From: Oleisolibacter albus
Lineage (GTDB): Bacteria > Pseudomonadota > Alphaproteobacteria > Azospirillales > Azospirillaceae
Assembly (NCBI RefSeq): GCF_003336875.1
Contig: NZ_QGNJ01000004.1
Span: 186,001-250,000, forward strand
Direction of reading: 5' to 3'
DNA: 64,000 nucleotides
Notes under the pieces: model-generated
The model's input: the letters and a program-made list of their open reading frames with translations, nothing else
What the model was told of the DNA's origin: nothing
Database searches by the model: none
Program-made: the position numbers and the translations under genes
In this document: in pieces, positions 1-64,000 of the stretch
How the letters are laid out: every line of letters starts with the position of its first letter
How positions within the stretch are numbered: the first letter of the stretch is position 1

Positions 1-520
1 CGTGGGTCTGCGCATCGACGTCGGGATTGACGCGGATGGCGATGGGCATGGTCCGGCCCAGGCCGGCGGCGACCTCCGACAGCGTCTCCAGTTCCGGCAG
101 GCTCTCCACATTGATCTGGTGGATGCCGGCGGCCAGCGCCGCCGCCATCTCCTCGCGGGTCTTGCCGACGCCGGAGAAGACGATGCGGTCGGCCGGAATG
201 CCGGCGGCCAGGGCCCGGCGCATCTCGCCCGCCGACACCACGTCGGCCCCGGCGCCCAGGCCGGCCAGGGTACGGATCACCGCCAGGTTGGAGTTGGCCT
301 TCAGCGCGTAGCAGAGATCGACCTGGAACCCCGCCCGCCCGTCGGCGGCGCGATAGGGGGCGAAGGCGTCGGCATAGGCGCGCCAGTTCGCCTCCAGTCC
401 GGCGCTGGAATAGACATAGACCGGGGTGCCGACGGCGGCGGCGATGGCGGCCAGCGGCACATCCTCGGCCCGCATCCGGCCGTCCACATAGCGGAAGCCC
501 GGCGTGGGGAAGCAGCTCAT
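1..520 (-). CDS. lysA: Diaminopimelate decarboxylase LysA (N-terminal part; 3' end outside window)
   Basis: This enzyme decarboxylates meso-diaminopimelate to L-lysine in the cytoplasm and depends on PLP. The visible residues include the motif YALKANSN, whose lysine forms the PLP Schiff base in the fold-III decarboxylase family. The later stretch GAGADVVSAGE is also typical of LysA. The gene runs off the left edge, so only about 173 residues are seen. The start ATG at 518-520 overlaps the stop of the upstream lipoprotein gene by four bases (ATGA), which indicates translational coupling in an argH-lipoprotein-lysA operon. That gene order is common in proteobacteria. The assignment is secure; only the C-terminal half cannot be judged. 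Confidence 0.93.
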   Translation of the reverse strand, partial: MSCFPTPGFRYVDGRMRAEDVPLAAIAAAVGTPVYVYSSAGLEANWRAYADAFAPYRAADGRAGFQVDLCYALKANSNLAVIRTLAGLGAGADVVSAGEMRRALAAGIPADRIVFSGVGKTREEMAAALAAGIHQINVESLPELETLSEVAAGLGRTMPIAIRVNPDVDAQTH

Positions 521-843
521 CGTGTCCCCGTATTGGTGGTGGCGGTGCCGGCGGGCAGGCCCGCCTTGGTCTCCGGTCCCCCCACCGGCTTGGGGATGTC
601 GCTGCCGCTGGGGACGGTGGCCGTCGGTCTGGCCGCGGCCGTGGCGGCGGCCGACGGGGCCGGCCCGGTGGTTCCGGCCGTGGAAGTGCCCGCGGCGGTG
701 CCGGCGGCGGGCTGGGGGTCCAGGGCCGGGTCCGGATAGGTGCGCAGCTGTGTGCTGCCCTCCGGTGCCATGGGGAAGGACGGCCGCACGCCGCAGCCGG
801 CCAGCAGCAGCGGCAGCAGGATCAGGGCAGGGGACAGACGCAT
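517..843 (-). CDS. Small lipoprotein between argH and lysA (LptM/YifL-like)
   Basis: This is a 108-residue predicted outer-membrane lipoprotein. It has an N-terminal signal [17 protein letters not shown] with a lipobox ending at Cys17, followed by a long Ala/Pro/Thr/Gly-rich tail with no recognisable fold. A small lipoprotein at exactly this place, between argH and lysA, is a conserved feature. The best-known relative is LptM (YifL), which helps mature the LPS transporter LptD. The position and lipobox are seen directly, whereas the LptM role is inferred. The start overlaps the argH stop by one base (TGATG) and the stop overlaps lysA by four, so all three genes should be co-translated. Confidence 0.75.
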   Translation of the reverse strand: MRLSPALILLPLLLAGCGVRPSFPMAPEGSTQLRTYPDPALDPQPAAGTAAGTSTAGTTGPAPSAAATAAARPTATVPSGSDIPKPVGGPETKAGLPAGTATTNTGTR

Positions 844-2255
844 CACAGGAACCGCTCCCGGGCGGCCTTCACCGCCGCTTTCACGATGTCGGGGGAGGTG
901 CCGCCGAAGCTGGTCCGGCTGGCGACCGAGGCCTCCAGCGTCAGCACGCGGTAGACATCCTCGGTGATGCCGGCATGGACCGTCCGCATGGCGGCCAGCG
1001 GCAGGTCGGACAGGCCGACGCCCTGCTGTTCCGCCAGCTTGACGATGCTGCCGGTGACATGGTGCGCCTCGCGGAAGGGCAGGCCCAGGCTGCGCACCAG
1101 CCAGTCCGCCAGATCGGTGGCGGTGGGGAAGCCGGCCTCCACCGCCCGGCGCATGGCAGCCGGGTCGGCGGTCAGGTCGCGGATCATGCCGGTGGTGGCG
1201 GCCAGACACAGGGCCAGCGTCTCGTCGGCCTGGAACACCGGCTCCTTGTCCTCCTGCATGTCCTTGGAATAGGCCAGCGGCAGGCCCTTCATGACCACCA
1301 GCAGCCCGTTCAGCGCGCCGATGACGCGGCCGGTCTTGGCCCGTACCAGCTCGGCGGCGTCGGGGTTGCGTTTCTGCGGCATGATCGAGCTGCCGGTGGT
1401 GAAGGCGTCCGTCAGCCGCACAAACCGGAACTGGGTCGTGCACCACAGCACGATCTCCTCCGCCAGCCGCGACAGGTGGGTCGCGCAGATGGCGGCGGCC
1501 GACAGATATTCCAGCGCGAAGTCGCGGTCGGACACGGCATCCAGCGAATTGGCCGTGGGCCGGTCGAAGCCCAGGGCCGCCGCGGTCATGGCCCGGTCGA
1601 TGGGATAGGGCGTGCCGGCCAGGGCGGCACTGCCCAGCGGGCATTCGTTCAGCCGGGCGCGGGCGTCGCGCAGCCGGCCGCGGTCGCGCCCCAGCATCTC
1701 CACATAGGCCAGCAGATGGTGGCCGAAGGTCACGGGCTGGGCCGTCTGCAGATGGGTGAAGCCCGGCATGATGGTGCCGGCATGCTCCTCCGCCCGGTCG
1801 ATCAGCGCCGCCTGCAGTTCGCGGATGTCGCCATCCAGCCGGTCCAGCGCGTCCCGCACCCACAGCTTGAAATCGGTGGCCACCTGGTCGTTGCGGGACC
1901 GGGCCGTGTGCAGCCGTCCGGCGGCGGGGCCGATCAGCTCGCGCAGGCGGGACTCGACGTTCATGTGGATGTCTTCCAGCGCCACCGAGAACTGGAAGCG
2001 CCCCTCGGCGATCTCCTGCGCCACCTGGTCCAGGCCGCGGTGGATGGCCTCCACATCCTCGGCCGACAGGATGCCCTGGCGGCCCAGCATGGCGGCATGG
2101 GCCTTTGACCCGGCGATGTCCTGGGCCCACAGCGCCTTGTCGAAGCCGATGGAGGCGTTGATCTGCTGCATGATGGCCGCCGGCCCGCCGGAGAAGCGGC
2201 CGCCCCAAAGGGCGTTGGCGCTGGACGGGGACGGCGTGTCTGGCGTGGCTGGCAT
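843..2255 (-). CDS. argH: Argininosuccinate lyase
   Basis: ArgH cleaves argininosuccinate to arginine and fumarate, the last step of arginine biosynthesis. The 470-residue length fits the family. The fumarate-lyase signature [12 protein letters not shown] is present, as are the typical early segment [11 protein letters not shown] and the substrate-loop motif [12 protein letters not shown]. The chosen start is the ATG giving [10 protein letters not shown], about 14 residues ahead of the conserved WGGRF. Longer in-frame extensions run into the divergent thioredoxin gene and lack conservation. It is the first gene of an argH-lipoprotein-lysA operon with overlapping stop and start codons, which links arginine and lysine synthesis. 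Confidence 0.96.
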
Positions 2256-2369
2256 CGGTTCGGTCGTCACGGCGGTTGACGGGGCGGGGGCGAGAGACGA
2301 GGTAAAGGGTCCGGTCCCGCAGCCGCTGCCATGGCAGCCGGCCCGGAACGGACAGACAAGAGGGCAAGA

Positions 2370-2966
2370 ATGGCGATTTTCCGGCGCTCCGCAATGGTCC
2401 TGCTGGCCTGCATGGCAGTTCTGCCCCTGACCGCCTGCGGTGAGGACCCGCAACCGGCCACGGCGCCGGGGGGGAATGCCGCCGCCCTGCCCGCCTTCCA
2501 GGGTGACACCCGGCCCTTCGCCGCCACGCCGGGCCGGCCGCCGGCCCCGGATTTTCCCTTCGCCGATGCCGGGGGGCGGGACCTCACCCTGGCCGACCGG
2601 CGGGGCAGGGTGGTGCTGGTCAATCTCTGGGCCACCTGGTGCGCCCCGTGCGTCAAGGAGATGCCGTCCCTGGACCGGCTGCAGGCAGAGCTCGGCGGCG
2701 CCGATTTCGAGGTGGTCGCCATTTCCCTGGACCGCGGCGGGTTGCAGGCGGTCAAGCCCTTCCTCGACCAGAACGGCATCACCCGCCTTGCCCCCTATCT
2801 CGACCCGCGGATGACGGCCATGAAGCTGGCCCAGCCGCTGGAAGGACTGCCCACCAGCATCCTGGTGGACCGCCAGGGACGCGAGGTCGGCCGCCTGCCC
2901 GGCGGGGCCGACTGGTCGGGCCAAGCGGCCAAGGCCCTGATCCGCGCCGTCCTGGCGGAGGGGTGA
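2370..2966 (+). CDS. TlpA-like thiol-disulfide oxidoreductase lipoprotein
   Basis: This is a 198-residue predicted membrane-anchored periplasmic thioredoxin-fold protein of the TlpA/ResA group. The N-terminal hydrophobic segment ends in a lipobox LTAC at Cys23. The active site WATWCAPC places the redox cysteines at about 91 and 94, after the usual beta strand VVLVNLW. A later cis-proline-type stretch GLPTSILVD is also present. Such proteins reduce disulfides for cytochrome c or copper-centre assembly; the exact client is not visible here. The gene diverges from argH, a placement also known for alphaproteobacterial tlpA. The ATG at 2370 is preferred over an upstream ATG at 2331 because it directly precedes the signal peptide and follows a purine-rich AGGGCAAG. 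Confidence 0.85.
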
Positions 2967-3067
2967 CGGAAGCGGAAGGACGGGGGAGGGGCCGGCAGCC
3001 GGCGCGGGCGGAGCAGTCTGCCCCGAAAGAATCCTTCTCCCACCCCAGATCCTGTGTCATTGTTGAC

Positions 3068-3121
3068 GTGAACACACCATGAACATGACGGCCGGCGGCC
3101 CACTATGAACCGACCATGAAC
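3068..3121 (+). promoter_or_regulatory. Four RTGAAC direct repeats in two 11-bp-spaced pairs
   Basis: Hexamers GTGAAC (3068) and ATGAAC (3079, 3105, 3116) form two pairs. Within each pair the starts are 11 bp apart, about one helical turn. The two pairs are 37 bp apart start to start. They end about 40 bp before the HTH gene at 3160. An operator, perhaps for autoregulation, is the simplest reading. No known regulator with this site is recognised. Confidence 0.4.
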
Positions 3122-3159
3122 GGGGCCGCCGCTGGCCGCCGGAACCGATCGGGGTGTCC

Positions 3160-3633
3160 ATGCCGACATTGAAGCAGTTCGAGGCGGCGTTGCGGGAGCA
3201 GGGACAGGAGGCGGCTCTGGCCATCCTGGAGGATCTGCAGACCCGCGACCGGGCCACACGCAGCATCCGTCCGGCCCGCCGCCTGACCGGGCGCAAGATG
3301 ACGCCGGAACTGGCGCGGGAGGTGCTGCATCTGCACCGGACCACCTCCATGACCCAGCAGGAGATCGCCTTCCGTCTGGGCGTCAACCAGGGCCGGGTCA
3401 ATGAGGTGGTGAAGCACGGCAAATGGCTGAGCGGGGACCCCGCGGCCCCCGAAGCCGTCGCCCGCGACAAGGCCAGGAAGCGGGCGGACGCCGGCATCGG
3501 CATTCCCGCCCGTTCCGACAGTCCCGTCAAGGCGCCGACCGGTCCGGTATCGAAACAAGCCCGGCGCCGGCCGGAAAAGCCCCAGCCGGACGCGCCGCCG
3601 GCGCGTCCGGGGCAATTGTCGTTCGGACTCTAA
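3160..3633 (+). CDS. Small helix-turn-helix protein of unknown function
   Basis: This 157-residue cytoplasmic protein has a clear HTH in the middle. Around residues 45-90 it reads MTPELAREVLHLHR, then MTQQEIAFRLGVNQGRVNEV, the pattern of a sequence-specific DNA-binding helix pair (Q-x-x-IA-x-x-LGV-x-x-x-RV). The C-terminal 50 residues are basic, Pro/Ala-rich and probably disordered, ending LSFGL. The ATG at 3160 is chosen; a GTG six bases upstream is an alternative. No ligand domain is visible, so it may be a simple repressor or a nucleoid-associated regulator. The RTGAAC repeats just upstream are candidate binding sites. The precise role is unknown. Confidence 0.7.
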   Translation: MPTLKQFEAALREQGQEAALAILEDLQTRDRATRSIRPARRLTGRKMTPELAREVLHLHRTTSMTQQEIAFRLGVNQGRVNEVVKHGKWLSGDPAAPEAVARDKARKRADAGIGIPARSDSPVKAPTGPVSKQARRRPEKPQPDAPPARPGQLSFGL

Positions 3634-3661
3634 GGGAACCGGCCGGGGGCGGCCCTGCCGG

Positions 3662-4753
3662 TCAGCGATAGCGCTCCAGCCAATGGGCATAGGGCGCCGG
3701 CAGGGTCCAGGACGGCTTCTCCACGCCCAGATCCTTGGCCGCGGCATAGGGCCAGTGCGGGTTGGCCAGCAGCGGCCGGCCGATCATGGCCACATCGATG
3801 ACCCCCTCGCGGATCAGCCGGTCGGCCTGCTCGGCCGGGCCCACATTCCAGGTGGTGGAGCCGGGCAGGCCGGTCTCGGTCAGCACGCGCCGCGCCGTCT
3901 GCGCCAGCATGGCCGGCCCCCAGGGGATCTGGGCCTTGGGCGTGGAAAAGCCCATGCTGACATCCAGGAAATCCAGCCCTTCGGCCTTGAAGCGCTGCAC
4001 CAGCCCGATGGCCTCGGCCAGGGTCTCCTCGTCGCGCCCGTCGAACTCGATGACGCCGAAGCGGGCGGTCAGCGGCAGATGCTCCGGCCAGACCGCGCGC
4101 ACGGCGGCCAGTGTCTCCAGCAGGAAGCGGCCGCGATTCTCGGCGCTGCCGCCATACTCGTCGGTGCGCTGGTTGGCATGGACGGAGAAGAAGCTCTGCG
4201 CCAGATAGCCATGGGCGAAGTGCAGCATCAGCCATTTGAAGCCGGCATCGCGGGCGCGGATGGCAGCGGCCACGAAGTCGCCCCGGATCCGCTCGATGTC
4301 GGCCTTGGTCATCTCCCGCGGCACGCGCGGCAGCCCGCCGCCGAAGGCGATGGCCGAGGGGGAGATGGTCTCCCAGCCGCGCGGATCGCCTGCCGGGATG
4401 TGGTCGTCGCCTTCCCAGGGCTTGTTGGCGCTGCCCTTGCGGCCGGCATGGCCGATCTGGATGCCGGGCACGGCGCCGGCCTTGGCGATGGCGGCCACCA
4501 TCGGCTCCAGCGCCGCCGCCTGCGCATCGTTCCACAGGCCCAGGCAGCCCGGGGTGATGCGCCCCTCCGGCGAGACGCCGGTGGCCTCCACCACCACCAG
4601 CCCGGCGCCGCCGCGGGCCAGGCTGGCCAGATGCACGGCGTGCCAGTCGTTGGCGACGCCATCGGTCGCCATATATTGGCACATGGGCGACACCGCGATG
4701 CGGTTGCGCAGGGTGACATCCTTCAGATGGAAGGGATCGAACAAGCTCGGCAT
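3662..4753 (-). CDS. NADH:flavin oxidoreductase, Old Yellow Enzyme family (YqjM-like)
   Basis: This is a 363-residue FMN-dependent ene-reductase that reduces activated C=C bonds with NAD(P)H. It has the TIM-barrel start LFDPFHLKDVTLRNRI and the motif SPMCQY with Cys25, the position of the redox-sensing Cys26 of YqjM. It also has the FMN and substrate-binding stretches QIGHAGRKGS and HFAHGYLAQSFF, and DEYGGSAENR. The physiological substrate cannot be read from sequence; quinones, nitro compounds or enones are typical. The ATG at 4753 has GGAG about 9 bases upstream, and the in-frame GTG six bases earlier has too little spacing. It is divergent from an ArsR regulator with a dyad operator between them, so induction by an electrophile or ligand sensed by that regulator is likely. 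Confidence 0.9.
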   Translation of the reverse strand: MPSLFDPFHLKDVTLRNRIAVSPMCQYMATDGVANDWHAVHLASLARGGAGLVVVEATGVSPEGRITPGCLGLWNDAQAAALEPMVAAIAKAGAVPGIQIGHAGRKGSANKPWEGDDHIPAGDPRGWETISPSAIAFGGGLPRVPREMTKADIERIRGDFVAAAIRARDAGFKWLMLHFAHGYLAQSFFSVHANQRTDEYGGSAENRGRFLLETLAAVRAVWPEHLPLTARFGVIEFDGRDEETLAEAIGLVQRFKAEGLDFLDVSMGFSTPKAQIPWGPAMLAQTARRVLTETGLPGSTTWNVGPAEQADRLIREGVIDVAMIGRPLLANPHWPYAAAKDLGVEKPSWTLPAPYAHWLERYR

Positions 4754-4798
4754 ATCCACAGGCTCCGGAGTCCGGTTGGGAATTTGATGGTTCGCTTG

Positions 4799-4814
4799 TA
4801 CGATGTTTATCGAA
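4799..4814. promoter_or_regulatory. Dyad operator between the OYE gene and arsR
   Basis: The 16-bp sequence TACGATGTTTATCGAA is an inverted repeat with one mismatch (TTCGAT / ATCGTA arms around AAAC on the other strand). It is flanked by a wider GTTCG...CGAAC pair (4790-4815). It lies 45 bp from the OYE start and 40 bp from the arsR start. A winged-helix ArsR dimer would be expected to bind such a site and control both genes. Confidence 0.55.
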
Positions 4815-4854
4815 CTATGGCAAGAGCCAAGGCCGCCTGATAGAATGCGTCATC

Positions 4855-5157
4855 ATGCGCGCCTATAAGCACCCCGCCATCGAGGATGTGAGACCGGAGG
4901 ATTTCTTCCACGCGCTCAGCGATCCGGTCCGTCTCGCCATCGTCCGCCAGCTGGCCCGCGAGGGGGAGGCCAGCTGCGCCGCCCTGGACGGCGGACGGCC
5001 GAAATCCAGCATGTCCCACCATTTTCGCGTGCTGCGGGAGGCCGGGCTGGTGCAGACGCGCCCGGCCGGGGTGACCCATATGAACACCCTGCGCCGGGAC
5101 GAGCTGGACCGCCGCTTCCCCGGCCTGCTGGATGCCGTGCTGGCGGCCATCGGGTGA
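4855..5157 (+). CDS. ArsR-family winged-helix transcriptional regulator
   Basis: This is a 100-residue compact repressor-type protein. The N-terminal helix FFHALSDPVRLAIVRQLARE matches the ArsR/SmtB start. The recognition helix region SSMSHHFRVLREAGLVQTRP is characteristic (S-x-x-SHH-x-x-x-LR-x-AGL-V). It lacks the ELCVCDL metal-binding motif of metal-sensing ArsR proteins; the equivalent region is ASCAALDG with a single Cys. It is therefore more likely to sense an organic or redox signal. It is transcribed divergently from an Old Yellow Enzyme, a pairing often seen in alphaproteobacteria, and probably represses it through the dyad at 4799-4814. Confidence 0.85.
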   Translation: MRAYKHPAIEDVRPEDFFHALSDPVRLAIVRQLAREGEASCAALDGGRPKSSMSHHFRVLREAGLVQTRPAGVTHMNTLRRDELDRRFPGLLDAVLAAIG

Positions 5158-5213
5158 GGGAAAGACCCTCCGTCTTCCTACGGTGTGTTCTCCGCCCGCT
5201 TCCGTCCCCTTCG

Positions 5214-5344
5214 GCGTCGTCCCCGCGCAGGCGGGGACCCAGGGGACGCCAAGACCGGCGCGCCCCGGCCCTTGATGCCCGTCCGCGCGGGGAGAGGCCG
5301 GGAAAGGGCCGCGCGGCCCCGTTCCCTCCCCCGGCGGGGGAGGG
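5214..5344. repeat. Intergenic palindromic repeats (REP-like)
   Basis: Two GC-rich palindromes lie in the 232-bp gap between arsR and hbd. CCCCGCGCAGGCGGGG (5221-5236) sits in a longer block followed by ACCCAGG, a type scattered in many GC-rich alphaproteobacterial genomes. The second is CCCTCCCCC-GGC-GGGGGAGGG (5324-5344). Both can form hairpins. They lie between convergent genes and may act as terminators or mRNA 3' end stabilisers. Membership of a genome-wide family is an inference from their style. Confidence 0.55.
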
Positions 5345-5389
5345 GTCCAGGCGCAGCAGGATGGAGGAAGGGCGCGGGGGAGCGGTGAC

Positions 5390-6262
5390 TTACCGCGTCG
5401 GCCGCGGGGTCGGGCCGGAATAATCGTAGAAGCCGCGGCCCACCTTGCGGCCGAGCCAGCCGGCCTCGACATACTTCACCAGCAGCGGGCAGGGCCGGTA
5501 CTTGCTGTCGGCCAGCCCCTCATACAGCACCTGCATGATCGACAGGCAGGTGTCCAGGCCGATGAAATCCGCCAGCTCCAGCGGGCCCATCGGGTGGTTG
5601 GCGCCCAGCTTCATGGCGGTGTCGATGGCTTCCACGCCGCCCACGCCCTCATACAGGGTGTAGATGGCCTCGTTGATCATCGGCAGCAGGATGCGGTTGA
5701 CGATGAAGGCCGGGAAGTCCTCGGCCACGGCCGCGGTCTTGCCCAGCCTGGCCGTCAGCGCCTTGATGGCCTGGAAGGTCTCGTCATCGGTGGCGATGCC
5801 GCGGATCAGCTCGACCAGCTGCATCACCGGCACCGGGTTCATGAAATGCATGCCCATGAACTTCGACGGGCGGTCGGTGCTGGCGGCCAGCCGGGTGATG
5901 CTGATCGAACTGGTGTTGGTGGCGATCAGGGCGGCGGGCTTCAGGTTCGGCACCAGCGCCTTGAAGATCTGGCGCTTGGTATCCTCGCTCTCGGTGGCGG
6001 CCTCGATGACCAGATCGCTGTCGGCGAAGACGGACAGGCTGGTGCCGGTCCCGATCCGGGCCAGCGCCGCCTGCTTGTCGGCCTCGGTCAGCTTGCCCTT
6101 GGCGATCTGCCGGTCGAGATTCTTGCCGATGCCGGCCACAGCCTTGGCCAACTGGTCGGCGCTGATGTCGCTGATGATGACGGACAGGCCCGCCACGGCA
6201 CAGACCTGGGCGATGCCGCTGCCCATCTGGCCGGCGCCGATGACACCGATCTTCTCGATCAT
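5390..6262 (-). CDS. hbd: 3-hydroxybutyryl-CoA dehydrogenase
   Basis: This is a 290-residue NAD(P)-dependent dehydrogenase interconverting 3-hydroxybutyryl-CoA and acetoacetyl-CoA, in beta-oxidation, butyrate or PHB metabolism. The Rossmann motif GVIGAGQMGSGIAQ is at residues 5-18. The catalytic region MGMHFMNPVPVMQLVE contains the His, and Asn is present in ANHPMGPLELADFIGLD, all standard for the short HBD/PaaH type. The start has AGAGG six bases upstream, while upstream in-frame ATGs lack this. It follows etfB-etfA on the same strand, the usual alphaproteobacterial order, so electrons from acyl-CoA oxidation and the next oxidation step are encoded together. Confidence 0.94.
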   Translation of the reverse strand: MIEKIGVIGAGQMGSGIAQVCAVAGLSVIISDISADQLAKAVAGIGKNLDRQIAKGKLTEADKQAALARIGTGTSLSVFADSDLVIEAATESEDTKRQIFKALVPNLKPAALIATNTSSISITRLAASTDRPSKFMGMHFMNPVPVMQLVELIRGIATDDETFQAIKALTARLGKTAAVAEDFPAFIVNRILLPMINEAIYTLYEGVGGVEAIDTAMKLGANHPMGPLELADFIGLDTCLSIMQVLYEGLADSKYRPCPLLVKYVEAGWLGRKVGRGFYDYSGPTPRPTR

Positions 6263-6359
6263 TTGCACCTCTGCTGGCATGCATGCCTCCGCTGGATATG
6301 TATCCGCTGGCATCTGCGCCGCGCCCACGGCGGCGTGCCCTCGGGAAATCCGCATGGAA

Positions 6360-6387
6360 ACGGGCGGCCCGTCGCCGGACCGCCCGT
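6360..6387 (-). other. Intercistronic hairpin between etfA and hbd
   Basis: Arms ACGGGCGG (6360-6367) and CCGCCCGT (6380-6387) form an 8-bp stem in the 138-bp gap. There is no T-run, so it is more likely a processing or stabilising hairpin, or a weak attenuator, than a strong terminator. Confidence 0.35.
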
Positions 6388-6400
6388 CAGGATACACCCG

Positions 6401-7342
6401 TTACTTCGAGACGGCCTCGGTGAGTTCCGGCACGGCCTTGAACAGGTCGGCGACCAGACCGTAATCGGCGATCTGGAAGATCGGCGCCTCTTCATCCTTG
6501 TTGATGGCGACGATGACCTTGCTGTCCTTCATGCCGGCCAGATGCTGGATGGCGCCCGAGATGCCGACGGCGATGTACAGCTCCGGCGCCACGATCTTGC
6601 CGGTCTGACCGACCTGGTAGTCGTTGGGCACGAAGCCGGCATCCACCGCGGCGCGCGAAGCGCCGACGGCGGCACCCAGCTTGTCCGCCAGCGTGTCCAG
6701 CATGTGGAAATTGTCGCCGGACTGCATGCCGCGGCCGCCGGAGACGATGACGCGGGCGCTGGTCAGCTCCGGCCGCTCGGACTTGGTCAGCTCGGCCGAA
6801 ACGAAGCTGGACAGGCCGGCCTCGCCCGTGGCGGCCAGCGCCGTCACGCTGCCGCTGCCGCCGGTGGCGGCCACGGCCTCGAACGCCGTGCCGCGCACGG
6901 TGACGACCTTGACCGCATCGGCCGACTGCACCGTGGCCACGGCGTTGCCGGCATAGATCGGCCGCTCGAACGTGTCGGCGGACACCACGGCGCTGATCTC
7001 GCTGATCGGCTGCACGTCCAGCAGCGCCGCCACGCGCGGGGCCACGTTCTTGCCGAAGGTGGTGGCGGCGAACAGCACATGGCCGTAGCCGCCGGCCTTG
7101 ACCGCGGCGGCCACCAGCGGGGCCACGTTCTCGGCCAGGGCGTGGGCGTATTCGGCCGCATCGGCCACCAGGACCGTGCCGACACCGGCAACCTTGGCGG
7201 TGGCGTCCGCCGCGGCGGCCACACCCTGACCCAGCACCAGCACATCGGCCGTGCCGCCGATCTTGGCGGCGGCGCCCAGGGTGGTCAGGGTCGGCTTCTT
7301 CACGTCGCCCGTGGAGGGCTCGGCAATGACCAGAATGCTCAT
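6401..7342 (-). CDS. etfA: Electron transfer flavoprotein alpha subunit
   Basis: This 313-residue subunit of the ETF heterodimer binds FAD. It carries electrons from acyl-CoA and other dehydrogenases to ETF:quinone oxidoreductase. The N-terminal domain begins [10 protein letters not shown]. The C-terminal FAD domain shows the signature [14 protein letters not shown], then [34 protein letters not shown] and [12 protein letters not shown], the classic EtfA pattern. It lies 25 bp downstream of etfB and upstream of hbd, consistent with one operon. Confidence 0.96.
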
Positions 7343-7367
7343 GATTGCTCTCTCCCTTCCGCGGACG

Positions 7368-8117
7368 TCAGATCACGCGCGCTTCGTCGCGCAGCTTGGC
7401 CACCAGCTCCTGCACGGAGCCGACCTTGACGCCACCCTGGCGCTTCGGCGGTTCGGTGACCTTCAGCGTCTTCAGACGAGGGGTGAAATCGGCGCCCAGC
7501 GCGGCCGGATCGATGGTCTCGATCGGCTTCTTCTTGGCCTTCATGATGTTGGGCAGCGAGGCGTAGCGCGGCTCGTTCAGGCGCAGATCGGCGGTGACGA
7601 TGGCCGGCAGCTTCAGCGACAGCGTCTCCAGACCGCCATCGACCTCGCGGGTGACGGCGACGGTGCCGGCGGCCGGCTCCACCTTGCTGGCGAAGGTGCC
7701 CTGGGCCCAGCCCAGCAGCGCCGCCAGCATCTGGCCGGTCTGGTTGCTGTCGTCGTCGATGGCCTGCTTGCCCAGGATGACCAGCTGCGGCTGCTCCTTC
7801 TCCACCAGGGTCTTCAGCGTCTTGGCCACGGCCAGCGGCTGCACCTCGGCATCGGTCTGCACCAGGATGCCGCGGTCTGCCCCCATGGCCAGCGCCGTGC
7901 GGATGGTTTCCTGGGCCGAGGCCGGGCCGATGGAGACGACCACGATTTCGGTTGCGGCGCCCTTCTCCTTCAGGCGCACGGCCTCTTCGACGGCGATCTC
8001 GTCGAACGGGTTCATCGACATCTTGACGTTGGCAAGTTCGACGCCCGTGTTGTCCGGCTTCACGCGGATCTTGACGTTGTAGTCAACGACCCGCTTCACG
8101 GCGACCAGTATCTTCAT
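7368..8117 (-). CDS. etfB: Electron transfer flavoprotein beta subunit
   Basis: This is a 249-residue AMP-binding subunit of ETF, of standard length. It begins [20 protein letters not shown]. It carries the segment [30 protein letters not shown]..., which contains the EtfB recognition-loop pattern near [18 protein letters not shown]. It is the first gene of the etfB-etfA-hbd operon. In many alphaproteobacteria etfB directly follows a twin-transmembrane protein and PduO. Here those two genes lie at 11-11.9 kb and an intervening TonB receptor gene on the other strand separates them. Confidence 0.96.
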
Positions 8118-8664
8118 GGCGATCCCCTGGCAGGAAGGCTTTGGGTTGCGGCGGCGATGTGCCGGCCGTTCCTCATGGTTCGGGGGCGTTGATTCCGATC
8201 CGGCCCCGTGTCCGGGACCGTTGCGCCGTCCAGCCCCCTTGATCGGGCCGGCGCAGGGTAGGTTGCGCTGCACACATGTGTCAATCGGCTGAATCCCGTG
8301 GCGAATCCCTGCAACGTCCTGCCGCAGGCTGCTGTGCGCAAGGCCCGATCCGCTCCGGAGTCCAGGCCGGCAAAGGGTTTCCCCGCCGCCGGCACCTTCC
8401 GTTTACGTAATGGGCAGATCATACCGCGCTTTCGAGCGAATGCAAGATCCGGTGCGCCCGCCGGGGCCGGGGTCCCGATCCTGGCCCCGGCGGGCCGGAC
8501 GGCGGAGTGGGCCGCCTCCCGGTACCGTCGACAAGATCTTGCAACTGCGAATAAGTTGCGTATAAGCGGGATCGAACCGGGCCGCCTGGGGAGCTTGCCG
8601 GCCCAATCGCAAATCAGAATGAATCGTACTCGGGGCCGGGCTGCCTCGGTGAAGGGGAATGCAG
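8118..8664. other. 547-bp divergent intergenic region between etfB and the TonB receptor
   Basis: No gene is supported here. Three signals are visible. The palindrome ACACATGTGT at 8272-8281 is on the etfB side and may be an operator. A 13-bp perfect stem with a 14-nt loop lies at 8456-8495 (arms GCCCGCCGGGGCC and its complement). A promoter-like element for the TonB receptor is at 8539-8566. A cobalamin riboswitch was looked for on both strands and no convincing B12 box was found. Confidence 0.6.
8539..8566 (+). promoter_or_regulatory. Candidate promoter with Fur-like box for the TonB receptor
   Basis: TTGCAA (8539-8544) and TATAAG (8561-8566) are separated by 16 bp. The spacer carries TGCGAATAAGTTGCG (8546-8560), which resembles the alphaproteobacterial Fur-type box TGCGAATnATTCGCA at about 12 of 15 positions. 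A repressor bound there would block the promoter. It lies about 100 bp upstream of the receptor start. Confidence 0.4.
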
Positions 8665-10932
8665 ATGCGGGCACGTCTGGGGGCCGGGGTGGCCCTGCTG
8701 GCACTGATGGGGCAGGCGGCGGCGGCCGAGCCGGGCACGGCGCCGGGTGATGCGCCCATGCTGGACGAGGTGGTCGTCACCGGGGAGAAGCAGGGCCGTT
8801 CCCTGCACAATACGCCCAGCAGCGTGCATGTGGTCGGCAGCGAGCAGATCGAGGCCGAGGGGCTGGTCGATCTCTATGACGTGCTGGACCGCACAGCCAA
8901 CGCCGGCAGCCGCGCCGGCAAGGCCGGAGTCACCATCCGCGGCATCGATGCCTTCGGTGTCTCGGGTGCCGGCAACGGCATGCTGGCCAGCATCTATGTC
9001 GATGGGGCGGTGCTGCCGCGGCGCGCCGTGCAGGCGGCCAATCTGGCGGTCTGGGACGTGAAGCAGGTGGAGGTGCTGCGCGGGCCGCAATCCACCCTGC
9101 AGGGCCGCAACGCCCTGGCCGGCGCCATCGTCCTCCGCACCGAGGACCCCGGCTTCGACTGGTCGGGCAAGGCAAGGCTGGTCTATGGCGAGGGGGGGCG
9201 GCACGAGGCCGCCGCCGCCATCGGGGGGCCGCTGGTGGCGGACGAACTGGCTTTCCGCCTGTCGGCAGAGGCCACGGAGAAGAACGGGTTCAGCTACAAC
9301 CCCGTGCGCGACGAATATGCCGACCGGCGCACCACCGGCAGCTACCGGGCCAAGATGCTGTATACGCCCAAGGCTCTGCCCGATCTCGAGGTGAAGCTCA
9401 GCGCCAGCCATCTGCGCAGCCGTGAGGGCACCGAATTCGTGGACATCACCAACGGCACCCGTTGGGACGACCGCGCCAACTACTCCAACGATCCCAACAA
9501 GACCGAGACCGATACCAACATCCTGGTGCTGGATGTGGGCTACGCCCTGTCGGATCAGGTGACCCTGACCTCGCTGACGACCTGGAACCGTTCCGACTAT
9601 CGCTACCGGGCCGATCAGAACTGGACGCCGTCCAACGACGACAAGGTCACCATTGATGATGTGGGCAAGACGGTCTCGCAGGAGCTGCGGGCGAATCTCG
9701 ATCTTGGCCGGCTGACGGGCATCGTCGGCGCCTATTACGCCCATATCGACGAGCCCACCCGATCGACCTCGCAGGTCGGGTTGAGCCTGGCGCAGGCCGG
9801 TGTGGCCGGTCTGCTGACGGCGCCGCCCTCGGCCGGCGGCTTCGGCCTGCCCACCGAACTGGCCAACCAGGTGCTGGCGCTCTATCCGGCCCAGTTGCCC
9901 ATCTATTCGCAGCAGAACAGCCCGCAGACGGTCGAGACCTATGCGGTCTTCACCGACCTGACCTATGCCCTGACCGACCGGCTGAAGCTCAATGCCGGCC
10001 TGCGCTGGGACCGGGAGGACCAGACCCGCGCCGTCAACAACAGCGCCTCGCTCCGCACCAGCCTGCCGGACCCGGCCAATCCGGCCTATTCCGCCCTGGT
10101 CCGTCAGATCGTCGCCGGCATCAACGGGGCGGTGAATGCGCAGCTGGCCAACGCCACCTCGGCCCAGCCGGAATCCTCTGCCGATTTCACTGCTGTCCTG
10201 CCCAAGGGCGGCGTCACCTATGACTGGACGCCGGATCTGGCCACCAGCGCCATGGTCCAGCGCGGCTACCGCTCCGGCGGCGTGGTGGTGAACACGGCGC
10301 GCTCCACGGTGGTGGCCTTTGATCCCGAATATACCTGGAACTACGAGCTGTCGTTGCGCAGCCGCTGGCTGGACCGGCGTCTGACCGTCAATGCCAACCT
10401 GTTCTATGTGGACTGGACGGACCAGCAGGTGAATGTCCGCCTGTCCGGCAACATCTATGACACCCAGACCGAGAATGCCGGCAAGTCCCACCTGTGGGGC
10501 GGCGAGGTGGAAACCAGCTATGCCGTCACCCGCGATCTCGATCTCTATGCCTCGGTCGGCTACACCCGGACCCGCTTCGACGATTTCGTCTTCAGCACCC
10601 AGAATCTCGAGGGCAACGAATTCGCCTTTGCCCCGCGCTGGTCGCTGGCCGCGGGCGGCACCTGGCGCTTCGCCGACGGCTTCTTCGCCGCGCTGAACGC
10701 CAATTACCGCAGCGCCGCCTATGCCGAGGCCATCGACGAGGACAAGCGCCTGATCTCCGCCCGCACCCTGGTCAATGCCCGGCTGGGTTACGAGCGGGAC
10801 AAGTACGGCCTCTATCTCTATGCCGACAACCTGCTGGACCAGCGCTACTACGCCACCCGTTACGCCAGTTACCGCTGGGCCGGGCTGGGCGACCCGCGCA
10901 CCGTGGGCGTGATGCTGGAGGCGCGGTTCTGA
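8665..10932 (+). CDS. TonB-dependent outer-membrane receptor
   Basis: This is an about 755-residue outer-membrane active transporter, probably for a ferric siderophore or other large ligand. A signal peptide (MRARLGAGVALLALMGQAAAAE) precedes a TonB-box-like MLDEVVVTGEK. The plug domain follows, with VTIRGIDAFG, VEVLRGPQSTLQGRNALAGAI. A long beta-barrel is rich in alternating aromatic residues and ends in the terminal phenylalanine motif VMLEARF. The second ATG (8665) is chosen because GAAGGGG is then about 7 bases upstream; the first ATG (8659) abuts it. The ligand cannot be assigned. A Fur-like promoter suggests iron. The neighbouring cobalamin adenosyltransferase hints at corrinoids, but that gene is convergent, not co-transcribed. 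Confidence 0.9.
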   Translation: MRARLGAGVALLALMGQAAAAEPGTAPGDAPMLDEVVVTGEKQGRSLHNTPSSVHVVGSEQIEAEGLVDLYDVLDRTANAGSRAGKAGVTIRGIDAFGVSGAGNGMLASIYVDGAVLPRRAVQAANLAVWDVKQVEVLRGPQSTLQGRNALAGAIVLRTEDPGFDWSGKARLVYGEGGRHEAAAAIGGPLVADELAFRLSAEATEKNGFSYNPVRDEYADRRTTGSYRAKMLYTPKALPDLEVKLSASHLRSREGTEFVDITNGTRWDDRANYSNDPNKTETDTNILVLDVGYALSDQVTLTSLTTWNRSDYRYRADQNWTPSNDDKVTIDDVGKTVSQELRANLDLGRLTGIVGAYYAHIDEPTRSTSQVGLSLAQAGVAGLLTAPPSAGGFGLPTELANQVLALYPAQLPIYSQQNSPQTVETYAVFTDLTYALTDRLKLNAGLRWDREDQTRAVNNSASLRTSLPDPANPAYSALVRQIVAGINGAVNAQLANATSAQPESSADFTAVLPKGGVTYDWTPDLATSAMVQRGYRSGGVVVNTARSTVVAFDPEYTWNYELSLRSRWLDRRLTVNANLFYVDWTDQQVNVRLSGNIYDTQTENAGKSHLWGGEVETSYAVTRDLDLYASVGYTRTRFDDFVFSTQNLEGNEFAFAPRWSLAAGGTWRFADGFFAALNANYRSAAYAEAIDEDKRLISARTLVNARLGYERDKYGLYLYADNLLDQRYYATRYASYRWAGLGDPRTVGVMLEARF

Positions 10933-10969
10933 TCGCGCCGCGGGGTTCTCGCCGCCGGGTTTGAGCGGA

Positions 10970-10996
10970 GACGGCCGGGGCGACCCGGCCGTCTTC
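10970..10996 (+). terminator. Hairpin terminator after the TonB receptor
   Basis: GACGGCCGGG-GCGA-CCCGGCCGTC forms a perfect 10-bp stem with a 4-nt loop starting 38 bp after the stop codon. It is followed only by TTCAATC, so intrinsic termination would be modest. Confidence 0.45.
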
Positions 10997-11009
10997 AATC
11001 CGGGCCACT

Positions 11010-11069
11010 GTCGTTGTGGCTGGCGTCGTTGTGGCCGCCGTCGTTGTGGCCGCCGTCGTTGTGGTTGGC
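11010..11069. repeat. 15-bp tandem repeat, four copies
   Basis: The unit GTCGTTGTGGCCGCC and close variants occur four times head to tail (11010, 11025, 11040, 11055), and a decayed fifth copy follows. It lies between the convergent TonB receptor and pduO and outside both coding regions. Copy number could vary between strains by slippage. Confidence 0.8.
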
Positions 11070-11093
11070 GTCGATGGGGCCCGCCGGGTCCGT

Positions 11094-11669
11094 TCAGCGG
11101 TTCTGGCCGGGCACCCACAGCACGTCGGCGCCGCGGTTGACCCAGCGGGCCAGCACGAACAGATGGTCCGACAGCCGGTTGAGATACTGCAGGGCCGGGG
11201 CGCCGACAGGCTCGTGGCTGGCCAGATCGGTGGCCAGACGCTCGGCCCGGCGCACCACGGTGCGGGCCAGGTGCAGATGCGCCGCCGCCGGCGAGCCGCC
11301 GGGCAGGATGAAGCTGTTCAGCGGCGGCAGCTCGGCGTTCATGGCGTCGATCTCCGCCTCCAGGCGCTCCACCTGGGCGGGGATGATGCGCAGGGGCGGA
11401 TAGGGCGGGTTCTCCTGCTCCGGGGTGCAGAGATCGGCGCCCAGGTCGAACAGATCATTCTGGATGCGGCCCAGCATGGCGTCGGCCCGGCCCAGATCGC
11501 CATCGTTGCCGCCGGTGTGCAACCGGGCCAGACCCAGCACGCTGTTGGCCTCGTCCACCGTGCCGAAGGCGGCCACGCGCACGGCATGCTTGGGCACCCG
11601 GCGCCCGTCGCCCAGCGAGGTCTCGCCCTGGTCGCCGCCACGGGTATAGATGCGGGTCAGTTTCACCAT
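11094..11669 (-). CDS. pduO: Cob(I)alamin adenosyltransferase, PduO type
   Basis: This 191-residue enzyme transfers adenosyl from ATP to cob(I)alamin to make coenzyme B12. The N-terminal ATP-binding motif KLTRIYTRGGDQGETSLGDGRRV is diagnostic of the PduO family. The core FGTVDEANSVLGLAR and the C-terminal RLSDHLFVLARWVNRGADVLWVPG, with the conserved Arg and Asp residues, are also present. Its stop is followed by the 15-bp repeats. It begins 3 bp after the twin-transmembrane gene, so the two form an operon. In relatives this pair normally continues into etfB-etfA-hbd, whereas here the TonB receptor lies between. Confidence 0.93.
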   Translation of the reverse strand: MVKLTRIYTRGGDQGETSLGDGRRVPKHAVRVAAFGTVDEANSVLGLARLHTGGNDGDLGRADAMLGRIQNDLFDLGADLCTPEQENPPYPPLRIIPAQVERLEAEIDAMNAELPPLNSFILPGGSPAAAHLHLARTVVRRAERLATDLASHEPVGAPALQYLNRLSDHLFVLARWVNRGADVLWVPGQNR

Positions 11670-11672
11670 GGA

Positions 11673-11870
11673 TCAGGCCTGTGATGTGAGGAAAGCCAGG
11701 GTGAACAGCACCAGCGCCAGGATCTGCAGGCGCACGCGCCACCACATCAGCCGGTTGCCGTACTTGGCATTGAAATCGCCGCCGCGCGCCATGCCGAACA
11801 GTCCCATGACCAGCACGGCCAGGGTCGCCACCATGGCCAGGATCATCAGGAAGACCAGGAAACCACTCAT
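11673..11870 (-). CDS. Twin-transmembrane HIG1-domain-like small membrane protein
   Basis: This is a 65-residue protein with two hydrophobic helices (about residues 4-26 and 48-62). They are joined by a charged loop containing GGDFNAKYGNRLMWWRVRLQ. The loop motif N-x-x-YGN-x-LMxxRV-x-LQ is characteristic of the HIG1/hypoxia-induced-protein-like family that precedes pduO and etfB in many alphaproteobacteria. Mitochondrial relatives associate with respiratory complexes; the bacterial function is not established. The start ATG at 11870 yields the short form, and upstream in-frame sequence is not conserved in character. It is probably co-transcribed with pduO. Confidence 0.85.
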   Translation of the reverse strand: MSGFLVFLMILAMVATLAVLVMGLFGMARGGDFNAKYGNRLMWWRVRLQILALVLFTLAFLTSQA

Positions 11871-12040
11871 CCTCGCTCTCGACTGTCCGGGGAAGGGCGC
11901 GCAGGCGCCGGAGCGCAGCATATGGGGCGCGGGGGACCGCTTGCCAGTCCCGATTTTCACGCCCTGTCGCGGCCGGGCGCACGGGGCCGGCGGCGACAGG
12001 GCATTGCACCATCCCCCGCTCCGGGGGTAGCGTCGGGGGC

Positions 12041-12892
12041 ATGAGCTTCCTGCGCCATATCATCGCCTGCAATACCCACGATCTCGACCGCTTCCGCCCC
12101 TTCCGGGTGGCGGGGCGGCAGGTGGGCTGGCTGCGGCTGGATTTCCTGATGCAGCTGGCCCGTTTCGGCGGCCCCTTCGTCCCGCAGGAGGGGGGGATCG
12201 CCCTGGCCGACGATCTGGACACGGCCGAGGCCCGCAGTTCGGCCGTGGCGGAGGCCCTGGCCGAGCTGGTGCGCCGGGGCGTGCTGCCCAGGCTGCGGGG
12301 CGAGATCTATCCGGTGCTGACGGAGTGGGGCGCCACGCCGCTGCTGGGCCTGGACCGGGGAGTCGTGTCCTTCTTCGGCATCAAGAGTTTCGGCCTGCAC
12401 ATCAACGGCTTCGTGCGCCGGCCCGACGGGCTGCATCTCTGGGTCGGGCTGCGGGCCAAGGACCGCGGCATCGCCCCCGGCCAGTACGACAATCTCGTGG
12501 CCGGCGGTCAGCCCATGGGCCTGACACTGGCGGAGAACCTGGTGAAGGAAGCGCGGGAGGAGGCGGACCTGCCGCCCGACCTGGCCGCACGCGCCACTCC
12601 CGTGGGCGCCATCTCCTACCGCATGGAGAATGGCCGCGGGCTGAAGGACGACACGCTGTTCTGCTATGATCTGGACCTGGCGCCGGACGTGGTGCCGCGC
12701 AACACCGACGGTGAGGTGGAGCGGTTCGAGCTGTGGCCGGTGGAGCGCGTGGCCGCCAGCGTGCGCGACAGCGACGACTGGAAGTTCAACGTCAATCTGG
12801 TGGTCATCGATTTCCTGATCCGCCATGGCGTGCTGACGCCGGAGCATCCGGAGTATCTGGCCCTCTGCCGCGGCCTGCGCCGGCCGGCCTGA
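12041..12892 (+). CDS. DUF4743-containing Nudix hydrolase
   Basis: This is a 283-residue two-domain protein. The N-terminal about 120 residues (MSFLRHIIACNTHDLDRFRPF onwards) match the DUF4743 region, found fused to Nudix domains in thiamine-pyrophosphokinase-like and Tnr3-like proteins. The C-terminal Nudix box lies in GGQPMGLTLAENLVKEAREEADL, with the G-x5-E-x7-REA-x-EE arrangement for Mg2+-dependent pyrophosphate cleavage. In fungal Tnr3 relatives the substrate is oxidised thiamine pyrophosphate, so a housecleaning role on damaged thiamine diphosphate is plausible by homology. It is divergent from the HIG1-pduO operon. Confidence 0.87.
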   Translation: MSFLRHIIACNTHDLDRFRPFRVAGRQVGWLRLDFLMQLARFGGPFVPQEGGIALADDLDTAEARSSAVAEALAELVRRGVLPRLRGEIYPVLTEWGATPLLGLDRGVVSFFGIKSFGLHINGFVRRPDGLHLWVGLRAKDRGIAPGQYDNLVAGGQPMGLTLAENLVKEAREEADLPPDLAARATPVGAISYRMENGRGLKDDTLFCYDLDLAPDVVPRNTDGEVERFELWPVERVAASVRDSDDWKFNVNLVVIDFLIRHGVLTPEHPEYLALCRGLRRPA

Positions 12893-12944
12893 GGGCGGCC
12901 TGATCCGCGGCATTCCGCCGGCGCGTTTCGCCGGCGCGGGACCG

Positions 12945-13017
12945 GGTGCACAGGGGACCGGGCGTACAGGGGACCGGGCGCACAGGGGACCGGGTGGGGA
13001 ACCCCGGTCCCCTGTGC
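12945..13017. repeat. Three 16-bp tandem repeats fused to a 15-bp hairpin
   Basis: The unit GGTGCACAGGGGACCG and variants repeat at 12945, 12961 and 12977. The last copy doubles as the left arm of a perfect inverted repeat, GCACAGGGGACCGGG (12980-12994) with its complement at 13003-13017. It lies between the Nudix gene and treY. It may act as a terminator for the Nudix gene, though no T-run follows. Confidence 0.7.
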
Positions 13018-13167
13018 TGTGTTCTTGCTTTCACGTGGGGTGTCCGCACCGGGCCGCGGCCGTTCTTCCTGTCCGGTCCGTCCCGTGGGAGATCCCGCCC
13101 GTCCGGCGCGCCTGCGCCGGGCGTTCGCTCCTCCATCCCGGAGGGGAAACGGAGCCAGATCCCGCCC

Positions 13168-16098
13168 ATGCCCGCCGAGACGCCGCCCCTCATCCCCGCC
13201 GTGCCCCGGGCCACTGCCCGGCTGCAGTTCGCCGCCGGTTTCGGGTTCGCCCAGGCCCGGGAGCTGGTGCCCTATCTGGCCCGGCTGGGCATCAGCCATC
13301 TCTATGCCTCGCCCTTCCTGAAGGCACGGCCGGGCTCGACCCACGGCTATGACATCACCGACCATGCCCAGCTGAACCCCGAACTGGGCAGCGCGGCCGA
13401 TTTCGACGCGCTGGTGGCGGCGCTGCACGCCCAGGGCATGGGGCTGATCCTGGATTTCGTGCCCAACCATATGGGGGTCGGCGGGTCGGACAATCCCTGG
13501 TGGCTGGATGTGCTGGAATGGGGGCAGGCCAGCCTCTACGCCCCCTTCTTCGACATCGACTGGGAGGCGCATGCCGACGGGCGCCTGCTGCTGCCGGTGC
13601 TGGGCGACCAGTACGGCACCATCCTGGAGAAGGGGGAGCTGACGCTGGTGTTCGAGGGCGGCGGCTTCAGCGTGGTCTATTATGCCCATCGCTGCCCCAT
13701 CGCCGTGCGCGACTATCCCCGCCTGCTGCGCGAGGCCTGGGAGCGGCTGGAGGATGGCGCCGCGCGCGAGCCCCTGTCCGATCTCGCCAACGGCTTCGCC
13801 GGGCTGGGCACGCCGCCCAAAGGCATGCAGAAGCTGGCCGGGCTGCGGCGGCAGGTGGACGAGCTGAAATCCCGGCTGGCCGCCCTGGTGGAGCAGGATG
13901 CCAAGATCGCCGCCGCCATCACCGCCGTGCTGGACCGTGTCAACGGCAGGCCGGACGATCCCGCCAGCTTCCGCGACCTGCACGCCCTGCTGGAGCGCCA
14001 GTCCTACCGCATGGCCTTCTGGCGCGTGGCCTCGGACGAGATCAATTACCGCCGCTTCTTCGACGTCAACGAGCTGGCCGGCCTGCGCATGGAGCGGCCG
14101 GATCTGTTCGAGCTGGCCCACCCGCTGGTGTTCCGGCTGATTTCCGACGGCAAGCTGCAGGGCCTGCGCATCGACCATATCGACGGGCTTTACGATCCCA
14201 AGGCCTATGCCGAGCAGGTGCAGACCCGTGCCGCCTATCTGACCGACCGGCCCGGGGAATTGCCGGTGGAGGCCGGGGGACCCCGCCTGCGCGATCCGCT
14301 CTATGTGGTGGTGGAGAAGATCCTGGCCCGGCACGAGAAGCTGCGCGAGGACTGGCCGGTGGCCGGCACCACGGGCTACGAGTTCATGGTTATGGTCGGC
14401 GGCCTGTTCGTCGATCCGGCGGCCGAGGCGGCGCTGACCGAAACCTATGAGCGCTTCCTGGAGCGCGCCGCCCCCTACGAGGAAATGCTGCTGGAGGCCA
14501 AGCGTCTGATCCTGGGCCGCAACCTGTCGGCCGAGCTGAACGTGCTGGCGCGCGAGCTGCACGGGTTGGCGCAGCAGAGCTGGTCCACCCGCGACCACAC
14601 CCGCACCGGCATCCGCCGGGCCCTGGCCGACGTGGTGGCGCATTTCCCGGTCTACCGCACCTATGTCACCGGCGACGGGGCGGCGGAGGAGGACCGGCGC
14701 TACATCGACTGGGCCGTGACCCGCGCCCGTCGCGGGGCGGAGGCCGCCACCGACCTCAGCGTCTATGAGTTCCTGCGCCGGGCCCTGACCGGCGATCTGG
14801 CCGCCGACAAGGCCCATGGCTACAAGGCCGCGGAGGTGATCCGTCTGGCCATGAAGGCGCAGCAATTCACCGGCCCGGTCATGGCCAAGGCGGTGGAGGA
14901 CACGCTGTTCTACCGCTATGTCCGTCTGGCCTGCCTGAACGAGGTGGGGGGCGACCCCGACCATTTCGGCACCGGAGTCGGCCTCTTCCACAAGGCCAAC
15001 CAGGAACGTCAGCGCCACTGGCCGCACCAGCTGCTGGCCACCGCCACCCACGACCACAAGCGCGGCGCCGATACCCGTGTGCGCATGGCCGTCATCAGCG
15101 AGCTGGCGGAGGACTGGGGCAGCCATGTGCGCAAATGGTCCCGCCTCAACAAGCTGAAGAAGCGGGAGATGGAACAGAAGCCGGCTCCCGGCCGCAATGA
15201 CGAGTATCTGCTGTACCAGACGCTGGTGGGTGCCTGGCCGCTGGATCTGGACAAGCCGGAGGGGCCTGGGCTCGACGCCTTCGCCGACCGTCTCTGCGCC
15301 TATATGCTGAAGGCGGTGCGCGAATCGAAATACCGCTCCAACTGGGCCGCGCCCGACACCGATTACGAGGAGGCGCTGGAGCGCTTCATCCGCGCCATCC
15401 TCGATCCCGGCCGCAGCGCTGCCTTCCTGGAGGATCTCATCGGCTTCATCCGCCGGGTGGAACCTGTGGGCGCCATCAACGGCCTGTCGCAGCAGCTTCT
15501 GGCCGCCACGGCGCCGGGCGTGCCCGATCTCTATCAGGGCACCGACTTCTGGGACCTGTCGCTGGTGGACCCGGACAACCGCCGTCCGCCCGATTGGGCG
15601 GCGCGGCAGGCGGCGCTGGAGCGGCCGGCCGCGGTGGAGGAACTGCTGGTGCAGTGGCGGGACGGGCGCATCAAACAGCATGTGTTGCATACGGCCCTGC
15701 AGCACCGGGCCCGCGTCCCCGCCCTCTATGCCGAGGGCGAATATGTGCCGGTGGAGGCCAGCGGTCCCGCGGCCGAGCGCGTGGTCGCCTTCCTGCGCCG
15801 CGGCGGCGGGGCGGCGGCGCTGGTGGTGGCGCCGCGGCTGGTGGCGCCGCTGCTGCCCAACCACGGGCAGCGGCCGCTGGTGCCGGCCGAGGCCTGGCAC
15901 GAGACCGTGCTGCACCTGCCGGACCTGCCCGATGGCGTCCGCCTGCGCAACCTGCTGACCGGTGACGCGGTCCCCTGGCCCAGCGAGGGGCGGCCCGGCG
16001 CCCGGTCCGATGGCGGGCGGCTGGCCGTCGCCGACGTGCTGTCCCGTTTCCCCGTGGCCCTGCTGGCGACGGAGGAGACCCCGGCTGAGGCCGGCTGA
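13168..16098 (+). CDS. treY: Maltooligosyl trehalose synthase
   Basis: TreY isomerises the reducing-end alpha-1,4 bond of maltodextrin to an alpha,alpha-1,1 (trehalosyl) bond. This 976-residue GH13 enzyme shows the family-specific start LGISHLYASPFLKARPGSTHGYDITDHAQLNPELG. It also has GLILDFVPNHMGVGG, the catalytic-nucleophile region GLRIDHIDGLYDP, and the conserved ATHDHKRGADTRVR. The length is slightly above the usual about 900 residues. The start is the ATG giving MPAETPPLIP, just ahead of the conserved barrel. Its partner TreZ is at 58.3 kb rather than adjacent. With glgX it forms the complete glycogen-to-trehalose route. Confidence 0.95.
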   Translation: MPAETPPLIPAVPRATARLQFAAGFGFAQARELVPYLARLGISHLYASPFLKARPGSTHGYDITDHAQLNPELGSAADFDALVAALHAQGMGLILDFVPNHMGVGGSDNPWWLDVLEWGQASLYAPFFDIDWEAHADGRLLLPVLGDQYGTILEKGELTLVFEGGGFSVVYYAHRCPIAVRDYPRLLREAWERLEDGAAREPLSDLANGFAGLGTPPKGMQKLAGLRRQVDELKSRLAALVEQDAKIAAAITAVLDRVNGRPDDPASFRDLHALLERQSYRMAFWRVASDEINYRRFFDVNELAGLRMERPDLFELAHPLVFRLISDGKLQGLRIDHIDGLYDPKAYAEQVQTRAAYLTDRPGELPVEAGGPRLRDPLYVVVEKILARHEKLREDWPVAGTTGYEFMVMVGGLFVDPAAEAALTETYERFLERAAPYEEMLLEAKRLILGRNLSAELNVLARELHGLAQQSWSTRDHTRTGIRRALADVVAHFPVYRTYVTGDGAAEEDRRYIDWAVTRARRGAEAATDLSVYEFLRRALTGDLAADKAHGYKAAEVIRLAMKAQQFTGPVMAKAVEDTLFYRYVRLACLNEVGGDPDHFGTGVGLFHKANQERQRHWPHQLLATATHDHKRGADTRVRMAVISELAEDWGSHVRKWSRLNKLKKREMEQKPAPGRNDEYLLYQTLVGAWPLDLDKPEGPGLDAFADRLCAYMLKAVRESKYRSNWAAPDTDYEEALERFIRAILDPGRSAAFLEDLIGFIRRVEPVGAINGLSQQLLAATAPGVPDLYQGTDFWDLSLVDPDNRRPPDWAARQAALERPAAVEELLVQWRDGRIKQHVLHTALQHRARVPALYAEGEYVPVEASGPAAERVVAFLRRGGGAAALVVAPRLVAPLLPNHGQRPLVPAEAWHETVLHLPDLPDGVRLRNLLTGDAVPWPSEGRPGARSDGGRLAVADVLSRFPVALLATEETPAEAG

Positions 16099-16152
16099 GG
16101 GCCGGCCGAGTCACAGGGGGCGCCGGGGGCCGGAGAGGTCCCCGGTTCCGTG

Positions 16153-16740
16153 TCAGCCCTTGGCCGGGGCCTTGCTGGCGGCCGCCTTGGTTCCCGCCTT
16201 CACCGGGGCGGCATAGCGGGCCAGCCAGTCGACGATGGCCTGCGGGGATTTGGAGCGGGCGTCGGCCAGTTCGGCGCTGTCGGTCTTGTTGACCAGGGTG
16301 CCGTCGGCCTCCAGCACCAGCACGGTGGGCACGCCGCGCAGCTTCTCGATGCCGAAGCGCTGCGGGATCTGCAGGTTCTTGTTCATGCGGCCCACATCCA
16401 CCGTCACCACGGCGTAATGGGCCTCCAGGAACGGCTTCACCTCCGGCAGTTCCATCATGCCGGCCAGGATGCGGCAGTCCGGGCACCAGTTGCCGCCCAG
16501 ATCGATCAGCACGCGCTTGCCGTCGGCCTTCGCCCGGGCGAAAGCGGCGGCCACGGCCGCCTCGGCATCGGCAGTCTCGTCATAGGGCAGGGGCAGCGGG
16601 TTCGTCAGCTGCGCCAGATCGGTGATGCCGACCTTGGGCGCCTCCACCTGGGCGAGGGCGGGGGCGGCCAGACCCAGCGCAAGGCCGGCGGCGAGAAGGG
16701 CCGGGGCGGCCAGGGTCGGGATCAGCGGTTTCTGCGGCAT
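16153..16740 (-). CDS. Periplasmic thioredoxin-like protein
   Basis: This is a 195-residue exported protein. It has a signal peptide (MPQKPLIPTLAAPALLAAGLA...ALAQ) and a thioredoxin fold with active-site motif GGNWCPDCRILAGMM. The later cis-proline segment RGVPTVLVLEADG is also present. The WCxDC-type site resembles DUF255/DsbD-C-like and cytochrome-maturation thioredoxins. The C-terminus is Ala/Lys-rich (KAGTKAAASKAPAKG) and may be a flexible tail. The redox partner is not evident. It is convergent with treY. Confidence 0.82.
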   Translation of the reverse strand: MPQKPLIPTLAAPALLAAGLALGLAAPALAQVEAPKVGITDLAQLTNPLPLPYDETADAEAAVAAAFARAKADGKRVLIDLGGNWCPDCRILAGMMELPEVKPFLEAHYAVVTVDVGRMNKNLQIPQRFGIEKLRGVPTVLVLEADGTLVNKTDSAELADARSKSPQAIVDWLARYAAPVKAGTKAAASKAPAKG

Positions 16741-16888
16741 GGGGACGGGTTCCCGGATTGCGGAAACGACCACTCTACCGCAGGATGGCCCCTTGTGAAG
16801 CCGTTGCGCGCCGCTTGCCGCCCGGTTCCGCACCTTAGGCTTTCCGGCTGTTCTCCCTCCGGACCTTCCGCCCGCTGACCGGACGCCG

Positions 16889-17317
16889 ATGGATCTCTCT
16901 TATCTCTCCATGTTCGTGGTGGCCTTCGGCGCCGCCACCGTGCTGCCAATCCAGTCGGAAATCCTGCTGGTCGGACTGCTGTTGCAGCACGAGTACAACC
17001 CGGCTCTGCTGGTGCTGGTGGCCAGTGTCGGCAATACGCTGGGATCGTGCGTGAACTGGTATATGGGCCGCTGGCTGCGCCATCTCGCCGAGAAACCCTG
17101 GTTCCCCGCGCCGGAGAAGGCCCTGGCCAAGGCCGAGCGCTTCTACAAGAAGTACGGGCTGTGGTCGCTGCTGCTGGCCTGGACCCCGTTCCTGGGCGAC
17201 CCGCTGACCATCGTCGCCGGCTCGCTGCGCGTACCCTTCCTGCCCTTCGTGCTGATGGTCGGCGCCGGCAAGGCCGCCCGCTTCCTGGCTGTGACCCTGG
17301 CGACGCTGCAGTTCTGA
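16889..17317 (+). CDS. YqaA-family (DedA/SNARE-associated) inner-membrane protein
   Basis: This is a 142-residue membrane protein with about four hydrophobic segments. Signatures are LPIQSEILLVGLLL, SVGNTLGSCVNWYMGRW, then FYKKYGLWSLLLAWTPFLGDPLTIVAGSLRVPF and the C-terminal GKAARFLAV. The glycine- and proline-rich motif between the two halves (W-x-P-x-x-GDP-x-T-x-x-AG) is typical of YqaA/DedA. DedA relatives act in lipid carrier flipping and membrane homeostasis; the role of YqaA itself is unresolved. It is followed by two tRNA genes on the opposite strand. Confidence 0.85.
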   Translation: MDLSYLSMFVVAFGAATVLPIQSEILLVGLLLQHEYNPALLVLVASVGNTLGSCVNWYMGRWLRHLAEKPWFPAPEKALAKAERFYKKYGLWSLLLAWTPFLGDPLTIVAGSLRVPFLPFVLMVGAGKAARFLAVTLATLQF

Positions 17318-17342
17318 GGGGGAATGTATTCGTCTGGTGGAA

Positions 17343-17419
17343 TGGCGCGCCCGAAAGGATTCGAACCTCTGACCCCCAGATTCGTAGTCTGGTGCTCTAT
17401 CCAGCTGAGCTACGGGCGC
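17343..17419 (-). tRNA. tRNA-Arg(ACG), copy 1
   Basis: This is a 77-nt cloverleaf read on the minus strand. The acceptor stem is GCGCCCG/CGGGCGC with an encoded CCA. The D-arm contains AGCTCAGCTGG, the anticodon stem-loop is CAGACTACGAATCTG with anticodon ACG, and the T-arm contains GGTTCGAATCC. It is identical to the second copy 115 bp away. Confidence 0.97.
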
Positions 17420-17457
17420 AGCGCCCCAGGCCTGTGAGCCTGGCACCGGTGGTGGAA

Positions 17458-17534
17458 TGGCGCGCCCGAAAGGATTCGAACCTCTGACCCCCAGATTCGT
17501 AGTCTGGTGCTCTATCCAGCTGAGCTACGGGCGC
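17458..17534 (-). tRNA. tRNA-Arg(ACG), copy 2
   Basis: It has the same 77-nt sequence as the neighbouring copy (anticodon ACG, encoded CCA). The 38-bp spacer and the matching bases 3' of both copies (GGTGGAATGG on the plus strand) show a recent tandem duplication of about 115 bp. The ACG anticodon, read as inosine-CG, serves CGU, CGC and CGA codons. Confidence 0.97.
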
Positions 17535-17738
17535 GCTGTCTTCCAGTTCCAACACCCCGCTAAGGAGGCATCGGCCGGTGAGGCGCGCTTGATAGCGGAA
17601 CGGACGGACGATTGCAACGGATTTCTGACAGGGGTCGCCGCCGCGGCGCTGCTGCCATGGTCAGCCGCGCATTGCCGACCTCAGACCATTGGAGTATGTC
17701 ATGCTGCATTCCTTTATCCGGCTACAGGTTATCCCCCC

Positions 17739-18221
17739 GTGAGCGCGCCGCACGACCCGCAGAAGAACTTTCCCGTCACCTGGGAAGAACTCCACCGCAA
17801 TGCCAAGGCCATGGCCTGGCGCCTTCAGGACCGGGGTCCGTGGAAGGGCATCGTCGCCATCACCCGCGGCGGCCTGGTGCCGGCCGCCATCGTGGCGCGC
17901 GAGCTGGACATCCGCGTGGTGGAGACCATCTCGGTGAAGTCCTACGAGCATCAGACCCAGGGCGAGGTGAAGGTGCTGAAGTCGCCGGACGCGGTGACGG
18001 ACGAGGGCGAGGGCTGGCTGCTGATCGACGATCTGGTCGATACGGGCAAGACCGCGGCGGCCGTGCGCAAGATGATGCCCAAGGCCCATTTCGCCACCAT
18101 CTATGCCAAGCCCGCCGGCCGTCCGCTGGTGGACACCTTCATCACCGAGGTCAGCCAGGACACCTGGATTTTCTTCCCCTGGGACCTGCTGCCGGTCAGC
18201 TATCTGCAGATCGAGCGCTGA
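17739..18221 (+). CDS. gpt: Xanthine-guanine phosphoribosyltransferase
   Basis: This is a 160-residue cytosolic salvage enzyme converting xanthine or guanine plus PRPP to XMP or GMP. The PRPP-binding motif [20 protein letters not shown] is canonical. The N-terminal KFPVTW-like [39 protein letters not shown] and the C-terminal IFFPWDL match Gpt. No in-frame ATG lies nearby, so the start is taken as the GTG at 17739 (MSAPHDPQ) with ACAGG about 10 bases upstream. The length equals that of the E. coli enzyme. A strong terminator follows. Confidence 0.92.
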
Positions 18222-18266
18222 TCCGTCAGCACCCGGCGCGGGCTCCGCGCCGCGGTCCGATCATGG

Positions 18267-18299
18267 AAAAGCCCCCGGCCGTAAGGTCGGGGGCTTTTT
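18267..18299 (+). terminator. Rho-independent terminator after gpt
   Basis: AAAGCCCCCGGCC-GTAA-GGTCGGGGGCTTTTT forms a strong GC stem with a T5 tail and a matching A-run. It can serve both gpt (+) and the convergent gene at 18316 (-). Confidence 0.9.
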
Positions 18300-18315
18300 C
18301 GTCCGGGGCCGGGTG

Positions 18316-18708
18316 TCACTGTCCCTTCAGCGTCTGGCGGATGCTGGGGGCGTTGCGGATGGCGTCGCGGGTGCTGGAGCGGTTGTTGGGGCCGTCCATG
18401 GCGCCGCCGGCATCGAAGCTGGAATCGCCCTGCACGTCGGGCGGCGGCGGCTTGCCATAGATGGCGTCCAGCTTGGTGAATTCGGCCTTGTGGTACTCGT
18501 CCACCGTCTGATAGTCGGGCTGCACCGCACGGGGTGCGATGACCGGGACCTCTTCCGTCTGGGTCGGCTTGGCGGCGGGTGGCGGGGCTGCCGGTGCAGG
18601 ATTGTCGGCGCCGATGGCGTACTGGGCCGCCGCCGGTGCCGCCAGCAGCGGCAGCAGCAGGACCGTCGCCAGCAGGCTCCGGACAGGGGTGAACCGCATC
18701 GCCATCAT
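18316..18708 (-). CDS. Exported hypothetical protein, Pro/Ala-rich
   Basis: This is a 130-residue protein with a clear signal peptide (MRFTPVRSLLATVLLLPLLAAPAAAQ). A proline-rich stretch (NPAPAAPPPAAKPTQ) follows, and then a polar segment containing DYQTVDEYHKAEFTKLDAIYGKP. No catalytic motif or known domain is recognised. ATG codons at 18708, 18705 and 18699 are all possible starts; the purine-rich GAACGAAGA favours the first. The protein is probably periplasmic. It converges on gpt at a shared terminator. Confidence 0.6.
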   Translation of the reverse strand: MMAMRFTPVRSLLATVLLLPLLAAPAAAQYAIGADNPAPAAPPPAAKPTQTEEVPVIAPRAVQPDYQTVDEYHKAEFTKLDAIYGKPPPPDVQGDSSFDAGGAMDGPNNRSSTRDAIRNAPSIRQTLKGQ

Positions 18709-18775
18709 TCTTCGTTCTTTCGGCAGTTGCGTCATCCAGACTGGCACGCAGGGCGCCAGTGTAGCACGGGCGGGC

Positions 18776-19342
18776 CTATTCCCATCCCCCCAGCAACGGG
18801 CGCATGCGCAGCGAGTTCCGGTCGCGCACCCGCACACGCCCATGGACATGCTCCGGCAGCGCCTCACGGTTGCCGCCCACGCGCACCGGCCGCTCGGCGA
18901 AGCGGCCCAGGCTGATCATGCGGTCATAGGTGACGATGGCCGCCGCCACCGAGACATTGACGCAGAACTTGGTGGGGATCTTCACCACATGGTCGCAGCG
19001 TTCGACCATGGCGGGCGACAGGCTGCCGCGCTCCGGCCCGAACACATAGGCCGCCCGCAGCGGGTGGCGGAAGCTGGGCAGGTCCACGGCGTCGTCGGTC
19101 AGTTCCACGCCCACCAGCACGCAGCCCTCCGGCAGCGCCATCTCCGCAAGGGAATTCCAGGGGTAGAAGGGCATGTGGTCGACGCCGCCCGAGGTGTCGG
19201 TGGCCCGGATGGCGCCCATGTCCACCACGGCGTTGACGGTGAAGATGAAGCTGGCGCCGAAGGCGTGGCCGGTGCGCAGGATGGTGCCCACATTGCCCGC
19301 CTTGCTGATCCCCTCTGCGCCCAGGGCGAAATATCCACGCAT
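18776..19342 (-). CDS. SpoU/TrmH-family RNA 2'-O-methyltransferase
   Basis: This 188-residue SPOUT methyltransferase has the three family motifs. These are ISKAGNVGTILRTGHAFGAS (motif 1 with the catalytic Arg region), YVFGPERGSLSPAMVERCDHVVKIP (motif 2), and CVNVSVAAAIVTYDRM (motif 3), which together form the SAM-binding knot. It is short and lacks an N-terminal substrate-binding domain, like TrmL/YibK-type tRNA methyltransferases. The exact RNA target is not decidable from sequence. It is divergent from the asparaginase gene. Confidence 0.88.
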   Translation of the reverse strand: MRGYFALGAEGISKAGNVGTILRTGHAFGASFIFTVNAVVDMGAIRATDTSGGVDHMPFYPWNSLAEMALPEGCVLVGVELTDDAVDLPSFRHPLRAAYVFGPERGSLSPAMVERCDHVVKIPTKFCVNVSVAAAIVTYDRMISLGRFAERPVRVGGNREALPEHVHGRVRVRDRNSLRMRPLLGGWE

Positions 19343-19446
19343 GCTTTACCTGTCTGCCGTTCGTCCGGCACTCCTTGCACGTCCGCCCGCGCCTGGGCAA
19401 GGTGAAGCCCTTCCGCCCCGCCGCGGGCCAGTCATCGATACAGATC

Positions 19447-20577
19447 ATGCCGCACGCACGCGATAAAAACCCCTCCGCTTCCGGTCATGTCCATGACGGT
19501 TCCTGTGGCAGCGGCTGCTGCTGCGGGTCGGGCGATGGCGGGGCCGACCCGGCCCGCATCACCCTGCCGGACCACCGGGCCGACCCGATCCTGGTCGAGG
19601 TCACGCGCGGCCCCCTGATCGAGTCGGTCCATCGCGGCCGCGCCGTGGCGGTCGATGCCGGCGGCCATGTGCTGGCCAGCTGGGGCGATATCCAGGCCCC
19701 GGTCTATCCCCGCAGCTCCAACAAGTCGCTGCAGGCGCTGCCGCTGGTGGAAAGCGGTGCGGCCGACGCCTTCGGCCTGGACGATGCCGAGCTGGCGCTG
19801 GCCTGCGCCAGCCACCAGGGCGAGCCCATGCACACCACGCGCGTGGGCGCCTGGCTGGCCCGGCTGGGCCTGTCGGCGGCCGATCTGGAATGCGGCGCCC
19901 ATGCGCCCTACCACGCCCCCACCTGGGAGGCCATGCTGCGCCGGGGCGAGGCGTTCAGCGCCCTGCACAACAACTGCTCCGGCAAGCACAGCGGCATGCT
20001 GACCACGGCCCTGCACAAGGGCGAGTCGCTGAAGGGCTATGTGGGCTACCAGCATCCGGTGCAGCAGCGCATCCTCGGCGTCATCGAACAGATGACGGGC
20101 CAGGACCTGTCCCATGCCCCCTGGGGCGTGGATGGCTGCTCCATCCCCACCATCGGCGTGCCGCTGGAGGCGCTGGCCTATGCCATGGCCCGGATGGCCG
20201 ATCCGGTGGATCTGCCGTCGCGCCGGGCCGAGGCCGCGACGCGGCTGGTGCGGGCCTGGAGCCGGCATCCCGAGCTGGTGGCCGGCAGCGACGCCTTCGA
20301 CACCCTCTTCATGCAGGCGCTGAACAGCCGCATCGTCGTGAAGTCCGGCGCCGAGGGCATGTGCTGTGCCGTGGTGCCGGAGGTCGGCATCGGCGTGGCC
20401 CTGAAGATCGATGACGGGACCGGCCGCGCCGCCGGCCCGGCCATGGCCGCGGTGCTGCGCGCGCTGGACCTGCTGACGGCGGCGGAGGGGGAGGCGGTGC
20501 AGGCCCTGGCCGCGCCGCCCATCAGCAACCGCGCCGGGCTGACCGTCGGCACCCTGCGCGGCGGCCCGGCCTTCTGA
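19447..20577 (+). CDS. Class 3 (ReAV-like) L-asparaginase with Cys/His-rich N-terminal extension
   Basis: This is a 376-residue enzyme hydrolysing asparagine to aspartate and ammonia. It is unrelated to EcAII-type asparaginases. The Ser-Lys tandem is visible as SSNK (Ser90, Lys93) plus Ser122 in CASHQGE. The zinc-site residues known from Rhizobium etli ReAV are at Cys177 and Lys180 (HNNCSGKHSG) and Cys231 (DGCSIPT). All of these are offset by exactly 42 residues relative to ReAV numbering. The added N-terminus contains HVHDGSCGSGCCCGSG, four Cys and two His, which looks metal-binding. The start ATG at 19447 is chosen, and a weaker upstream start at 19375 would overlap the trmH-like promoter region. 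Confidence 0.88.
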   Translation: MPHARDKNPSASGHVHDGSCGSGCCCGSGDGGADPARITLPDHRADPILVEVTRGPLIESVHRGRAVAVDAGGHVLASWGDIQAPVYPRSSNKSLQALPLVESGAADAFGLDDAELALACASHQGEPMHTTRVGAWLARLGLSAADLECGAHAPYHAPTWEAMLRRGEAFSALHNNCSGKHSGMLTTALHKGESLKGYVGYQHPVQQRILGVIEQMTGQDLSHAPWGVDGCSIPTIGVPLEALAYAMARMADPVDLPSRRAEAATRLVRAWSRHPELVAGSDAFDTLFMQALNSRIVVKSGAEGMCCAVVPEVGIGVALKIDDGTGRAAGPAMAAVLRALDLLTAAEGEAVQALAAPPISNRAGLTVGTLRGGPAF

Positions 20578-20593
20578 GCCGCTCCGCCGGTCC

Positions 20594-20637
20594 AAGCCGG
20601 CCGGACCCGGGCAGAGATCCGGGCCGGCCGGCGGCTT
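20594..20637 (+). terminator. GC-rich hairpin after the asparaginase gene
   Basis: AAGCCGGCCGGACCCGG and CCGGGCCGGCCGGCGGCTT can pair around GCAGAGAT, giving an imperfect stem followed by CTTTCG. It is probably a terminator for the upstream gene. Confidence 0.45.
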
Positions 20638-20689
20638 TCGCCACGGTAAGACGATCAACGACAATCAACGATATGGAGGAGACCCGAGC

Positions 20690-21667
20690 ATGCGTGCTGT
20701 CCTGTGCAAGGAATTCGGCCCGCCCGAGAGCCTGAGCCTGGAGGAGGTGCCGGCCCCGGCCCTGGGGCCGGGCCAGGTGCGGGTGGCGGTCAAGGCCGCC
20801 GCCATCAATTTCGCCGATACGCTGGTGATCCAGGGCAAGTACCAGGAGAAGCCGCCCTTCCCCTTCATCCCCGGCCTGGAACTGGCCGGCGACATCCTGG
20901 AGCTGGGGGAGGGGGCGCCGAAGCATCTGGCGCCGGGCCAGCGGGTCATCGGCCTGTCGCCCAAGGGCGCCTATTGCAGCGAGGCCGTGGTGGATGCGGC
21001 CATGGTGCTGCCGATGCCGCCGGGCATGGATTATGCCGTGGGGGCCAGCTTCCCCGTGGCCTATGGCACCTCGCACATGGGTCTGGTGGACCGGGCCGGG
21101 CTGAAGGCGGGGGAGACGCTGCTGGTGCTGGGCGCCTCCGGCGGGGTCGGACTGACGGCGGTGGAGATCGGCAAGGCGCTGGGTGCCCGTGTCATCGCCG
21201 CGGCCAGTTCGGACGACAAGCTGGCGCTCTGCCGTGCCCATGGCGCCGACGCCACCATCAATTACGCGACCGAGGATCTCAAGGCGCGGATGAAGGAGCT
21301 GGCGCCCAAGGGGGCCGATGTCATCTATGATCCCGTCGGCGGCGACGCCTTCGACGCCGCCCTGCGCTGCGTCGCCTGGGAAGGCCGCATCGTCACCATC
21401 GGCTATGCCTCGGGCCGCATCCCCAGCGTCCCGGCCAATCTGCTGCTGGTGAAGAACTGCAGCGTCATCGGCCATTACTGGGGCGCCTATGCCCGGCACA
21501 ATCCCGCCCGGCTGGGCCAGAGTCTGCTGGAGCTGATGCGGATGTGGTCGGCAGGCACGCTGAAGCCCCATGTCAGCCACGCTCTGCCGCTGGCGCAGTA
21601 TGCCGAGGCCCTGCGCCTGCTGATGGACCGCAAGGCCACGGGCAAGGTGGTGCTGACCATCGGCTGA
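20690..21667 (+). CDS. NADPH:quinone oxidoreductase, zeta-crystallin-like MDR family
   Basis: This is a 325-residue zinc-independent medium-chain reductase. The N-terminal GroES-like domain includes AAAINFADTLVIQGKY and PGLELAGDILELGEG. The Rossmann motif is VLGASGGVGLTAVEIGKALGA at about 140-160, and GADVIYDPVGGDAFDAALR follows. The zinc-ligand Cys of alcohol dehydrogenases is absent, as expected. Typical substrates are quinones or enoyl compounds. A strong ribosome site GGAGGAG lies about 9 bases before the ATG. A terminator region separates it from the convergent amtB. Confidence 0.9.
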   Translation: MRAVLCKEFGPPESLSLEEVPAPALGPGQVRVAVKAAAINFADTLVIQGKYQEKPPFPFIPGLELAGDILELGEGAPKHLAPGQRVIGLSPKGAYCSEAVVDAAMVLPMPPGMDYAVGASFPVAYGTSHMGLVDRAGLKAGETLLVLGASGGVGLTAVEIGKALGARVIAAASSDDKLALCRAHGADATINYATEDLKARMKELAPKGADVIYDPVGGDAFDAALRCVAWEGRIVTIGYASGRIPSVPANLLLVKNCSVIGHYWGAYARHNPARLGQSLLELMRMWSAGTLKPHVSHALPLAQYAEALRLLMDRKATGKVVLTIG

Positions 21668-21688
21668 TCCGCCGGCCGGGCAAAAGAA

Positions 21689-21768
21689 CGCCGCCGGACG
21701 CTGCTCCGTCCGGCGGCGGGAATTCTGGGTCCGGGTGCCGACTGGCCGTCCTGGGGCCGGTCGGCACC
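21689..21768 (-). terminator. Convergent terminator region between the quinone reductase and amtB
   Basis: Two hairpins are present. CGCCGCCGGACG-CTGCTC-CGTCCGGCGGCG (21689-21718) is followed on the minus strand by TTCTTTTG and would end amtB transcripts. GGTGCCGAC...GTCGGCACC (21734-21768) is a second stem that both convergent transcripts would cross. Confidence 0.7.
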
Positions 21769-21777
21769 CGGTCGGGA

Positions 21778-23124
21778 TCAGTGGACGGATTCGCCGTGCA
21801 GGGCGATGTCCAGCCCGTCGCGCTCCGCCTCCTCGTCGACACGCAGGCCGATGGTGAACTTGATGGCGTAGAGGATGGCCGCGGTCAGCACCGCCGTGTA
21901 GATCACGGTGAAGCCGACGCCCTGCACCTGGAGCCACAGCGCGCCGGCATTGCCCTCCAGCAGGCCCAGGGTGGTGGCGGGGTCCTTCTCCAGCGCGGCG
22001 GCGAAGGCCCCTTCGCTGTTGGCCACGGCGATCTTGGCGAAGACACCGGTCAGCAGCGCGCCGACAATGCCGCCGACGCCATGCACGCCGAACACGTCCA
22101 GGCTGTCGTCATAGCCCAGCGCATGCTTCAGGCTGGTGGAGGCGAAGTAGCAGATGATCGAGGCCACAGCGCCGATGATCAGCGCACCGGTGCCGTCGAC
22201 GAAGCCCGCCGCCGGGGTGATGGCGACCAGACCGGCCACGGCGCCGGTGATGATGCCCAGCACCGAGGGCTTCCGCTTCACGGCCCATTCCACGAACATC
22301 CAGGCCATCGCCGCGGCGCCGGTGGCGATCTGGGTCACGGCCATGGCCATGCCGGCGCGCGGGCCGGCAGTCACCGCCGAGCCGGCGTTGAAGCCGAACC
22401 AGCCCACCCACAGCAGCGAGGCGCCGATCAGCGACAGAACCAGATTGTGCGGGGCGAAATCGCCGTTGGGATAGCCCTTGCGCTTGCCGATCACCAGGCA
22501 GGTCACCAGCCCGGCGATGCCGGCATTGATGTGGACCACGGTGCCGCCGGCGAAGTCGAGCACACCCAGCTGGAAGAAATAGCCGGTGGGGTGCCAGACG
22601 GCATGGCAGATCGGCACATACACGATCAGCGACCACAGGGCCGCGAAGACCATCAGCGCCGAGAACTTCATGCGGTCGGCAAAGGCGCCGGTGATCAGGG
22701 CCGGGGTGATGATGGCAAAGGTCATCTGGAACATCATGAACACCGACTCCGGAATGGTCGGTGCCAGCGCATGCGTCCCTTTCGGGTCCAGCCCGGCCAG
22801 GAAGGCCCGGTCAAGCCCGCCCAGGAAGCTTCCCCCGTCGGTCAGGGCCAGGCTGTAGCCCAGGACGAACCAGAGAACGGTCACCAGGCAGCAGATGGCA
22901 AAGCTCTGCATGACCATCGCCAGCACATTGTGCTTGCGCACCAGGCCGCCATAGAACAGCGCCAGGCCGGGAATGGTCATCAGCAGCACCAACGCCGTCG
23001 AGGTCAGCATCCACGCCGTGTCGCCACCGCTGATGGTCGGACCGGCGGGGGCATCCTGGGCGAGGGCCACGCCCGGAACCAGCGCCAGGCACGCTGCAAG
23101 GATCAGGTTAGACAGTCGATTCAT
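21778..23124 (-). CDS. amtB: Ammonium transporter
   Basis: This is a 448-residue inner-membrane ammonium channel. A signal-peptide-like start (MNRLSNLILAACLALVPGVALA) precedes 11 predicted helices. Signatures are GGDTAWMLTSTALVLLMTIPGLALFYGGL, DFAGGTVVHINAGIAGL with the first pore histidine, and DDSLDVFGVHGVGGIVGALLTGVFA with the second. The start has GGGGAG 4 bases upstream. No glnK gene accompanies it, which is unusual for amtB, so PII control must come from elsewhere. The upstream region holds an NtrC-type site and sigma-54 elements, consistent with induction by nitrogen limitation. Confidence 0.96.
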   Translation of the reverse strand: MNRLSNLILAACLALVPGVALAQDAPAGPTISGGDTAWMLTSTALVLLMTIPGLALFYGGLVRKHNVLAMVMQSFAICCLVTVLWFVLGYSLALTDGGSFLGGLDRAFLAGLDPKGTHALAPTIPESVFMMFQMTFAIITPALITGAFADRMKFSALMVFAALWSLIVYVPICHAVWHPTGYFFQLGVLDFAGGTVVHINAGIAGLVTCLVIGKRKGYPNGDFAPHNLVLSLIGASLLWVGWFGFNAGSAVTAGPRAGMAMAVTQIATGAAAMAWMFVEWAVKRKPSVLGIITGAVAGLVAITPAAGFVDGTGALIIGAVASIICYFASTSLKHALGYDDSLDVFGVHGVGGIVGALLTGVFAKIAVANSEGAFAAALEKDPATTLGLLEGNAGALWLQVQGVGFTVIYTAVLTAAILYAIKFTIGLRVDEEAERDGLDIALHGESVH

Positions 23125-23189
23125 GTGGCTCCCCATTCTTGTGGGCACGGGGGCCGACCCGGCCGCCGCACACGCCGCCCTGCCTCCTT

Positions 23190-23204
23190 TCAACTTCCGT
23201 GCCG
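23190..23204 (-). promoter_or_regulatory. Weak sigma-54 promoter candidate for amtB
   Basis: Read on the minus strand, CGGCACGGAAGTTGA matches the -24/-12 pattern except that the -12 GC is GA. The spacing is correct, and it lies 66-80 bp before the amtB start. The substitution at a nearly invariant base makes this doubtful. Confidence 0.3.
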
Positions 23205-23288
23205 CGGCGCAAAGCCGCGGATTTCCTGGGGAACCGAGTCGGTGCCGCGTGCTCACTAAGCAGGCAGTTCGGGTGCGCGGGCTGAAAA

Positions 23289-23305
23289 TGCACAAAAATC
23301 GTGCA
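23289..23305. promoter_or_regulatory. NtrC-type enhancer site between amtB and glgC
   Basis: TGCAC-AAAAATC-GTGCA is a perfect 5-bp-arm palindrome of 17 bp. This is the length and core of the NtrC consensus TGCACC-N5-GGTGCA. It sits about 165 bp upstream of amtB and about 150 bp upstream of the sigma-54 promoter facing glgC, a normal enhancer distance for both. Confidence 0.65.
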
Positions 23306-23454
23306 GAAACAGGACGGACGGAAAGTTCCGATTTTCGCGCTCCGGCAACAGTTTAGTTTCAAAATCATGGAAAGCGGCACGGGCCGCCGTGGTGTTCCCC
23401 GGCCTGTGCCGAAACAATAGGCAGATTCCCGGCGCAGTACGGCTCCCCCGGTCG

Positions 23455-23469
23455 TGGCACCGCGCTTGC
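23455..23469 (+). promoter_or_regulatory. Sigma-54 (RpoN) promoter facing glgC
   Basis: TGGCAC-CGCGC-TTGC matches the -24/-12 consensus exactly, with GG and GC separated by 10 bp. It points toward glgC and would give a leader of about 100 nt. No other gene start lies between it and glgC. Confidence 0.65.
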
Positions 23470-23584
23470 GTATTTTTCGCCTGTTGTGCGCTGCGGCACA
23501 GATTGGCCGCGCGTTTGGAAATATGGCAGTCTTACCGCCCGTACCACCGACGGGCGTAACGATGTGATCGGGAGGACTCAAGCA

Positions 23585-24874
23585 GTGCCCAGTATGATGT
23601 CGGATTCACGCCTGGACCAGGAACTGCGCCAGGCCCCCAGGCACGCCCTTGCGCTGGTCCTTGCCGGTGGTCGCGGCAGCCGGCTGAAGCAGCTGACCGA
23701 TCGTCGTGCCAAGCCGGCGGTCCATTTCGGCGGCAAGTTCCGGATCATCGACTTTGCCCTGTCGAACTGCATCAATTCCGGCTTCCGCCGCATTTCGGTG
23801 CTGACCCAGTACAAGTCCCACTCGTTGCTGCGGCACCTTCAGCGCGGCTGGAATTTCCTGCGTGGCGAGATCGGCGAATTCGTCGACATGCTGCCGGCGC
23901 AGCAGCGCATCGACGAGACCAGCTGGTACCAGGGCACGGCCGATGCCGTGTACCAGAACCTGGACATCCTGCGGGTGCATGGGGCCGAATGGGTGCTGAT
24001 CCTGGCCGGCGACCATATCTACAAGATGGACTATGCCAACATGCTGGCCGACCATATCCGCACCGGCGCGGATGTGACCGTGGCCTGCATCGAGGTGCCG
24101 CGCATGCAGGCCACCGGATTCGGTGTCATGCATGTGGATGAGCGCAACCGTGTCGTCAGCTTCCTGGAAAAGCCGGCCGATCCGCCGGCCATGCCGGGCC
24201 GGCCGGACATGGCGCTGGCCAGCATGGGCGTCTACATCTTCAACGCCGCGTTCCTGTACGACCAGTTGGAGCGGGACGCGCGCGATCCCGCCTCCAGCCG
24301 TGATTTCGGCAAGGACATCATCCCCTATCTGGTGCCGCGGGCCACGGTGGTGGCGCATCATTTCAACCAGTCCTGCGTCTATAACCGGGCGCCAGGGTCG
24401 GAGGCCTACTGGCGCGATGTCGGCACGGTGGAGGCCTATTGGGAGGCCAATATCGACCTCTGCCATGTCTCGCCGTCGCTGGACCTCTATGATGCCAGCT
24501 GGCCGATCTTCACCTATCAGGAGCAGCTGCCGCCGGCCAAATTCGTCTTCGACGATGAGGACCGCCGTGGCATGGCCGTGGACAGCATGGTGTCGGCCGG
24601 CTGCATCATCTCCGGTTCCAGCGTGCGGCGCTCGCTGCTGTTCAACAAGGTCCGCATGCATTCCTATTCCGAACTCACCGACACCGTCCTGCTGCCGGAG
24701 GTGGAGGTCGAGCGCAATTGCCGCCTGACCAAGGTGGTGGTGGACCGCGGCTGCCAGATCCCGCCGGGGCTTGTGGTCGGGGAGAATCCGGAGGAGGATG
24801 CCCGTCGTTTCTACCGGTCGGAGAACGGTGTCGTGCTGATCACGCAGGACATGCTGGCGCGTCTCCGCAGCTGA
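23585..24874 (+). CDS. glgC: Glucose-1-phosphate adenylyltransferase
   Basis: GlgC makes ADP-glucose from ATP and glucose-1-phosphate, the committed step of bacterial glycogen synthesis. The 429-residue protein has the nucleotide-binding start [24 protein letters not shown] and [11 protein letters not shown]. It also has [23 protein letters not shown], the sugar-phosphate site FLEKPADPP and a C-terminal beta-helix region. The GTG at 23585 is chosen because GGGAGG lies 9 bases upstream; an ATG three codons later would be too far from it. It is followed by map and glgA on the same strand. The RpoN promoter and NtrC site upstream suggest expression under nitrogen limitation, when excess carbon is stored. 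Confidence 0.95.
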
Positions 24875-24932
24875 CACGGGGGCCGGGGCCGACTGGCCGC
24901 GCCGGCCGGTCGGCGTCCCGCAATGCAGGACC

Positions 24933-25796
24933 ATGATGAAGAGCATCTCCGGTCCCTTCCTGCCCGGTCCCTTCGTGCTGGACCCCAGCGGCCGCCGGGT
25001 CCGCCTGCACGATGCCGCCGGGTTCGCCCGGCTGCGGGCGGCCGGCCGTGTGGCCGCCGCCTGCCTGGACCATCTGGCCCCGGCCGTGCGCCCGGGGATC
25101 AGCACCGGCGACCTCGACGGGCTGGTGGCGGACTTCCTGGGGGCGCAGGGCGCCCTCGCCGCCACGCTGGGCTATCGCGGCTTCCCCAAATCCTGCTGCA
25201 TCTCCGTCAATGACGAGGTCAATCACGGCATCCCCTCGCCGGCCCGGCGGCTGGCGGACGGTGACATCGTCAATGTCGATGTCACCGCCATCGTCGAGGG
25301 CTGGTACGGCGATACCAGCCGCATGTATCTGGTGGGGGCGGTGGCGCCGGCGGCGCGGCGGCTGGTGGACGCCACCTGGGAGGCGACCATGGCCGGCGTC
25401 ATGGCCGTGCGCCCCGGCGGCCATCTCGGCGATATCGGCCACGCCGTGGAGACGGTGGCGCGGCGATGCGGCTACAGCACCGTGCGCGACTATGTGGGCC
25501 ATGGCATCGGTCAGGTCTTCCACGATGCGCCCCAGGTCCTGCATTGGGGCAATCCGGGCACCGGCATGCGGTTGCTGCCGGGCATGGTCTTCACGGTGGA
25601 GCCGATGCTGAACATCGGCGGCCCGGCCGTGCGCACGCTGCCGGACCGCTGGACCAATGTCACCGTCGACGGCAGCCTGTCGGCCCAGTTCGAGCATATG
25701 GTCGGTGTGACCGACACCGGCGTCGAGATCTTCACCCTGTCACCGGCCGGCCATGAGCGCCCGCCCTATCCCGGGGGACCGCCTGGTTCCGGCTGA
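24933..25796 (+). CDS. map: Type I methionine aminopeptidase inside the glycogen gene cluster
   Basis: This is a 287-residue metalloenzyme removing N-terminal Met from new proteins. Metal ligands are visible: Asp in [20 protein letters not shown] (two Asp), His in [11 protein letters not shown], Glu in [11 protein letters not shown] and Glu in [14 protein letters not shown] carries the substrate-site His. The N-terminus is an extension of about 25 residues with no zinc finger. It lies 58 bp after glgC and 92 bp before glgA, so the three may be co-transcribed, which is an unusual setting. It may be a second map copy; that needs the rest of the genome. Confidence 0.92.
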
Positions 25797-25888
25797 GGCA
25801 CCGGATGGTTCCCGTGCTTCCGTTCCTCGCCTCTCCCGGCCGGCGCGGTGCCGTCCCGACCGATCACTCTCCAGGGCAGTCCGAGATC

Positions 25889-27370
25889 ATGCGCATCCTG
25901 TTCGTGGCGTCCGAATGCTATCCCTATGTCAAGACCGGCGGTCTGGCCGATGTGGTGGCGGCCCTGCCGCCGGCGCTGAAGGCGCTGGGGCTGGAGGTGC
26001 GGCTGCTGCTGCCCGGCTATCCCGCCGTGCTGGAGCGGCTGGGGGTCATGCGCGCGCTGCGCGACCTGCGCGGCATGCCCGGCCTGCCGTCGGAAACGCC
26101 GGTGCAGCTGCTGTCCAGCCTGGGCGAGGACGACATCCCGGTCTATGTGCTGGATGCGCCGGCCCTCTATGCCCGGCCCGGCAACATCTATCTGGGACCG
26201 GACGGCAAGGACTGGCCCGACAACCATCTGCGCTTCGGCGCCCTGGGCCGCACCGCGGCCCTGCTGGGGCTGGACGGCGACGGGGCCGGCTGGCGGCCGC
26301 AGGTGCTGCACGCCCATGACTGGCAGGCCGGGCTGGCCGCGGCCCATCTGCGCCACCCGGTCTGGCCCTTTGTCGGCCGGCCGCGGCCGGCCACCGTCTT
26401 CACCATCCACAATCTGGCCTTCCAGGGCCTGTTTCCGCCGGCCACCGTGCCGCTGCTGGGCCTGCCCTGGACGGATTTCACGCCGGAGGGGCTGGAGTTC
26501 CACGGCAAGCTGGGCTTCCTCAAGGCGGGGCTGGTCTATTCCGACCGGCTGACCACGGTCAGTCCCACCTATGCCCGCGAGATCCAGGGACCGGAGATGG
26601 GGTTCGGTCTGGACGGGGTGCTGCGCGCCCGCGCCGGCGACCTGACCGGTATCCTCAACGGCGTCGATACCCGCTACTGGGACCCGGCCGCCGACCCGCA
26701 TCTGGCCGCCGCCTACGATGCAGCCCATCTGGACGGCAAGGCCGCCAACAAGCGCGCCCTGCAGCAGGCCTTCGGCCTGACTCCCGATCCGGCGGCGCCG
26801 CTGTTCGCCATCGTCAGCCGTCTGACCCATCAGAAGGGCATCGATCTGGTGATGCAGGCGCTGCCGCGCCTGCTGGCCCAGGGCGGGCAGCTGGCCGTGC
26901 TGGGCACCGGCAGCCGCGAGATGGAAACGGCCATCCTGGCCGCCGCCGCCGCCAGTCCCGGCCGGGTGGGTGTCAACCTGGCCTATGACGAGGGGCTGTC
27001 GCACCGGGTGCAGGCCGGGGCCGATGTGCTGATGGTGCCGTCGCGGTTCGAGCCCTGCGGCCTGACCCAGATGTACGCCCTGCGCTACGGCACGCTGCCC
27101 CTGGTCTCCCATGTGGGCGGGCTGGCCGACACCGTGACCGACGTGACCGAATCCAGCCTGGCCGATGGCAGCGCCACCGGCTTCGTCTTCGCGCCGGTGC
27201 AGGTGGGGGCGCTGGTCCAGGCCATCGACCGGGCGCTGGCGCTGTATCAGCGTCCGGCGCTGTGGCGGCAGGTGCAGGTGGCCGCCATGGGCCGCGATGT
27301 GGGCTGGGAGGCCTCGGCCCGGGCCTATGCCGACCTCTATGCCGGGCTGCCGCTGCCGGCGGCGGTCTGA
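25889..27370 (+). CDS. glgA: Glycogen synthase (ADP-glucose)
   Basis: GlgA elongates alpha-1,4-glucan from ADP-glucose. This 493-residue GT5 enzyme starts [23 protein letters not shown], which contains the KTGGL ADP-glucose-binding motif. It also shows [15 protein letters not shown], the domain joint [15 protein letters not shown] and the C-terminal retaining-site region [23 protein letters not shown]. An in-frame start 84 bases upstream exists but lacks conservation; the chosen ATG immediately precedes the conserved beta strand. It is the last gene of the glgC-map-glgA cluster. No glgB or glgP is in the window. Confidence 0.95.
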
Positions 27371-27402
27371 CCGTATCCGCCGCCGGGGCCGGAAACGAAA
27401 AC

Positions 27403-27437
27403 GCCCCGCCGGCCCGGTCTGAGCGGGCTGGCGGGGC
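27403..27437 (-). terminator. Terminator between glgA and the small acidic protein gene
   Basis: GCCCCGCCGGCCCG-GTCTGA-GCGGGCTGGCGGGGC forms a long stem with one mismatch. Read on the minus strand it is followed by GTTTTCGTTT, so it should end the transcript of the acidic-protein gene. It may also slow glgA transcription from the other side. Confidence 0.75.
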
Positions 27438-27467
27438 GCTGTCTGTCCGCGGCGGGCGGGAAAGGGC

Positions 27468-27710
27468 TTACTCGTCGCCCTCGTCCTCGTCGGCGTCGGC
27501 TTCGATCTGGTCGGCCAGATCGCGCAGCATCTCGGCGATCTCCTGATGGCCGGCCTCCTCGACGGACTGGTTGACCGCCGCCTCGATCATGGCGATGGCC
27601 ACATAGCCGGAGAGCGCGCCACCTTCCTTCATGGCCGCTTCCAGGTGCTTCTCGGCGAGGTCGAGCGCCTTTTCGAACAGCTGCTCGGCGGTGGAGTTGG
27701 TGTCGGACAT
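27468..27710 (-). CDS. Small acidic helical protein of unknown function
   Basis: This 80-residue, strongly acidic protein ends in ADADEDEGDE. The sequence from residue 8 to about 70 is predicted helical (TAEQLFEKALDLAEKHLEA, then AIAMIEAAVNQSVEEAGHQEIAEMLRDLADQIEA). It has no Cys, no signal peptide and no known motif. It has its own terminator. It could be an adaptor or anti-sigma-like partner, but nothing in the sequence proves a role. The coding assignment rests on the clean start (MSDTNSTAEQ), a purine-rich AAGGGA upstream and the terminator. Confidence 0.65.
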   Translation of the reverse strand: MSDTNSTAEQLFEKALDLAEKHLEAAMKEGGALSGYVAIAMIEAAVNQSVEEAGHQEIAEMLRDLADQIEADADEDEGDE

Positions 27711-28036
27711 GAACGGTCCCTTCCCGGGTTGGACGTGAGCGGTGCGCCCCTTCTAGCACCGTTTCCGGCGGTCGGCTTGCCAAATCCGCACGCATCGCCG
27801 CCCCGCCGCACGGCCGCCGTCCGGCCCGCCTGCGATGAAACCGGATGGCAGAGGCGGAGGTTCCGTCCATGGTCTTCGCGGACGCACAGCGGCCGTGTTC
27901 GCGCTGCCGCCATCGCTGCCTTGACCGCAACGGCCGAGGCCGTAGGGTGTCGCCGACGATCCGCGCAGGCCGGGCACGGCAATCCGCCGCTGCCCGGCGG
28001 TGATGTGCCTGCCGATGATGTGAAAGACCCGTAAGC
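27711..28036. other. 326-bp intergenic region with no recognised element
   Basis: This lies between divergent genes (the acidic protein, -, and rlmD, +) and so must hold both promoters. No clear promoter, repeat or RNA structure could be picked out by eye. Confidence 0.5.
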
Positions 28037-29374
28037 GTGTCCCAGCGAAAGTCCCAGGGCTCCAAGCCCCGTTCCCCCGCCCGCCGCAGCGAGGAGCCGC
28101 CCGTGCGCGGCCCGGTGGAGGTGACCGTGGAGCGCGTCGGCGCCCGTGGCGACGGGCTGGCGCGCTGGCAGGGCCAGGCCCTGTTCGTGCCGCAGAGCCT
28201 GCCGGGCGACCGGCTGATGGTGGAGTTCGCGGCCCGGCGCGGCGACGGCTGGGAGGCGCGGCCGGTGACGCTGCTGCAGGAAGGTCCGGGCCGGGCCGAG
28301 CCGGGCTGCCGCCATTACGGCCTGTGCGGCGGCTGCGCCCTGCAGCATATGGACGATGCCACCTACGCCGCCTGGAAATGGGATCTGGCCCGCACCACGC
28401 TGGACCGCGCCGGCCTGCTGGCGGGGGTGGAGATCCGGCCCCTGGTCCGCACCCCGCCCGCCGCCCGCCGCCGGGCCGTGCTCACGGCCTCCAGGCGGGG
28501 GCGGCGCCTGTGGCTGGGCTTCAACGAGCGCGCGTCCCACCGGCTGATCGATCTGGAGCAATGCCCGGTGCTGGCGCCGCCGCTGCAGGCGCTGGTGGCC
28601 CCGCTGCGGCCCCTGCTGGCCGGGCTGCTGGCCGACGGGCAGCAGATCGATGTGGCCCTGACCCTGCTGGCCGACGGGGTGGATCTGGTGCTGGAGGGGC
28701 TGGCGGAACCGGCGCTGCCGCAGCTGGAAACCCTGGCCGCCTTCGCCGAGGCCCACGATCTGGCCCGGCTGACCTGGCGGCGCAAGCCCGGCGTCCCGGC
28801 CGAACCCGTTGCCCTGCGCCGCACCGGCCTGGTGCGCTTCGGCGGTGTCGCCGTCTGCCCGGCGCCCGGTGCCTTCCTCCAGGCCAGCGCCGAGGGGGAG
28901 GCGGCGCTGGTGCAGGCCGCCTGCCAGGGCACGGCCGGGGCCGCGCAGGTCGCGGACCTGTTCGCCGGCAGCGGCACGCTGACCTTCCCGCTGGCGGGGC
29001 AGGCCGAGCAGGTGCATGCGGTGGAGGGCGAGCCCGAGGGGCTGCGCGCGCTGACGGCGGGGGCGCGGCAGCTGCCGCCCGGCCGGGTCACGGTGGAACG
29101 GCGCGACCTGTTCAAGGACCCGCTGTCCCCGCCCGAGCTGGCGCGCTTCCAGGCCGTGGTCTTCGACCCGCCGCGGGCCGGGGCGGCGGCGCAGGCGGCG
29201 GCCCTGGCCGCCTCGTCCGTGCCGGCCGTGGTGGCGGTGTCGTGCAATCCCGCCAGCTTCGCCCGCGACGCCCGCACCCTGGTCGATGGCGGCTACCGGC
29301 TGCTGGAGCTGACCCCCGTGGACCAGTTCCTCTGGTCCCCGCATCTGGAACTTGCGGCCCTGTTCCGCCGCTGA
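28037..29374 (+). CDS. rlmD: 23S rRNA (uracil-C5)-methyltransferase, RlmD/RumA family
   Basis: This is a 445-residue SAM-dependent methyltransferase. An N-terminal TRAM-like domain (VTVERVGARGDGLARWQG) is followed by the iron-sulfur motif CRHYGLCGGCALQH, with a further Cys at EQCPV. The methyltransferase core shows VADLFAGSGTLTFPLA (SAM binding), VVFDPPRAGA and the catalytic VSCNPASFARD, all typical of RlmD/TrmA. It lacks some of the usual middle length but has all key motifs. The start is a GTG with a weak ribosome site (GAAAG). The 88-bp structured repeat follows directly. Confidence 0.88.
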   Translation: MSQRKSQGSKPRSPARRSEEPPVRGPVEVTVERVGARGDGLARWQGQALFVPQSLPGDRLMVEFAARRGDGWEARPVTLLQEGPGRAEPGCRHYGLCGGCALQHMDDATYAAWKWDLARTTLDRAGLLAGVEIRPLVRTPPAARRRAVLTASRRGRRLWLGFNERASHRLIDLEQCPVLAPPLQALVAPLRPLLAGLLADGQQIDVALTLLADGVDLVLEGLAEPALPQLETLAAFAEAHDLARLTWRRKPGVPAEPVALRRTGLVRFGGVAVCPAPGAFLQASAEGEAALVQAACQGTAGAAQVADLFAGSGTLTFPLAGQAEQVHAVEGEPEGLRALTAGARQLPPGRVTVERRDLFKDPLSPPELARFQAVVFDPPRAGAAAQAAALAASSVPAVVAVSCNPASFARDARTLVDGGYRLLELTPVDQFLWSPHLELAALFRR

Positions 29375-29387
29375 GCGTCGGTGCGCC

Positions 29388-29493
29388 GGCGCCTGAGGGA
29401 ACCCGGACCAAGGCCGGCGACCGCCGGCCCGCGCCCCCATGGGCGCGCAAGCCAAGCCGCCGGATGGCGGCGCCCGGCGCCTGAGGGAACCCG
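29388..29493. repeat. 88-bp structured repeat, copy A (three hairpins)
   Basis: A direct repeat GGCGCCTGAGGGAACCCG at 29388 and 29476 (88 bp apart) brackets three successive 6-bp stems with 4-nt loops: GCCGGC-GACC-GCCGGC (29413), GCGCCC-CCAT-GGGCGC (29431) and GCCGCC-GGAT-GGCGGC (29456). It fills the gap between rlmD and the lysR stop. The third stem carries swapped arm sequences relative to copies B and C, yet still pairs. Confidence 0.85.
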
Positions 29494-29494
29494 A

Positions 29495-30379
29495 TCACGC
29501 CGCCAGCGTCACCGGGTTGACCAGCGATTGCAGGGCGTCGACCAGGAACTCCACCAGCGGCCGGGCCACGGCCCGGCTGGCCTTGTCTTCGCCGAAGACG
29601 GCGATGTCCACCGGCTCCAGGGCGGGGAAACCCTCCTCCTCGCCCAGTACGCGCAGGCCCGGCAGCAGCGAGGCCACGCCCAGGGTGGTGACGCCCAGCC
29701 CGGCCTGGGCCGCGGCGCGCACGCTGGCGATCGAGGCGCTGGCATAGGCCGTGCGCCAGGGCCGCGCCCTGCGGTCCAGCGCCTCCACGGCGCGGGCGCG
29801 GTAGATGCAGGGGCTGGGCATCAGGCACAGCGGCACCGGCGCGCCCGGCTCCGCCCGCCAGTCGCCGGCGGCGACCCAGACCGCCGGCTCGCGCCACAGC
29901 AGCCGCCCGGCGCTGGAACCGGCATCGCGCTTGGCGATGACCAGATCCAGCTGCTCCGCCTCCAGCCCGCGGATCAGCTCCAGGCTGGAGCCGACGCGGA
30001 CATCCAGCCGCACCCGCGGATAGGCCTTGGCGAAGCGGGCCAGGATGGTGGGCAGATGCTCCGGCGCGAAATAGTCGGCCACGCCGAAGCGCAGCAGCCC
30101 CTCCGCCTCGGGCGCCAGCACATGGGCCACGGCCTCGTCGTTCAGGGCCAGGATGCGCCGCGCATGGCCCAGCAGCCGTTCCCCCGCCGGGGTCGGGGCC
30201 AGCGACCGGCTGGTGCGGTCCAGCAGCCGCCGGTCCAGCAGTTCCTCCAGCCGCTTGATCTTCATGCTGATGGCGGATTGCGTGCGGCCCAGCCGTTCCG
30301 CCGCGGCGGTGAAGCCGCCGGCCTCCATCACCGTGACGAAGGTCCGCACCGCATCGATGTCCAGGTCCGGCAGGCGCAT
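29495..30379 (-). CDS. LysR-family transcriptional regulator
   Basis: This is a 294-residue LTTR. The N-terminal winged HTH reads FVTVMEAGGFTAAAERLGRTQSAISMKIKRLEELL (about residues 14-48). It is followed by RLLDRTSRSLAPTPAGERLL and an effector domain beginning LLRFGVADYFAPEHLPTILARF. The effector cannot be named. It diverges from a zeta-crystallin-like oxidoreductase with a perfect T-N11-A palindrome in the 137-bp gap, so it most likely regulates that gene and itself. Its stop codon lies 2 bp from the end of repeat copy A. Confidence 0.92.
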   Translation of the reverse strand: MRLPDLDIDAVRTFVTVMEAGGFTAAAERLGRTQSAISMKIKRLEELLDRRLLDRTSRSLAPTPAGERLLGHARRILALNDEAVAHVLAPEAEGLLRFGVADYFAPEHLPTILARFAKAYPRVRLDVRVGSSLELIRGLEAEQLDLVIAKRDAGSSAGRLLWREPAVWVAAGDWRAEPGAPVPLCLMPSPCIYRARAVEALDRRARPWRTAYASASIASVRAAAQAGLGVTTLGVASLLPGLRVLGEEEGFPALEPVDIAVFGEDKASRAVARPLVEFLVDALQSLVNPVTLAA

Positions 30380-30402
30380 GGTTCATTCATCACGATTGGG
30401 CA

Positions 30403-30415
30403 TTGATCGGATCAA
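30403..30415. promoter_or_regulatory. LysR-type operator TTGATCGGATCAA
   Basis: This is a perfect 13-bp palindrome with the T-N11-A form of LysR boxes. It is placed 24 bp from the lysR start and about 100 bp upstream of the divergent oxidoreductase. Confidence 0.65.
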
Positions 30416-30516
30416 AACAATTCATTTCCCTGATGCGTCCGTCAAGGGCATTCCTGATGCACGCTTCATCCGTTGCCAGGACCAGGGCACGGCCATCCCC
30501 TTCAGGAGACGCGATC

Positions 30517-31524
30517 ATGAAAGCCAGCCTGCTGCACGCCTTCGGCGGCCCCGAACAGTTCCGCACCGGCGAGATCCCGACGCCGGTGGCCGGCCCCGGC
30601 CAAGTGCTGGTCCGCATCGCCGCGGCCAGTGTCAATCCGGTGGATACGAAGATCCGGGCCAGCGGGGCCATGGCGCCGGCTCTGCCGGCGCCGCTGGGCT
30701 GCGACATGGCCGGCATCGTCGCGGCGGTGGGGCCGGGCGTGGCCGGGTTCGCGCCCGGCGACCGGGTCTATGGCTGCGTCGGCGGTGTCACCACGCTCCA
30801 GGGCACCTATGCCGACTATGTGGCCGCCGATGCCCGCCTGCTGGCCCCGGCCCCGGCGACGCTGGACCTGCGTCAGGCCGCGGCCCTGCCGCTGGTCTTC
30901 ATCACCGCCTGGGAAGGGCTGGTGGACCGGGCGGCGGTCCAGCCGGGCGACACGGTGCTGATCCATGGCGGCGCCGGCGGTGTCGGCCATGTGGCCATCC
31001 AGATCGCCAAGTCCCGCGGCGCCCGCGTCGTCGCCACCGTCTCCTCGCCGGAGAAGGCGGAGATCGCCCGCAGCCTCGGCGCCGACGAGACGGTGAACTA
31101 CCGGGACGAGACGGTGGAGACCTATGTGCAGCGCCTGACCGGCGGCACCGGCTTCGACGTGGTGTTCGACGCCACCGGCGGCAGCGACATCGCCACCAGC
31201 TTCGCCGCGGCCAAGCTCAACGGTCAGGTGGTCACCATCGTCTCCCGCTACAGCGCCGACCTGTCGCCGATGCACCAGAAGGGCCTGTCGCTGCATGTGG
31301 TGTTCATGCTGCTGCCCATGCTGCACGATGCCGCCGGCCGGCTCGACCGCACCCATCAGGGGCAGGTCATGCGCCAGGCCACGGCGCTGGCCGAGGCCGG
31401 CCGGCTGACGCCGCTGCTCGACCCTGCCCGCTTCACCCTGGACCAGGTGGCCGACGCCCACCGGCACCATGCCGGCGGCAAGGCTGTGGGCAAGATCGTC
31501 ATCGACGTGGCGGCGCTGGACTGA
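30517..31524 (+). CDS. Zinc-independent alcohol dehydrogenase-like quinone/enone oxidoreductase
   Basis: This is a 335-residue MDR-superfamily enzyme. The N-terminal segment AAASVNPVDTKIRASG, the stretch LGCDMAGIVAAVGPGVAGFAPGDRVYG, the nucleotide motif LIHGGAGGVGHVAIQIAKSRGA and FDVVFDATGGSDIATSF place it with zeta-crystallin-like reductases. It does not belong with catalytic-zinc alcohol dehydrogenases. AGGAG lies 8 bases before the ATG. It is regulated in all likelihood by the divergent LysR protein. The substrate is unknown; electrophilic carbonyls or quinones are typical. Repeat copies B and C follow. Confidence 0.88.
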   Translation: MKASLLHAFGGPEQFRTGEIPTPVAGPGQVLVRIAAASVNPVDTKIRASGAMAPALPAPLGCDMAGIVAAVGPGVAGFAPGDRVYGCVGGVTTLQGTYADYVAADARLLAPAPATLDLRQAAALPLVFITAWEGLVDRAAVQPGDTVLIHGGAGGVGHVAIQIAKSRGARVVATVSSPEKAEIARSLGADETVNYRDETVETYVQRLTGGTGFDVVFDATGGSDIATSFAAAKLNGQVVTIVSRYSADLSPMHQKGLSLHVVFMLLPMLHDAAGRLDRTHQGQVMRQATALAEAGRLTPLLDPARFTLDQVADAHRHHAGGKAVGKIVIDVAALD

Positions 31525-31567
31525 CCGGCGGCCTGGGGCGCCAGTCCCGCCTGTGGGCACAGGGCAA

Positions 31568-31716
31568 AGGCCGGCGACCGCCGGCCCGCGCCCGCATGGG
31601 CGCGTAAGCCAAGGCGGCGGATGCCGCCGCCCGGCGTCTGAGGGAACCTGAACCAGATCCGGCGACCGCCGGCCCGCGCCCGCATGGGCGCGTAAGCCAA
31701 GGCGGCGGATGCCGCC
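31568..31716. repeat. 88-bp structured repeat, copies B and C in tandem
   Basis: Copies lie at 31568-31645 and 31656-31716, in register at 88 bp. Each carries the stems GCCGGC-GACC-GCCGGC (the first arm begins T in copy C), GCGCCC-GCAT-GGGCGC and GGCGGC-GGAT-GCCGCC. They are joined by a linker GGCGTCTGAGGGAACC. Copy C ends 9 bp before the stop of the S10 peptidase gene. Confidence 0.85.
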
Positions 31717-31725
31717 GCCCCCGCC

Positions 31726-33291
31726 TCACGGCTTGGCCAGAAAGGCCCGGATGTCCGACAGCAGCCGGTCGCGGTCGGCGTCGCGCAGATACATCATGTG
31801 GCCGGCCTCGTAATAGGACATGCCCACCCGCTCCGCCGGGATGTCATGGGCGGCGAAGGTGCGCTCGGCATCGAAGAAGGGCGTGATCAGGTCGTAATAG
31901 CCGTTGGCGACCATGAGCCGCATGCCGGTGTTGCGGCGCATGGCGTGGGCCAGCCGGCGGGCGGTGTTGACATAGGACGGCTCCCAGCCTTCCCCGGCCG
32001 GGACCGGGCGCCAGTCCCAGCTCTTGCCGACGGCGCCGCCGGTCAGATAGGGCCGGTCCATCTCCACCCTCAGCGGCCCGCCGAACAGGCTGTTCAGGGC
32101 GGCGGTATAGGCGCTGTCGATGGCCTCGCCCGCGGCATCGTCCAGCACCGGGCTGTCGGCCACCCGGTCCAGATCGTCGATGGCATAGCGCCCGTCCAGC
32201 TGGCCGATGGCCAGCCCGCGGTCGCGCAGCAGCTCCTTGCGGAAGCGGGCCACCGTCACCCGCAGGTCGGACCGCAGCACATAGCCCTTGTCCAGGCCCA
32301 GCAGCGCCGCCAGCCGTGCGGCCACGGCCTCGCGCTCGGCCGCGGGCAGACGTCCGCCCTTGAACAGGGCCGGCAGGTAGGTGTCGGTGGCGAAGGCGCG
32401 GGCCTCCTCCGCCACCTGCTCCAGGCTCTTGTCCCGGTTGGCCCGGCCGTGATAGCGCGCCGTCAGCGCCATGGCCGGCAGATAGGTGGCGAAGCTGATG
32501 AGATTGTCGGGGGTCGAGGTCGATCCCTCGTAATCCAGGGCCTGGCTGATCAGCACCAGCCCGTTCAGCGCCAGCCCCTGGCCATCGTCCAGCAGCGCGT
32601 CGGACAGCGCCGCGGCGCGGGTGGTGCCATAGCTCTCGCCGATGATGAATTTCGGCGCGTTCCAGCGCTTGTTGGCCGTGACCCAGCGGCGGATGAAATC
32701 GGCCATGCTGGCGATGTCGCCGGTCAGGCTCAGATAATCCTCCGGCTTGCCGGCCCCGACGGTGCGGCTGTAGCCGGTGCCGACCGGGTCGATGAAGACA
32801 AGGTCGGTCAGGTCCAGCGGGCTGGCCCCGTTGTCCAGCAGACGGTAGGGGGCAGCCCCGTCATCGGCGTCGGCCTCGCTGGCCACCTGCACCCGCGTCG
32901 GTCCCAGCAACCCCAGATGCAGCCAGACCGAGGCCGATCCCGGCCCGCCATTGAAGACGAAGGTCACGGGCCGCTTGCCGGCCTCCACCCCGTCGCGGGT
33001 ATAGGCCACCGACCAGATGGCGGCCACCGGCTCGCCCTTGTCGTCGGTCAGATAGGTTTCCTCGGCCGTGGCGGTGTAGCGCAGGCTCTGCCCGCCGAAC
33101 TTGCCCTCATGCTGGCTGACGAAGCGCCGGGCCGGCGGCACGGCGGGTCTGGCCGCCTCCCGCTCACTGGAGCCCGGGTCGGCCGCGGCCCGGTCCGCTG
33201 CTGTAACCGTGGGCTTCGGGGTGTCGGCGGCCTCCGCCAGGGGGGATATCAGCACCGCCGCTGTCGCCAGCAGCACCCGGACCAGACGCAT
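31726..33291 (-). CDS. Exported S10-family serine carboxypeptidase-like peptidase
   Basis: This is a 521-residue secreted alpha/beta-hydrolase peptidase. A signal peptide (MRLVRVLLATAAVLISPLAEA) is followed by the S10 hallmarks. These are FVFNGGPGSASVWLHLG (oxyanion region), FIDPVGTGYSRTV, the nucleophile GESYGTTRAA, Asp in GYYDLITPFF and His in EAGHMMYLR near the C-terminus. The three catalytic residues are therefore all present. S10 enzymes remove C-terminal residues at acidic pH; the role in this bacterium is probably nutritional. It follows repeats B and C and precedes leuC in opposite transcriptional order. Confidence 0.9.
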   Translation of the reverse strand: MRLVRVLLATAAVLISPLAEAADTPKPTVTAADRAAADPGSSEREAARPAVPPARRFVSQHEGKFGGQSLRYTATAEETYLTDDKGEPVAAIWSVAYTRDGVEAGKRPVTFVFNGGPGSASVWLHLGLLGPTRVQVASEADADDGAAPYRLLDNGASPLDLTDLVFIDPVGTGYSRTVGAGKPEDYLSLTGDIASMADFIRRWVTANKRWNAPKFIIGESYGTTRAAALSDALLDDGQGLALNGLVLISQALDYEGSTSTPDNLISFATYLPAMALTARYHGRANRDKSLEQVAEEARAFATDTYLPALFKGGRLPAAEREAVAARLAALLGLDKGYVLRSDLRVTVARFRKELLRDRGLAIGQLDGRYAIDDLDRVADSPVLDDAAGEAIDSAYTAALNSLFGGPLRVEMDRPYLTGGAVGKSWDWRPVPAGEGWEPSYVNTARRLAHAMRRNTGMRLMVANGYYDLITPFFDAERTFAAHDIPAERVGMSYYEAGHMMYLRDADRDRLLSDIRAFLAKP

Positions 33292-33411
33292 CGATCACCG
33301 CTCCCATCCGAAAGAGCGGAGAGGGTAGCGCCGCGGCGGCGGCTTGTCTTCCCCATTGCCACGCGGCCGCATCGGGGCCGGCCGCGGGCGGCAGCCCCGA
33401 TGCCGGCCACC

Positions 33412-34836
33412 TCACCCCAGATCGCGCACGTCGGTCAGCCGGCCGGTCAGGGCGGCGGCGGCGGCCATGGCCGGGCTCATCAGATGGGTGCGGCCGCCGG
33501 GACCCTGGCGCCCCTCGAAATTGCGGTTCGAGGTGGAGGCGCAGCGCTCGCCGGGCTTCAGCTTGTCGTCGTTCATGGCCAGGCACATGGAGCAGCCGGG
33601 TTCGCGCCAGTCGAAGCCGGCCTGCTTGAACACCCGGTCCAGCCCCTCCTGTTCCGCCTGCTGCTTCACCAGGCCGGAGCCGGGCACCACCATGGCATAG
33701 ACGCCATCGGCCACCCGGCGCCCGCGGGCCAGGGCGGCCTCGGCGATGGCGGCGGCGGCGCGCAGATCCTCGATGCGGCTGTTGGTGCAGGAGCCGATGA
33801 ACACCTTCTGCACCGGCACCTCGGTCAGCGGCGTGCCGGGGGTCAGGCCCATATAGGCCAGAGAGCGCGCCGCTGCCTGCTGCTTGTTCGGGTCCTTGAA
33901 GTCGGCCGGGTCGGGCACGGCGGCGGTGATGGGGGCCACATCCTCGGGGCTGGTGCCCCAGGTCACCACCGGCGCGATGTCGGCGGCGTTCAGCACCACC
34001 TCCTTGTCGTACACGGCCCCCTCGTCGCTGACCAGGGTGCGCCAATGGGCGACGGCGCGGTCGAAATCGGCGCCCTGCGGTGCGCGCGGCCGGCCGCGCA
34101 GATAGGCGAAGGTGGTGTCGTCCGCGGCGATCAGGCCGGCGCGGGCGCCGCCCTCGATGGCCATGTTGCAGACGGTCATGCGGCCTTCCATGGACAGGCT
34201 GCGGAAGGCCTTGCCGCAATATTCGATGACATGGCCGGTGCCGCCGGCGGTGCCGGTGGCGCCGATCACGGCCAGGGTCAGGTCCTTGGCGGTGACGCCG
34301 GGGCCCAGATCGCCATCGACCAGCACCCGCATGTTCTTCGACTTCTTCATCAGCAGCGTCTGCGTGGCCAGCACATGCTCCACGTCCGAGGTGCCGATGC
34401 CGAAGGCCAGGGCGCCGAACGCCCCGTGGGTGGCGGTATGGCTGTCGCCGCAGACGATGGTCATGCCCGGCTGGGTCACGCCCTGTTCCGGCCCGACCAC
34501 ATGCACGATGCCCTGGCGGATGTCGGCCATGTCGAAATACTCGACGCCGAACTCCCGGGCGTTGATGCCCAGCTGCTCCAGCTGGATGCGGCTTTCCTCG
34601 TTGCGCACGCCCTGCAGCCGGTCGGCGCTGGTGGGCACATTGTGGTCGGCCACGGCCAGGGTCTTGTGCGGCTGGCGCACGCGGCGGCCGGCCAGACGCA
34701 GCCCCTCGAATGCCTGCGGGCTTGTCACCTCATGCACCAGATGCAGATCGACATAGAGGACGCAGGTCCCATCCTCCTGCCGGTGGACCACATGGGCGTC
34801 CCAGATCTTGTCATAGAGGGTACGGGGCTTGGACAT
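33412..34836 (-). CDS. leuC: 3-isopropylmalate dehydratase large subunit
   Basis: This is a 474-residue aconitase-family [4Fe-4S] enzyme isomerising 2- to 3-isopropylmalate in leucine biosynthesis. It begins [14 protein letters not shown] and carries [20 protein letters not shown]. The cluster cysteines lie in [17 protein letters not shown] and [42 protein letters not shown] completes the signature. It needs the small subunit LeuD, which is not in the window, so the leucine genes are split in this genome. Confidence 0.96.
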
Positions 34837-35008
34837 GATCGCTCGATATCGCTGCGGGGCCTTCGGTGCGTTTTATCCGGAAAGGTGCGGCGCATGATCG
34901 CGCCATTTTCTTTCGCGGACAGCCGACAATAGCCCGTGCCGCCGGGATGAACAAGGCTGGGAGCCGGCGCCTGCCGCATGGTGGCCGTGCGCAAAGCAGG
35001 GGGCGGGA

Positions 35009-36766
35009 TCAGGCGGCGGGCAGCCGCACCTCCACCATCGTGCCCCGGCCGGGCGCCGTGTCCAGCCGCAGGCTGCCCCCCTGCAATTCGGCCAGCTGCT
35101 TGGCCAGGGGCAGGCCCAGGCCGGTGCCGCGCACATCGCTGATCTGGGCGTGGGCGCCCTGGCGGAAGGGCAGCAGCGCCTGCGCCGCCTCCTCCGCCGT
35201 CATGCCGGGGCCGGTGTCGCCGATGCGGATGCACAGCAAGCCGGCCTCGGCGGTCAGGTCCACCCGCACGGCCGCGCCGGGCGGCGAGAACTTCACGGCG
35301 TTGGACAGAAGGTTGACGGCGATCTGCAGCACGGCGCGCCGGTCGGCCCGGGCCGGCGGCAGGTCCGGCGGCAGCGCGGACTCCAGGCGGATGCTGCGGT
35401 CCTTGGCCTGTCCCGCCACCAGCGTCATGGCATTGGCCAGCACCCCGTCCAGGGCCAGCGCCTCCGGCATCAGCTCCCAGCGGCCGGCGCCGATCTTCGA
35501 CAGGTCCAGGATGTCGTTGATCAGCGACAGCAGGTGCCGCCCCGCCTGCAGGATATAGCCGAGATATTCGCCCGCCGGTCCCGGCCGGGCCTGCTCGTCC
35601 ACTTCCAGGACCTCGGCGAAACCGATGATGGCGGTCAGCGGCGTGCGCAGCTCGTGGCTGACATGGGCCAGGAACTGGTCCTTGGCGGTGTTGGCCCGTT
35701 CCGCTGCCCGGCGCGCCCGCTCCAGCTCCTGGGTATGTTGCAGGATGCGGTGGTGACTGTCCTGCAGCGCCGCCTCCACCGCCCTGATCTCCGCCGTGGC
35801 CGGGGGCAGGCGCAGGGCCGGCACACGGTCCTGGGCCATGCCGGCGGCCACGTCCGCCAGATCCTCGAACGACTGGCCGAGCCGGCGGGCGATCTGGCGC
35901 AGGGCCACGAACACGATCCCCACCAGCAGCAGGCAGAGCAGGAAGGTGCTGCTGCCCAGGCGCCAGGCCTCTGTCAGCAGCAGCGACTGCGCCTCGCCGA
36001 CGACGGCGATCCAGCCGGCCTCGGCCGAGCGCACGGCCGCCACCCGCACCCGCACCCCTTCGGGACTGGTGACCAGCCCCTGGCCCTCGCCGCGTCCGGC
36101 CAGCAGCGCCTGTGTCTCCGCCACCAGCGCACGCCCCACCACGGCTTCCGGGGCATAGCTGCGGGCGGCGATGGTGCCGCTGCGGTCGGCCACCAGCCCG
36201 ACATAGGGGGATGGCAGACCGGCCAGCAGCCGTTGCAGCTGGTCGGTGAACAGGGTGAAGGCCAGCAGATGGCGCTGCCCCTCGACCCGCACCGGCCGCA
36301 TGATGACGAAGATGGGACGTCCGGCCAGATTGCCCAGGAACAGGTCCGACACCTGGAACCGTTCTCCTTGCGCTGCCGCCCGGAACACATCCTCGATCTT
36401 CGAGGCCGGCAGCGGTGCGCCGAAGGGCCGCAGCGTGTTGAACACCGGGCGCCCGTTCCCGTCGATCAGGGCCACGGCATCCACGCGGTCCGGCTTGGCG
36501 GTGACGGCGAAGGCGTAGAAGCTCTCCAGCCGCCCGGCGGCCAGATCCGGCATGCCGGCCATGGTGTCGAGGGACAGCCGCAGCGCATCCAGCTCCCGGT
36601 CGATGGAGGCTGCCAGCAGCCGGGCCGCGACCAGCGTGCGTTCCTGCGCCGTGCGCGTGGCTTCCTGTACCGACCACCAGACCAGAAGGCCAGCCAGAGC
36701 CAGCAGCGGCACCAGGGCGATCAGCACCAGCCGGGTCAGTTGCTGTCGGGTCGTGGTCGGGCGCAT
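35009..36766 (-). CDS. Orphan sensor histidine kinase with periplasmic cache-like domain
   Basis: This is a 585-residue membrane kinase. A transmembrane helix at about residues 12-32 precedes a periplasmic region of about 230 residues with a dCache-like pattern ([35 protein letters not shown]). A second helix lies at about 270-295. The HisKA domain has [21 protein letters not shown], and the HATPase has [17 protein letters not shown] and [12 protein letters not shown]. All key boxes are intact. No response regulator is adjacent, so the partner is elsewhere. The ligand is unknown. It lies between leuC and the S4 gene on the same strand. Confidence 0.9.
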
Positions 36767-36861
36767 CGCATCGTCCGGATACAGGGTGCCCTACAGCTAC
36801 CTGAACTTGTCCCGCTGTCCAGCGCAATCCACGTCGCAGGATATGTCCCGCACCGTCCCGC

Positions 36862-37206
36862 TCAGATCCGCGGCAGCCGCGCTTCCGGCGTCGGCGGAGC
36901 CAGATCCTCGTACAGGGCGCGGGCCTCGGGGGCCGGGCCGCGACGGGCGGCCAGGGCCAGCACCTTGATGACGCGGATATGCGGCCCCAGCGGAAAGGTC
37001 AGCACATCGCCCGGTCGGATGGTCTGGCTAGCCCTGGTCACCGGCGTCCCGGCCAGCCGGATGCTGCCCGATCCGCAGAGTTTGGAAGCCAGGCTGCGGG
37101 TCTTTACGAATCGGGCGTACCACAGCCATTTGTCCAGCCGCAGCCGGCCCTGGGCCAGATCGGCCGCATCGGCTGGATCGTGACCGGACAGGTCGTGCTC
37201 GGCCAT
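36862..37206 (-). CDS. S4-domain RNA-binding protein (HslR-like)
   Basis: This is a 114-residue protein with an S4 RNA-binding fold. RLDKWLWYARFVKTRSLASKLCGSG gives the helix pair and SIRLAGTPVTRASQTIRPGDVLTFP the beta hairpin. The arrangement resembles HslR (Hsp15), a heat-shock protein that binds stalled 50S subunits. The C-terminal region is longer and rich in Arg and Pro. It ends 3 bp before the start codon region of the surrounding genes, and the esterase gene lies immediately downstream on the same strand (3 bp), so the two are probably co-transcribed. Confidence 0.85.
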   Translation of the reverse strand: MAEHDLSGHDPADAADLAQGRLRLDKWLWYARFVKTRSLASKLCGSGSIRLAGTPVTRASQTIRPGDVLTFPLGPHIRVIKVLALAARRGPAPEARALYEDLAPPTPEARLPRI

Positions 37207-37209
37207 GGG

Positions 37210-38235
37210 TCAGCCCGCCAGCGCCTTGGCCAGGAAGGGCAGACTCTCGTCCATGCGGTAATCCACGCCGGAATGATCGTCGGGGAATTCCTCGTAGCGG
37301 TGGGCGATGCCCAGCGTGGTCAGGGTCCGGTGCAGCCGGCGGGCGCCATAGACCAGGTTGTACTGGTCGCGGTCGCCGCAATCGATGTAGAGCGCCTTCA
37401 GCCCCTTGACCCCGCCGTCCGCATGGCGCGGGGCCAGGGCCAGCGGGTCCCAGGCCTGCCAGGCCGCCCAGCGTTCGGGAATGGTCTCGCAGGTACGCAG
37501 GTCCACCGGCAGGCGGATGCCCAGGAACTGGCCGGGATCGGGGTCGTAGGTGGCGGCCATGCACAGCATCATCAGCAGATGCGTGTCCTTGCCGTCGGGC
37601 TTGCGCGCCTGCTCGAAGCTGCGGATGAAGCGCTCCGGCGACAACTCGTGCTTGGCCAGACCGCGCAGCACGTTGGGGAAATCATAGAGGTAACAGAGGT
37701 CGAACCCCACATCGCCGGAATGGCTGGCGGCGGCGGCCCAGACATCCGGGCGCAGGAAGGCATGGGCCAGGGCGCCATAGCCGCCGCTGCTCTTGCCGAA
37801 CAGGCCGCGCCGCCCCGGCCCGCCGCAGCCGAAGCGCTGTTCCAGCCACGGCACCATCTCGTCGCAGAGGAAATCCATCCAGCGGCCCATGGCGGCGGAG
37901 TTGATGTACTGGTTGCCGCCCAGCCGGGTGAAGCAGTCGGGAAAGGCCACCAGGACCGGCGGCATGGCGCCGCTGTGGATCAGCCGGTCCAGCCGCTCCG
38001 GCACATTCTCGCCGAAGTTCCGCCAGTTGGTGTGGGCGGGACCGCCGGCGGTATAGCCGACGATGTCCACCAGCAGCGGCAGGCCCCGCGTGGCCCCCGC
38101 TCCCTCGAACCCGGCGGGGACATAGACATGCACCTCCCGCTCCGCCGGATCGCCCAGCAGATTGCCCTCCAGCACGCGGCTGGTCAGGCTCAGACGGTGA
38201 ATGGTGCCGCGGGGGGCGGTGGTGGATTTTCGCAT
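37210..38235 (-). CDS. Esterase D-like alpha/beta hydrolase
   Basis: This is a 341-residue predicted cytoplasmic esterase. The nucleophile motif GLFGKSSGGYGALAHAFLRPD contains the GxSxG serine, and the fold resembles esterase D/enterochelin esterase. An acid residue is likely in YIDCGDRDQYNL and the His in FPDDHSGVDYRMDESLPFL. The strand VHVYVPAGFEG at the start is typical. The ATG at 38235 is chosen because GGAGG lies 9 bases upstream, so the in-frame ATG at 38271 is not needed. The substrate is unknown. It ends just before the S4-protein gene, suggesting an operon. Confidence 0.85.
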   Translation of the reverse strand: MRKSTTAPRGTIHRLSLTSRVLEGNLLGDPAEREVHVYVPAGFEGAGATRGLPLLVDIVGYTAGGPAHTNWRNFGENVPERLDRLIHSGAMPPVLVAFPDCFTRLGGNQYINSAAMGRWMDFLCDEMVPWLEQRFGCGGPGRRGLFGKSSGGYGALAHAFLRPDVWAAAASHSGDVGFDLCYLYDFPNVLRGLAKHELSPERFIRSFEQARKPDGKDTHLLMMLCMAATYDPDPGQFLGIRLPVDLRTCETIPERWAAWQAWDPLALAPRHADGGVKGLKALYIDCGDRDQYNLVYGARRLHRTLTTLGIAHRYEEFPDDHSGVDYRMDESLPFLAKALAG

Positions 38236-38322
38236 GGGCTTCTTCCTCCGGCCGGGCCTTGCGGCCTTCACGCCCCCAGTCTTGCCAGGGCCGCGCCCGG
38301 AACGCCAGCGCCGGGGAGGGGG

Positions 38323-38868
38323 TCACAGCCCTAGGGGCGGTTCCGGCGGGGCGACGGCGGGGGCGAACGCGCTCTGGCCCAGCCGGGCGCGATGGTCGTT
38401 CAGCGCCCAGGCCACGCTGGGGAAGGCCAGGGACGACCAGGGGATCTCCTCCCAGGCGAACAGGGCCACCTCCAGGCTTTCCGGCCCGGCGGCCACCGTC
38501 GGCGCCGTCAGCCGGGCGCGGTAGATCAGCTGCACCTGGTCGATGCGGGGAAGGCTGTAGACGGCCAGAAGCGCGTCGATGGCGATCTGCGCCCGCGCCT
38601 CTTCCCAGGCCTCGCGGGCGGCGCCCTCCTCGCAGCTCTCGCCCAGTTCCATATAGCCGGCGGGCAGGGTCCAGAAGCCGCGGCGCGGCTCGATGGCGCG
38701 GCGGCACATCAGGATGCGCCCATCCGCATCCGTCACCACCGACCCGACGATGATCTTGGGATTCTCATAGGCGATATAGCCGCAGTCCGGGCAGACCAGC
38801 CGCTCCCGGTCCTCGCCGGCGGGCACGGTGCGGATGCGGGGGCCTGCGGCGGGGGGCGGCGAGCTCAT
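38323..38868 (-). CDS. Nudix hydrolase with N-terminal zinc-ribbon-like segment
   Basis: This is a 181-residue protein. [22 protein letters not shown] gives the CxxC half of a zinc ribbon and the start of the Nudix fold. The Nudix box is in [21 protein letters not shown] (G-x5-E-x7-REAWEEA), which coordinates Mg2+ for pyrophosphate cleavage. The pattern matches the NUDIX proteins annotated with a Nudix_N_2 ribbon and an ADP-ribose/NADH-type hydrolase core. The substrate is not certain. The ATG giving [11 protein letters not shown] is preferred over the upstream in-frame start, which adds a basic, unconserved tail. Confidence 0.85.
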
Positions 38869-38971
38869 GCCGTCAGAATGGAGCGAACGCGGCAGGCCGG
38901 CAAGGGCGCTGCCGCGTCGTATCCGGCACAATCCGCGGCCTGGGCGGTCGGCCTGGCCGCCGGGCACGGGC

Positions 38972-39124
38972 TCACTTGTTGCGGTCGGCCGATTTCTCGA
39001 TGGCTTCGCCGCCGGCCTGCAGGTCCTGGCCGGCCCCCTCCACGGTGTTGCAGGCCGTCAGGCCCAGCAGCGTCAGCAGCAGGGCAGCCGCTGAAATCTT
39101 CGACAGAGAAAAACGAGCAGCCAT
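38972..39124 (-). CDS. Entericidin-like small lipoprotein
   Basis: This is a 50-residue protein. Signal-peptide residues [25 protein letters not shown] end in a lipobox (LTAC). They are followed by the short acidic tail [25 protein letters not shown], the standard entericidin A/B pattern C-N-T-x-x-G-x-G-x-D-x-x-x-G-G. Entericidins are toxin/antidote-like lipoproteins in E. coli; alphaproteobacterial members are mostly uncharacterised. AAAGGA lies about 6 bases before the ATG. It was recognised from the sequence itself, being too short for standard gene callers. Confidence 0.85.
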
Positions 39125-39435
39125 GGTCGATCCTTTCTGTGTGGCCGGAGCGGTTATTTCCGGCATGTCTGGGCTTCGGCCGCCCTCGTCTAAGGGCGAC
39201 GCCGAAGCGCTAAAGGAACGGCGACCCGTGTTTCAGGTTCCACCCCGCGATCGGGAGTAATGCCAGCGGGGAAGACCCCGGCCATGGCGGCGATCCGGCA
39301 TGGGACCGGACATTGCCGGCGTCCGGACAGCGAAACGGCGCACCCGCCAGGGCGCGCCGCCGGAAAATGTCACGCGGACAGGAAAGAAAATGTCACGCGG
39401 ACAGGAAAAGGGCGTGGATCAGCGCACGGACCGGA
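39125..39435. other. 311-bp intergenic region with a duplicated transposon-end-like sequence
   Basis: No gene is supported. It holds the perfect 23-bp tandem repeat at 39363-39408 and GC-rich sequence around it. No transposase fragment could be seen on either strand. Confidence 0.5.
39363..39408. repeat. Perfect 23-bp tandem repeat resembling an IS21-family end
   Basis: GAAAATGTCACGCGGACAGG plus AAA is repeated exactly twice with no spacer. Repeated about-20-bp blocks with TGTC...GACA cores are typical of the multi-site ends bound by IS21-family transposases (IstA). It may be a solo end left by a lost element; no istA or istB is nearby. The IS21 link is recalled, not searched. Confidence 0.5.
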
Positions 39436-39729
39436 TCAGGCCCGGATATCGACGAAGGCACCGCGCGTCCGCCCACTGCCCAGGGCCTGCTCTCGCTCAT
39501 CCTCGGTCGGGGCGGTGTTCAGGCTGCTGAGATTGGCGGCACTGCCGCTGGTGTCCTGACGCCCGCTGGTCAAGGCATCGGCCGCGGCCCGCTTCTGGTT
39601 GGCGGCGACGGCATCGACCGGATCGATCGGCGGCTGGATATTGGGGTCCGGCTGACGAATCCCCGGCGCGCCGAAGACGGACGCCGACGAACCGGACAAG
39701 CTGCTGCCGGACAGGCTGTTGATGGCCAT
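39436..39729 (-). CDS. Hypothetical low-complexity protein
   Basis: This is a 97-residue protein beginning MAINSLSGSSLSGSSASVFG, rich in Ser/Gly at the N-terminus and polar afterwards (DPVDAVAANQKRAAADAL, DTSGSAANLSSLNTAPTEDE). It has no signal peptide, hydrophobic helix or motif. It has a good ribosome site (GAGGTG, 4 bases upstream) and a plausible promoter. It resembles intrinsically disordered small proteins of alphaproteobacteria. The function is unknown. Confidence 0.55.
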   Translation of the reverse strand: MAINSLSGSSLSGSSASVFGAPGIRQPDPNIQPPIDPVDAVAANQKRAAADALTSGRQDTSGSAANLSSLNTAPTEDEREQALGSGRTRGAFVDIRA

Positions 39730-39751
39730 GATGCACCTCACACGTTGGGGG

Positions 39752-39781
39752 TATATTGATCCGATTGCCCATCGGGGTCAA
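39752..39781 (-). promoter_or_regulatory. Promoter candidate for the hypothetical gene at 39436
   Basis: On the minus strand TTGACC and AATATA are separated by 18 bp, and the -10 lies 23 bp upstream of the start. It is a sigma-70-like pattern of moderate quality. Confidence 0.4.
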
Positions 39782-39965
39782 GACGGTGCGGCCCGGCGGC
39801 GGTTCCGCCGTGGATGGCTGATCGGCACAAAAGGTCGGGCCGGCTGTTGGTGCAGGTCGGCCGTGCCATCCGCGCACGGACCGTCCCGCAAATGGACCCG
39901 CAGATGGGCTCCGGACCCGGCCGGCTCCCATGAACTGACCCGACAGGCCCGATGGAGGAAGCAGC

Positions 39966-40280
39966 ATGACTGAGGATAGCCGCGACGATCGCATCCGCGC
40001 CCGCGCGCACGCGATCTGGGAACAGGAGGGCCGGCCGGAGGGACGCGAGCAGGCCCATTGGGACATGGCCTCCGAGCTGGTGGCGCAGGAGGAGAACTAC
40101 ACCGGTACCTTGGAAAGGAATCCCTCCCGCGGGCCGGACGACGTGGCTCTGCACCAGCAGCCGGTGGAACCGACCCTGGCCTATGAGACTATGGGGGAGG
40201 TTCCCGGCCTGACCGACCAGGGGGAGGACCGCCAGTTCCCCAGTCGGGACGCCATCCCCGGCGCTCGCGACGGCGCCTGA
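39966..40280 (+). CDS. DUF2934-containing protein
   Basis: This is a 104-residue cytoplasmic protein. The N-terminal half RIRARAHAIWEQEGRPEGREQAHWDMASELVAQEE is the DUF2934 signature (RA-x-x-IWE-x-EGRP-x-G-x-x-x-x-HW). The C-terminal half is acidic and unstructured. DUF2934 proteins are common in Rhizobiales/Rhodospirillales, often near stress genes; no activity is established. The GGAGGAA ribosome site is well spaced. A strong terminator follows, suggesting a monocistronic unit. Confidence 0.85.
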   Translation: MTEDSRDDRIRARAHAIWEQEGRPEGREQAHWDMASELVAQEENYTGTLERNPSRGPDDVALHQQPVEPTLAYETMGEVPGLTDQGEDRQFPSRDAIPGARDGA

Positions 40281-40314
40281 CCGCAGCCGGCCCGCTGTCG
40301 GAGCCGGGGAGGAG

Positions 40315-40350
40315 GCGGATCGTTCCGGTTTTGGAACGATCCGCTTTTTT
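40315..40350 (+). terminator. Rho-independent terminator after the DUF2934 gene
   Basis: GCGGATCGTTCC-GGTTTT-GGAACGATCCGC is a perfect 12-bp stem with a 6-nt loop and is followed by TTTTTT. Confidence 0.95.
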
Positions 40351-40490
40351 CATGGTGCTCCTGGCGTGGTCCCGCGCTTCCCCGTGCCGCCGCCGCAATG
40401 GATCCCCGCCGATCCGGTGCAATGGCTATCGACAGGCGGCGCTGTCGGCCTCACCCTGGGCCGTATCGCAATCCGGGACGGGAAGGGGCC

Positions 40491-40922
40491 ATGAGCCTGC
40501 TGCTGAATCTGGTCTGGCTGCTGCTGTTCGGCTGGGCTGCGGCCCTGGGTTGGCTGCTGGCAGCGGTGCTCATGGTCATCACCATCGTCGGCATCCCCTG
40601 GGCGCGGGGGGCGTTGACCATCGCCCTGTTCATGCTCTGGCCGGTGGGGCGGGAGGCCATCGACCGCAGCCTGCTGACGGGGCGGGAGGATATCGGCACC
40701 GGGGGCTTCGGCTTCGTCGGCAATCTGCTCTGGTTCCTGTTCGCCGGCTGGTGGCTGGCGCTGGGCCATCTGCTGATCGGCCTCGGCTTCTGCCTGACCA
40801 TCATCGGCATTCCCTTCGGCTGGCAGCATTTCAAGTTCGCCGGCCTGTCCCTGGCCCCTATCGGCAAGGAGGTGGTGGACAAGGACACCGCCGCCATGCT
40901 GCGCCGCCGGGCCTATGGCTGA
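40491..40922 (+). CDS. YccF-family (DUF307) inner-membrane protein
   Basis: This is a 143-residue protein with four hydrophobic segments. It has two copies of the inner motif: VITIVGIPWARGAL and LTIIGIPFGWQHFK, together with LNLVWLLLFGW and GNLLWFLFAGWW. Duplicated halves of this kind define the YccF family, whose function is unknown. GGAAGGGG directly precedes the ATG at good spacing. An upstream in-frame ATG at 40398 was rejected because it adds a basic, non-membrane extension. Confidence 0.88.
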   Translation: MSLLLNLVWLLLFGWAAALGWLLAAVLMVITIVGIPWARGALTIALFMLWPVGREAIDRSLLTGREDIGTGGFGFVGNLLWFLFAGWWLALGHLLIGLGFCLTIIGIPFGWQHFKFAGLSLAPIGKEVVDKDTAAMLRRRAYG

Positions 40923-41002
40923 CGGGAGTGCCCGAGGGCGGCATCCCGGCGGCATCCCGCCCCGATATCCCGGGCCGCCCCTCCCACCCCGGCCTGTCCC
41001 CC

Positions 41003-42058
41003 TCAGCACAGCGGTTCCAGCAGGTCGGGCACGCGCTGACGCTCCACCGCCTCCAGGAAGCAGTCCACCAGCCGGTCCGTCTCGGCCACGGCGCGGCGCC
41101 AGGCGGTCTTGCGCGCCGCCGTGGGCAGGCGCTTGAAGTCGCTGCGCTCAGGGATGCGGCCATGGGGCAGGCCGGCGATGAAGTCCCGCGACGGGCAGAT
41201 CAGCAGCGTGCGCGCCAAGTTGCGCGGGTCGGGCCGGCGCCAGCGCAGCGACTTGTCGAACCAGCCGGGCACGATGCGCTCGGAAAAATGCGGATAGAGC
41301 ACCAGTCCCGGCGGCTGGTACGGGATGTCCAGGTGATAATCGAGGATGCCGCCGTCCAGATACAGGCCCGGCGGCCCGCCCTCCAGTTGCGGCACCGCCG
41401 CGAAGACGAAGGGCACGGCCGCCGTGGCCAGCAGCGCCGCCTCCATGTTTGCCGCCGTCAGCGGCACAGCGCGGGCGGCGAAGCCAGGGGCGAAGGGCGG
41501 GGCGCTGCGCGGGTCCTGGATGCAGGTGCGCTCGAAGAACAGGTGCAGGCTGCGCCGGCTGGCGGTGTTGGCCAGCGCCGCCGCCGCCAGCCCCAGCCCC
41601 ATGCTGACGGGATGGTCGCGCATGCCGCGCCCGCGCACGGCCAGCACCGACAGCCGCATGCAGGGATGGGCCAGGATGTCCGCCGCTCCGCTGCGGCCCA
41701 GGATGACATCCAGGAAGCCGCGGCAATGCGCGGTCAGCGCGGCCGCCGTCACCGGCGCCTCCACCTCGTAATCGAGATAGGTGTCCTCGAAGCGGGCGCA
41801 GGCGGCCACCGGGTCGGGCTGGGCGATGCAGGCGAAGCGCCAGCAGCCGATGGAACTGCCGACCAGATGCAGCGGCCGTGTGCGCGTGCGGAACCAGCGC
41901 CCGAACAGGGCCCGGTCCAGCCGGGTCAGGGCCAGCCATTTCGGCCCGCCCGAGGCCCCGGCCACCACATCGAACAGATCCTCCTGGAACCCCTCGGCCC
42001 GGATGCGGGCCATGGCTTCGGGGCCGGCGAGAAAGCGCAAGGGGCGGGACATGGGCAT
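41003..42058 (-). CDS. Patatin-like phospholipase/acylhydrolase
   Basis: This is an about 351-residue protein with the patatin catalytic dyad. The nucleophile elbow GSSIG is in HLVGSSIGCWRFA, the glycine-rich oxyanion segment VVAGASGGPKWLAL lies before it, and the acid is in GLYLDGGILDYHLDIPY. It is probably cytoplasmic, as no signal peptide is seen. Two ATGs 6 bases apart (42058, 42052) could start it, and upstream sequence runs into the tRNA-Leu gene. Lipid hydrolysis is known for the family; the natural substrate is not shown. Confidence 0.82.
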   Translation of the reverse strand: MPMSRPLRFLAGPEAMARIRAEGFQEDLFDVVAGASGGPKWLALTRLDRALFGRWFRTRTRPLHLVGSSIGCWRFACIAQPDPVAACARFEDTYLDYEVEAPVTAAALTAHCRGFLDVILGRSGAADILAHPCMRLSVLAVRGRGMRDHPVSMGLGLAAAALANTASRRSLHLFFERTCIQDPRSAPPFAPGFAARAVPLTAANMEAALLATAAVPFVFAAVPQLEGGPPGLYLDGGILDYHLDIPYQPPGLVLYPHFSERIVPGWFDKSLRWRRPDPRNLARTLLICPSRDFIAGLPHGRIPERSDFKRLPTAARKTAWRRAVAETDRLVDCFLEAVERQRVPDLLEPLC

Positions 42059-42148
42059 CCGGGGTGGCGGTGGCAACGGCTGCACGACCATAGGAAGCCG
42101 GGGCCGGCGGATGCAACCCGTGCGGTGGGGCGCCTGTTCCGCCGCCGG

Positions 42149-42235
42149 TGGTGCCCGCTGCCGGACTCGAACCGGCACGTCCTTGCGGACAAGGGATTTT
42201 AAGTCCCTGGCGTCTACCGATTCCGCCAAGCGGGC
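42149..42235 (-). tRNA. tRNA-Leu(TAA)
   Basis: This is an 87-nt class II tRNA on the minus strand. The acceptor is GCCCGCT/AGCGGGC with encoded CCA. The anticodon stem-loop has GGGACTTAAAATCCC (anticodon TAA). The long variable arm reads TGTCCGCAAGGACG, and the T-arm is GGTTCGAGTCC. It lies upstream of the patatin gene with no overlap when the short patatin start is used. Confidence 0.96.
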
Positions 42236-42311
42236 GCTGCTCCGGCATCGGGTGCGGCGACCCTAGCGGAGGGGGTGGGAGCGGTGCAAGGGGTGTGTGC
42301 GGCGGGGGCGT

Positions 42312-42339
42312 CCGGCGGCGCTGGCCAGCCAGCGCCGCC
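42312..42339. repeat. 28-bp palindrome between tRNA-Leu and the small membrane gene
   Basis: CGGCGGCGCTGGC-CA-GCCAGCGCCGCCG is a perfect 13-bp inverted repeat with a 2-bp centre. It could form a cruciform or serve as a REP-type element. No function is assigned. Confidence 0.6.
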
Positions 42340-42386
42340 GCCGGGGGGGCTTGACGGCGGGCGGCGGCGGGGACACCTCCTGGGGT

Positions 42387-42617
42387 ATGAACGACTCCCA
42401 ATGGGTTTCCCTGATCGCCGGTCTCCTGGTCCTGCTGCTGGTCTGGCGCGGGGTGCGGGTGCTGCCGCGCGACGGCATGCTGCGCAATGTGGTGATCTGG
42501 CTGGTGGTGTTCCTGCTGCTGGGGCTGGCCTACCAGACCTTCGGTCCCTTCGACGCCATCGAGCGCCGCTTCCACCGTCCGCCGCCGGTGCCGGCCGAAG
42601 GCGGCACCGATATCTGA
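42387..42617 (+). CDS. Small two-helix membrane protein
   Basis: This is a 76-residue protein with two hydrophobic helices (VSLIAGLLVLLLVWRGVRVL and MLRNVVIWLVVFLLLGLAYQTF), joined by a short charged turn, and a basic proline-rich C-terminus. The pattern resembles the membrane-anchor part of the alphaproteobacterial TIGR02281-type aspartic proteases, but no protease domain follows. It is best kept as an uncharacterised membrane protein. It sits 66 bp upstream of kup and may be co-transcribed with it. Confidence 0.6.
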   Translation: MNDSQWVSLIAGLLVLLLVWRGVRVLPRDGMLRNVVIWLVVFLLLGLAYQTFGPFDAIERRFHRPPPVPAEGGTDI

Positions 42618-42683
42618 TCCGGTCGGCGCCGTTCTGGATCGGCCGGTGCGCGCCCTCTCTTGCCGATAGCGGATGCCTCCCCC

Positions 42684-44648
42684 ATGCTGCGGAAGCAACC
42701 GCCACCCTCACCTGTTGTCCCCGGCATGCCCAGCACGACCACCCTCGGCCCGGCGGCCGGCCGCACCGACCCGTCCCAGCCCGCCACGCCCCATGGGCGT
42801 CTGGCGGCCATGACCATCGCCGCCATGGGCGTGGTCTATGGCGATATTGGCACCAGCCCGCTCTACTCCGTGCGCGAGGCCTTCGGGCATACGGGCCGGC
42901 TGGCGGTGACCGATTTCCATGTGCTGGGCATCCTGTCCCTGGTGTTCTGGGCCCTGATGCTGGTGGTCACGCTGAAATATGTGGTGCTGATCCTGCGGGC
43001 CGACCACAGGGGGGAGGGCGGGGTGCTGGCGCTGGCCACCCTGGCCCTGGCCGGCGGCGACGGCAGCGCCCGCCGCCGCGCCCTGATTACCGGGCTGGCC
43101 GTGATGGGGCTGGCCCTGTTCTATGGCGACGGGCTGATCACGCCGGCCATTTCCGTGCTGTCGGCGGTGGAGGGGCTGGGCGTGGTGGCGCCCACGCTGG
43201 CCCACTGGTCGCTGCCGCTGGCGGTGCTGGTGCTGACGGCCCTGTTCCTGGCCCAGAGCCGGGGCACCGGCAAGGTCGGGCGCATCTTCGGCCCGATCAT
43301 GGTGCTGTGGTTCCTGACCCTGGGCGTGCTGGGTCTGGCCGGCGTGGTGCAGGAACCGCGGGTGCTGCTGGCCGTCGATCCCCGCTATGCCCTGGCCTTC
43401 GCCGTGGAGGAGGGCTGGCTGCTGTTCCTGGTGCTGGGCACCGTGGTGCTGGCGGTGACGGGGGCGGAGGCGCTCTATGCCGACATGGGCCATTTCGGCC
43501 GCCGGCCCATCCGCATCGCCTGGTACGGGCTGGTGCTGCCGGGGCTGCTGCTGAACTATTTCGGCCAGGGGGCGCTGCTGCTGCGCGATCCGGCCGCCGC
43601 GGCCAATCCCTTCTATCTGCTGGCGCCGGAGGCGCTGCGCCTGCCGCTGGTGGTGCTGGCCACCTGCGCCACCATCATCGCCAGCCAGGCCGTGATCTCC
43701 GGCGTGTTCTCGCTGACAAGGCAGGCCATCCAGCTGGGCTTCCTGCCGCGCATGGCCATCCTGCACACCTCGGCCCACACGGTGGGGCAGGTCTATATCC
43801 CCCGCATCAACGCCCTGCTGCTGACCGGCGTGCTGGTGCTGGTGCTGGGCTTCGGCAGTTCCAGCGCCCTGGCCGCGGCCTATGGCATCTCCGTCACCGG
43901 GGCCATGGGCATCGACGCCATCCTGGCCCTGGTCGTCGCGGTCGGCCTGTGGCGCTGGGGCCGGGTGCGGGCGCTGCTGGTGTTCGGCGGGCTGTTCCTG
44001 GTGGACATGGCCTTCTTCGCCGCCAATGCCCTGAAGATCCCCCAGGGCGGCTGGTTTCCGCTGCTGGTGGCCGGGCTGGTCTATCTGACGGTGCTGACCT
44101 GGCGCCGGGGCCGCGGCGTGCTCTACCGCCGGCTCTACCAGGATGCGCTGCCCGTGTCGCTGTTCCTGGAGCGGGCCGACCGCACGCCGGTGCGGGTGGC
44201 GGGCACGGCGGTGTTCCTGACCGGCAATCTGGGCACGGTGCCCCATGCGCTGCTGCACAATCTCAAGCACAACAAGGTGCTGCACGAGCGCGTCATCCTC
44301 ATGACCCTCATCATGGAGGAGGTGCCGACGGTGGCGCCGGAGCAGCGCCTGCAGGTGGAGAAGCTGGGCAAGGGCTTCTTCTGCGTCACCGCCCGCTTCG
44401 GCTTCATGGACGAGCCGGATGTGCCGCGGGCGCTGGAGGCCTGCCGCGCCTACGGGCTGGCGGTCGATCTGGATGAAACCAGCTATTTCCTGGGGCGGGA
44501 GACGCTGGTGCCCAGCAGCCGGCCCGATCTGGCCCGCTGGCAGGAGGGGCTGTTCATCGCCCTGTCGGCCACGGCGCTGCCGGCGACACGCTTCTTCCGT
44601 CTGCCGCCGGGCCGGGTGGTGGAGCTGGGCACGCAGATCGAGATATAA
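42684..44648 (+). CDS. kup: Low-affinity potassium transporter Kup
   Basis: This is an about 654-residue K+ uptake permease (KUP/HAK/KT family), working as a K+/H+ symporter. It has 12 predicted helices. Signature stretches are AAMGVVYGDIGTSPLYSVRE, VVLILRADHRGEGGVLAL, GLALFYGDGLITPAISVLSAVEGL and VYIPRINALLL. A soluble C-terminal domain holds the conserved GNLGTVPHALLHNLKHNKVLHE. Start choice is uncertain among TTG 42660, ATG 42684 and ATG 42726; 42684 is used. Kup functions when K+ is sufficient or under acid stress in other bacteria. Confidence 0.93.
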   Translation: MLRKQPPPSPVVPGMPSTTTLGPAAGRTDPSQPATPHGRLAAMTIAAMGVVYGDIGTSPLYSVREAFGHTGRLAVTDFHVLGILSLVFWALMLVVTLKYVVLILRADHRGEGGVLALATLALAGGDGSARRRALITGLAVMGLALFYGDGLITPAISVLSAVEGLGVVAPTLAHWSLPLAVLVLTALFLAQSRGTGKVGRIFGPIMVLWFLTLGVLGLAGVVQEPRVLLAVDPRYALAFAVEEGWLLFLVLGTVVLAVTGAEALYADMGHFGRRPIRIAWYGLVLPGLLLNYFGQGALLLRDPAAAANPFYLLAPEALRLPLVVLATCATIIASQAVISGVFSLTRQAIQLGFLPRMAILHTSAHTVGQVYIPRINALLLTGVLVLVLGFGSSSALAAAYGISVTGAMGIDAILALVVAVGLWRWGRVRALLVFGGLFLVDMAFFAANALKIPQGGWFPLLVAGLVYLTVLTWRRGRGVLYRRLYQDALPVSLFLERADRTPVRVAGTAVFLTGNLGTVPHALLHNLKHNKVLHERVILMTLIMEEVPTVAPEQRLQVEKLGKGFFCVTARFGFMDEPDVPRALEACRAYGLAVDLDETSYFLGRETLVPSSRPDLARWQEGLFIALSATALPATRFFRLPPGRVVELGTQIEI

Positions 44649-44803
44649 TCCGGCGGCGGAACGAACGGGCGGGATAGATCGCCCGGAATGGCCGGGATAA
44701 ACCCTTCAGGCGAGATCTTGCCGCACTGCACACGGAATGTTACGTCAACAGTCAGAGGCCGGGTCACGGTCCGGCCAAGACAATGTTCCGGGAGAAACGA
44801 TCC

Positions 44804-46426
44804 ATGTGCGCTGCCATCGCCGACCATGACCTTGTGCGGACGCCGGCCAATTTCGTGCAGCTGACGCCGCTGTCCCTGCTGCGCCGCACCGTGGACGTGC
44901 ATCCGACCCGCACCGCCGTGCGCTACGGCGACATCACCCGCACCTATGCCGAGTTCGGGGACCGCTGTGTCCGTCTGGCCGCGGCCCTGGCCCGCGCCGG
45001 CATCGGCCGCGGCGATGTGGTGTCGATCCTGGCTCCCAACACCCCGGCGCATCTGGAGGCGCATTTCGGCGTGCCCATGGCTGGCGCCGTGCTGCATTCC
45101 ATCAATATCCGTCTGGACGCCGCCGCCATCGCCTTCCAGCTTCAGCACGGGAATTCCAAGCTGCTGCTGGTGGACGAGGAATTCGCGCCGCTGGTGCGCA
45201 AGGTGCTGCCGCTGCTGGATCGCCGGCTGCCGGTGGTGCACATCCCCGACCCCGCCGTGGCTGCCGATCCCATCGGCATGGCGGAGTACGAGGCCTTCAT
45301 CGCCCCGCCGGCCGGGGATTTCCAGCCGCTGGACCCGCTGGACGAATGGGACGCCATCGCCCTCAACTACACCTCGGGCACGACCGGCAATCCCAAGGGC
45401 GTGGTCTATCACCATCGCGGCGCCTATCTCAACGCCGTGGGCAACACCGTGGCCTGGTCCATGGGCGGGCATCCCGTCTATCTCTGGACCCTGCCGATGT
45501 TCCACTGCAACGGCTGGTGCTTCCCCTGGACCATCACGGCCCTGGCCGGCACCCATGTCTGCCTGCGCCGGGTTGAGGCCAAGGCGATATACGCAGCCCT
45601 GGTGGAGGACAAGGTCAGCCATTTCTGCGGCGCGCCCATCGTGCTGAACCTGCTGGCCAATGCCCCGGCCGAGATGAAGCAGGGCGTGGCGCCGGGGGTC
45701 AAGGTCATGACCGCCGGGGCCGCCCCGCCGGCCCCCGTCATCGCCGCCATGGAGGCGCTGGGGTTCAATGTCACCCATGTCTACGGCCTGACCGAGGTCT
45801 ATGGTCCCTGCGTGGTCTGCGACTGGAAGGGCGAGTGGGACGGGCTGCCGCTGGAGGAGCGGGCGCGGCTGAAGGCGCGCCAGGGCGTGCGCTACCACCT
45901 GCAGGAAGGGCTGGCGGTGCTGGACCCGGAGACCATGGCCCCCGTGCCTGCCGATGGTGCCAGCATCGGCGAGGTCATGATCCGCGGCAACATCACCATG
46001 AAGGGCTATCTGAAGAACCCCGCCGCCACGGAGGAAGCGTTCCAGGGCGGCTGGTTCCATTCCGGCGATCTGGCCGTGCGGCATCCCGACGGCTACATCG
46101 AGCTGAAGGACCGCTCCAAGGACATCATCATTTCCGGCGGGGAGAATATCAGCACCATCGAGGTGGAGAGCGTGCTCTACAGCCACCCCGCCGTGCTGGA
46201 GGCCGCGGTGGTGGCCCGCCCCGACCCGAAATGGGGGGAGACACCCTGCGCCTTCGTCACGCTGAAGCCCGGCGCCACCCTGACGGAGGAGGAACTGATC
46301 GCCTTCTGCCGGCAGAATCTGGCCCACTTCAAGGCCCCGCGCACGGTGGTGTTCAGCGAACTGCCCAAGACCTCCACCGGCAAGATCCAGAAGTTCGTCC
46401 TGCGCGACCGCGCCAAGGCGCTGTGA
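44804..46426 (+). CDS. Acyl-CoA synthetase (AMP-forming ligase)
   Basis: This is a 540-residue ANL-superfamily enzyme activating a carboxylic acid to its CoA thioester through acyl-AMP. Motifs are NYTSGTTGNPKGVVYHH (P-loop-like A3), HVYGLTEVYGP (A5), GWFHSGDLAVRHPDGYIELKDRSKDIIISGGENIS (A7-A8) and the C-terminal catalytic Lys in LPKTSTGKIQKFVLR. It resembles the medium-chain/methylmercaptopropionate ligase (DmdB-like) group, but the substrate is not determined. The ATG at 44804 has GGGAGAAA upstream and is preferred to the ATG at 44783. A strong terminator ends the unit. Confidence 0.9.
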   Translation: MCAAIADHDLVRTPANFVQLTPLSLLRRTVDVHPTRTAVRYGDITRTYAEFGDRCVRLAAALARAGIGRGDVVSILAPNTPAHLEAHFGVPMAGAVLHSINIRLDAAAIAFQLQHGNSKLLLVDEEFAPLVRKVLPLLDRRLPVVHIPDPAVAADPIGMAEYEAFIAPPAGDFQPLDPLDEWDAIALNYTSGTTGNPKGVVYHHRGAYLNAVGNTVAWSMGGHPVYLWTLPMFHCNGWCFPWTITALAGTHVCLRRVEAKAIYAALVEDKVSHFCGAPIVLNLLANAPAEMKQGVAPGVKVMTAGAAPPAPVIAAMEALGFNVTHVYGLTEVYGPCVVCDWKGEWDGLPLEERARLKARQGVRYHLQEGLAVLDPETMAPVPADGASIGEVMIRGNITMKGYLKNPAATEEAFQGGWFHSGDLAVRHPDGYIELKDRSKDIIISGGENISTIEVESVLYSHPAVLEAAVVARPDPKWGETPCAFVTLKPGATLTEEELIAFCRQNLAHFKAPRTVVFSELPKTSTGKIQKFVLRDRAKAL

Positions 46427-46592
46427 TCCCCCGTCCCCGTGTCGGCCGGCGGACAGTCCGGCCGGCACGGGCGGCCAAGCCCTTGATCGAAAGCGGGCTG
46501 CGGTGCCGGCACCGGCACCGCTTCCTGCCCGTCCTCATCGCGCCCGGTGCTCCAGGGCTGATATCGCTCTCCGGGGAAGGCCCCCCAAAGGA

Positions 46593-46627
46593 AAACGGCC
46601 CGTCCGGGGATGCCGGACGGGCCGTTT
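46593..46627 (+). terminator. Bidirectional terminator between the acyl-CoA synthetase and rplS
   Basis: AAACGGCCCGTCCGG-GGATG-CCGGACGGGCCGTTT forms a perfect 15-bp stem with T/A tails on both sides. It can stop both convergent transcripts. Confidence 0.9.
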
Positions 46628-46679
46628 GTCACTGCCTTCGGGCCGGGGCGGCCGCGCCGGGCGCGGGCCGCCTGTGGTC

Positions 46680-47069
46680 TCAGCCTTCGGACTTGTCGTT
46701 CATGCCGCGACCGGTGGTGCGCTCGGCGATACGGGCGCTCTTACCGCGGCGGCCGCGCAGATAGTACAGCTTGGCGCGACGGACATCGCCCTTGCGCAGC
46801 ACCTCGATGCTGTCCAGGCGCGGGCTGTACAGCGGGAACACGCGCTCCACGCCTTCGCCGTAGGAGATCTTGCGGACGGTGAAGGAGCTGTTCAGGCCGG
46901 CGTTCTTGCGGGCGATGCAGACGCCCTCATAGGCCTGGATACGCTCGCGGGTGCCTTCGACCACCTTCACGTTCACCTTCAGGGTGTCGCCCGGGGAGAA
47001 CTCCGGAATGGTCTTGCCTTCGGTCAGCTTGGCGACCTGTTCGGCCTCGATCTGCTGCAGCAGGTTCAT
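46680..47069 (-). CDS. rplS: 50S ribosomal protein L19
   Basis: This 129-residue ribosomal protein bridges the 30S and 50S subunits. It begins [32 protein letters not shown]. It also has [48 protein letters not shown] and the signature segment [18 protein letters not shown]. The start at 47069 has GAAGGA at 8 bases; an upstream ATG at 47078 is too close to that site. It is the last gene of the rpsP-rimM-trmD-rplS block, 5 bp after trmD. Confidence 0.97.
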
Positions 47070-47074
47070 GGTAC

Positions 47075-47932
47075 TCATCCTTCGGTACGGCCGCCGCCAT
47101 CGTCCTGATGGTCGCCGGCTTTGGTTGGCGGTGCCGCGTCTCGGCGAGCGCGGCGTTGTTTCACCTTTGGGGCCGGACGGCTTTCCAGGTATCGGGACCA
47201 CAAATCGGGGCGACGCTCCGCCGTGATCCGTTCCGCCTGTTCGAGCCGCCAAGCCCGGACCTTCCCGTGATGGCCGGACAACAAGATCTCCGGCACCGGG
47301 CGCCCGTTCCAGACTGCGGGACGGGTGTACTGCGGGTACTCCAGGAGTCCCCGTTCAAAACTCTCCTCCCCGGCCGTCTCGGCATTGCCCATGACCCCCG
47401 GCAGCAGCCGGACCACGGCGTCGATCAGGCACAGGGCCGCCGGCTCACCGCCGGACAGCACGAAATCGCCCAGGGAAACCTCCTCCAGGCGATGCTCCTC
47501 CAGGACGCGCTCGTCAACCCCCTCAAAGCGGCCGCACAGCAATGTCACCGACCGTTCCCCGGCGAGTTCCCGCACCAGGGCCTGGTCCAGCACACGTCCG
47601 CGTGGGCTGAGGTAGATCAGACGTCCCCGCTCGATCCCCCGGTCCCGGTCCCGGGCTTCGGTGAAGCGCAGGGCCGCGTCCAGAATGTCCGGCCGCAGGA
47701 TCATGCCCGGGCCGCCGCCGAACGGGGTGTCGTCCACGGAGCGATGCTTATCGCGCGCGAAGGCGCGGATGTCCACCGATTCCAGACTCCAGCTGCCGTT
47801 TTCCAGCGCTTTGCCGGCCAGGCTGTGGCCCAGCGGACCCGGAAACATCTCCGGGAACAGCGTCAGCACGGTCACATGCCATGGCGGGGCCGCAGGCGGT
47901 GCCGGAGCCGGAGGAGGGGACTCCGTGTCCAT
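47075..47932 (-). CDS. trmD: tRNA (guanine37-N1)-methyltransferase
   Basis: TrmD methylates G37 of tRNAs reading CNN codons, which prevents frameshifts. This is a 285-residue SPOUT knot enzyme with [24 protein letters not shown] and [15 protein letters not shown]. The active-site loop [15 protein letters not shown] and [27 protein letters not shown] follow, with [16 protein letters not shown] and [12 protein letters not shown]. An N-terminal Pro-rich extension [18 protein letters not shown] is slightly unusual. It lies in the order rpsP-rimM-trmD-rplS with 4-bp and 5-bp gaps to its neighbours, so translation is coupled. Confidence 0.96.
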
Positions 47933-47936
47933 GACC

Positions 47937-48569
47937 TCAGCGGTCCGCCGCTTCGTCGGCCGGGTCCGCCGCTGTTCCGGCCTCGCCGTCCGCCGTATCG
48001 GCATCGGGCTCGGCATCCAGCTTGCCGCCCATCTCCGCCAGCTCCTCCGGGTCCGGCTTGGCCGGGGTGAAGAGGTTAACCGGCGGGTCGACGACCACAT
48101 GGCCCGCCTTCGGCTGCACCACCGGCACGCAGGCCTTGGTGAAGGGCACGAACACGGTCTTGCCCGAGGCATGCAGGATTTCCAGCATGTCCCCGGCACC
48201 GAAATCATGGATGGCCTTGATGGTGCCGAAGGCCTCGCCGGACGGGGTGACGGTACCCAGGCCGATCAGGTCGGCATGGTAGAACTCGTCCTCGTCCGCC
48301 GTCTCCGGCAGGCGGTCACGCTCCACATAGAGCCGGGTGCCCTTCAGGGCCTCGGCCTGCTCGCGGGTGCGCACACCCTCGGCCTCGACCATGAAATGGT
48401 CCTTGCCCATGCCGGTCATGCGCACGCGGAAGCTGCGGCCGCCGGTCTCATCCGTCAGCGGCGCGTAGGCGAACACGGCCTCCGGATCGGCGGTGAAGCT
48501 TTTCAGCCGCACACGGCCGTGGACGCCATGGGCGCCGATGAACTGGGCGACACAGATACGCGAAGACAT
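47937..48569 (-). CDS. rimM: Ribosome maturation factor RimM
   Basis: This is a 210-residue 16S rRNA-processing factor of the 30S subunit. The N-terminal RimM domain carries [22 protein letters not shown], and the PRC-barrel half has [36 protein letters not shown]. The final about 45 residues are acidic and rich in Asp/Glu/Ala ([23 protein letters not shown]), an extension often seen in alphaproteobacteria. The start at 48569 is the one giving [10 protein letters not shown]. The gene precedes trmD by 4 bp. Confidence 0.93.
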
Positions 48570-48731
48570 GGGACGGCACTCGATACGCAAGGCACCCGAC
48601 ACGGGGCGGTCGGACGCAGGGAAACGGACACGCGCAGACGGATACGCGGCACGGGCGCTCCGGACGGGGTGTGGGGACGGGGCCGCAGCCCCATCCCCGT
48701 CCCGTCAAGACGCGCCAGGGTCAGCGGGGAC

Positions 48732-49082
48732 TCAGCCCTCGCCGCCGGCGGCCTGGGCGGCCAGCTTGGCGCGCTCCTGGGCCTTGGCCTTCGGCGCGGA
48801 CTTCTTCGGGGTCTGGCGGATGGCCGGGGCCGCCACCAGATTGGCCTTGGCCAGGAACTTCTCCACGCGGTCGGTCGGCAGGGCGCCCTTGGACAGCCAC
48901 TCCTTCACGCGCTCTTCCTTCAGGGTCACGCGCTCCGGATGCTCGGCCGGCAGCATCGGGTTGTAGGTGCCCACCTTCTCGATGAAGGAGCCGTCGCGCG
49001 GGGCGCGGCTGTCGGCGATGACGATGGCGTAGAACGGGCGCTTCTTGGCGCCGCCACGGGCGAGGCGGATCTTAACGGACAT
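48732..49082 (-). CDS. rpsP: 30S ribosomal protein S16
   Basis: This 116-residue ribosomal protein begins [43 protein letters not shown], the classic S16 signature. [25 protein letters not shown] follows, and the tail is basic and Ala-rich. It is separated from rimM by 162 bp, which may hold a secondary promoter. It lies 136 bp downstream of the GNAT gene that interrupts the usual ffh-rpsP linkage. Confidence 0.97.
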
Positions 49083-49218
49083 GGGACTCAGTTCCTCTGT
49101 GAAGCAAATTCCGGATGATGATGGACCGCATGGGTCCCGTGTCCGTCCGGCGCGGATACGGGGGCGGCAGGGAAGACGGGGCGGCCGTGCGGCCGTGCCG
49201 GCGGGACGGGCGTGCGCA

Positions 49219-49767
49219 TCAGGCCGCCCCCCGCCGCTGCTGCCATTCATGGCTCAGCAGCCCATAGATCAGGGTGTCGTGATAGGTCCCGCCCAGCAGG
49301 AAATCGGCGCGGCGGGTGCCCTCGCGGGTGAATCCCAGACGCTCCAGCAGACGGGCGGAGCGGTCGTTGCGCGGGTCGAGATTGGCCTCGACCCGGTGCA
49401 TGTCCCAGGGACCGAAGGCGAAATCCAGGGCGGCGGTCACCGCCTCGGCGGCGAAGCCCTGGCCGCGCACCTGCGGCAGCAGGATATAGCCCAGCCAGAT
49501 CAGCCGGTCCTGGGCGCCGAACAGCGAGATCCAGCCCAGGCAGCGGCCGCCGTCGCGGGTCACGGCCCAGGTGCGGGCGGTGTCCTCGTCCTCCAGCACG
49601 CGCTGCAGCTTTTCCCGCGTCTCGTCCACATCCTTGTGCGGCAGGTGGGACCAGTAGCGCATGCTGTCCGGGTCGTTGAACACGGGGAACAGGTCGTCCG
49701 CGTCCGCCAGCGTCAGCGGGCGGAGCAGCAGCCTTTCCGTGGTCAGCGTGACGGCGTCGGGCGGCAT
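49219..49767 (-). CDS. GNAT-family N-acetyltransferase (RimJ/RimL-like)
   Basis: This is a 182-residue acetyltransferase. It begins [27 protein letters not shown], the RimJ/RimL N-terminal pattern. The CoA-binding segment is [23 protein letters not shown] (R-x-x-G-x-G/A) and [21 protein letters not shown] is the last motif. Relatives acetylate ribosomal-protein N-termini or small molecules; the substrate is not known. It starts 6 bp after the ffh stop, inside the ribosomal/SRP operon, so it is co-transcribed. That position makes a ribosome-linked role plausible but unproven. Confidence 0.88.
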
Positions 49768-49772
49768 GGCGG

Positions 49773-51131
49773 TCAGCGCATCCCCTTCGGCATCAGCGCC
49801 GACAGGCCCTGGCGCATCAGGCCCTTCTGTCCGAGCTTCTTCATCTTCTTCATCATCTCGGACATGTCCTGGTACTGCTTGATCAGGCGGTTGACGTCGG
49901 CGACCGTGGTGCCCGACCCCAGCGCGATGCGGCGCCGGCGCGAGGCGTTGAGGATGGCCGGGGTCTTCCGTTCCTTCTTGGTCATCGACTGGATGATGGC
50001 CTCCTGACGCTTCAGGATGCTCTCGTCGATGTTGGCGTTCTTCATCTGCTCCTTGATCTTGCCGACACCGGGCAGCAGGCCCAGCATGCCGCCCATGCCG
50101 CCCATCTTCTTGATCTGGCGCAGCTGGCTCAGCATGTCGTCCAGGTCGAAGCTGCCCTTCTCCATCTTGCGGGCCAGCTTCTCGGCCTCGTCCTTGTCGA
50201 TGGTCTCGGCCGCCTTCTCCACCAGGCTGACCACATCGCCCATGCCCAGGATGCGGCCGGCGATACGGTCGGGGTGGAAGGCTTCCAGCGCGTCCACCTT
50301 CTCGCCCACGCCCAGCAGCTTGATCGGCTTGCCGGTGACATGGCGCATGGACAGGGCCGCACCGCCCCGGGCATCGCCGTCGATGCGGGTCATGACGATG
50401 CCGGTGATGCCCACCTTCTCGTTGAAGTTGGTGGCCACCGTCACGGCGTCCTGGCCGGTCATGGCGTCCACCACCAGCAGGCTCTCGACCGGCCTGGTGG
50501 CGTCGCGGATGGCCACGACCTCGGCCATCAGCTCCTCGTCGATGGACAGGCGGCCGGCCGTGTCCAGCATGACCACGTCGAAGCCTTCCAGCCGGCCCGT
50601 CTCTATGGCGCGGCGGGCGATCTCCACCGGCGTCTGGCCGGGGATGATGGGCAGGCTGGCCACACCCACCTGGTCCGCCAGCACCTTCAGCTGCTCCTGC
50701 GCCGCGGGGCGGCGGGTGTCCAGCGAGGCCAGCAGGACCTTCTTCTTCTCGCGGGTCTTCAGCCGCAGGGCGATCTTGGCCGAGGTGGTGGTCTTGCCCG
50801 AGCCCTGCAGACCCAGCATCAGCACCGGCACCGGCGGCGTGGCGGTCAGGTTGATCGCCTCGCTGGTCTCGCCCAGCAGCTCGACCAGATGGTCGTGCAC
50901 GATCTTGATGACCATCTGGCCGGGATTGATGCCGCGCAGCACCTCCTGGCCGATGGCCTTCTCCTTGACGCCGGCAACGAAGGCCTTGACCGCCGGCAGG
51001 GCCACGTCGGCTTCCAGCAGCGCCACGCGCACCTCGCGCAGGGCCGCGTTGACATCGTCCTCCGTCAACGCCCCGCGCTTGCGCAGGCGGTCGAAGATAT
51101 CGCCAAGCCGACCCGTCAGACCCTCGAACAT
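49773..51131 (-). CDS. ffh: Signal recognition particle protein Ffh
   Basis: This is the 452-residue SRP GTPase that targets membrane proteins co-translationally with 4.5S RNA and FtsY. The N domain begins MFEGLTGRLGDIFDRLRKRGALTEDDVNAALREVRVALLEADV. The G domain has GLQGSGKTTTSAKIALRLK, DTAGRLSIDEELM, TRIDGDARGGAALS and LGVGEKVDALEAFHPDRIAGRILGMGD. The Met-rich M domain follows with GSGTTVADVNRLIKQYQDMSEMMKKMKKL. It is the first gene of a long operon running through GNAT to rplS, with a promoter candidate at 51275-51303. Confidence 0.97.
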   Translation of the reverse strand: MFEGLTGRLGDIFDRLRKRGALTEDDVNAALREVRVALLEADVALPAVKAFVAGVKEKAIGQEVLRGINPGQMVIKIVHDHLVELLGETSEAINLTATPPVPVLMLGLQGSGKTTTSAKIALRLKTREKKKVLLASLDTRRPAAQEQLKVLADQVGVASLPIIPGQTPVEIARRAIETGRLEGFDVVMLDTAGRLSIDEELMAEVVAIRDATRPVESLLVVDAMTGQDAVTVATNFNEKVGITGIVMTRIDGDARGGAALSMRHVTGKPIKLLGVGEKVDALEAFHPDRIAGRILGMGDVVSLVEKAAETIDKDEAEKLARKMEKGSFDLDDMLSQLRQIKKMGGMGGMLGLLPGVGKIKEQMKNANIDESILKRQEAIIQSMTKKERKTPAILNASRRRRIALGSGTTVADVNRLIKQYQDMSEMMKKMKKLGQKGLMRQGLSALMPKGMR

Positions 51132-51202
51132 ACCGTCGTCCTTCCGACCCCGTCCCCGTCCCGGTCCCGTCCTCTGCGGTTTGGATTTCCCAAACGCAAA
51201 AG

Positions 51203-51231
51203 CGCCAGTGCGCGACACTCGCGGACTGGCG
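51203..51231 (-). other. Leader hairpin upstream of ffh (attenuator-like)
   Basis: CGCCAGT-g-CGCG-acact-CGCG-g-ACTGGCG forms a symmetric 11-bp stem with one internal mismatch pair. Read toward ffh, it is followed by CTTTTGCGTTT. It lies in the predicted leader about 72 nt before the start codon. It could be a weak terminator or a translational control element. Confidence 0.45.
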
Positions 51232-51274
51232 TGGCACCGTGGTGCCGTGGGCTGGACCCATCAGGGTTACGGGG

Positions 51275-51303
51275 TAGATAGACGGGCCGCGGTCGGGAGT
51301 CAA
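51275..51303 (-). promoter_or_regulatory. Sigma-70-type promoter for the ffh operon
   Basis: On the minus strand TTGACT and TATCTA are separated by exactly 17 bp. The start point would be near 51268, giving a leader of about 137 nt. Confidence 0.55.
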
Positions 51304-51497
51304 CTGTGCCGGCGGGATGCGGCATGGCATCCGGCGCGGCCTGCCCTTTCGGTCAGGTCCCGGTGCGTCGCTGGACGCATCCGGTCCGCTCATGCATAAG
51401 GAGGGGAGGTAGCACTTTCGGGCATGGCATGCGGCCGTGTGCAATCGGGCGATTTTGCCGGGGCGGCCCGGGGTCACGGATGGCGGGAGTACCAGGA

Positions 51498-52865
51498 ATG
51501 TCGGGGTGGGTCGGCCAACAGCCTGACCGGCCGCGGGTGACCGTGACCGAGCTGCAAGGGGTGCTTTCAAGGCATCTGGCCTATCTGCGCCGCCAGCCGG
51601 GCGGGGCGCGGGCCAATTTCAAGCTGCGCGATCTGGCACATCTGGACCTGTCGGGAGCCGACCTCCGTGATGCCGACCTGTCGGGCGCGCGCCTGTTCGG
51701 GACCCGCCTGACCGGGGCGGTGCTGACCGGGGCCATCCTCTACGCCGCCGATCTGCGTCTGGCCAATCTGGAACGGGCCGATCTGCGCCGGACCGACCTG
51801 CGCGGTGCCTGTCTGCGCGGCGCCGTGCTGTCGGAAGCGCAGATGAGCGACAGCGATCTGCGCGACGGCACCATCATGCATGTGCGCGGCAATGGCGAGC
51901 TGGCCCTGCACGAGTTCGAGGCCGTCGAGGTGCATACCGAGCTGTCGGCGGCCACCATCCGTGCCGCGGATCTGTCGCGGGCACGGCTGGCCAACGGCTT
52001 CATCATGCAGACCGATCTGACCGACGCCGTGCTGCGCGGCACGAAATTCTACCGCGCCAATCTCACCAACTCGACCCTGATCGGCTGCGATCTGCAAGGG
52101 GCCGATCTGCGCGAGGCCAATCTCACCGGCACCCGGCTGAACGGGGCCAATCTCATCGGGGCGGAGCTGGACGCTGCCATTCTGGTCAATGCCGATCTGG
52201 TGGGCGCCATTATGGACGACCAGACCCAACGCCGGGCCAATCTGACCGACGCCATCCTGCCGCGGTCGCCAGCCAAGGCCGGGCAGGATCTCCCGTCGGT
52301 TCTGGCCGACCATGCCCGCTGGGTGGACAGCCAGGGGCGCCAGGGACAACGCGCCGATCTCTCCGCCCTGGATCTGGCCGGTGTCGACCTGTCCGGCCGG
52401 AACCTGTCGGCCGCGGTGTTCCACTGCACGGTGCTGCGCGGCGCCCGCATGGCGGGGGCGCAGCTGGCCATGGCCGACCTGTCGCTGGCCGATCTGCGCG
52501 GGGCGGATCTGACCGGGGCTGATCTGCGCGGCGCCACGCTGGAGCGGGCGACGCTGTCGGCGGCGGTGCTGGCCGGCGCCAATTTCGGCCCGGTGCGCAT
52601 CCAGAGCGGATCGCCCCGCCTGTGGAGCGCCAATCTCCAGCGCGCGCGTCTGGACGGGGCGGATCTGACCGGGGCCGACCTGCATCAGGCCACGCTGGCC
52701 CAGGCCAACTTCACCGGCGCGGTGCTGCGCAGCGCCCGGGCCGAAGGGGCGTCGCTGGTGGGGGCCGACCTGACCGATGCCCAGTGCGAAGGGCTGCATC
52801 TGGCCGGTGCCGATCTGGCCGAGGCCCGCACCGTCGGCGCCCTGGGGCTGCCGCCGCTGCACTAG
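51498..52865 (+). CDS. Pentapeptide-repeat protein
   Basis: This is an about 455-residue protein built mainly from A(D/N)LxX repeats. A short N-terminal segment (VTVTELQGVLSRHLAYLRRQ) precedes repeat block 1 (about residues 45-110), for example DLSGADLRDADLSGARL. An irregular interruption of about 35 residues reads IMHVRGNGELALHEFEAVEV. Block 2 follows to about 255, then a linker with LADHARWVDSQGRQGQRADL, then block 3 to the C-terminus. Such repeats form a right-handed quadrilateral beta-helix. The role is unknown; some relatives bind gyrase, others are membrane-linked. GGGAG is 8 bases before the ATG, and a longer start at 51429 is less likely. Confidence 0.85.
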   Translation: MSGWVGQQPDRPRVTVTELQGVLSRHLAYLRRQPGGARANFKLRDLAHLDLSGADLRDADLSGARLFGTRLTGAVLTGAILYAADLRLANLERADLRRTDLRGACLRGAVLSEAQMSDSDLRDGTIMHVRGNGELALHEFEAVEVHTELSAATIRAADLSRARLANGFIMQTDLTDAVLRGTKFYRANLTNSTLIGCDLQGADLREANLTGTRLNGANLIGAELDAAILVNADLVGAIMDDQTQRRANLTDAILPRSPAKAGQDLPSVLADHARWVDSQGRQGQRADLSALDLAGVDLSGRNLSAAVFHCTVLRGARMAGAQLAMADLSLADLRGADLTGADLRGATLERATLSAAVLAGANFGPVRIQSGSPRLWSANLQRARLDGADLTGADLHQATLAQANFTGAVLRSARAEGASLVGADLTDAQCEGLHLAGADLAEARTVGALGLPPLH

Positions 52866-53046
52866 GCGGCCCGGCCGGGGACCGGTTCCACCGGGTCCGG
52901 CCCCCTGTTCCCCGTCATCCCCGCATTGACGCCATGCGGCCCGCGGCCTGTTCTCAGGCCGGGCGGCACAGTAGGCTCCGCGCGCTCGTTCCGTCCCGCC
53001 GGGACAATCCGATCCCGGCTGTGCCACCGCTGCCGCTGCAGGCCCC

Positions 53047-53967
53047 ATGTCGACCTCCGCTCCCAGCGATGAAAACAAGGCGCGCGGCATCCTTCTGGCC
53101 GTGACCGCCTTCGCCCTGTTCAGCGTCATGGATGTGACGGTGAAGCTGCTGACGGCCCGCTACAGCGTGCCCCAGGTCATCGCCAGCCAGAATTTCTTCG
53201 CCCTGCTGGTCATCCTGGCCTATGCCGCCGCCACCGGCGGCATCCGCCATCATCTCGGCACGCGGCGGCTGCCGCTGCATCTTCTGCGGGCGGCCGGGGT
53301 GGTGTGCGGCAGCTTCTGCACCTATTTCGCCTACAGCCGCATGCCGATTGCCGATGCCTACGCCATCGCCTTCTCGGCACCGCTGTTCATCACCGCCCTG
53401 TCGGTGCCGATCCTGCGCGAGCCGGTGGGCTGGCGGCGCTGGTCGGCCGTGGCCGTGGGCTTCGCCGGTGTCCTGGTGATGCTGCGCCCGGGCCAGGGCG
53501 TACTCGATCTGGCGGCACTGGCCGCCCTGGGCGGAGCCTTCTTCTATGCCGGGGGCATGATCATCGCCCGCCACATGAAGGGAACGGAAAGCAGCGTCTC
53601 CTTCGCCTGCTTCGGCAATCTGGCGGGGCTGGTCGTCTATGGCGCCATGCTGCCCTGGCTGGGCCGGGTGCCGGACGGGGTGGATCTGGCCCTGTCGGCC
53701 CTGGGCGGCACCCTGTCCGGCACCGCCATGATCACGTTGCTGACGGCGTTCCGCTGCGCCCCGTCGGCCGTGGTGGCGCCGTTCCAGTACACCCAGATCA
53801 TCTGGGGCATCCTCTATGGCGTGCTGCTGTTCGGCACCCGTCCCGACGGGCTGCTGTTCGTCGGCGGTGCCATCGTCATCGCCAGCGGCCTTTACATCCT
53901 CTACCGCGAGACCGTGCTCGGCCGGCCGCTGGTGGCCCCGTCCCGCTCCCCGGATTCCCTGTCATGA
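53047..53967 (+). CDS. EamA/DMT-superfamily transporter, first of a tandem pair
   Basis: This is a 306-residue inner-membrane permease with ten predicted helices in two EamA repeats. Typical stretches are GILLAVTAFALFSVMDVTVKLL, YAIAFSAPLFITALSVPILREPVGWRRWSAVAVGFAGVLVMLRPGQ and the second-repeat PFQYTQIIWGILYGVLLFGTRPD. Substrates of this group range from amino acids to nucleosides; none can be named. Its stop overlaps the start of the second transporter by four bases (ATGA), and the two are clear paralogues. Confidence 0.88.
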   Translation: MSTSAPSDENKARGILLAVTAFALFSVMDVTVKLLTARYSVPQVIASQNFFALLVILAYAAATGGIRHHLGTRRLPLHLLRAAGVVCGSFCTYFAYSRMPIADAYAIAFSAPLFITALSVPILREPVGWRRWSAVAVGFAGVLVMLRPGQGVLDLAALAALGGAFFYAGGMIIARHMKGTESSVSFACFGNLAGLVVYGAMLPWLGRVPDGVDLALSALGGTLSGTAMITLLTAFRCAPSAVVAPFQYTQIIWGILYGVLLFGTRPDGLLFVGGAIVIASGLYILYRETVLGRPLVAPSRSPDSLS

Positions 53968-54917
53968 CCGTATCACCGCCCACGCCCGCCACGCCCACCG
54001 CCGGGGCGACCCCGGCCGCACCTGCTGGCGGCCTGTCCTCCGCCCTGCGGGCCGGCGGCAGTCTGGCCGGGGTCGGCTTCTTCCTGCTGGCCATCTTCCT
54101 GTTCGGCATCATGGACAGCATGATCAAGGGCGCGTCGGCGCGGTACGACACCTGGCAGATCATGTTCTTCCGCGGGGCCTTCTCGCTGCTGCCCATCGCC
54201 CTGCTGGTGCGGCAGTCCGGCGGCGCCGCCGCGCTGCGCAGCCGGCATGTGGTCGGGCATGTGCTGCGCTCGACCATGGGCGTGGCGGCGGCTTATTTCT
54301 TCTTCTGGAGCTACAGCCGCATGCCGCTGGCCGATGTCTATGCCATCGCCTTCGCCGCGCCGCTGTTCATGACGGCGCTGTCGGTGCCCGTGCTGAAGGA
54401 ACAGGTGGGGTGGCGGCGCTGGACGGCGGTGCTGGTGGGGTTCGGTGGCGTGCTGATCATGCTGCGGCCGGGGCAGGGGGTCTTGGGTTGGGTGGCGCTG
54501 ATGCCGCTGGCCGGCGCCTTCCTCTATGCCCTGTCCATGCTCTATGTCCGCATCCTGGCCCGGTCGGAGACCAACGCGGCCATCGTCTTCTATTTCATCG
54601 TCACCCTGACCGTGGTGGCGGGGGTGGTGATGATCCCGGTCTGGCGCACGCCCGACCTTGTGGATTTCGCTCTGCTGGCGGCCATCGGCGTCATCGGCGG
54701 CGCCGCCCAGATCGTCTTCACCCAGGCCTTCCGCCTGACCCAGCCGGCTTTGCTGGCGCCGTTCGAATATACCGGCATGCTGTGGGCGGCCAGCTTCGGC
54801 TACCTGTTCTTCGGCGAGGTGCCGGACAAGGCCATCTGGATCGGCGGGGCGGTGGTGGTCGCTTCCGGCCTCTACATCATCCACCGCGAGACCGTGCGCA
54901 GCCGCCAGGCGGCCTGA
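53964..54917 (+). CDS. EamA/DMT-superfamily transporter, second of a tandem pair
   Basis: This is a 317-residue ten-helix permease. YAIAFAAPLFMTALSVPVLKEQVGWRRWTAVLVGFGGVLIMLRPGQGVL corresponds almost residue for residue to the same region of the upstream gene, which shows an in-place duplication. The N-terminus carries an extra Ala/Pro/Thr-rich about 40-residue segment before the first helix (GVGFFLLAIFLFGIMDSMIKG). Coupled expression of two half-similar transporters suggests either a heterodimer or two related substrates; EamA proteins commonly work as dimers. Confidence 0.88.
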   Translation: MTVSPPTPATPTAGATPAAPAGGLSSALRAGGSLAGVGFFLLAIFLFGIMDSMIKGASARYDTWQIMFFRGAFSLLPIALLVRQSGGAAALRSRHVVGHVLRSTMGVAAAYFFFWSYSRMPLADVYAIAFAAPLFMTALSVPVLKEQVGWRRWTAVLVGFGGVLIMLRPGQGVLGWVALMPLAGAFLYALSMLYVRILARSETNAAIVFYFIVTLTVVAGVVMIPVWRTPDLVDFALLAAIGVIGGAAQIVFTQAFRLTQPALLAPFEYTGMLWAASFGYLFFGEVPDKAIWIGGAVVVASGLYIIHRETVRSRQAA

Positions 54918-55107
54918 GCTGCGGCCAGCGGCCGCCGCCGGCCGGGCCATCCGGCGGGAAGGGAATGGTTTCCAAAGGGTTGCCGCCGCGTGACCGTATT
55001 ATGCCGCCCTTGCATCGGGGGGCCAATTGATAGAGCGTGCGTGCTGTCATACGCCTTGAGGTACCCTGGGGAATAACGGGGTATGCGTCCAACCACGAAG
55101 TCCTGCG

Positions 55108-57294
<2,187 letters not shown>

Positions 57295-58284
57295 ATGGCC
57301 AGCGAACTGGATTTTCACGGCCTGCATGTGGTGCTGGTTGACCGTGACAGCAGCATCCGCCGGCTGGTGCGTAGCATTCTCGCCCGGGACGGCATCACCG
57401 CCTTCACGGAATGCGCTGCCGTGCAGGACGTGGCCGGGGCCCTCAACGGCATCCTGCCCGACCTGATGATCGTCGATGCCGATCCGCCCGATGGTGATGG
57501 GCTGAAATTCATCCATGCCGTCCGGCACAGCCTGGGGGCGCTCAATCCCTTCGCCTGCATCATCGCCACCACCTGGCAGCCCACCAACGCCCTGATGATG
57601 CGGTTCGCCGCCAGCGGCGCCGACGATCTGCTGGTCAAGCCCTTCTCGGCCAAGCAGGTGCATGACCGGCTGCTGAATCTGGTGGAGGCGCGCAAGAAGT
57701 TCGTGGTCAGCAGCGACTATATCGGGCCGGACCGGCGGCGCCACCCGCGCGAGGGTCAGCAGGTGCCGCTGACCGAGGTCCCCAACACACTGCGCCAGAA
57801 GGCCCTGGGCCAGTATGACAAGGCGCGTGTGACGGAGGAGATCTCGGCCGCCCTGGCCGGGATCAACGGCCAGAAGATCATGCGCCAGGCCTTCCAGATT
57901 GCCTTCCTCGTGGATTTCGCCCTGCCGGGGCTGGCGCATACACCGCCCGACCGCATGGCGGTGGAGCATCTGCTGCGCGCCACCATCACCCTGGACGACA
58001 TGCTGCGGCGGTTGCCTGCCGATGCCGAGCGCAGCGGCATCGATGGCCCCGTCACCACCATCCGCCAGCATATCGACCGGTTCAAGGCTGCGCTCGACCG
58101 GCCGCTTGCCGATCCCGCCGGCTTGGCCCGGGCCACACTGGATCTGGCGGCGATGATCTGCCGCCGCGGCGACCGCGGCCAGCTGGAACAGGAGGTGTCG
58201 GTCGCCGTTACCGCCTACCGCACCCGGCTCGAGCAGTTGGCCCAGGCCAAGGCCCATTCAGCGCCGGAGGCGGCAAGCGCCTGA
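57295..58284 (+). CDS. Response regulator with novel C-terminal region, coupled to glgX
   Basis: This is a 329-residue protein. Residues 10-130 form a receiver domain. Asp16 (VLVDRD), the phosphoacceptor Asp61 (LMIVDADPPDGDGL), Thr92/93 and Lys115 (LLVKPF) are all present. A motif DYIGPDRRRHPRE (about 140-152) follows, and then about 175 predicted helical residues (RRLPADAERSGI, AALDRPLADPAGLARATLDLA) without a DNA-binding or enzymatic signature. The start abuts the glgX stop (taaatg) with no spacer, so the two genes are co-translated, and treZ follows 40 bp later. The output domain is of unknown type. Confidence 0.85.
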   Translation: MASELDFHGLHVVLVDRDSSIRRLVRSILARDGITAFTECAAVQDVAGALNGILPDLMIVDADPPDGDGLKFIHAVRHSLGALNPFACIIATTWQPTNALMMRFAASGADDLLVKPFSAKQVHDRLLNLVEARKKFVVSSDYIGPDRRRHPREGQQVPLTEVPNTLRQKALGQYDKARVTEEISAALAGINGQKIMRQAFQIAFLVDFALPGLAHTPPDRMAVEHLLRATITLDDMLRRLPADAERSGIDGPVTTIRQHIDRFKAALDRPLADPAGLARATLDLAAMICRRGDRGQLEQEVSVAVTAYRTRLEQLAQAKAHSAPEAASA

Positions 58285-58324
58285 CCGGGCGGTCTTCCGT
58301 CGCCGCATTCCAGGGAGAACCGCC

Positions 58325-60238
58325 ATGACCGATCCGTCCGTGACTGGCCCGTCCGCTGCGCCGACCGTGCCCCGCCTGGACTCAGGCGGCCGGCTGGTTC
58401 ACGACATGCCGTTCGGCGCCATGCCGCAGCCGGGCGGCGGTGTCCGCTTCCGGCTCTGGGCCCCGTCGGTGCCGTCGCTGACCCTGGTGCTGGGGGAAGG
58501 GGCGGCCGAGCGGCGCCTGCCCATGCAGCCCGCCGCCGACGGCTGGTTCGAGCTGTTCGTGGCGGAGGCCGGTCCCGGCAGCCATTACCGCTATGCCCTG
58601 CCCGGTGGTCTGCTGGTGCCGGACCCGGCTTCGCGCGGGCAGGCGCAGGATGTGCATGGGCCGTCCGTCGTCGTCGATCCCGGTGCCTTCCTCTGGCACC
58701 ATGCCGATTTCCCCGGCCGCCCCTGGGAAGAGACGGTGCTCTATGAGCTGCATGTGGGCACCTTTACGCCGGACGGCAGCTTCCGCGCCGTCATCGACCG
58801 GCTCGACCATCTGGAGATGCTGGGCGTCACCGCCATCGAGCTGATGCCGGTGGCCGATTTCGCCGGCCGCCGCGGCTGGGGCTATGACGGGGTGCTGCCC
58901 TTCGCGCCCGACCGCTGCTATGGCACACCCGACGATCTCAAGGCCCTGGTCGATGCCGTCCATGCCCGTGGCATGACCATCTTCCTCGACGTGGTCTACA
59001 ACCATTTCGGACCGGAGGGGAACTATCTCCACGCCTATGCCGCCCCCACCTTCACCGACCGTCACCACACGCCCTGGGGGGCGGCGCTGAATTTCGACGG
59101 GCCGGATGCCCGGCCGGTGCGCGACCTCGTCATCCACAACGCCCTCTACTGGCTGGAGGAGTTTCGCTTCGACGGGCTGCGGCTGGACGCGGTGGACAGC
59201 ATCCGCGACGACAGCGATCCCGATATCCTGACCGAACTGGCCCGCAGCGTGCGGGCGCGCTTCCCCGGCCGCCATGTCCATCTGGTGCTGGAGAACGGGC
59301 TCAATGCGGTCGACCGGCTGGAGCGCGATGCGGCGGGGCAGCCGCTGACCTATACCGCCCAGTGGGACGATGACTGGCACCATGCCGCCCATGTGCTGCT
59401 GACCGGGGAGCGTGACGGCTATTACGCCGACTATGCCGAGGATGCGGCTGCCGCCCTGGTCACCGCCCTGACCGAGGGCTTCGTCTATCAGGGCCAGCCG
59501 TCGGTCTTCCATGGCATGCCGTCGCGCGGCCAGCCCAGCGGGCTGCTGACGCCGCTGGCCTTCGTCACCTATCTGCAGAATCACGACCAGATCGGCAATC
59601 GCGGCTCTGGCGACCGGTTGGTCAGCCAGGCCGATCCCCGCGCCCTGCGGGTCATGACCGGACTCCATCTGCTGTCCCCGCAGATCCCGCTGCTGTTCAT
59701 GGGGCAGGAATGGGGGGCGCGCACGCCGTTCCTGTTCTTCTGCGACTTCCATGGCGATCTGGCCGGCGCCGTGCGCGACGGGCGCCGGCGCGAATTTGCG
59801 GCCTTTACCGGTCTCGCCGACCCGGCGGTGCTGACCGGCCTGCCCGACCCCAATGCCGAAGCCACCCTGCTGGCGTCGCGCCTGGACTGGGACGATCTGG
59901 CCAAGGAAGAACATGAGGACTGGCTGGCCTGGACCAGCCTGCTGCTGACCCTGCGCCGCAATGCCCTGATGCCGCGCCTGTCCGCCTTGCCCGGCGGGCT
60001 GGCGCAGGGGCGTGTCTGGGACGGCCATGCCGCCGCCATGACCTGGACGCTGGCCGACGGAGCCACCCTGTCGGCCGTGGCCACCCTGGGCGGGGAGGGC
60101 CGGGCCGGATTCGCCCGTCCGCCCGGCGATCTGCTGCTGGCCAGCGCGGAGGATGTGGAGGAGCATCTGGCGCAGGGGCGTCTGCCCGGCTGGTCGGCGG
60201 CCTGGTTCCTGACCGGCGGCAGCATCGGCCACCCCTGA
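58325..60238 (+). CDS. treZ: Malto-oligosyltrehalose trehalohydrolase
   Basis: TreZ releases trehalose from the maltooligosyl trehalose made by TreY. This 637-residue GH13 enzyme has the family-specific MPFGAMPQPGGGVRFRLWAPSV and ETVLYELHVGTFTPDGSF. It also has IELMPVADFAGRRGWGYDGVLPFAP, VYNHFGPEGNYL, FDGLRLDAVDSIRDDS (Asp nucleophile) and HLVLENGLNA (Glu acid). YLQNHDQIGNRGSGDRL completes the site. TreY lies 42 kb away. It follows glgX and the response regulator on the same strand, giving a debranching-trehalose operon. Confidence 0.95.
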   Translation: MTDPSVTGPSAAPTVPRLDSGGRLVHDMPFGAMPQPGGGVRFRLWAPSVPSLTLVLGEGAAERRLPMQPAADGWFELFVAEAGPGSHYRYALPGGLLVPDPASRGQAQDVHGPSVVVDPGAFLWHHADFPGRPWEETVLYELHVGTFTPDGSFRAVIDRLDHLEMLGVTAIELMPVADFAGRRGWGYDGVLPFAPDRCYGTPDDLKALVDAVHARGMTIFLDVVYNHFGPEGNYLHAYAAPTFTDRHHTPWGAALNFDGPDARPVRDLVIHNALYWLEEFRFDGLRLDAVDSIRDDSDPDILTELARSVRARFPGRHVHLVLENGLNAVDRLERDAAGQPLTYTAQWDDDWHHAAHVLLTGERDGYYADYAEDAAAALVTALTEGFVYQGQPSVFHGMPSRGQPSGLLTPLAFVTYLQNHDQIGNRGSGDRLVSQADPRALRVMTGLHLLSPQIPLLFMGQEWGARTPFLFFCDFHGDLAGAVRDGRRREFAAFTGLADPAVLTGLPDPNAEATLLASRLDWDDLAKEEHEDWLAWTSLLLTLRRNALMPRLSALPGGLAQGRVWDGHAAAMTWTLADGATLSAVATLGGEGRAGFARPPGDLLLASAEDVEEHLAQGRLPGWSAAWFLTGGSIGHP

Positions 60239-60318
60239 TCCGATCCGCTGACCGGCTGTGCGGGGCGGCCCCCCGCCGCCAGCGGGGCTGGGCGAATTGA
60301 CGCAGCCCCGGCCTGTCT

Positions 60319-60332
60319 TTGACCTGAATCAA
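60319..60332 (+). promoter_or_regulatory. FNR/FixK-type box upstream of the 2OG-oxygenase pair
   Basis: TTGAC-CTGA-ATCAA matches the FNR consensus TTGAT-N4-ATCAA at 9 of 10 arm positions. A possible -10 TACGTT is at 60355-60360. If used, the box centre falls at -41.5 from a start near 60367, the class II position. Confidence 0.5.
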
Positions 60333-60395
60333 AGATGTGGCCGCCAACCCTTTCTACGTTGCGTCGCAACAATACGCACAGCTTGGGTGGCGACA

Positions 60396-61094
60396 ATGGA
60401 TGGGTTGCGGGTCGGCGCGATCGGGCCGGAACTATTGCCTGCGGACACCGCGGACTGGCCGATCGATCTGGAGCGGTTCCGGGCCGCCCCGTTGACGACG
60501 GAGCCCTTCCCGCATCTGGCCTTGACGGAGTTCGTGAAGCCGGCTGCCGCCGCCCTGGCGCGGCAGGGGTTCCCGTCCTCGGGCCAGGGTGGTCTGGCCC
60601 CGGCGCCGGGGCGCGAGGGGCTGGCGGGGCTGAACCCCGGATTCGCCGTGCTGCTGGCGGCGTTGCGCAGCCCGGAGATGACGGCCGCCTTCTCCGCCAA
60701 GTTCGGCCTTCCCCTGTCGAACGAATCGTTGATGGTCACCCTGCGCGACCGCTGTCAGGCCAAGGACGGCCGCATCCATACCGACAGCGTCTCCAAGCAG
60801 GTGACGGCGCTGATCTATCTCAACGACGGCTGGACGCCCGAGGGCGGGCGGCTGCGCCTGCTGCGCGGCCCCGACGACATCGACGACATGATCGCCGAGG
60901 TGCTGCCCCTGGACGGCACGCTGGTCTGTTTCCGCCGCACCGACAACAGCTGGCACGGCCACAAGCCCTATGAGGGCGTGCGCCGCTACATCATGCTGAA
61001 CTGGATGGTCGATGCCGGTGCCGCCAAGCGCGAGACCCTGCGCCATGGCCTGTCCGCCGCCTGGAAGCGCCTGTCCGGCGGTTCGTCCATGTGA
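60396..61094 (+). CDS. 2-oxoglutarate/Fe(II)-dependent oxygenase-like protein, first of pair
   Basis: This is a 232-residue predicted double-stranded beta-helix oxygenase. The Fe(II) triad is visible as His128-x-Asp130 in RIHTDSVSKQVTALIYLND and His187 in SWHGHKPYEGVRRYIMLNW, with a following Arg for 2-oxoglutarate. The segment PEGGRLRLLRG lies between them. This layout resembles the prolyl-4-hydroxylase-like 2OG-FeII_Oxy_3 group, but the N-terminal 100 residues are not recognised. The substrate is unknown. It lies behind an FNR-like box and upstream of a second, different oxygenase. Confidence 0.78.
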   Translation: MDGLRVGAIGPELLPADTADWPIDLERFRAAPLTTEPFPHLALTEFVKPAAAALARQGFPSSGQGGLAPAPGREGLAGLNPGFAVLLAALRSPEMTAAFSAKFGLPLSNESLMVTLRDRCQAKDGRIHTDSVSKQVTALIYLNDGWTPEGGRLRLLRGPDDIDDMIAEVLPLDGTLVCFRRTDNSWHGHKPYEGVRRYIMLNWMVDAGAAKRETLRHGLSAAWKRLSGGSSM

Positions 61095-61175
61095 CCGTCC
61101 ATCCCGGCCCGGCGGTTGACCGCCGGGCCGCCCGCATCCCGATCCCGTTCCGCTCCGTCCGCAAGGAAAACGGCC

Positions 61176-61859
61176 ATGCTCGACATTTCCCTGCCGGTGT
61201 CGACGCCGCCCGGCGCCACCGCCAAGCATCTGCATCATGTCCTGGAAGCCTGCAACCAGCAGGAATGGCCGTTCCGCCATTGGCTGCTGACCCAGGTGCT
61301 GCCGGCCGATGCGGCCAAGGCCGTGCATGGCCTGCCCTGGCAGCCGCCCGCCATCGACGATACCCAGGGGCGGCGCGAGACCCACAATGCCAGCCGCCGC
61401 TTCTTCAATGCCGAGGCGCGGCAGCAGTTCGCCGTGGCCGCCGACGTGGCCGAGGCCTTGCAGCACCCGGAAACCGTGGGCCTGCTCTCCCGGCGCTGCG
61501 GCGTGGCCCTGAAGGGCTCGTTCCTGCGCATCGAATATTGCCAGGATACTGCCGGCTTCTGGCTGGAGCCGCATACCGACATCGGTGCCAAGCTGTTCAC
61601 CATGCTGATCTACCTGTCCACCGAAGCGGACGCGGACCAGTGGGGGACGGACATCTATGCCGATCCGGCCAAGCCGCCGGTCGGCCGGGCCAACGCCGCC
61701 TTCAACCGCGGTCTGATCTTCGTGCCCGGCACCGACACCTGGCACGGGTTCGAGCCGCGCACCATCCGCGGCGTGCGCCGCACGCTGATCGTCAATTATG
61801 TGAAGCCGGAATGGCGTTCCCGCCACGAACTGGCTTATCCCGACCAGCCCGTGGGCTGA
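61176..61859 (+). CDS. 2-oxoglutarate/Fe(II)-dependent oxygenase-like protein, second of pair
   Basis: This is a 227-residue protein. His133-x-Asp135 sits in LEPHTDIGAKLFTMLIYLS and His190 in DTWHGFEPRTIRGVRRTLIVNYV, giving a complete facial triad and Arg. The N-terminal about 100 residues (HLLHHVLEACNQ-like helices, then TQGRRETHNASRRFFNAEAR) form a different lead-in from the upstream paralogue. It is thus a divergent member of the same fold. AAGGAAAA gives a good ribosome site. The two genes are 81 bp apart on one strand. The substrate is unknown. Confidence 0.78.
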   Translation: MLDISLPVSTPPGATAKHLHHVLEACNQQEWPFRHWLLTQVLPADAAKAVHGLPWQPPAIDDTQGRRETHNASRRFFNAEARQQFAVAADVAEALQHPETVGLLSRRCGVALKGSFLRIEYCQDTAGFWLEPHTDIGAKLFTMLIYLSTEADADQWGTDIYADPAKPPVGRANAAFNRGLIFVPGTDTWHGFEPRTIRGVRRTLIVNYVKPEWRSRHELAYPDQPVG

Positions 61860-61868
61860 TCCGCCCCC

Positions 61869-62336
61869 TTACGCCTCCACCGGCCGGGTGTCCTGCGTGC
61901 TGTCCCCGTTCACATCGCGGAAGGCACGCAGCAGCCGCATGGCCTGATGCGGGGCCTCAGCCCAGGAAGCCGGTTCGAAATCCTGGTCCAGGAAGGGGCT
62001 GATGCCCGCCCGTTGCTCCGGCGGGATGCGGTCGATGTTGGCAAAGCCCATGGTCCAGCCATCGAAGGCACGGCCGTCCGGCTGGAACTTGATCAGCGTG
62101 GTCACGTCGCGGTGGCGCGGGTCCAGACAGATGCGGCGGTACAGCGCCTGTACCAGGGCGTTCGGCCCTTCCAGCGCCTGCATGAAATAGCCGCCCTTGT
62201 ACAGCAGCATGCCGGTGATGCCGTCGCGGGCGTTGTTGCTCCGCGCCTGGACCAGCAGGGCCAGCAACGCGTCATCGCTGACCGGGCCGGCCGACCGGCT
62301 GATATAGACGAGGCAAAGCAGATCATCCGCGGACAT
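61869..62336 (-). CDS. BLUF-domain blue-light photoreceptor
   Basis: This is a 155-residue FAD-binding photoreceptor. The BLUF domain spans residues 5-100. The photochemical residues occur at AppA-like spacing: Tyr11 (LVYISRS), Asn35 (ARSNNARDGITGMLLY), Gln53 (GYFMQALEG) and Trp94 (GWTMGF), with distances of 24, 42 and 83 from the Tyr, as in AppA. The C-terminal about 55 residues form a short helical cap with no output domain. It therefore acts by itself or through an unknown partner. It is monocistronic here, convergent with the oxygenase pair. Confidence 0.9.
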   Translation of the reverse strand: MSADDLLCLVYISRSAGPVSDDALLALLVQARSNNARDGITGMLLYKGGYFMQALEGPNALVQALYRRICLDPRHRDVTTLIKFQPDGRAFDGWTMGFANIDRIPPEQRAGISPFLDQDFEPASWAEAPHQAMRLLRAFRDVNGDSTQDTRPVEA

Positions 62337-62490
62337 GGGGGCACACTCCGGCCGACACGGATGGCATTACAGCGCGAGAGCCAAGGACCCTGCAACCCTG
62401 CATTCGGCGCGGGCCGGCCGTCTCCGCCCCGCCTCGTCGTCCTGCGGTGCGCCTGCGCCCACCCTGTGCGGCAATGCCGCAGGGGCGCCG

Positions 62491-63462
62491 CTATGGGCGC
62501 CGGGCGGTGGCGGCCGCCGCCAGGGCCATGCCGCCGATGGCGCCGGCCGCCACCAGCCAGGGCGTGGTGCCGCCGCCGCGCTGGGCCCCCCCATGCACGC
62601 CCAGATCGTCGTCGGGGACATCGAACAGGTTGCCCGTCTCGGGTTTCCCCGACGGCTCCGCCTCGGCCCGCTCCACGGCGCGGCGGAAGCCCGCCTCCAT
62701 CAGCCCGCCGGACAGGTCCGGGGCCAGGGCGAAGGCCAGCCGGGCCAGGCTGCTGCTGAGGCCGATGGGCAGGCGCCCGCGTGGATGCCGGGCCAGCCGG
62801 ACCATGGCGCGGGCCACGCGCTCCGGCGTCTGCAACGGCCCGCCGGGCCGCAGCCGCCGGCCGGTATAGTTGGCGAAATGGCGCAGGCCCGGCGTGTCGA
62901 CGAAGCTGGGATAGATGGCGGCCACCGCGATGCCGGGGTGGCGGCGCATGTCCTGGCGCAGCGCCTCGGTCAGGCCGCGCAGCCCGTACTTGGCCGCGGT
63001 ATAGGCGGCGGCCATGGGCGGCGCGAACCAGGAGCCGGAGGAGCAGGTGTTGATCAGCACCCCGTGCCCCTGCTGCACGAAATAGCGCAGGACGGCATGG
63101 CTGCCGTTCAGAGCGCCGATCAGGTCCACCTCGATGACGCGGCGGTGCGCGGCCAGCGGCACCTGCTCGAACCAGCCCACGGCGCCGATGCCGGCATTGT
63201 TGATCCAGACATCGATGCCGCCGAAGTGGTCCACGGCGGTATCGACCAGCCGGCGCATGTCGGCATCGTCGGTGGCGTCGGCGGTGACGGCCACGGCCTC
63301 CGCTCCCAGCGCCCGGCATTCCGCCGCCGCCCGGTCCAGCTTCTCCGTGCCGCGGGCGGCCAGAACCAGATTGGCGCCGTCGCGGGCGAAGGCATGGGCC
63401 GTGGCCCGGCCGATCCCGCTGGAAGCGCCGACGATCACCACCGTTGCCCCGTCAAGCTGCAT
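62491..63462 (-). CDS. Short-chain dehydrogenase/reductase with C-terminal membrane segment
   Basis: This is a 323-residue SDR. VVIVGASSGIGRATAHAF binds NAD(P), IDVWINNAGIG and SSGSWFAPPMAAAYTAAKYGLRG give the NNAG and Y-x-x-x-K active site. The C-terminal extension ends in TTPWLVAAGAIGGMALAAAATARRP, a hydrophobic helix that may anchor it to the membrane. Similar SDRs with a membrane tail occur in many alphaproteobacteria; the substrate is unknown. AGGAGGGAG lies before the ATG. Confidence 0.88.
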   Translation of the reverse strand: MQLDGATVVIVGASSGIGRATAHAFARDGANLVLAARGTEKLDRAAAECRALGAEAVAVTADATDDADMRRLVDTAVDHFGGIDVWINNAGIGAVGWFEQVPLAAHRRVIEVDLIGALNGSHAVLRYFVQQGHGVLINTCSSGSWFAPPMAAAYTAAKYGLRGLTEALRQDMRRHPGIAVAAIYPSFVDTPGLRHFANYTGRRLRPGGPLQTPERVARAMVRLARHPRGRLPIGLSSSLARLAFALAPDLSGGLMEAGFRRAVERAEAEPSGKPETGNLFDVPDDDLGVHGGAQRGGGTTPWLVAAGAIGGMALAAAATARRP

Positions 63463-63603
63463 GGTCTCCCTCCTTATCCCGTGTCTGCGCGTCTCCCGGC
63501 AACAGGCCGGGGCACGGATCGGCACGCCCGGAACTTTGGCGACGCGGTTGCGATTGAAGGAGCAGCCCGCCCGTCCACCCCGTCTCGTTCCGGGAGTCCC
63601 GCC

Positions 63604-64000
63604 ATGGCCGCGCGTCCGCCCGTCGACACCGCCGCGCGTTTCCTGCCGCCCTTGGGCCAGCGCAGCCTGGATCGGCTGCGGGCGGCGGCGGCCGGCTGCA
63701 CCGCCTGCCCGCTGCATGCCACCGGCACCCGGACCGTATTCGGCGAGGGGCCGGAGCGGGCGCCGCTGCTGCTGGTGGGCGAACAGCCCGGCGACAGCGA
63801 GGATCTGGCCGGCCGTCCCTTCGTCGGTCCCGCCGGCCAGCTGCTGGACCGGGCCCTGGCCGAGGCGGGGATCGACCGCACGCGGACTTATGTCACCAAC
63901 GCGGTGAAGCACTTCAAATGGGTGCAGCGCGGCCGCCGCCGCATCCATGAGAAGCCGGGCCGGCTGGAGGTCACGGCCTGCCTGCCCTGGCTGGAGGGCG
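63604..64000 (+). CDS. udgX: Uracil-DNA glycosylase superfamily, UdgX type (partial, 3' end outside window)
   Basis: This is the first about 132 residues of a family-4-like uracil-DNA glycosylase with an iron-sulfur cluster. GEQPGDSEDLAGRPFVGPAG is the catalytic/uracil-binding motif, and YVTNAVKHFKWVQRG is followed by RRRIHEKP. The R-RRIH loop marks UdgX, whose His links covalently to the uracil-DNA abasic site. Cys32 and Cys35 (GCTACPL) and Cys126 are cluster ligands. GGGAG is about 9 bases before the ATG. The 3' end is cut off, so length cannot be judged. Confidence 0.88.
   Translation, partial: MAARPPVDTAARFLPPLGQRSLDRLRAAAAGCTACPLHATGTRTVFGEGPERAPLLLVGEQPGDSEDLAGRPFVGPAGQLLDRALAEAGIDRTRTYVTNAVKHFKWVQRGRRRIHEKPGRLEVTACLPWLEG

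Follow-up and report, generated by a model that had tools for sequence, protein, structure and literature searches.

NtrC-activated sigma-54 promoters of proteobacteria, e.g., those of glnK/amtB and glnA, combine a -24/-12 element with palindromes about 120 bp upstream. The NtrC consensus is TGCACN7GTGCA, the sigma-54 consensus includes flanking positions, and the NtrC site pair of E. coli glnA is spaced by roughly 32 bp. There is reportedly also older work on amtB of A. brasilense. The letters of the NtrC consensus were not found in the excerpts of PMC5491218 and PMC4066584. Excerpts of PMC3844500 give sigma-54-bound Salmonella promoters (pspA, pspG and STM0649.S) with TTGT or TTGA at -12, that of pspA reading TGGCACGCAAATTGTATT. 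Vibrio qrr enhancers, whose activator is LuxO, are described as sensitive to the DNA helical repeat (PMC4740811, in part). According to the available part of PMC10274813, NtrC of Caulobacter and Rhodobacter is devoid of GAFTGA, and Rhodobacter capsulatus NtrC is reported to act with sigma-70. The E. coli glgC promoter is described as read by sigma-70 (PMC10819704, in part), and no report of glgC being controlled directly by RpoN was among the matches listed in the open-licence PMC literature.

The amtB-glgC locus described here resembles the glnK/amtB and glnA systems in its -24/-12 element with palindromes about 120 bp upstream, and its genome likewise encodes rpoN and an NtrC with GAFTGA. 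It differs from them in that amtB is divergent from glgC and that 66 of 68 loci have TTGA or TTGT as their -12 element, and from E. coli glnA in that the two main sites lie about 119 bp, not 32 bp, apart. The three Salmonella promoters share the departure at -12, but their genes and activators are different. The helical repeat appears in our data as in the qrr enhancers; there it concerns loop lengths under LuxO, whereas here it concerns the distance between palindromes as well. While E. coli glgC lies inside the glgBXCAP operon, glgC is here divergent from amtB.

The two genes are separated by a gap of 461 bp in a genome of 4.69 Mb, which is near Niveispirillum; the closest named relatives of its glgC are found in Niveispirillum and Azospirillum. 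By the window we denote the whole 64-kb stretch of DNA that was analysed. The start of amtB, the sole amt match in a protein search of the whole genome, was taken as 23124 (minus strand), and that of glgC as GTG 23585, with GGGAGGA upstream and ATG 23594 and ATG 23597 as alternatives. Distances of the NtrC-like sites are given from the predicted transcription start of amtB. The features are as follows.

21778 to 23124, minus strand: amtB, ammonium transporter, 448 aa (NCBIfam TIGR00836, 443.9 bits, cut-off 343.3)
23204 to 23189, minus strand: putative amtB sigma-54-type promoter CGGCACGGAAGTTGAA, a -24/-12 element with TTGA replacing TTGC, predicted start near 23178
23250 to 23266, no strand: candidate third, weaker NtrC-like site TGCTCACTAAGCAGGCA, centre at -80
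23289 to 23305, no strand: NtrC-like site 1, TGCACAAAAATCGTGCA, centre at -119
23407 to 23423, no strand: NtrC-like site 2, TGCCGAAACAATAGGCA, centre at -237
23455 to 23469, plus strand: sigma-54-like element TGGCACCGCGCTTGC, 13.7 bits, would start transcription near 23481
23503 to 23532, plus strand: conserved pre-glgC element with -35 TTGGCC (23503-23508), TATGG (23522-23526) and -10 CAGTCT (23527-23532), predicted start near 23539
23585 to 24874, plus strand: glgC, glucose-1-phosphate adenylyltransferase (NCBIfam TIGR02091, 515.3 bits, cut-off 424.9)

We read this arrangement, with a probability of roughly 0.8, as two back-to-back promoters: an NtrC/sigma-54 promoter for amtB and a separate promoter of sigma-70 type for glgC. 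Under nitrogen limitation, phosphorylated NtrC would occupy the palindromes at -119 and -237, loop to the polymerase bound at 23189-23204 (minus) and then open it, such that amtB is read. Transcription of glgC would come mainly from 23503-23532, and the element at 23455-23469 would most likely be a chance or species-private match that ties glgC to no nitrogen signal. What the sequences show directly is conservation, fixed spacing, an association with amt and not with glgC, and genes for RpoN and for an NtrC with GAFTGA; NtrC binding, looping, the start sites and the sigma factor of each promoter are inferred from these.

Searching 82 genomes of the family, presumably Azospirillaceae judging by the names of the relatives, yielded 80 loci upstream of glgC; G066, where glgC is split across contigs, and G067, with a weak fragment only, were left out. 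A divergent amt gene lies beside glgC in 68 loci, and the other 12 have no amt within reach, one of them (L150) offering only 261 bases 5' of glgC. Among 80 named glgC loci, amt occurs in the examined flanks of 18, all of them Azospirillum- or Niveispirillum-like, and no case of the pairing came from outside the family. Gaps were aligned within the genus and within Azospirillum, using the named loci plus L090 and L094 (seven further gaps are identical to named ones), and in these alignments it is the amt side of the gap that is conserved. Being related, the genomes are not independent of one another.

On the amt side, the motif [CT]GGCA[CT][GC]-N4-TTG[ACT][AT] occurs exactly once per gap on the amt-directed strand, in 68 of 68 gaps. 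Its -24 part reads TGGCACG in 44 loci, CGGCACG in 20, CGGCATG in three and TGGCATC in one; the -12 part reads TTGAA (39), TTGTA (26), TTGCT (2) or TTGAT (1). Thus GG at -24 and TG at -12 are present in fixed register, and in 66 of the 68 promoters, that of the window included, A or T stands where C is expected after TG. A strict GG-N10-GC scan misses CGGCACGGAAGTTGAA because this C is absent. We do not take the C as defining a sigma-54 promoter, since some sigma-54-bound Salmonella promoters do without it (PMC3844500, excerpts). Six matches of the TTGWA variant were found in the own genome, and as four of them (L228, L230, L231 and L232) have no NtrC-like site above 9 bits upstream, the variant by itself does not point to NtrC control.

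The leader of amtB (23124-23180, minus strand) shows unusually strong conservation in the genus-level alignment; an Rfam scan of 22800-23900, which includes this leader, gave no match at E 0.1. AmtB was compared with that of five Niveispirillum-type relatives (L010, L011, L012, L016 and L090); their proteins share 86-99% identity with one another, and the protein of this genome is only 68-72% identical to them. In contrast to AmtB, glgC keeps 84-88% identity within the genus, and the promoter and leader of amtB align well; the coding part of amtB alone may have been replaced or have diverged rapidly in this genome.

The palindromes were scored with a matrix refined on the amt-glgC gaps (threshold 12 bits), site 1 being sought only between -95 and -145 from the predicted amtB start and site 2 beyond -145. 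Under these settings, site 1 reaches at least 12 bits in 68 of 68 loci, at positions from -98 to -140 and in 60 loci from -117 to -121. Site 2 does so in 66; the exceptions are L145 and L178, the latter with 11.5 bits at -236. The median positions are -118 (sd 5.0) and -238 (sd 6.3), respectively, while the distance from site 2 to the glgC start varies freely across loci (sd 32.0). Spacings between the two sites are 108, 116-121, 129, 132, 141 or 151 bp, i.e., deviations mostly fall near whole turns. A Rayleigh test at a period of 10.5 bp, run on distinct values, which is crude and blunts the relatedness of the loci while leaving some of it, gave p 0.0065 for site 1 to start, 0.023 for site 2 to start and 0.013 for site to site. 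At the same period, the distance from site 2 to the glgC start showed no clustering (p 0.67). When TGC-N11-GCA was counted without any matrix, the 100 strict matches included 47 at -117 to -121 and another 24 at -235 to -240. Sixteen further strict matches in the 68 gaps sit exactly at -261 from the predicted amtB start.

In the window the refined matrix gives the two main sites 21.0 and 15.1 bits. We also trained a held-out matrix on the 54 loci outside the genus of the window and three near genera. Across the 64-kb window it ranks 23289 first (20.7 bits), 23407 second (13.8) and 23250 third (11.6), and its fourth match, located elsewhere, has 7.7 bits. The window had no part in this matrix, but the hypothesis did, because position and TGC/GCA ends served to select the training sites. 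The string TGCACN7GTGCA is found at two places in the 4.69-Mb genome, one of them site 1, and at none in the backward control. Site 1 lies within the range of about 70-150 bp upstream of the promoter that excerpts of PMC3844500 give for activator sites.

The palindromes go with amt, since they were not found at the 12 glgC loci without amt and are present at displaced amt genes. Within the 800 bp upstream of these 12 glgC genes (261 bp for L150), palindromes reach 7.0 bits at most, and glgC-directed sigma-54 matches 9.4. In the same genomes amt is found elsewhere, and all 19 distinct places with a close amt have [CT]GGCA[CT]G-N4-TTG[AT]A upstream, and this promoter motif is in turn preceded by a palindrome scoring more than 14 bits, often at a spacing unlike that of the window. 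In this count L214 and L222, two pieces of one broken gene, are taken as one, and L223, L224 and L225 (about 30% identity) as well as L226 (a fragment) are excluded. At L203, where a better-scoring unrelated match also lies upstream, motif and palindrome were located after re-anchoring. Ownership of the palindromes by glgC was considered as a candidate and rejected: their distances are fixed to amtB only, and none was found in the stretches examined upstream of the 12 amt-less glgC genes.

At several displaced genes (L204, L208, L215-L218, L220 and others) palindromes stand at -77/-129/-246, or at about -164/-293 and near -492, which suggests that different amt copies have different enhancer layouts.

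The genome encodes the proteins that such a promoter would need. Its NtrC scores 738.8 bits with TIGR01818 (cut-off 558.6) and carries GAFTGA, and rpoN has one match in the genome. The presence of GAFTGA matters because the Caulobacter and Rhodobacter proteins do without it and that of R. capsulatus is reported to act with sigma-70. Two PII genes add loci that had no part in matrix training, their assignment resting on the best model, as both proteins, scanned without their last residues, fall below the models' cut-offs. The glnK-like gene (L201) is preceded by CGGCACGGTTCTTGTA with palindrome TGCCTAAAAAAAAGGCA at -120, the same layout as at amtB, and the glnB-like gene (L200) by TGGCACAGGGTGTGCT with palindromes upstream. 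As NtrC with GAFTGA and rpoN are encoded and the PII promoters share the motif, NtrC appears to be the best candidate for binding the palindromes. A regulator other than NtrC could instead bind them and control amt; only one of the three window sites, after all, is a full match to TGCACN7GTGCA, and the consensus across the family is less strict and has a centre rich in A and T. Given that the same motif stands upstream of two sigma-54-type PII promoters at untrained loci and that NtrC is encoded, we regard this as very improbable.

A further palindrome, TGCCTAAAAAATGGGCG (19.4 bits; L003:1068-1084, contig C1), was found at the ntrB-ntrC junction, where it overlaps the start codon of ntrC; autoregulation of ntrC through it is possible.

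NtrC/RpoN control of amtB, as proposed in the earlier note, is thus strongly supported by the comparison of sequences and can be called well supported. The same note had described amtB and glgC as divergent from a common region, and both family identities are borne out by the NCBIfam models; its 17-bp NtrC-like palindrome at 23289-23305 is present as TGCACAAAAATCGTGCA. Its amtB sigma-54 candidate, mentioned as weak and given no coordinates, is probably CGGCACGGAAGTTGAA, whose motif is found in 68 of 68 gaps. Site 2 (23407-23423), the third site (23250-23266) and the sigma-70-like element (23503-23532) were not part of that note and are new here.

The situation on the glgC side is different. 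The earlier note had proposed a perfect -24/-12 element at 23455-23469 and an enhancer common to both genes that co-induces glgC. The element TGGCACCGCGCTTGC is indeed present with its core in register. It is not perfect, because the C after TGGCAC and the G after TTGC fail the consensus, and on a hand-set matrix, where a perfect site would have 18.6 bits, it scores 13.7. Conservation of the element in related genomes, named by the same note as a check, is not observed: a counterpart is absent in all 10 other genomes of the genus, where the best glgC-directed scores range from 4.0 to 10.6 bits. As a system conserved among relatives, common co-induction is likewise unsupported: the palindromes are tuned to amtB, and the other 10 genomes of the genus show no counterpart element.

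Throughout the 68 gaps, 13.7 bits in glgC direction are reached only by the window and by L155. A conserved sigma-54 promoter of glgC was therefore rejected: the match of L155 starts inside a different conserved element, TGTGGCAC.

A narrower form of the idea is that in this genome alone a sigma-54 promoter at 23455-23469 was recently added to glgC as its second promoter, with the amtB enhancer serving both genes under nitrogen starvation. We consider this unlikely. The string TGGCACN5TTGC has 20 matches in the genome and four in the backward control, an excess that counts in its favour. For each of 19 matches one mechanically chosen downstream ORF was tested, the 20th being glgC, and six of the 20 have a clear sigma-54 context: flagellar genes (L110, L124 and L125), the PspA family (L113 and L118) and, next to an activator gene, HlyD (L115). 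We also estimated chance with a third-order Markov model that had the window as its training set: it expects a match this strong 0.0022 times on one strand of the 461-bp gap, and about 0.6 times on both strands of a 64-kb window (12 in 2,560,000 strand-bases). L090, the nearest relative, has TGGACAGTCCCGGTTGC at the aligned place; this reads GG-N12-GC and is two bases too long, but may be a leftover or a forerunner of such an element. Moreover, the region around glgC turns over fast, so that a recent gain is hardly contradicted by the lack of the element in relatives.

The flanks of the element are less favourable to such a private promoter. In the six matches with clear context, the base following TGGCAC is always A or G, and the base following TTGC is T in five. 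A C after TGGCAC, as in front of glgC (L119), occurs in five genome matches, and the other four (L109, L116, L120 and L121) have no recognisable sigma-54 context, judged from one downstream ORF each: that of L109 is a squalene/phytoene synthase and the remaining three are without Pfam match. Measured from the start near 23481 that this promoter would have, the palindromes are centred at -66 and -184, each narrowly outside the range of 70-150 bp given in excerpts of PMC3844500, and across loci they keep no fixed distance to glgC, their spacing being tuned to amtB. The excess of 20 over four matches and the location in the gap keep us from rating the private promoter lower; the lack of conservation, the atypical flanks and the amtB-tuned spacing keep us from rating it higher.

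Two separate promoters, our preferred reading, call for another start of glgC transcription, and the conserved pre-glgC element may provide it. Its form is TTGG[CA]C, followed by a spacer of 17 or 18 bp (18 bp in the window) that ends in T[GA]TGG, and then CANNNT. The string T[GA]TGGCANNNT is found at most 220 bp from glgC in 56 of 68 loci; two control stretches each gave 0 of 68. It is also retained in three of the 12 amt-less glgC loci (L148, L149 and L150). In 12 of the 68 loci, nine of them the loci L091-L099 of the genus, the element was not found, hence the glgC promoter there presumably has another form. Judged by form alone against the sigma-70 consensus, the element looks like a promoter of sigma-70 type; searching the own genome for this form with a 17-bp spacer gave 0 matches, and the control 0 as well. 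We also considered TTGGCC...TGTGGCAC as a second sigma-54 -24 element. Sigma-70 appears to fit better, because the -12 part drops TTGC and CANNNT follows a spacer of 17-18 bp.

The glgC leader at 23536-23556 (plus strand) contains a perfect 7-bp inverted repeat, CGCCCGT/ACGGGCG, directly 5' of the ribosome-binding site.

A glgC promoter of sigma-70 type could still be linked to nitrogen if NtrC at site 2 activated or repressed it and the divergent pairing were retained for that link. The pairing is indeed found in 68 of 80 loci, and of the 54 loci where the distance between site 2 and the glgC -10 could be measured, 21 have 101-105 bp. R. capsulatus NtrC is reported to act with sigma-70, and the same was concluded for Caulobacter (PMC10274813, in the part available). 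Against this stand the distances from site 2 to the -10, which span 73 to 220 and show no helical phase (Rayleigh 0.26 for all and 0.9 for distinct values), and the loci L148, L149 and L150, which keep the -10 element without palindromes (L150 within 261 bp only). Furthermore, the own NtrC carries the GAFTGA that is absent from the R. capsulatus and Caulobacter proteins. We therefore hold such a link to be quite unlikely and keep to separate promoters for amtB and glgC.

Nitrogen control of glycogen storage would accordingly be at most a private trait of this genome. If the private glgC promoter were true, it would establish a direct transcriptional link from nitrogen starvation to carbon storage, and glgC would use the old NtrC enhancer of amtB from its other side, an early stage of enhancer sharing. 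For the family, the comparison tells which of two divergent genes owns a control region that looks shared: the NtrC-like sites follow amt and not glgC. The amtB -12 element departs from the consensus in the same way almost everywhere in the family, and the 68 loci form a family-wide natural data set in which the enhancer sites of amtB shift mostly by whole turns of the DNA.
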